DNA from: a virus
Virus record (IMG/VR): IMGVR_UViG_3300017917_001447
Coordinates: 1 to 22,387 of that record
DNA: 22,387 nucleotides
Strand: one strand, 5' to 3'
Each line of letters starts with the position of its first letter. Position 1 is the first letter of the stretch. The translations under genes were made by a program, and so were the position numbers. The notes below the pieces were generated by a model. That model was not told the origin of the DNA, made no database searches, and was given only the letters and a program-made list of their open reading frames with translations. Shown piece after piece: positions 1 through 22,387 of the stretch.

Positions 1-41
1 AAGTCTTCAGCTTTTTTGTTTTGTTCTTTGTTCGCTTCCAT
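1..41 (-). CDS. Start of an unidentified gene, cut by the window edge
   Basis: An ATG at 41-39 opens a minus-strand frame reading MEANKEQNKKAED before the window ends, a very hydrophilic K/E/N-rich N-terminus. An ATATTTAT-type promoter-like motif lies about 30 bp upstream (72-82), the same arrangement as in front of the other late genes here. That context supports a real start. Too little is visible to name a product. Confidence 0.5.
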   Translation of the reverse strand, partial: MEANKEQNKKAED

Positions 42-71
42 GATAAAATAATTTATAATGTCTTATGTTAC

Positions 72-82
72 ATATAAATATC
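72..82 (-). promoter_or_regulatory. ATATTTAT-type late-promoter-like motif
   Basis: Read in the direction of transcription the site is GATATTTATAT, followed after about 30 A/T-rich bases by the ATG at 41. It matches the core seen upstream of the sheath, tube, gp26-like and other late genes in this window. Assignment as a promoter is inferred from recurrence and position. Confidence 0.45.
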
Positions 83-91
83 ACGGAATTA

Positions 92-487
92 CTAAAAAAC
101 CCTAGATATGTTAAAAATACAAAGCTCGTTCTGGTTTATTAGTATGAATTTATTTTGATATTCATTCCAATCTAACTTTATTGATTTGTTATCTATGTTA
201 CCTACTGACTCAGGGAATTTTTCTTCTATGAGTTTGTTTATAGCATTTATTGTGTATAACGCATCACCCTTCTTGTGGATAACAACAGCGTTTGGAAATA
301 GATTTTTAAAGTTTAATGGTTTCTCAGTGTTTATTGTTAGTCTAAAAGTCATTATAACCTTAGATTCGTCGTCAAGGTTTTTATAACAAAACACTTTTTC
401 AATGTCGAATTCTGATTTCAAATAACTTAAAAACCAATCAACTCTTTCTGGGAATATAAAGGATGCTAATAATATTTGTTTATTCAT
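92..487 (-). CDS. Uncharacterised 131-aa phage protein
   Basis: This ORF overlaps the end of the preceding gene by 8 bases (the ATGAATAA arrangement), so the two are very probably translated from one message. The protein is soluble, with no signal peptide or membrane segment. It has a compact alpha/beta look: an N-terminal strand-like stretch (QILLASFIF), a central KKGDALYTINAINKLIEE helix-like region at about residues 72-89, and a C-terminal DWNEYQNKFILINQ segment. I do not recognise a family with known function. Position after the hub gene suggests a late-expressed or baseplate-associated role, but that is only context. Confidence 0.75.
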   Translation of the reverse strand: MNKQILLASFIFPERVDWFLSYLKSEFDIEKVFCYKNLDDESKVIMTFRLTINTEKPLNFKNLFPNAVVIHKKGDALYTINAINKLIEEKFPESVGNIDNKSIKLDWNEYQNKFILINQNELCIFNISRVF

Positions 488-1076
488 TTCTTACGGAATA
501 CAAAAATGGTAAAAATCTAACTTGGTTTTCCAAGTCTTCGATTATATTTTTATATTCTATAAATATGTCGTCATAGCTCAAAAATACTGAGCTTAGCTTA
601 ATTATTTTGTCTTTTATCTTATCAACATTTAACCCCATATACTTAAGGAGTTTTAAATCAACACCAAAAACAAAACCATCACCATAAATATATAACATAT
701 CTTTGTGTTGATAAGTGATTTTGTTTTTTAAATTGTAGATTTTTCTAAGTATTTTTAGAAGCGATTTTTTCTTGTATTGAATTGGGTCCACAAACACATA
801 ATTTATGTTCTTAACCAACTCGTGGTAAACAAAATATTTAAACCATTCTAATTCAAAGTTGTGTTTGTCTCTGTTTTCTGTCCTTTTGGTTGTCCAATAG
901 ATATTGTCAGTTACTTTTATTTCACCGACATCGTAGTTAGGGTATAGTTTGTCAGTTAAGTCAAAACCAATAATTAACGTGGGTAATCCATGGATTATTT
1001 CATCCATGGATTCAACCACATTAAAGTCTTGTGAAACATTAATTTGTGTTTTAGTGACTATATTGGCAAATTTCAT
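480..1076 (-). CDS. Uncharacterised 198-aa phage protein
   Basis: The start ATG at 1076 lies 31 bp after the stop of the giant hub gene. The protein is acidic/basic mixed and soluble, with a hydrophobic strand (TLIIGFDL, about residues 32-39), a central aromatic stretch (NIYWTTKRTE, about 58-67) and Lys/Ile-rich helices further on. No catalytic motif that I can name is present. Its 3' end overlaps the next gene by 8 bases, making a two-gene unit. The sequence in front of the ATG resembles a Bacteroidota promoter, so it may be read separately from the hub. Function unknown. Confidence 0.78.
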   Translation of the reverse strand: MKFANIVTKTQINVSQDFNVVESMDEIIHGLPTLIIGFDLTDKLYPNYDVGEIKVTDNIYWTTKRTENRDKHNFELEWFKYFVYHELVKNINYVFVDPIQYKKKSLLKILRKIYNLKNKITYQHKDMLYIYGDGFVFGVDLKLLKYMGLNVDKIKDKIIKLSSVFLSYDDIFIEYKNIIEDLENQVRFLPFLYSVRNE

Positions 1077-1080
1077 ATTG

Positions 1081-1112
1081 CAAATATACTAAACAAATTT
1101 CAATTGATTAAA
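1081..1112 (-). promoter_or_regulatory. Possible Bacteroidota-type promoter, near-leaderless start
   Basis: In the minus direction TATATTTG (1088-1081) matches the Bacteroidota -7 consensus TAnnTTTG exactly. A TTTA (one mismatch to the -33 TTTG) lies 20 bp upstream, within the usual 19-21 bp. Only four bases separate the -7 element from the ATG at 1076, so the transcript would start at or next to the start codon. The site could equally be a degenerate copy of the ATATTTAT late motif or a chance match in AT-rich DNA. Confidence 0.3.
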
Positions 1113-4100
1113 CACTTAGCGAATTATTTTTTATTTTTTGATAATATTGTTGCGCATAAGAATATCTAACACTAGGAGTTGGGTATTCCGAAAATATAGT
1201 ATTAGACCAACCAGTTGTACCATAAACTGTTCTTTCATATGTTACATAAAAAATTTCACAAGCATCGTTTACGCTTTCAACGTTTTTCAAAGCGTTTAAT
1301 GTGTATGTAAATTTATTAACCAACTCATAATTTAAGAAACCTATTTGAGCTTCTTTTGAATTTAATTTTAATTTATTTTTTTTAGCATATTCTACTAAAT
1401 TAGTTTGTCTGTCAGCTCTCCATTGTGCTAAACCATAAGCTCCTTTATTACCACCATCAGCGTTAAATGCTCCCGCAACAAAACGACTTTCAGCAAATAA
1501 ATTACCCATAATACCAGCTATGGCTTCATCAGATAATTTCGTGTCTTTTTTAAGTTGTTTATATATAGCATCAGCAGGTATCGAATCTTTAGATAAAATA
1601 AGGTTAGGATTAGATTCACTACCATCACCAGATTTAATATATCTATAATCACAACCAGTATATACTGCAACTTTATTATCTTTACCTTTAGGGTTTTTAA
1701 CAATACTTTTATATTCAGCTGTTACTTTAGGTGTGTAACCATAAGTTGAAGGTTGTTTGTTGTATAAACACTTAGCTGATGTACCATGGTATTCAAAATG
1801 CCAAAATTCTTCAACACCTTTATTTTTACCCTCTCTAAGATTTTGCGGTATAATAAAACCAAATTTATAACTATTATCTAAAAACCATTTTAAAGATGGG
1901 TTTATATCTATATTAAAACCTATTTCAATTGTTCTTTTATTGTTAGGTATTGGTGTTTTGTTTTCAATAATTTCTTTTTCACCATTAACAAGATATTCAG
2001 CTTCTTTTTGTGCTAAGAATTGAAAATCAACCGCCACACCCCAACCATGATTTGAATTACCAGGATAAGCAGCAGTTCCGTCACCATTTGATGCAGCATA
2101 CAAATCTCTTTGTTTTTGTATGTTTCTAAACAAACTATTTATTGAAATGTAACCCTCTTTTTTATTATCAAATTTATATTTAGGGAAACTATTAGATTTA
2201 GCGTGTGTCACAAATGCGTTAAGCATTTCAACAAGTGCATCAGTAGCTTCAGTTATTAGAATATTTTCATTAGGTATATTTTGTTTAGCATTGTAAACAT
2301 CTGTTATCTCTGGTACTAATTTTGATGTGATGTTATTTTTAAATGGATTACCGTTAGAACCTTGATTTTCTGCTATTGTCGCAACTAAAGGTGGGTATGA
2401 GCCAGCTGCAACAGCATTAGCAGAGCCTGTAGCATTTTCACCCATTTCTAATATTTTAATTAAGTTTGAATAAGCATCAGCCACATCAAATATTGGCGTT
2501 TCAACAGCTCTAATTCTAGTACCAGTAAAAATAGTAGACATATGGTTTGGTTTTATATTATGTCTAACTCTAGTAATCATATAAGCACCATGAAACATTG
2601 GTATATTATCTAATTGAAAATACATAAGTGGTTGAACCATGGCATTACCGAGCATTTCAATTTCAGCTGAATAACTTCTAACCGCGTATACATTATACAT
2701 ATTTTGACCAGCAAATCTATTTTGGTTTTCACCATTTTTATCTGCAATATCACTAATGATTTTTAAAGATTCTTCAGTTTCAGCAAACTCTGTTTGGTCT
2801 AAAGAAATATCTTTAAATATATTTTGATTTTGTTGTGAATATTTAACGCTAAACACAGATACTGGGTCTTCATATGGTTTTGCCACACCATCAACATCAA
2901 CTGTTCTTAAATCTTGTTTAAAATCTTCAGGTACTGAGGTTGATAAACTATTGTTTAAATCACATCTAATGTCAAAACCATCATTAGGGAATCTAGCTTT
3001 ATTGAAATCTAATTGTATTGAAGGTTGTCCTGCATAAACCGAAACAAATGATGGACCACAAGATGTGATAGGGTTATCGTAATTTGAAAAAGGTTTAAAC
3101 ATGTCTTTCAATACTTTTTCATCATAAAAATTTATGAAGGTTGGTAAAGAATGAAATGTGAATTTATTATCTGTTAATATTTTAGAAATCATATTATATG
3201 ATGTCATGTTTGGTGAAGTTGATACATCGGTACCTATTGGTGTTGGGTCAATGAACATTTCATCACCTATGTCTTTAAACGACCTAGTGACAAATCTAAA
3301 ACTATCAATCAACCTAGGTTGTGTATTGTTATATTTAACAGATAATGCTTTATCAACATTAACATTGTTACCATCTTTAGGATTTTGCCCGCATTGGAAA
3401 ATTATATTGTTTTCATCTGTAACACCAGCTAACCATTTTTCATAAACATTTTTACAGTGATTGTAAAGCATTAATTTTATCTGTTCTTTATCCGCAGTGT
3501 TAAAAGTTTCAAATAATGTTTTATCTTCTTGTGTTTGAACACCTGAATTTATTTCTTGTTTTATCGCGTCTAACAAATATGTTAAGTATGATGTTAATTT
3601 TGTAGATGTAACAGATATTGGAGTTCTTATAATTTTTTGATTTAAATTAGAAGCTTTCACATTAAAACCAGGTGACCTCCATATTGCATAACCAGTATTT
3701 GCAATGATTAGTTCTTCATTAAAAGCTGTTAATAATTTCTTTACAGCATTTGATTCATCTTTTAATTCTAAGAAAATGTATTCATAACCACCAACTTGAT
3801 AACTTACGTTTCCAACTGGAACCATTTCTTTATAATTTCCGTAGTTTTTAAAGTTGTTTTTAATTACATCACCATTAAAATAATATTTATCGTCTATTTC
3901 AGTTAAAAAATTACCAGTACCAGTATTTATTAATTTATCAACTAACCCACAAAATGTAGTAGACGGTCCATCAAATATCTCTAAACTATCTTTTAAAACT
4001 TTAAATGATGTGTAACCACCTAAATCACCATTAACAAAATCAAAAAATACTTTTTTGAATTCATTTTTAACTTGAATTGGTAGTGTTAAAAGAATACTAT

Positions 4101-7100
4101 TATCATCTATTTCTACAGATTTATTTTCAAATATTTTTGGTAAATAATGATTGTCTGATGGTTCTGCTGGCCATGAAGTAGCATTATTACCACATGTTTT
4201 TTTCCAAATTATAGGGTCTTTAATTCCTCTACCACCGCCAACTATTTTTCCATTTAATGTTTCTGGATTTTCTTTTGACATCCACCATAACAAACCACCA
4301 ACATAAGCAACCCAAAGTCTTGGTGCGTGAACAAAACCACCGCTTATATCAAATAAATGTCTAATTTCTGGTATGTTAAATGGGTCTGGTTTTTTATAAT
4401 CAATATTAAAAGGTATTGTATTTAAAAACAACAAAGCCTTAACATAATCTTCTGCTGGTATAGTAGTATTATTCTGCAATGTAACTTTTGCATCTTTTTG
4501 TAAATAATACCATTTACTACCAAATAATGAAAATGCTGTGTATATATCTTCAGCTGTCAAACTTGTATACTGTGAAATATATGGATAAGTGACACTAGTA
4601 GTGTCTTTTATTTGTGTAGCTAAAAGTCTATTCTTACCTAAACTACCATGAATATGATTCCCACCTTGACCAGAACTAAATTCATAATAACCAGCTCCAG
4701 TTGTTTTTTTATATAGATAGTCTTTTTGTTCTGAAGGTAGTTTATTATACGCTAAATTTCTATTTCCAGTTATATTTAAATCGTATGCTGTTGTTAGTGA
4801 TACATCAGTTTTTTTTCTGGTATATGATAAACCTAATCTATAACGACCATCATTAGAATAAAAAACATACATAGACGGTGTGTCAGCTGGTATACCGTTT
4901 GCAAAATCAATTGAAGTGAAATCTTGGATACCGTATACACCACCAAAAGGGTTAAAACCAGAATTTTGGATGTCGTTTTGTTTTAAACTTTCTAATATTA
5001 ATTTTGAATCTGTATTTACGTTTGATTCTAAACTACCATTTAAAGTATATTCTTCTTTGGTTAATATTTTTACATAAATACCACCATCAAAATATTTTTT
5101 GTTGTCAACAGTTTTTACGTCTGGTTCACCATAAAAAGGTCCATAATTTGTTAAAAATAAATTACGACCAATATTTTCACCATTTAAATTACCGTTTGCA
5201 AACTCTATCATTTGAGTTTGTTTAACTGATTTTGCTACTGTTAATGTTTCTGGGTTTGTATTACTAAACGTAGATTGTTGTTGGTTAAAAGGTGTTGAAG
5301 TTGGTGGTACATAAAGTGGGTTATTAACAACCACTGTTTCAGGTTCAACCACAATTTCTTTACCATCTATATCATAACCTATTGGCAATAATTTTGCAGC
5401 ACTGTTATCATCTTCTTTTAGATAATTATAAAAATATCTGTTATTTTCCAAATTAACAACTGGTCTAACTTTTTTATTAACAGTACCTGTAGATTTTAGA
5501 ATTTGATTAATATTAAGAGTGGTAATAACTCTTTTTATTTTTTCATCTTTAATACTATTAATAATAGTTTTAGCCTCATTTTCAGCCAGTTCTTTAATTA
5601 TATCTTCTTTGATATATGTTTCATCGTTTGTATAACCAAAAAATGTTATAGCTCTAAGTAATATTAGTCTATTAATTGATTCGGGTTTTGTTGAATCAAT
5701 TCTCAAGTAAGGATTTAAGTAACCTTTATTTTCATTATTATTTAAAAAATCTGGTGAATTTAAAGGTAAATCTAATACGTTTGTAGGTAGATATATTTTT
5801 AAATCTTTATTTGTTAAAGAGTCTATTTGTTTCTCCGCGTTAGCTTGATATATAAAAGCATTTAATAGATTATCAATGTATTCTACTTCTGGGATTGCAT
5901 TTCTATTCTCAATTCTAGGTGATGAACCTATGAATTTCTCAGTATAAGGTTGTGAATCTTTTGATTTTTCATAATAGCTAGGCCATGGATGATAATTATC
6001 ACCCACATAATCATTACTTCTAGTATCACCAGCAAATATTTTATCTAATTCTTGTTTTCTATTTTCATTGTTATCAGCTGTTATCGAAACTTTGTAAATT
6101 GTGTGCAAAAAAGTTTCAATAGCTGAAGTAAAGATTTCAATTATATTTCTAACATTAGGGTTTAATTTTATCTCTCTTGCTATTGTGTCTCTAACTTCTA
6201 TAGCTAAATTTTGATTAGCTTCAACTAAACTACTTTCAATTATTTGTTTTATGTTTCTTGTTTTTTCTAGTTGACTTCTTAAATCGTAAACTAAAAAAGT
6301 AATATCATCACTTAATGTTATATTATTTGATGTTAATTCAGAATTTAAGTCTTTTTTAAAATTCAGTAAGTTTTCACTAGTAAAACCATTAATTTCAGTT
6401 GACTCATTTACATCAATTATTTTTTTTGTTAAATCAGTTATTGGTTGACCAACTTTTAATTCATCATAATTTATAGTAACACCTTGAATATTTAAATTTT
6501 TTATTGTGTTTACCTGTGTTTTTATATTTTCATTTTTAGAATTAAAAACTTCTGTTAAACCAACATTATTTGTTATTGGGATGTTGTCTAATCTAAGAAT
6601 AAACCTAGTACTATCTAAAGTTCTAGCTTGTGAACCAATTAAACTATCAAAAATTGAAAAACCTTTCAATGTGTTCTCGATTTCCTCAATACTATTTTTT
6701 GCATCGGAAAATGTTTTTAATATTTGAGAATTCTCTGAATTTTGTGAAGCTTTCTGTAATTCTTCGCTTAAAGTTGCTATTAAATTTCTAAATTCATGAA
6801 TTGTTGGTACTTTATTTTCTTTGTTTTGGTTATAAGCAGCAAAAATTTCAGCGCCAATTTTTGTTGATTGGTTTGCTTTTAATACACCTATAAGCATATC
6901 TGCTAACATAGCATAAGTATAACCAATAAATTCAGCTCTAATTTCAAAATTACCAGTTTGTGAATTGAACTTAGAGTTAAACTTTACCATGTGAAGACAA
7001 TATTTTACAGGATACCCATAATAACCCTTAACCTCTAACTCAAATAAAGGATATGGAAAATCAAAAAATACAGAATATGGGTTTTCACTTCCAGCTTGTT

Positions 7101-7536
7101 TTAAATTATCTTCATTTTGAAAAATACTAGAACCTCTAACATCTATAAAATCGATAGTAACTTTAGGAACAATTGATGTGTCGAAGTCAATATCTATATT
7201 GGTTATACCTAATGTTTCATTGTTAGAATCCAACTCAAACACGGTTGTCAAATCAGTAAACTTTGTTGTTAAAGTTTTTCTACCGTTAACTAATGAACCA
7301 TCAAAAAAACTAACACTAATACTTTTAGATGATTGTGAAGTAGCTCCATTATCACCACCTTCTTCTGCTATAATAACAGTTCTACCTCTTCTATATGAGG
7401 TTAATTTAACTTGAATCGTTAAGTCTTCATTAGGTACTGGTATGTTTCGATTTAAATCACCACCAACAAAATCGTTAGGGTCAACTAACCTTAATCTATT
7501 ACCGCTTATAGCGCATCCAGCTTTTTTATTCTCCAT
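1108..7536 (-). CDS. Giant baseplate hub protein with C-terminal M15 peptidase and tail lysozyme domains
   Basis: This 2142-residue protein probably forms the central baseplate hub/spike. About residues 1-1705 look structural. Residues about 1615-1705 hold a hub-like stretch (EIEMLGNAMVQP..., then GAYMITRVRHNIKPNHMST) of the kind I associate with gp27/gpD-like hub proteins of contractile tails. Residues about 1735-1925 form a VanY/M15-type D-Ala-D-Ala peptidase: the zinc-binding pattern S-N-H1830-G-x-G-x-A-x-D1837 and E1910-F-W-H1913 are intact. After a linker, about 1988-2138 resemble a phage tail lysozyme, with a probable catalytic Glu2016 in NLFAESRF and a YGLAQW motif. The ATG overlaps the gp53-like gene's stop by 11 bases, so the pair is co-translated. 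T4 splits these jobs between gp27 and gp5 (576 aa with one lysozyme), so both length and domain content are unusual. Role at infection: local peptidoglycan digestion in the periplasm. Confidence 0.88.
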   Translation of the reverse strand: MENKKAGCAISGNRLRLVDPNDFVGGDLNRNIPVPNEDLTIQVKLTSYRRGRTVIIAEEGGDNGATSQSSKSISVSFFDGSLVNGRKTLTTKFTDLTTVFELDSNNETLGITNIDIDFDTSIVPKVTIDFIDVRGSSIFQNEDNLKQAGSENPYSVFFDFPYPLFELEVKGYYGYPVKYCLHMVKFNSKFNSQTGNFEIRAEFIGYTYAMLADMLIGVLKANQSTKIGAEIFAAYNQNKENKVPTIHEFRNLIATLSEELQKASQNSENSQILKTFSDAKNSIEEIENTLKGFSIFDSLIGSQARTLDSTRFILRLDNIPITNNVGLTEVFNSKNENIKTQVNTIKNLNIQGVTINYDELKVGQPITDLTKKIIDVNESTEINGFTSENLLNFKKDLNSELTSNNITLSDDITFLVYDLRSQLEKTRNIKQIIESSLVEANQNLAIEVRDTIAREIKLNPNVRNIIEIFTSAIETFLHTIYKVSITADNNENRKQELDKIFAGDTRSNDYVGDNYHPWPSYYEKSKDSQPYTEKFIGSSPRIENRNAIPEVEYIDNLLNAFIYQANAEKQIDSLTNKDLKIYLPTNVLDLPLNSPDFLNNNENKGYLNPYLRIDSTKPESINRLILLRAITFFGYTNDETYIKEDIIKELAENEAKTIINSIKDEKIKRVITTLNINQILKSTGTVNKKVRPVVNLENNRYFYNYLKEDDNSAAKLLPIGYDIDGKEIVVEPETVVVNNPLYVPPTSTPFNQQQSTFSNTNPETLTVAKSVKQTQMIEFANGNLNGENIGRNLFLTNYGPFYGEPDVKTVDNKKYFDGGIYVKILTKEEYTLNGSLESNVNTDSKLILESLKQNDIQNSGFNPFGGVYGIQDFTSIDFANGIPADTPSMYVFYSNDGRYRLGLSYTRKKTDVSLTTAYDLNITGNRNLAYNKLPSEQKDYLYKKTTGAGYYEFSSGQGGNHIHGSLGKNRLLATQIKDTTSVTYPYISQYTSLTAEDIYTAFSLFGSKWYYLQKDAKVTLQNNTTIPAEDYVKALLFLNTIPFNIDYKKPDPFNIPEIRHLFDISGGFVHAPRLWVAYVGGLLWWMSKENPETLNGKIVGGGRGIKDPIIWKKTCGNNATSWPAEPSDNHYLPKIFENKSVEIDDNSILLTLPIQVKNEFKKVFFDFVNGDLGGYTSFKVLKDSLEIFDGPSTTFCGLVDKLINTGTGNFLTEIDDKYYFNGDVIKNNFKNYGNYKEMVPVGNVSYQVGGYEYIFLELKDESNAVKKLLTAFNEELIIANTGYAIWRSPGFNVKASNLNQKIIRTPISVTSTKLTSYLTYLLDAIKQEINSGVQTQEDKTLFETFNTADKEQIKLMLYNHCKNVYEKWLAGVTDENNIIFQCGQNPKDGNNVNVDKALSVKYNNTQPRLIDSFRFVTRSFKDIGDEMFIDPTPIGTDVSTSPNMTSYNMISKILTDNKFTFHSLPTFINFYDEKVLKDMFKPFSNYDNPITSCGPSFVSVYAGQPSIQLDFNKARFPNDGFDIRCDLNNSLSTSVPEDFKQDLRTVDVDGVAKPYEDPVSVFSVKYSQQNQNIFKDISLDQTEFAETEESLKIISDIADKNGENQNRFAGQNMYNVYAVRSYSAEIEMLGNAMVQPLMYFQLDNIPMFHGAYMITRVRHNIKPNHMSTIFTGTRIRAVETPIFDVADAYSNLIKILEMGENATGSANAVAAGSYPPLVATIAENQGSNGNPFKNNITSKLVPEITDVYNAKQNIPNENILITEATDALVEMLNAFVTHAKSNSFPKYKFDNKKEGYISINSLFRNIQKQRDLYAASNGDGTAAYPGNSNHGWGVAVDFQFLAQKEAEYLVNGEKEIIENKTPIPNNKRTIEIGFNIDINPSLKWFLDNSYKFGFIIPQNLREGKNKGVEEFWHFEYHGTSAKCLYNKQPSTYGYTPKVTAEYKSIVKNPKGKDNKVAVYTGCDYRYIKSGDGSESNPNLILSKDSIPADAIYKQLKKDTKLSDEAIAGIMGNLFAESRFVAGAFNADGGNKGAYGLAQWRADRQTNLVEYAKKNKLKLNSKEAQIGFLNYELVNKFTYTLNALKNVESVNDACEIFYVTYERTVYGTTGWSNTIFSEYPTPSVRYSYAQQYYQKIKNNSLSV

Positions 7537-7846
7537 AAAGTGTTAAATGTGTTGAAACTTGAGACATATACCTTTGCATAGCATCGTTAAAAGGATAAGG
7601 TACTCTTATAATTGTATTATCTGGAATATTAAACTCTAACCCACCATATTGTGGGTTGGCAAGCATAATTAACCAACCAGTGTAAGGATTATTATAATAA
7701 TCATTACTTATTTTGTCAAGTCTAGAAACACCTTTTTTGTAAACAACTAATTTATCTTCTGCGCCTTGTGATATTGTTATACCAGGAATTGGTTTAACCT
7801 CAGAATTAACTCTAAATCCGTTATATCTATCATAATATTGTGCCAT
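7526..7846 (-). CDS. gp53-like baseplate wedge protein with LysM-like fold
   Basis: This 106-residue protein has a LysM-like core (about residues 40-90): VSRLDKISNDYYNNPYTGW, then LANPQYGG and a PDNTIIRVPYP end. The pattern is typical of the small LysM-type tail proteins that T4 phages call gp53 (baseplate wedge) and other myoviruses gpX. In T4, gp53 clamps neighbouring wedges together around the hub. Here the gene sits between two huge baseplate genes: 15 bp after the OmpA-containing protein and overlapping the hub start by 11 bases, which fits that job. It is about half the length of T4 gp53, so only the LysM part may be kept. Family assignment is by motif, not by search. Confidence 0.72.
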   Translation of the reverse strand: MAQYYDRYNGFRVNSEVKPIPGITISQGAEDKLVVYKKGVSRLDKISNDYYNNPYTGWLIMLANPQYGGLEFNIPDNTIIRVPYPFNDAMQRYMSQVSTHLTLYGE

Positions 7847-7861
7847 AATTTTAAATTTTTA

Positions 7862-10800
7862 TTAAGCAAAACTTGCTTTAGCTATAGTTTTATTCCATCC
7901 ATAATTAACAACACCACCAGTCTCCCATTCTATTTTTAAAACAGAACCACTATTGTTATATGATTCTTTAACAAATGTAACCAAAGATGAATTACCTTCA
8001 ATACTTGCTTGTAAAGAAAACAATAGTTTAATTTTACCATCTAAACTAACAGGTTCTTCGTTATTTCCAAGTACAAAGAAAACACTAGTTGATGAATTAG
8101 GGTTAACTTTTATTGTTGATACCAACTCTTTCTTTTTAGTTGTTGTATTTTCAATATACAATTTACCACTGTACGATTTTGTTAAAGTTACATTTGTGTT
8201 AGCAACTGGTTGAAATTGAAATCTTAAGTCTATGTCTAAATTTTCAGTTTCATTTTCATCTATTTTCAAATATGAATCAATTATAAATCCGTTTATTACT
8301 TTAATATCATTTTCAGTTGTTGCAGTTACTGTTGAACCTGTTGGTGGTTGTACAGTATTTTCAAGCCCACCATTAACTTCTTCATCTATAGCAATTTGGT
8401 CATCAATTTTTAAATCTTCTTGTATAAGAGTTCTTTTAATTTCTTTTTCTTCTGGTTTTGTAACAAAACCATCCATTAGATAATAACCACTTTCAGAAGC
8501 TTTAGGTGTAAAACTTTCAAGTTTACCGTCTTCATTTATTCTTTTCATTTCTGGTGGATTTTGAGAAAAAGCAATATAATCAGCTCTGGTATCGTAAACT
8601 TGTGTGTTGGCAAAATAATTAAACGATAATGCATTTTGCAATTTATTTATTGGTCCCATAAGACTTGACCCACCTAAAAAATTAAATGTTATGTCAACAT
8701 TGGCAATCATAGGTTGTACACCAACACCTTCAGGATTAAGGTCCCAAACAAGTGGTTCATATCCAATGTTAACATTTTCAATAACAATTTTAGTATTATA
8801 AAAATCTCCAATTCTAAGAATACAAATTGGTGCTCTACCAAACGCTAAATTATTAGCACCTAATCTTTCTAGAGTAGGTCCTTGTCTAGTACATTGTAAC
8901 AAGAATGTAAGTCTTGAATTAAGACCTTCAGGTGTCATTGAATGAAATGCTGGGTGAAAATATTTTATTTTATCTCTAATAGTGTCAAACACAAATTTAT
9001 TACCAGGTATAGTGTTTCCATTTGCATCAACAGAATCAGCCATCATTCTTTCAAAATAATCACATTCTGTATACATTTTATTAAGTATTTCAGTGGTTAC
9101 ATTAAACCTTTCCTCATCAAAAATTGGTGGTTTAGCAAATAGAGGTTTTTCTATTTCAGATTTAAGTTGTTGGTCAAAAGTAATACTAATATCAACTTTT
9201 CTAGCCAACTTACACGCAAGAATGTCTGTTGGTGGGTTAGGGTAATCTTTAGATTCGACTGGACAATCTGGAACATCACTTTTAGTTAAAGCTTTACCTT
9301 TTAAAACATTAAATCTTCTTTTAACGATATCATCTGTTTGACCTAATTGACTACCCCATTCTTTAGCCAATTTATCTCTAAGATTTTTTGCTCTAGTATC
9401 AGCTAATTTTGTGTTTGATGTACTATTACCTTGTGGACTAGCGTAGCCTTTAAAATTAACAACCGCCCATGGGTATTTTTTAAGAAAAGCAACCATAATT
9501 GACGCATAGTTAGCATCATTGTAACCATATATTGTTTTATCCTCAATAGCAGTAGCTATTAAAGTTGTACTATTACGACCAGCATTTAAACCATAGTCAT
9601 ATCTATCAGGCCATTGAACAGTTTTACCACTAACATCTTTTTGAGTAATATCCGCTTTATATGTACCCAAACCACAACCAAAACCGTCACAATTAGTTGA
9701 ATAATCGATTACAGTTGAACCTGATTTTCCATCTTCATATGTTGCAACATAATCTTTGATGTCATTAGGAAAATAAATTGACAGTGTATCTGGTTGACAA
9801 GGGTCTTCTGGTGCGTTTTTTGGTTGAGGAATTTCAACTGATTTTATATCTATTGTGTCTTTTTGTGTTTTTGTTAATCTCTCACCCCATTTTTGGTCAA
9901 CATCTATACAACCAGCAAAGAAAGAAGCGACATAATTATCGTCAGGCCCGTTAGTTCCTCTGAAAGCGTTATAATAACTTGGATGGTCAACAATTACTTT
10001 AAAGGATAATTGACCAGTTCTTTTTGTATTGTTATATGTATATACTGGTTCACCTCTACCGATAAAGTTTGTTTCCTCCCAATTTACTGTGTTATTTTCA
10101 CTAAATTGAATATCGTATGGAGGGAACCACATGATTCTACCTTTTTTGTTTGTTAGTAAATCACCTGGACCAACCTCACATGATGGTAATTCTTCAACTC
10201 TATCAGCCCAAGCAAGGTTTTCAATTGAAAACATATATTTTTTAGGGTTGGCTATTTTGTCATTTGAATATGGGGCAATTTTAACAAATGGACCGTCTAA
10301 TACACTACCTTCTGTTTTATTTCTGTATGGATACACAGGGTCTTCATATAACGCTCTTTTTCTGATTAGTTTTTGAACGCTATCGTATCTATTAAGTGTT
10401 GTCCAACTTCTACAGAATGTACCATCAGCATCTGGTGCACTAGCTGCAACTCTACCTGTTGTTAAATCATAATTAGCACTAGTTAATACGGCACTACCCT
10501 TAGAAATACCGTTGTTATTGGCTGATTGAATTTGAGTTGAGTCATAACCCATTTCACCCTTAACAGAGACCATAGTTTTCATACCAGTGCTATTGAAAAG
10601 TTTTTGGGTTTTAACTAGAAGAGATTTTTTATCTAAAATAGCACCAGTTGTGTCTAATTCATCATAATTGGTTACTTTGTTTACAGCATCCCCAACACCA
10701 GTCGTCCATGTAAAACCAACTTGACTAATCTTTCTATCATTGTAACCACTATTACCAAATGGTCCACTATATGTTTGTTCTGGTGATTTGAAACCAGAAT

Positions 10801-12115
10801 CTTCAACAAATGCTTCTCTGTTGTAGTTTATTTCAGGTATTACATCACCAGTGTTTCCAAGTATTTTATTTACTTTACCTTCTTTTGAGAAAGCATATAA
10901 TTTTGAATCAGGTACACTAATACCTTCATCACCTTTGTTGTTTTTAAATGCTGGTGCATATCCGCTTCTAAAAGGGTTTGTCGTTACTGAATTAACTGAT
11001 AAGTTATTCAACATACCTTTAATTAATTGTGTAACTTGACCCTTACCTGTGTTAAGAATCATTGAGTTAGCTCTATCAATATTCGATGAATCACCATTTT
11101 CTGATTGGAAAATTGAACCATCGTCACTTAAATAACTTCTTGGTATTTGAAAACCAAGTATTCTAGCAGCACCAGTAAGTAATTGACCTCCAGTTGAACT
11201 AGCTGTAGTAATTTTATAACTAGGTCTAAACCCAGCAAATTCACCATCTTTTATAAGTGAATATATATTTTCTTTTACATTTAATGCACCCAACAAATCT
11301 TGTTGAACATTGAATGCTGCGTTGTTTGCAAGAGCCAACGCTAATTGTTGTGCACCTACATTTCCTAATTTAGTATCATTAACAAAACCAGCTGCACCTA
11401 ACACACGACCCGCTAGAGACGATTTAAAATCAAAATTAGGTATAACTGAACCTCCAGCACCCAAACCTACTCCTTGACCGTTTAAAACGCTTCCTAATAC
11501 GTTTAATGCTTGGTCTCCAGCTGCCCCACCTTGATTAATACCGCCAAATACATCCAAATAGTTACCTAATTGTTGAGATATATCCAAAGGAAACATATTG
11601 ATAAAATCAGCCATATCAATTTGACTGGTTGCATCTAAGTATAAATTTCTAGTTACATTATCTTCCCTATATTGAGCGTTTATTGTTTTACCCTTGATAC
11701 CATAAAATTCAACATCAGGGTTTGCACCTGTTGGATATTGAGAGTTTGTTGGCCAAATAGCATTACCAAAATCAGGATTGTTGATAGCTGGGATAAAATC
11801 AATTTGTTCTAAATTATTCGCAACGTTAGGGTCATTTTGGAATGTATTGTATATAACATTTAAGTCTTTCCAAATAATACCGTTGGTATCTAATGGTAAA
11901 CCAATTGGTATTAAAACGTTACCCGTACCTACAGTAGTATCCAATACTGGCTCACCTATTTTTGGTGAACCATTGATAGTTGTTGGTATTTGTGGATACT
12001 GTGGTAAAAGGTTGAGATTTAATAAAAAATCTCGAATACCATAAGTTACCGCAATTTCGTTGATTGTGTTTTTTGTTGTAGGTGTAGGAAACCCTGTATT
12101 GTAAAAAATTGGCAT
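7862..12115 (-). CDS. Large baseplate/tube-cap structural protein with an internal OmpA-like domain
   Basis: The product has 1417 residues. The N-terminal ~830 residues are Asn/Gly/Thr-rich and structural in character, without enzymatic motifs I recognise. About residues 845-975 form an OmpA C-terminal-like peptidoglycan-binding domain: strand VNFKGYASPQG (886-896), then N-T-K-L-A-D-T-R908-A-K-N-L, matching the family's N-x-x-L-[SA]-x-x-R-A helix. About residues 1070-1220 contain a tube-like beta segment (LRIGDFYNTKIVIENV, EPLVWDLNPEGVGVQP, then LQNALSFNYFANTQ), which suggests a tube initiator or tail-cap role. A Ser/Thr/Asn-rich beta region closes the protein. It has its own promoter-like motif 15 bp upstream of the ATG and a terminator further upstream, so it opens a transcription unit with the gp53-like and hub genes. 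Confidence 0.8.
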   Translation of the reverse strand: MPIFYNTGFPTPTTKNTINEIAVTYGIRDFLLNLNLLPQYPQIPTTINGSPKIGEPVLDTTVGTGNVLIPIGLPLDTNGIIWKDLNVIYNTFQNDPNVANNLEQIDFIPAINNPDFGNAIWPTNSQYPTGANPDVEFYGIKGKTINAQYREDNVTRNLYLDATSQIDMADFINMFPLDISQQLGNYLDVFGGINQGGAAGDQALNVLGSVLNGQGVGLGAGGSVIPNFDFKSSLAGRVLGAAGFVNDTKLGNVGAQQLALALANNAAFNVQQDLLGALNVKENIYSLIKDGEFAGFRPSYKITTASSTGGQLLTGAARILGFQIPRSYLSDDGSIFQSENGDSSNIDRANSMILNTGKGQVTQLIKGMLNNLSVNSVTTNPFRSGYAPAFKNNKGDEGISVPDSKLYAFSKEGKVNKILGNTGDVIPEINYNREAFVEDSGFKSPEQTYSGPFGNSGYNDRKISQVGFTWTTGVGDAVNKVTNYDELDTTGAILDKKSLLVKTQKLFNSTGMKTMVSVKGEMGYDSTQIQSANNNGISKGSAVLTSANYDLTTGRVAASAPDADGTFCRSWTTLNRYDSVQKLIRKRALYEDPVYPYRNKTEGSVLDGPFVKIAPYSNDKIANPKKYMFSIENLAWADRVEELPSCEVGPGDLLTNKKGRIMWFPPYDIQFSENNTVNWEETNFIGRGEPVYTYNNTKRTGQLSFKVIVDHPSYYNAFRGTNGPDDNYVASFFAGCIDVDQKWGERLTKTQKDTIDIKSVEIPQPKNAPEDPCQPDTLSIYFPNDIKDYVATYEDGKSGSTVIDYSTNCDGFGCGLGTYKADITQKDVSGKTVQWPDRYDYGLNAGRNSTTLIATAIEDKTIYGYNDANYASIMVAFLKKYPWAVVNFKGYASPQGNSTSNTKLADTRAKNLRDKLAKEWGSQLGQTDDIVKRRFNVLKGKALTKSDVPDCPVESKDYPNPPTDILACKLARKVDISITFDQQLKSEIEKPLFAKPPIFDEERFNVTTEILNKMYTECDYFERMMADSVDANGNTIPGNKFVFDTIRDKIKYFHPAFHSMTPEGLNSRLTFLLQCTRQGPTLERLGANNLAFGRAPICILRIGDFYNTKIVIENVNIGYEPLVWDLNPEGVGVQPMIANVDITFNFLGGSSLMGPINKLQNALSFNYFANTQVYDTRADYIAFSQNPPEMKRINEDGKLESFTPKASESGYYLMDGFVTKPEEKEIKRTLIQEDLKIDDQIAIDEEVNGGLENTVQPPTGSTVTATTENDIKVINGFIIDSYLKIDENETENLDIDLRFQFQPVANTNVTLTKSYSGKLYIENTTTKKKELVSTIKVNPNSSTSVFFVLGNNEEPVSLDGKIKLLFSLQASIEGNSSLVTFVKESYNNSGSVLKIEWETGGVVNYGWNKTIAKASFA
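9191..9583 (-). other. OmpA C-terminal-like domain within the baseplate protein
   Basis: Residues about 845-975 of the 1417-aa protein. The order is the OmpA one: a helix (NYASIMVAFLKKYP), a strand with GYASPQG, the N-x-x-L-A-x-x-R-A-x-x-L helix with Arg908, a second helix/strand with RRFNVLKGKAL, and a closing LARKVDISITF strand. The Arg is the residue expected to contact diaminopimelate in peptidoglycan-binding members. The boundaries are estimates. Confidence 0.75.
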
Positions 12116-12130
12116 AGTACTTTCTTTTCT

Positions 12131-12140
12131 ATATAAATAC
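12131..12140 (-). promoter_or_regulatory. ATATTTAT-type late-promoter-like motif
   Basis: In the transcribed direction GTATTTATAT lies 15 bp upstream of the ATG at 12115 and about 55 bp downstream of the tape-measure terminator. It is a weaker match than the copies at 16132 and 18234 because it lacks the following ATAAAA. Confidence 0.4.
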
Positions 12141-12196
12141 TATACTACCAAAAAAATTATAAAAATAAATGGTTTGAAGTTACTATAAAATAAAAA

Positions 12197-12213
12197 AGGC
12201 ACACGTAGTGCCT
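12197..12213 (-). terminator. Intrinsic terminator after the tape-measure gene
   Basis: Stem AGGCAC/GTGCCT with a five-base loop, followed in the minus direction by six T and more T/A. The only GC-rich spot in the intergenic region is this hairpin. It ends the transcript carrying the tape-measure gene before the next unit starts. Confidence 0.85.
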
Positions 12214-12372
12214 ATTTTTAATAAAAAGTTAGTATATTTGTTATTTATTATAATATTTTTAATTATTATATATTATTATATAATTTTTTATATATACAAA
12301 AATACGGAAAATTTTTGACAAAATCAAGTATTCTTAACAATTATTTTAAAATAAATCGTAAATCATTGATTA
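12214..12372 (-). other. Non-coding, extremely AT-rich 3' region of the tape-measure transcript
   Basis: About 160 bases between the tape-measure stop (12373) and its terminator hairpin. Bases from about 12237 to 12296 are almost purely A/T. I found no ORF longer than a few codons in the minus direction and no tRNA-like fold. A TATTTTTG (12304-12297, minus) matches the Bacteroidota -7 element and has CTTG 20 bp upstream, but nothing except the terminator follows. Confidence 0.5.
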
Positions 12373-14814
12373 TCAACCTCTATTTTTACCACCATTTAAT
12401 GTTTTCTCAAGTTGTGAGTGAACTAATTTAACAATTGATGATTTAAATTCTGTATTTTTGGCCAATTCAATAGCCATTGTTGTATTACCTGGCATTTCAA
12501 CCTTTATATTTCCACTAATATTTAAATCACCAAATTCAATTTTTGTTGAAGAAACTTGATTTTGATTTGATTGGTTAAGGGTTTTATCAACCACTCCACC
12601 AGGTTTCATTGCTAACAATTCATCTTTATTATTAATTGGTTTTATCTCACCACCTTGTAATAAAGCTCTGCCTTTTGAATGTGTTTGAGGTAAATTATTT
12701 TTTAGTTTAGGTACATATACATCATCACCAGGTGAAGTAACATTTACTTCATCTTGATTTGCCATATCACCAAAATATTTACCACCAAAACCACCAATTA
12801 ACGCACCTGTACCACCTAAAGCCGCAGCAGTTAAAGCTAACGAACTACCACCAGTAAAAGGTGCTAATGCTAAACCTAACACACCACCAGCAATTGCTAA
12901 ACCAGTACCCCACTTATCACCAGCTTTTGTTGATTTTCTACCACTTGCCTCAGTTGCTTTTTCACCAAGCCAATTACCAGCAACACCAGCCGCAGCTGTA
13001 GCCATTAAAGGGCCAGCTACTCTAGCAAAATTTTTAGCCAAGATAGAACCTAATCCACCACCAGTAGTACCACCTAAAAAGCCTTGTGCTAACGCAAAAC
13101 CATTTACAATCCAATTGGCTTTTTCAAATAAAAACGATAAGGCCTTACCACCTAACCATGCGGCAAATATACCTTTTGGACCTAATTGTATTGCCAACTG
13201 AGCTAGACTCTTAAACCATTGAGCACCAGTGACTGCAAACTCAGCTAACCATTTACCTAATTTTTTTAATTCATCTCTAAAACCCTTTCCTTTTTCACCA
13301 GTTAAATCATCAACAAGTGGTCCTAAAACACCTGTGATTCCTTCAAGTATTGGCATCATGGCTATTTTAACCATGTTTATCAAGTTCCCTATTTTTTCAT
13401 CGAAGGATTGTGCTGCTTTAGCTCTTTCTTCAAGTGTTTTTTTCTCAGCAATCCTATCTTTTATTATTTTTTTATCAGCACTAGTAAGCATACTAAGTAA
13501 TTTTGGTTTACCATCTATTTCAATAGTTGCTTTACCATCTTTGAATTCAGCTGTATTAGCGATAAACTCTTTAGTCTCGTCATCAACACCAAAAACTTGT
13601 GTTTTTATTTTACCTAATTTAAAAGCTTTTTTACCAGCTTCTAACAAATCATCATATTCAAGACCAGTTTGTTGCGCCACAATTTTAAGTCTATGCATTT
13701 CCATAGCAGTTGTTTCAATACTACCATCTTTAGCAAATGACATAGATTCTTTTGCAGCATTTGCAATTTCTTCAGTAAGACCCTTAACATCATTACGAGC
13801 CATATACATAAGCCTAAAAGGGTCTGCAAGCCTAGACCATGCACCACCCATAACTTGTAATTGAGCAGACATTTCAATAGCTGGTTCTAAGTCAAACAAT
13901 TTATCAGCCATTCCAGATGCAAATTTCATATCGACACCTAACTTAGTAACAGTTTTAGCCATTTCAGCAAGACCCTTAGCACCGTCCTTGAAACGATACC
14001 TGTTAAGCATTTTAATGTTACCAGATATGTTTTTAATTACCTTGGTAGCGTTAAGACCCATTTTGCTAGAACTATTAAGTGTATCTTCAACAAAACTTGC
14101 GGTTTTTTCAGCTGACAAACCTTGAGAGTCAAATTCAGCGGCCATTTGTGCCGCCCCTTCAATACCCAACTGTGTCGCGTTAGCCATAGCCGAAACAGTT
14201 TTGAGAGCATTTTCATTCATCATAACGTTTCTACCAATGGCTTCAGAATAACCAGCTTGTAACTCAGCCAATTCTTTTATACCAGCCCCAAAACCAATAG
14301 TGTCTAAAGAAGTTTCAGTTATATTACGTCTAAAAGCTTCACTACTTTTATCCATTAGACCCATATCTCTAGCCGCAATTCTAATAGATTTGTCCATTTC
14401 GAACATATCTTTAAATTTGCCAGCAAAATTACTAATAAGAGATGGTATTTTACCAATATTACCAACGGCTTTAGCAGTACCAGCAGCAAAAGAAGCACCA
14501 GCTTGACCAAGAGTCATCTTTAACAGCTTAGCGTCTTTTATTGCTTCTTTGTTTAAATCTCTAGCTAATTTTAATTTTTTTATTTGCTTATCTAAAACAG
14601 CTATTTTAGCTTCGGCAACTTTTTTATCCTCACCAGTCAACGTTGACAAATCAGCCATTAATTTTTTCCTATTTTCAGTAGCTGTATCAATCGACTTGTT
14701 TATTTTTTTAAGTTCCTCAACTTTTTTCAAATAAGAATCTAACCCAGCGTTTACTTCAGCTTGGAGTGCGGCGTATCTTTTTAAATCATTATTTATATCG
14801 TCACTTAATGCCAT
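12373..14814 (-). CDS. Tape-measure protein candidate
   Basis: The product has 813 residues. The first ~110 are a Lys/Glu/Leu-rich coiled-coil-like stretch, followed by long amphipathic Ala-rich helices to about 540. About residues 550-680 are Gly/Ala/Leu-rich and hydrophobic (for example AAWLGGKALSFLF and ALIGGFGGKYFGDM), the membrane-active segment typical of tape-measure proteins. The C-terminus ends in a small beta-like part (IEFGDLNISGNIKVEM) and a basic tail. The tape measure sets tail length and is thought to be ejected ahead of the DNA. The ATG is 2 bp after the stop of the 434-aa gene, so both are on one message, and a strong terminator follows. The gp26-like gene and its overlapping ORF lie two genes upstream, as expected for tail-assembly factors. 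The assignment rests on composition and context. Confidence 0.78.
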   Translation of the reverse strand: MALSDDINNDLKRYAALQAEVNAGLDSYLKKVEELKKINKSIDTATENRKKLMADLSTLTGEDKKVAEAKIAVLDKQIKKLKLARDLNKEAIKDAKLLKMTLGQAGASFAAGTAKAVGNIGKIPSLISNFAGKFKDMFEMDKSIRIAARDMGLMDKSSEAFRRNITETSLDTIGFGAGIKELAELQAGYSEAIGRNVMMNENALKTVSAMANATQLGIEGAAQMAAEFDSQGLSAEKTASFVEDTLNSSSKMGLNATKVIKNISGNIKMLNRYRFKDGAKGLAEMAKTVTKLGVDMKFASGMADKLFDLEPAIEMSAQLQVMGGAWSRLADPFRLMYMARNDVKGLTEEIANAAKESMSFAKDGSIETTAMEMHRLKIVAQQTGLEYDDLLEAGKKAFKLGKIKTQVFGVDDETKEFIANTAEFKDGKATIEIDGKPKLLSMLTSADKKIIKDRIAEKKTLEERAKAAQSFDEKIGNLINMVKIAMMPILEGITGVLGPLVDDLTGEKGKGFRDELKKLGKWLAEFAVTGAQWFKSLAQLAIQLGPKGIFAAWLGGKALSFLFEKANWIVNGFALAQGFLGGTTGGGLGSILAKNFARVAGPLMATAAAGVAGNWLGEKATEASGRKSTKAGDKWGTGLAIAGGVLGLALAPFTGGSSLALTAAALGGTGALIGGFGGKYFGDMANQDEVNVTSPGDDVYVPKLKNNLPQTHSKGRALLQGGEIKPINNKDELLAMKPGGVVDKTLNQSNQNQVSSTKIEFGDLNISGNIKVEMPGNTTMAIELAKNTEFKSSIVKLVHSQLEKTLNGGKNRG

Positions 14815-14816
14815 AA

Positions 14817-16121
14817 TTAATTGTTTTTATCTGATTTATAACCATCCGAATCTAAGAATTTTATGATAACATTTTTTTGAACAAATTTATCTGGTTCACC
14901 ACTATATTTGTTTTTATCAACATATACATTACAATAAAACTCATCAGGTTTTTTACCTGTTGGTTCTTTAACTTTTATTTTGAATCCTTCTTGTGAATTA
15001 ATAAGAACTTTTGAATCGCCATCCCCACCTATATAAGGTTTAACAAGAGCTACGTGTTTTCCAGATAAACTAAGAACGTTTTCTTTATTACCTTTGGTCA
15101 CATATTCTATTTCAACTGGTGTTTTAAAAATTAATTCAGCCATCTTATTGTTTTTATTTGTAAACCCTGGAAATTTCTCAGCAATCTTTCTTTCGTAATA
15201 ACTGTTAACCAAATTTAGCGCTGGGTAAATACCACTTCCAATAGCTTTTTCTTTTTTAAGTGCAGCAACAAAATAGTTCCACAAAGAAGGGGCTGTATAA
15301 AAAGCGGCTCTCATATTAGGGTCGTTAACAATATCCTTGTAATATTTTTTAAGTATATTAACGTTAGTTTCAACTATACTGTAATTTTCGTATTGTATTT
15401 TTATTTTATTAAAATCACCTGTTGCTTCATTCTCTGTATAAAGAGTGATAGTTTTATTTGTTGAATTCCATGAAGTTTTTGTCAATATATAATCTTTTTT
15501 TTCTTCGTCTGTAAAATGATATTCTTCATTTTCTTTTTTAATAAAATCTAGTTTTATATTTTTACCATCTTCTTTTGTTATTAATAAAGATTCTTCTGGT
15601 TGTATATTAACAACATCTTCTGGTAATTGTGTAAAAGTAATGTTAGGGTCTAATTCTATTGGTTCACTCTTATCATCAACTGATTGTTGAGGTTCTTGTT
15701 GTGGTTGAGGTTGTGGTTCTTCTTGTGGTTCTGGTTGTGGTTTGGTTTTACCAGCTTCGTTTTCATCTGAAGAAGAAACCAAATCATTATCCCTCCAAAC
15801 TTTCATATTTTCAACATTAACTTTAAATGGTTTGAATTGTTTAGTGTTTTTATCAAAAGTTGAATAGGTTAAAGAATTTGTTGAATCGTCATAGCCATTA
15901 AAAGTTAACTTTATAGATTCATTATTTGGTCCATAACATAAAATTTCATTGTCAGAAAAATTAACACTAACCACTTTTAAATTAACGGTTTTACCACCCT
16001 TAACTTCAAAACTTAATATATCATTAGCTTTTACTAATTTTAAGTCATCGTTAATGTTTTCAACCAAGAATTTGGTTAAATTATAATACTGTTGTTCAGT
16101 TAATTTAATCTTTTTTTTCAT
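14817..16121 (-). CDS. Unidentified 434-aa late protein with a cleavable-looking N-terminus
   Basis: I place the start at the ATG of MKKKIKLTEQQYYNL (16121). The upstream in-frame ATG at 16154 would run through the promoter-like motif and encode an unlikely hydrophobic leader. Residues 1-21 share the pattern basic/Ile, L/I-T-E-x-Q-Y...L-x-E with the 123-aa protein encoded between sheath and tube. Beta-rich halves flank a Pro/Gln/Glu-rich linker at about residues 125-145. A helical part at about 260-320 (PNMRAAFYTAPSLWNYFVAAL) looks conserved in style but I cannot name it. It is co-transcribed with the tape measure (2 bp gap). It could be a tail-completion or internal virion protein; function unknown. 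Confidence 0.8.
   Translation of the reverse strand: MKKKIKLTEQQYYNLTKFLVENINDDLKLVKANDILSFEVKGGKTVNLKVVSVNFSDNEILCYGPNNESIKLTFNGYDDSTNSLTYSTFDKNTKQFKPFKVNVENMKVWRDNDLVSSSDENEAGKTKPQPEPQEEPQPQPQQEPQQSVDDKSEPIELDPNITFTQLPEDVVNIQPEESLLITKEDGKNIKLDFIKKENEEYHFTDEEKKDYILTKTSWNSTNKTITLYTENEATGDFNKIKIQYENYSIVETNVNILKKYYKDIVNDPNMRAAFYTAPSLWNYFVAALKKEKAIGSGIYPALNLVNSYYERKIAEKFPGFTNKNNKMAELIFKTPVEIEYVTKGNKENVLSLSGKHVALVKPYIGGDGDSKVLINSQEGFKIKVKEPTGKKPDEFYCNVYVDKNKYSGEPDKFVQKNVIIKFLDSDGYKSDKNN
15686..15750 (-). repeat. Pro/Gln/Glu low-complexity linker repeat
   Basis: Degenerate CCA/CAA/GAA-type codon repeats encode an alternating Pro-Gln-Glu tract (KPQPEPQEEPQPQPQQEPQQ) that separates the two halves of the 434-aa protein. 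It is probably a flexible or extended spacer. Confidence 0.7.
16059..16121 (-). other. Candidate N-terminal targeting peptide (ends L-V-E)
   Basis: Residues 1-21 of the 434-aa protein: MKKKIKLTEQQ, then YYNLTKFLVE. The end L19-V20-E21 fits the L/I-x-E part of the T4 prohead protease (gp21) cleavage rule, although Asn22 is not the preferred small residue. Compare 19205-19255 and 18139-18225. Confidence 0.4.
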
Positions 16122-16131
16122 TTTAATTTTT

Positions 16132-16143
16132 ATTATAAATATC
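16132..16143 (-). promoter_or_regulatory. ATATTTAT-type late-promoter-like motif
   Basis: GATATTTATAAT in the minus direction, continuing AAAA, 10 bp upstream of the ATG at 16121 and directly downstream of the terminator at 16155-16177. It is nearly identical base for base to the copy at 18234-18250, including the AATTAAAATG that follows. Confidence 0.55.
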
Positions 16144-16154
16144 ATGTAAAACAA

Positions 16155-16177
16155 AAATCCCCAAAAAATGGGGATTT
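16155..16177 (-). terminator. Intrinsic terminator after the gp26-like/small-ORF pair
   Basis: Eight-base stem AAATCCCC/GGGGATTT with a seven-base T-rich/A-rich loop, followed by TTTTTG in the minus direction. It sits 1-2 bases past the stop codon at 16179 and just before the next promoter-like motif. Confidence 0.82.
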
Positions 16178-16178
16178 A

Positions 16179-16511
16179 TTAATTAAGTGGTATTTGCCCA
16201 GTTTGCATTTTTGTTTTTAATGCGTCTCCAGAAATTTTACTTTGTCTTGAACCCTTAGCATGTTTGTTAGATGTTGTGTTTCCAGTATCTTCAAGTGTTT
16301 TTTCTCTTTGTTTTACCAATAAGTCAATGAAAAATCTTCTTTCATATACTGGCATCATCATAGCATCGTCGTAGCCCATATTTAAATTTTGTATACAAAT
16401 AAAGACTTCTTGTAAAACGATTGGTTTATACTCTGAACTCAGGCCAAAAAAAGTTGACGTTAAGGGGAAGAAAGGTTTTGATGGACCCACCTCCAGGAGT
16501 CCCAACCTCAA
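16179..16511 (-). CDS. Small tail/baseplate-assembly ORF overlapping the gp26-like gene in the +1 frame
   Basis: The open frame runs from a TTG at 16511 to 16179 and overlaps the gp26-like gene by 86 bases. The distinctive part begins after the overlap: SSEYKPIVLQEVFICIQNLNMGYDDAMMMPVYERRFFIDLLVKQ, where MPVYERRFF resembles the M-P-x-x-x-R-x-[FY]-[FY] motif I recall in small ORFs following gp26-like genes of T4-type phages. There is no ATG before this motif's own region: the first is at 16379, inside it, and would give 66 aa. The real product is therefore either an extension of the gp26-like protein made by +1 (or -2) frameshifting at the T7 run (about 508 residues in all), or a protein started from TTG, CTG or the internal ATG. 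The C-terminus is polar and disordered. A tail-assembly chaperone role is inferred from position upstream of the tape measure. Confidence 0.6.
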   Translation of the reverse strand: MRLGLLEVGPSKPFFPLTSTFFGLSSEYKPIVLQEVFICIQNLNMGYDDAMMMPVYERRFFIDLLVKQREKTLEDTGNTTSNKHAKGSRQSKISGDALKTKMQTGQIPLN

Positions 16512-17706
16512 TATTCAAATCAATACCACTGTCCAAAGTGTTTGCGAATTCATTAAAAGCCTTAGAATCCCCAACTCTCATATAGTTTACAAAGTCTCTA
16601 ATAACAATTTTATTTCTTTCTCCGTTTACTTCAACAATCATTTTTTCCAATTTATATGTGTTTGTATTGTTTACTGGAATTCCGTTTTCTTCATCCTTCT
16701 TCACCATATCTTCGATATCGTCAATATCACCACATGTTAACAATTTGAATCTAACAGTGGCTTTGCTAATTGGCATAGTGAATGAAAATAACCCTTCTTC
16801 ATCTGTTTCAGCTTCAAGGTCAATAGTTTTTAACTCATTCAAGTTTATTTCAGTGTCAAATGGTTCGTCAAATTCATCCAACAAAGTTACTGGATACATC
16901 TCGCCATAGGCTGTTGCTCTAAGCCAAATCATGATAGCATTTCTATCACCTGGCAATAAGTCTCTATATCTCAATTCAGGTTCAAGCAACTTTCTATTGA
17001 TAAGAATTTCCAAAAATTCACCGCTCTTTAACAAGTTTGGACTTGTAAGGATATTCTCGTCAGAAGTTGTCATAAAAGACAATCTAACGTTAGATTTTTT
17101 ACTTTTATATAGTTTACCCTTAGAAGGCAACGGAATAACGTCAAATGGTGCGTTATAGTTTGGTTGGCTCAACTCTAAGATGTAAGGGTCAACTGTTGGT
17201 TGTGGTACAAAAGATTGAGTTGGTTTAGTAGCCATAGCAGGGCTAGATGGGTTTGGTTGATAGTTAGGTTGTGTTTGCATAGTCTTTTGCTCGTAATATT
17301 GTTTATTTCTACCCATGGCTTCTTCTGAAAGCTTTTGATAATTTTGAGTTTGTTCTAGATTCTTTTTCAATTGCTCATCTCTAAGTCTCATTTGTTCATT
17401 GTAACCATCTTCTTTAGTAGGTTGTTGATAAACCCTAGAAGTTGTTCTTTCAGCCAAAGAAGGGTCTTTTACAACACCCATTTCTTGTTTTTGTTGTAAT
17501 TGAGCTTGAGTTCTAAGTCTCATCTGTTCAACAGCGCTCATATGTTCATAAGGTGTGTCTTCAGCAAATTGAGATTCGTAGATTTGATTTGTAACCATAG
17601 CCTTTTCAGCCTCGTATGCTGCAAGTTTTTCGGCTTCGCTTAAATTGTTGTTATCGTTGTTTTGTGGTTGATTGTTTGGAAAAACATTTGGTCTAATGTC
17701 TGGCAT
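16426..17706 (-). CDS. gp26-like baseplate hub/assembly protein (T4_baseplate family)
   Basis: The product has 426 residues. Residues 1-180 are Gln/Asn/Glu-rich and probably disordered or helical. From about 183 on the sequence follows the pattern I know from the T4 gp26/T4_baseplate family: FDVIPLPSKGKLY, then SFMTTSDENILTSPNLLKSG, LLPGDRNAIMIWLRATAYGE and a C-terminal FFWPEFRV. In T4, gp26 (208 aa) is needed to assemble the central hub; the Gln-rich N-terminal half is an addition. It has its own promoter-like motif about 35 bp upstream, and is followed without a gap by the overlapping small ORF. Its last codons cross a run of seven T. Confidence 0.78.
   Translation of the reverse strand: MPDIRPNVFPNNQPQNNDNNNLSEAEKLAAYEAEKAMVTNQIYESQFAEDTPYEHMSAVEQMRLRTQAQLQQKQEMGVVKDPSLAERTTSRVYQQPTKEDGYNEQMRLRDEQLKKNLEQTQNYQKLSEEAMGRNKQYYEQKTMQTQPNYQPNPSSPAMATKPTQSFVPQPTVDPYILELSQPNYNAPFDVIPLPSKGKLYKSKKSNVRLSFMTTSDENILTSPNLLKSGEFLEILINRKLLEPELRYRDLLPGDRNAIMIWLRATAYGEMYPVTLLDEFDEPFDTEINLNELKTIDLEAETDEEGLFSFTMPISKATVRFKLLTCGDIDDIEDMVKKDEENGIPVNNTNTYKLEKMIVEVNGERNKIVIRDFVNYMRVGDSKAFNEFANTLDSGIDLNIEVGTPGGGSIKTFLPLNVNFFWPEFRV
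16446..16452 (-). other. Seven-T run: candidate frameshift site
   Basis: In the gp26-like frame this reads AAC TTT TTT TGG. Skipping one T after the two Phe codons (or slipping back two) enters the downstream small ORF at GGC CTG AGT; a -1 slip instead meets TGA after two codons. The run lies six codons before the zero-frame stop. Confidence 0.4.
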
Positions 17707-17741
17707 AATAAAACTAGTTTAAATTATCTTATTGATTTAAA

Positions 17742-17753
17742 AATAAATATACC
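17742..17753 (-). promoter_or_regulatory. ATATTTAT-type late-promoter-like motif
   Basis: GGTATATTTATT in the minus direction, about 35 bp upstream of the gp26-like ATG at 17706 and about 25 bp after the preceding terminator. Confidence 0.45.
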
Positions 17754-17778
17754 AAAACAAATTTTTTTGTAAATAAAA

Positions 17779-17798
17779 AAGCCTCTATATAGAGGCTT
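17779..17798 (-). terminator. Intrinsic terminator after the 138-aa gene
   Basis: A perfect palindrome, arms AAGCCTC/GAGGCTT around TATATA, followed by T-rich sequence in the minus direction. It lies 11 bp past the stop at 17809. Confidence 0.85.
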
Positions 17799-17808
17799 TA
17801 TTTATTAA

Positions 17809-18225
17809 TTATTCTTGTAGACCACCTTGACTTTTTATATGGTTTATCATATCACTAGTATCACCAATAGGGTTTTCAGTACCGAATGACCTACCAATCA
17901 TGTTATAGGTTTGACCAAACGATTGTAGTTGCGGTATGTTTGTATTTTTTAATTTTTCAGCCATTGTTAGATACATTTCTTTTTTAGTTTCTGGTGTGGC
18001 ACCATGAACGCTAAGTGTTTTTTTCATTAAATCATATACTTGAGCGTCAATCGACCCTAAATCTTTACCGTTTTCGTAAGCATACACATAATGTCTTAAC
18101 AAACTATCAGTTACCCCATCAACATCTGTTATAGGTCCCTCATTTAAGTTCTTAGCAGCTAAATATCTTTGTTCTGCCAAGATATTGGCTTTTTTTAAAT
18201 TTATCTTTTTATCAAATCTTCTCAT
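17809..18225 (-). CDS. Unidentified 138-aa late protein, possible internal virion protein
   Basis: The start is placed at the ATG of MRRFDKKINL (18225). The frame stays open upstream to 18621, but that part overlaps the tube gene, its terminator and the promoter-like motif, so it is spurious. The protein is helical, with an N-terminal basic stretch ending L27-N28-E29 before Gly30, a perfect fit to the T4 prohead-protease rule (L/I-x-E before a small residue). The rest (for example YDLMKKTLSVHG, then ETKKEMYLTMAEKL) has no motif I can name. It is a single-gene unit with its own promoter-like motif and terminator, between tube and gp26-like genes. Confidence 0.78.
   Translation of the reverse strand: MRRFDKKINLKKANILAEQRYLAAKNLNEGPITDVDGVTDSLLRHYVYAYENGKDLGSIDAQVYDLMKKTLSVHGATPETKKEMYLTMAEKLKNTNIPQLQSFGQTYNMIGRSFGTENPIGDTSDMINHIKSQGGLQE
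18139..18225 (-). other. Candidate N-terminal capsid-targeting peptide (ends L-N-E before Gly)
   Basis: Residues 1-29 of the 138-aa protein. It is basic and amphipathic, with two L-x-E tripeptides (16-18 and 27-29); the second is followed by Gly as in T4 gp21 substrates. Confidence 0.4.
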
Positions 18226-18233
18226 TTTAATTA

Positions 18234-18250
18234 GTTTTATTATAAATATC
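18234..18250 (-). promoter_or_regulatory. ATATTTAT-type late-promoter-like motif (best copy)
   Basis: GATATTTATAATAAAAC in the minus direction, 8 bp before the ATG at 18225. It is shared almost exactly with the copy before the 434-aa gene. The core is flanked upstream by the tube-gene terminator. Confidence 0.55.
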
Positions 18251-18262
18251 ATTTTAAAATAA

Positions 18263-18289
18263 AAAAAACCTCCGAAATAGAGGTTTTTT
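18263..18289 (-). terminator. Intrinsic terminator after the tube gene
   Basis: Ten-base stem AAAAAACCTC/GAGGTTTTTT with a seven-base loop and a U-rich tail in both directions. It sits about 20 bp past the tube stop at 18311. Confidence 0.82.
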
Positions 18290-18310
18290 ATTTTTGTGTT
18301 TAAACAAATA

Positions 18311-18799
18311 TTAGAATAATAAGATTGCTCTGTCAAATCTAAGAGTTGCTGTAATCTCAGCGATACCGTCATCTTCGAATGACAAGTCACCAAATCCAAC
18401 ATTTGTAAGCATGGTTCCATCAAGTAACCATTTTTCAATAACAACACCTGTTGGGTCAAGCATTTCAAGCTCAACTGGTCTTTTATAACCAGCAGCATAA
18501 CCTTGACGACCTGTGATTGATTCAGAATGAAGACGAACCCATTCCATAATAGCTTGAGTAGCAGAAGGACCAATTGGGTCACGGAACGTAACGTCAATCG
18601 CTTCCCATGTAAATCTACCAATAACCCAAGTAGATGTGTTTAGGAAAGGAATCTCAACCTCATTTTGTGTTATTGAAGGTCTAGAAGCTGAAGATAACCA
18701 CCATTGTTGGATACCTAAATCAGCAGGGAATGTAATCAACCAACGATTCTTTTTCTTAGGCTCGTATGGTAGGGGCATTTTCATTAATAAATCAGCCAT
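18311..18799 (-). CDS. gp19: Tail tube protein, gp19-like
   Basis: The product has 162 residues, almost the length of T4 gp19 (163). It polymerises as stacked hexameric rings into the inner tube through which DNA passes. The sequence has the tube signatures: KKNRWLITFPADLGIQQW near the N-terminus, SRPSITQNEVEIPFLN (about 40-55), FTWEAIDVTFRDPIGP (about 65-80), and a C-terminal LTNVGFGDLSFEDDGIAEITATLRFD beta region. The gene follows the sheath with one small gene between. It has its own promoter-like motif upstream and terminator downstream, suited to a protein needed in high copy number. Alternative in-frame Met6 or Met8 starts are possible. Confidence 0.93.
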   Translation of the reverse strand: MADLLMKMPLPYEPKKKNRWLITFPADLGIQQWWLSSASRPSITQNEVEIPFLNTSTWVIGRFTWEAIDVTFRDPIGPSATQAIMEWVRLHSESITGRQGYAAGYKRPVELEMLDPTGVVIEKWLLDGTMLTNVGFGDLSFEDDGIAEITATLRFDRAILLF

Positions 18800-18820
18800 T
18801 TTCTATCAGTTTTTAAAAAA

Positions 18821-18846
18821 TATTTTATTGTTTTATTATAAATATA
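18821..18846 (-). promoter_or_regulatory. ATATTTAT-type late-promoter-like motif before the tube gene
   Basis: TATATTTATAATAAAAC followed by AATAAAATA in the minus direction, ending about 21 bp upstream of the tube ATG. This copy also matches seven of eight bases of the Bacteroidota -7 consensus TAnnTTTG. No clear terminator separates it from the 123-aa gene that ends at 18884, so read-through is likely. Confidence 0.5.
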
Positions 18847-18883
18847 CAGTTTTTTGTTTTTTTACTATTTTAAACCAGAAAAA

Positions 18884-19255
18884 TTATTTTCTTAGTATTT
18901 TATTTAACACAGAATTAATGTTTAATTGATTTTCTTTTGAATGTTTATTAAAGTTATTTACTATTGTTTCTATGTTGTCATGTAATTTTGACTCAGCACC
19001 ATTCATACCCTTATTCTCTAAGTCATCAATGATATTTTGTTTAGCTTCAGCGCTTGTCATAATTGAATATATGTTGGATAAAACATCCTTGTTATCCAAG
19101 GCTTTGTTGGCCAAGAATTTATTTTGTCCCTTTAGAGGTAAACCAATGAGTTTTGCAAAAGCCAGAATGGTATCAACATCATAATTAAACTGAACTTCTT
19201 TTTCTTCATTTAAAAAGAGTCTATTGTATTGTGATTCTGTTATGATTATTTTCAT
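18884..19255 (-). CDS. Unidentified 123-aa protein between sheath and tube, targeting-like N-terminus
   Basis: Starts MKIIITESQYNRLFLNE; the remaining ~105 residues are helical, rich in Asn/Lys/Asp (for example SAEAKQNIIDDLENKG), with no enzymatic motif. The N-terminus shares I-T-E-x-Q-Y-x-x-L...L-x-E with the 434-aa protein. I-T-E-S-type N-termini are common, as I recall, in predicted proteins of marine T4-like phages, where they may mark proteins for packaging. It has its own promoter-like motif just upstream and probably reads through into the tube gene. Function unknown. Confidence 0.8.
   Translation of the reverse strand: MKIIITESQYNRLFLNEEKEVQFNYDVDTILAFAKLIGLPLKGQNKFLANKALDNKDVLSNIYSIMTSAEAKQNIIDDLENKGMNGAESKLHDNIETIVNNFNKHSKENQLNINSVLNKILRK
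19205..19255 (-). other. Candidate N-terminal targeting peptide (ends L-N-E)
   Basis: Residues 1-17 of the 123-aa protein, MKIIITESQYNRLFLNE. L15-N16-E17 matches the L-x-E cleavage rule of T4 gp21, but the next residue is Glu instead of a small one. Confidence 0.4.
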
Positions 19256-19261
19256 GTTTGT

Positions 19262-19279
19262 CTTTTAAGATAAATATCG
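19262..19279 (-). promoter_or_regulatory. ATATTTAT-type late-promoter-like motif
   Basis: CGATATTTATCTTAAAAG in the minus direction, 6 bp before the ATG at 19255 and directly downstream of the sheath terminator. The ATAA after the core is replaced by CTTAA. Confidence 0.45.
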
Positions 19280-19290
19280 TTATAAAACAA

Positions 19291-19318
19291 AAAAAGCTCC
19301 CGTTAAGGAAGCCTTTTT
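19291..19318 (-). terminator. Intrinsic terminator after the sheath gene
   Basis: In the minus direction AAAGGCTTCC pairs with GGGAGCTTT across a short TTAAC loop (two G-U pairs), followed by a run of T. It lies 17 bp after the sheath stop. Confidence 0.78.
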
Positions 19319-19334
19319 GTTTTGTTTATGTTTA

Positions 19335-22202
19335 TTAGATGTTATCGAAAGATGCACCAGTGTTCATAATTACGAACTCTAACTGGATAAATTCTAACGC
19401 TCTAGTTGGTTTCAAGAATATTTGACCTGTAAGTTGATTTCTGTCGATATCTTCTGGGTCATTTGAAAGAACCACTCTAAAGTCTGTAAGACCTCTTTCA
19501 GCTCTAATGTTATCAAGGATTGGATTAACCAATGACAAGAATTGATTTCTTACAACGCTATCATTTTGTTCGAACAACAATCTGATAGAAACAGCAGAGA
19601 TAAGTTTTCTAGCTTGTAACAATAGTCTTCTAACGTTGATTCTGTCAAGAGCAGATTCTTTAACTTGAAGAGTCTTATTACCCCAGATTTTAATACCATC
19701 TGTTGTAAATGTTGCAATTGGGTTAACTCTATTCTCGTATAACGCATCTCTTTCAGCAAGAGTAAGTTTTTTACGAGCTTGGATAGCGTCAACATCACCT
19801 CTTTGGATACCAGCAACCGCAAACCATGGGAATGCAATGTTGTCAGTCAATGCGATGTTTCTTACTACGTCTCTTGTAGGTGGCATCCAGATGTAAACGT
19901 TGTTTTCAGTATCGTTTACTTGAATCCATGGCCAATAAGTACAAGAGTAATTACTGTCGAAGGAACCATCTGAGTAGAAGTCTGAAATTTCTTCAGCTGT
20001 CATTACATCACCACCAGCATTAACATCTGGAGTTGTAAGGATGTAAAGTGAGTCAGCTCTATCAGTTTCAACCATTTCGATTGCAGCTTCAATTAAGTTG
20101 CTGTTGTCGAATGTATCGATACCTGGTGTTGCAAACACGTTGATGTTAACAGCCTCAGGATTTTTGAACGTCCAGATACCTTCTAAGTATGCGTAGTAAT
20201 CAGAGTTGATACCTAAATCACCATTAGAAAGTGTTCTGTTGCTAAACGCACCTGAATCTAAACCTTTAACACCATTAGAGTTGTTAATAAGGAAAGAATC
20301 TAAATTACTTCTTCTAGTTCTGTAAATATCCCATCCATCAAAACCACCGTATGGTGCGAATGTAAACTTACGAGCGAATATTTTGTTATATGGGTTGTTA
20401 GTATCCGCAACAGCTGTAGCGTTAAACGCAGCATCACCAGTATCAAATAAGAATATTGGGCTGTATGTATCACCACTAGAATTAATAACGATAAACACAT
20501 TGTCAATTGTAGCACCAGTAGCATTTACGTCCATGTGGAAACCTTTTGTAAGACCTGTCCACATATTGTATGTTTGACCAACTGGAATACCTTTATAATC
20601 AAAGAAATCAGCGTCAATTCCAACGGTTTCTGATAAACCTAAATATGCTTTACGTTTGTTTTCAAAAGCACTATAAGCTGTTTTATATTCAATGCTTGGG
20701 TCTACAACGCTTGTGTTACCATTTTCTTGGTAATCTCTAATTGGGTAACCAACAAAACCAGCTGGAATCATATCGCTTGTATCAGACTCAGTATCCATTT
20801 CAATAAGAACATAAGCTGATTTAGAAGGATATTCACCATCAAGTGTACCAATTCTTCTAGCAATATAGTTGTTAGAAGTTGGGCTCATAGTTACACGACT
20901 GAATGTTTCCAACACTGTTGGTTGAGCATCTGTATCATAGAAACTTCTAATAACAACATCAAATTCACCAGAATCTAAGTTGATGTTTCTAATAGAAACT
21001 TTAAATTGTTCGTTAGCCGCATTACCATCAGAAATAGTCCAGAATCTAAACAATCTGAATAAATTGGTACCACGTAACTCAGAAACAACATAAGGTGTAA
21101 CCGCTGGTTGATATTCTTCTAAATAATCATTGAACACAGCATCTTGTCCAGTTGGCCCATAGTTTACTAAATTTAAGTTAATACCATATATTTTTTCATT
21201 AGCGTTTAAATCGCTAAACATGTTTCTATAGAATTCTTCAACAAATACAGCAGTAGTACCATCTTGTGCTTCTCTACCCAATACTCTAGTAATATAATTT
21301 TGTTTAGTTCTATCAAATGACATTACATAACTAAAAGCACCTTGAGTGTTAGACACACCTGTCAAAGCAAAATCACCAGTAGCGCTAGTATTAGCATCTG
21401 TATATATTGGGTCAAAACCTAAGTTACCCGTTGCAGCACTAACTTCAAAATTAGGTAACTGTGTAGCTGTATTAATTGTAGCTCTTGAACGTAACAACGC
21501 AACCAATTTATTTTCAACATCAGAATAAGCAGAACCTGAATAAGTTGAAGTTACACCTGTTGTTGTACCAGTAACATATGAACCAGAAGTTCCAAATGAA
21601 TTAACGTATAAATCAAATGATGTTCCTGTAAATGAAGAACCATTCTTAAGGTAAGATGTCTCAACACTTCCAGTTTGACCAGTTCCAGTTACAAAACCTA
21701 AGAATGCTAAATCAGAAGCGATAGTTCCATTATCATAAAGAGTTTGAATCAATGGGTCAGCTGAAACTACAGTAACTAATGTACCACCAGTTGTAGCGGT
21801 ATATGAAATTAATGGATTGTATGTGTTACCAGTTGATGTGGTAACAACAGTTGCTGGGTCTAAAGCACCTTGAAGGGTAATACCCCATGCTGGACCAGCA
21901 TTATAACCAGATAAACCTAAAATTCTAGTTACGAATAATTGGTTTGATTGGCTTAAATATGATTTAGCGATATAAGGTAACTCATATTTTGGTGCTCCAG
22001 TATCTTTTATTTTGGTAGCATTTTGCCCACCAAAGAAAGATTGGAATTCGCCATAGTTGCTAACAAAGATAGGTTGGAAAGCTGGACCAATAGTAGTCTC
22101 ACCAACTAACCCAAGAGTTGTTACACCAATTTGACGTGTAATAAAAGATAAGTCTTTTTCTGAGGTATAAACCCCTGGACTTACGAACACTTTTGTTGCC
22201 AT
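19335..22202 (-). CDS. gp18: Contractile tail sheath protein, gp18-like
   Basis: The product has 955 residues. The sheath wraps the tube and contracts to drive it through the host envelope. The N-terminus VFVSPGVYTSEKDLSF is the classic T4-type sheath start. The C-terminal core carries VNPIATFTTDGIKIWGNKTLQ (about 825-845), the segment that forms the conserved inner domain, and ends with FLKPTRALEFIQLEFVI. T4 gp18 is 659 residues, so about 300 residues are extra; residues about 115-230 are Ser/Thr/Gly-rich and probably belong to outward-facing insertion domains. The start is the ATG at 22202, preceded by a ~45-base A/T leader without Shine-Dalgarno and a promoter-like motif. A terminator follows. 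Confidence 0.95.
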   Translation of the reverse strand: MATKVFVSPGVYTSEKDLSFITRQIGVTTLGLVGETTIGPAFQPIFVSNYGEFQSFFGGQNATKIKDTGAPKYELPYIAKSYLSQSNQLFVTRILGLSGYNAGPAWGITLQGALDPATVVTTSTGNTYNPLISYTATTGGTLVTVVSADPLIQTLYDNGTIASDLAFLGFVTGTGQTGSVETSYLKNGSSFTGTSFDLYVNSFGTSGSYVTGTTTGVTSTYSGSAYSDVENKLVALLRSRATINTATQLPNFEVSAATGNLGFDPIYTDANTSATGDFALTGVSNTQGAFSYVMSFDRTKQNYITRVLGREAQDGTTAVFVEEFYRNMFSDLNANEKIYGINLNLVNYGPTGQDAVFNDYLEEYQPAVTPYVVSELRGTNLFRLFRFWTISDGNAANEQFKVSIRNINLDSGEFDVVIRSFYDTDAQPTVLETFSRVTMSPTSNNYIARRIGTLDGEYPSKSAYVLIEMDTESDTSDMIPAGFVGYPIRDYQENGNTSVVDPSIEYKTAYSAFENKRKAYLGLSETVGIDADFFDYKGIPVGQTYNMWTGLTKGFHMDVNATGATIDNVFIVINSSGDTYSPIFLFDTGDAAFNATAVADTNNPYNKIFARKFTFAPYGGFDGWDIYRTRRSNLDSFLINNSNGVKGLDSGAFSNRTLSNGDLGINSDYYAYLEGIWTFKNPEAVNINVFATPGIDTFDNSNLIEAAIEMVETDRADSLYILTTPDVNAGGDVMTAEEISDFYSDGSFDSNYSCTYWPWIQVNDTENNVYIWMPPTRDVVRNIALTDNIAFPWFAVAGIQRGDVDAIQARKKLTLAERDALYENRVNPIATFTTDGIKIWGNKTLQVKESALDRINVRRLLLQARKLISAVSIRLLFEQNDSVVRNQFLSLVNPILDNIRAERGLTDFRVVLSNDPEDIDRNQLTGQIFLKPTRALEFIQLEFVIMNTGASFDNI

Positions 22203-22245
22203 ATTTTTTTACTTTTTAAGTGATATTATTAATTTTAATGTTTTG

Positions 22246-22261
22246 TTTTATAATAAATATC
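22246..22261 (-). promoter_or_regulatory. ATATTTAT-type late-promoter-like motif before the sheath gene
   Basis: GATATTTATTATAAAA in the minus direction, about 43 bp upstream of the sheath ATG, so the leader is longer than at the other genes. Confidence 0.5.
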
Positions 22262-22307
22262 TTTGATTTTTCAAAAGTAGGTGCCCAAAAAAATAATAAT
22301 CACTTTT

Positions 22308-22338
22308 AGTATGATTTTTTTCATACTTTTGTCATACT
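22308..22338. promoter_or_regulatory. Three TCATACT boxes: possible operator in the divergent region
   Basis: AGTATGA (22308-22314) and TCATACT (22321-22327) form a perfect 7-bp inverted repeat around six T; a second TCATACT follows at 22332-22338, exactly 11 bp (one helical turn) after the first. The boxes lie between the sheath promoter-like motif and the start of a plus-strand gene. Repressor or activator binding is inferred from geometry only. Confidence 0.4.
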
Positions 22339-22377
22339 AACTGTTTACAACCCTAAAAAACAGATTATATTTAGCTT

Positions 22378-22387
22378 ATGAAAAAGT
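22378..22387 (+). CDS. Possible start of a divergent plus-strand gene, cut by the window edge
   Basis: An ATG at 22378 opens MKK before the window ends. TATATTTA lies just upstream (22366-22373), and the region between it and the sheath gene looks regulatory. It would mark the end of the minus-strand block. Only three codons are visible. Confidence 0.35.

Follow-up and report, generated by a model that had tools for sequence, protein, structure and literature searches.

The 22,387-nucleotide stretch of viral DNA analyzed here (the window) very probably belongs to a T4-related myovirus that makes short and long tail assembly chaperones by a programmed +1 ribosomal frameshift. The analysis showed a conserved architecture, a conserved slip site, selection acting on both reading frames, the predicted fold of a relative's fusion, and the gene context; that the shift occurs, how efficient it is, that it moves by exactly +1 and that the proteins act as chaperones are inferred. 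Most ribosomes would read a gp26-like gene to its stop codon at 16428-16426, yielding a short chaperone (TAC-N). In a minority, tRNA-Phe would occupy the P site at TTT TTT TGG while the TGG is slowly decoded, and the ribosome would move one base forward, the tRNA re-pairing from UUU to UUU in the window and from UUU to UUC in relatives. Reading on in the +1 frame would add an 88-residue helical domain (TAC-C) and produce a long chaperone (TAC-NC). By analogy with gpG/gpGT of lambda, many short and few long copies may then coat the tape measure protein, with the long form recruiting tube subunits.

The gp26-like gene, encoding the putative TAC-N, runs from an ATG at 17706 to 16426 on the minus strand (426 aa), and its 3' end is overlapped by a second open reading frame that ends at 16179 on the same strand. 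The codons around the seven-T slippery run (16452-16446) are AAC (16455-16453), TTT (16452-16450), TTT (16449-16447) and TGG (16446-16444). The second TTT would be the P-site codon at the slip and TGG the zero-frame A-site codon, with base 16446 skipped in the predicted +1 product. The +1-frame extension, a putative TAC-C, occupies 16445-16179 on the minus strand (88 codons plus stop), begins with GLSSEYKPIVLQEVFICIQNLNMGYDDAMMMPVYERRFF, and is supported by matches to an extension HMM and by pN/pS. Removing one base at the T run joins 420 and 88 residues into a single fusion of 508, the predicted TAC-NC, which spans the complete frameshifted gene (17706-16179, minus strand). A sequence-only reading had let the two frames meet at AAC TTT TTT TGG, which lies at 16455-16444, with a fusion of about this size, and both points were confirmed. 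The -1 frame in the window is closed within 14 codons.

The idea of programmed frameshifting is further supported by the junction alignment, in which the slippery run, the overlap and the +1 extension are all conserved among relatives. Further loci were sought with a profile scan and a protein scan (at least 80 each). Among the matches listed, 173 loci gave a significant extension-HMM match in the +1 frame, and among these a plain single-frame fusion was not found in the window's lineage; they include isolates of Flavobacterium, Bacillus, Listeria, Streptococcus and Microcystis phages. In the close relatives L004-L006 (75-77% identical) all seven T are retained along with the +1 extension, and the extension is also in +1 at 25-34% identity in Flavobacterium phage immuto, Microcystis phage Mel-JY01, the huge phage LR756508, Listeria phage LIS04, Streptococcus phage GXN1 and Bacillus phage SP-15. 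Bacterial or archaeal MAG contigs carry it in +1 in 8/8 loci; the profile scan of these contigs was built from an alignment of fused rows (A5), MAFFT having misplaced unpaired extension fragments in A3. Two such contigs, L202 (CP070664.1, a WOR-3 MAG) and L200 (a Woesearchaeota MAG), contain a +1 chaperone gene that may come from a provirus or a misbinned phage. The entries outside the 173 are truncated contigs, a set with a -1 extension, L108, in which the gp26 frame looks interrupted, and Rhodothermus phage RM378, whose extension was judged by inspection to be in +1. When an open +1 frame is defined as an overlap of at least 15 nt plus at least 40 codons open past the stop, this frame is open in 132/132 gp26 genes vs. 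17/416 other genes on the same contigs, although the loci are related to one another and such counts overstate their independence. A sequencing or assembly error had also been considered, whereby one extra T would split a gene that is really one continuous frame, and the site is indeed a homopolymer. However, the error would need to recur in every relative, and the same frame relation is present in every lineage relative, in isolates as well as differently assembled MAGs, and at interrupted runs too. This explanation is therefore ruled out, and the probability left to it is negligible.

Selection was compared between the two frames in 421 related pairs, giving pN/pS values of 0.29 for the core, 0.34 for the extension and 0.25 for the first 20 extension codons after the gp26 stop. 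Judged from these sequence comparisons, the extension is under purifying selection directly past the gp26 stop, ahead of most possible starts. This bears on whether the downstream frame is instead a separate small gene, starting at ATG 16379 or at a TTG or GTG within gp26. The earlier claim that no ATG precedes the distinctive segment stands only in part: an in-frame ATG at 16379-16377 (MGYDDAMMMPVYERRFF) does precede MPVYERRFF and is found at the same place in L004, but the conserved extension begins 22 codons ahead of it (GLSSEYKPIVLQEVFICIQNLN), and upstream of that point in the window only TTG and GTG codons inside gp26 are available as possible starts. The extension codons upstream of ATG 16379 are themselves selected, with a pN/pS of 0.14-0.16 between the window and L004/L005, and in these two close relatives the conserved extension segment is preceded by zero start codons. 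Possible start positions are inconsistent among relatives, many of which have none before the conserved segment; 38 of 135 loci lack any ATG, GTG or TTG in the +1 frame upstream of the slip site and 91 lack an ATG. Immuto, SP-15 and Mel-JY01 each have the downstream frame annotated as its own CDS, which agrees with a separate gene, yet an independent start is extremely improbable given these constraints. Phage records including those of SP-15 and immuto would accordingly present the C-terminal domain as a truncated gene of its own.

The composition of the slip site was assessed after dereplication, over 135 loci. Of these, 134/135 have TTT as the shift codon, although TTC makes up 23% of Phe codons elsewhere, and the single exception is CTT in immuto (TTT CTT TGG); the base after the shift codon is T or C in 134/135. 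The commonest forms are TTT TTT TGG (n = 70) and TTT TTT CGN (n = 54). Arginine codons in the A site are CGN in 56/56 cases, whereas in the rest of these genes AGR accounts for 73% of the Arg codons, and at the 17 CGG A-sites a change to AGG would alter neither protein. Both the next-base and the CGN preference are what UUU-to-UUY slippage of tRNA-Phe requires, and an A-site codon of UGG, or of CGN, which is uncommon in these genes, is plausibly slow to decode. The next-base preference alone has no power to separate +1 from -2, since under a -2 slip this base is fixed by the Phe it encodes.

The sequence-only reading had allowed either direction, and the +1 half of that proposal is now the better supported. 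A slip by -2, the step that phage Mu uses, would make the same two chaperones plus one extra Phe; 130/135 sites re-pair perfectly for both +1 and -2, and LIS04 (TTT TTT AGT) fits -2 better than +1. However, three exceptional sites, L015 (AAC TTT CTA) and L017 and L071 (TTC TTT CG), offer no good P-site re-pairing for -2 whereas +1 re-pairing is perfect, which makes the -2 slip unlikely. Given that a shift happens, we are highly confident that its direction is +1. Another possibility is transcriptional slippage, in which RNA polymerase drops one T and the long form is translated from edited mRNA. T7 or T6 runs are present at 131/135 sites, as this would favor, but the +1 extension is kept in the four loci with only three consecutive T, and at the sites where the run is interrupted (TTC TTT CG, AAC TTT CTA and TTT CTT TGG). 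Slippage would also be expected to add bases and so to open the -1 frame, yet this frame lacks conservation in the lineage, and we consider transcriptional slippage very unlikely beside the ribosomal +1 shift.

Around the slip site, the Gly codon at -4 from the slip codon is GGG in 56/83 cases, compared with 11% GGG among Gly codons elsewhere, and C-class loci such as L041, L070 and L079 have a conserved GGGG that precedes the P-site codon by ~8 nt, possibly a Shine-Dalgarno-like stimulator. Rfam gave no match above gathering score at the slip site, RNA folding, which covered the window's own site, did not establish a conserved stimulator downstream, and there are no tRNA genes in the window.

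The gp26-like protein of the window matches PHROG_150, labeled "baseplate hub," over residues 195-404 (E 7.7e-5), as do its relatives in L008 (E 9.8e-6) and SP-15 (E 2.9e-31). The SP-15 homologue also matches PF12322 (E 1.5e-28), while the Pfam search returned no match, PF12322 included, for the window protein itself; its family membership therefore comes via PHROG_150 and the relatives. The conserved core covers residues about 187-420. Residues 1 to ~180 (17706-17170, minus strand) are Q/N/P-rich and of low complexity, and similar long N-termini occur within the window's clade (L004-L006, L008, L020-L027), family members being mostly about 245-300 aa. PMC3004832 counts gp26 and gp51 of T4 among the chaperones of hub assembly, and both belong to PF12322/PHROG_150. 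Of the 282 profile positions, gp51 matches up to 280 and gp26 up to 235, 47 positions short of the end, and this coverage is as expected for a long and a short form. The extension may be homologous to the C-terminal domain of gp51: its profile scored 9.5 bits against the gp51 C-terminus, which is weak although the match falls where it should, the best of 1000 shuffled gp51 sequences scoring 7.9. In direct profile comparison, the single T4 gp26 and gp51 sequences matched the fusion alignment of the window's group weakly, and the T4 link thus rests on PF12322/PHROG_150. The predicted structure of the fusion in the relative L079 (pLDDT 92.0, pTM 0.86) is one compact protein with a helical extension. 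Among solved chains, this fold matches best the tail assembly chaperone of HK97 (2ob9; Z 5.3, rmsd 3.6, 87 residues); no other solved chain exceeds Z 5, and the match is modest, since Z scores below 8 can arise by chance; a Foldseek search against solved structures gave nothing significant (best E 0.77). T4-like baseplate hub (assembly) proteins are prominent among the matches in a viral structure library.

The gene order in the window is sheath, tube, gp26-like gene, a 445-aa gene and a putative tape measure, all on the minus strand where placed: the tail sheath protein lies at 19335-22202 (PHROG_23, E 7.2e-60), the gp19-like tail tube protein, the presumed partner of the long form, at 18311-18799 (PHROG_4542, E 1.2e-25), and the putative tape measure, the presumed chaperone client, at 12373-14814 (813 aa). 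The gp26-like gene is thus situated between tube and tape measure, and in immuto it is directly ahead of the annotated tape measure. The putative tape measure had no match in family searches and is named from its position and a weak match to the immuto tape measure (BLASTP 28% over 154 aa, E 0.001). It should be noted that the 445-aa gene separates the extension from the putative tape measure, which is unusual in a chaperone operon and counts against the proposed role. Hairpins with T tracts flank the gene and its extension, one terminator-like and directly 3' of the extension stop (16155-16177, minus strand; the same hairpin is found in L004/L005) and one upstream of the gp26-like gene (17778-17799, terminator-like on both strands), and both frames therefore look like one transcription unit. 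Elsewhere in the region, a recurring N-terminal peptide (KKKIKLTEQQYYNL, MKIIITESQYNRLF, MGKKIKINETQFNSIL, MKRVIITENQREIM) is carried by otherwise different proteins, near 16120, 19255 and 18200 in the window (all minus strand) and after the extension in L004 and L008. A 2142-aa tail protein (1108-7536, minus strand) has a lysozyme-like C-terminal domain (residues about 1990-2104), to which both PHROG_9570, labeled as tape measure, and an endolysin family match.

Shift direction was mapped on a quick tree of cores whose deep branches are long and unsure. On it, +1 is found in the large group containing the window, the two T4 genes sit on long branches, and a -1 extension is present in cyano- and pelagiphages (S-PM2, HTVC008M type), Atu_ph07, PA5oct and LR756511; the tree requires a minimum of two switches between +1 and -1. 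The known poly-T arrangement, with the extension in -1 after T TTT TTY, does not describe the window or its lineage, where the extension is in +1. The annotations of S-PM2 (L199:5191-5364) and HTVC008M (L105:16366-16503) give the -1 extension a gene of its own, a "baseplate hub assembly catalyst" (gp51 in S-PM2); these are probably -1 frameshift extensions of gp26 and not separate genes. The abstract of a 2022 study by Vladimirov and colleagues reportedly describes genes 26 and 51 as the two chaperone forms, with frameshifting in other T4-like groups. A 2016 review (PMC5009743) describes tail-gene frameshifting as a conserved trait of long-tailed phages, with T4 as the exception. The T4-like tail assembly chaperones have since been identified, according to the papers that cite the work (Vladimirov, Gautam and Davidson, 2022, Virology 566:9-15; cited in PMC10885494, PMC12846349), and the earlier view that frameshifting was not established for the gp26 lineage is out of date in the light of these citations. 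Some T4-like phages have a short gene and a separate long gene (PMC10885494), and the same study is cited for -1 signals of the poly-T type in the TAC-N genes of T4-like phages (PMC12846349). Our literature search found no report of a +1 shift in the T4-like chaperone family, which does not prove absence, and no description for tail genes of a UUU-Y +1 site before a sense codon.

The principle of short and long chaperones is therefore already known, and what we describe is a well-supported variant of a known mechanism, whose new aspect seems to be that the shift is +1 throughout a large environmental lineage. We lean toward the broader view that long-form production has been switched within one homologous family between -1, +1 and two genes, and that a large uncultured myovirus lineage uses +1 at UUU-Y before UGG or CGN. 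If true, shift direction is not fixed within a homologous family, a single +1 site becomes available in over a hundred natural versions, and the T4 baseplate genes 26 and 51 are linked to a frameshifted relative.

Among known systems, the T4-like chaperones are closest, sharing the core family PF12322/PHROG_150, the short/long logic and a poly-T near the end of the short form; however, T4 uses two genes, 26 and 51, where the window has one gene and a predicted +1 shift, and the other T4-like groups named above shift -1. The lambda gpG/gpGT and P2 E/E' genes likewise lie upstream of the tape measure and give a rare long product with a C-terminal domain, but they shift -1, and family searches reported no sequence similarity to them. 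A conserved poly-T shift in a myovirus is also known for the Pakpunavirus/Andersonviridae chaperone, although in -1 and at GTTTTT (PMC12846349). The tail-gene frameshift of halovirus HSTV-2, very likely +1 (PMC5009743), has the same direction and occurs in the same gene class, and it is on these two points that this archaeal virus is likened to the window. Finally, at the CUU UGA +1 site of prfB (release factor 2) the P-site tRNA slips onto UUU, to which the immuto site TTT CTT TGG is similar; prfB has a stop codon in the A site, whereas the window's lineage has a sense codon (TGG or CGN) there, and no autoregulation is proposed for it.
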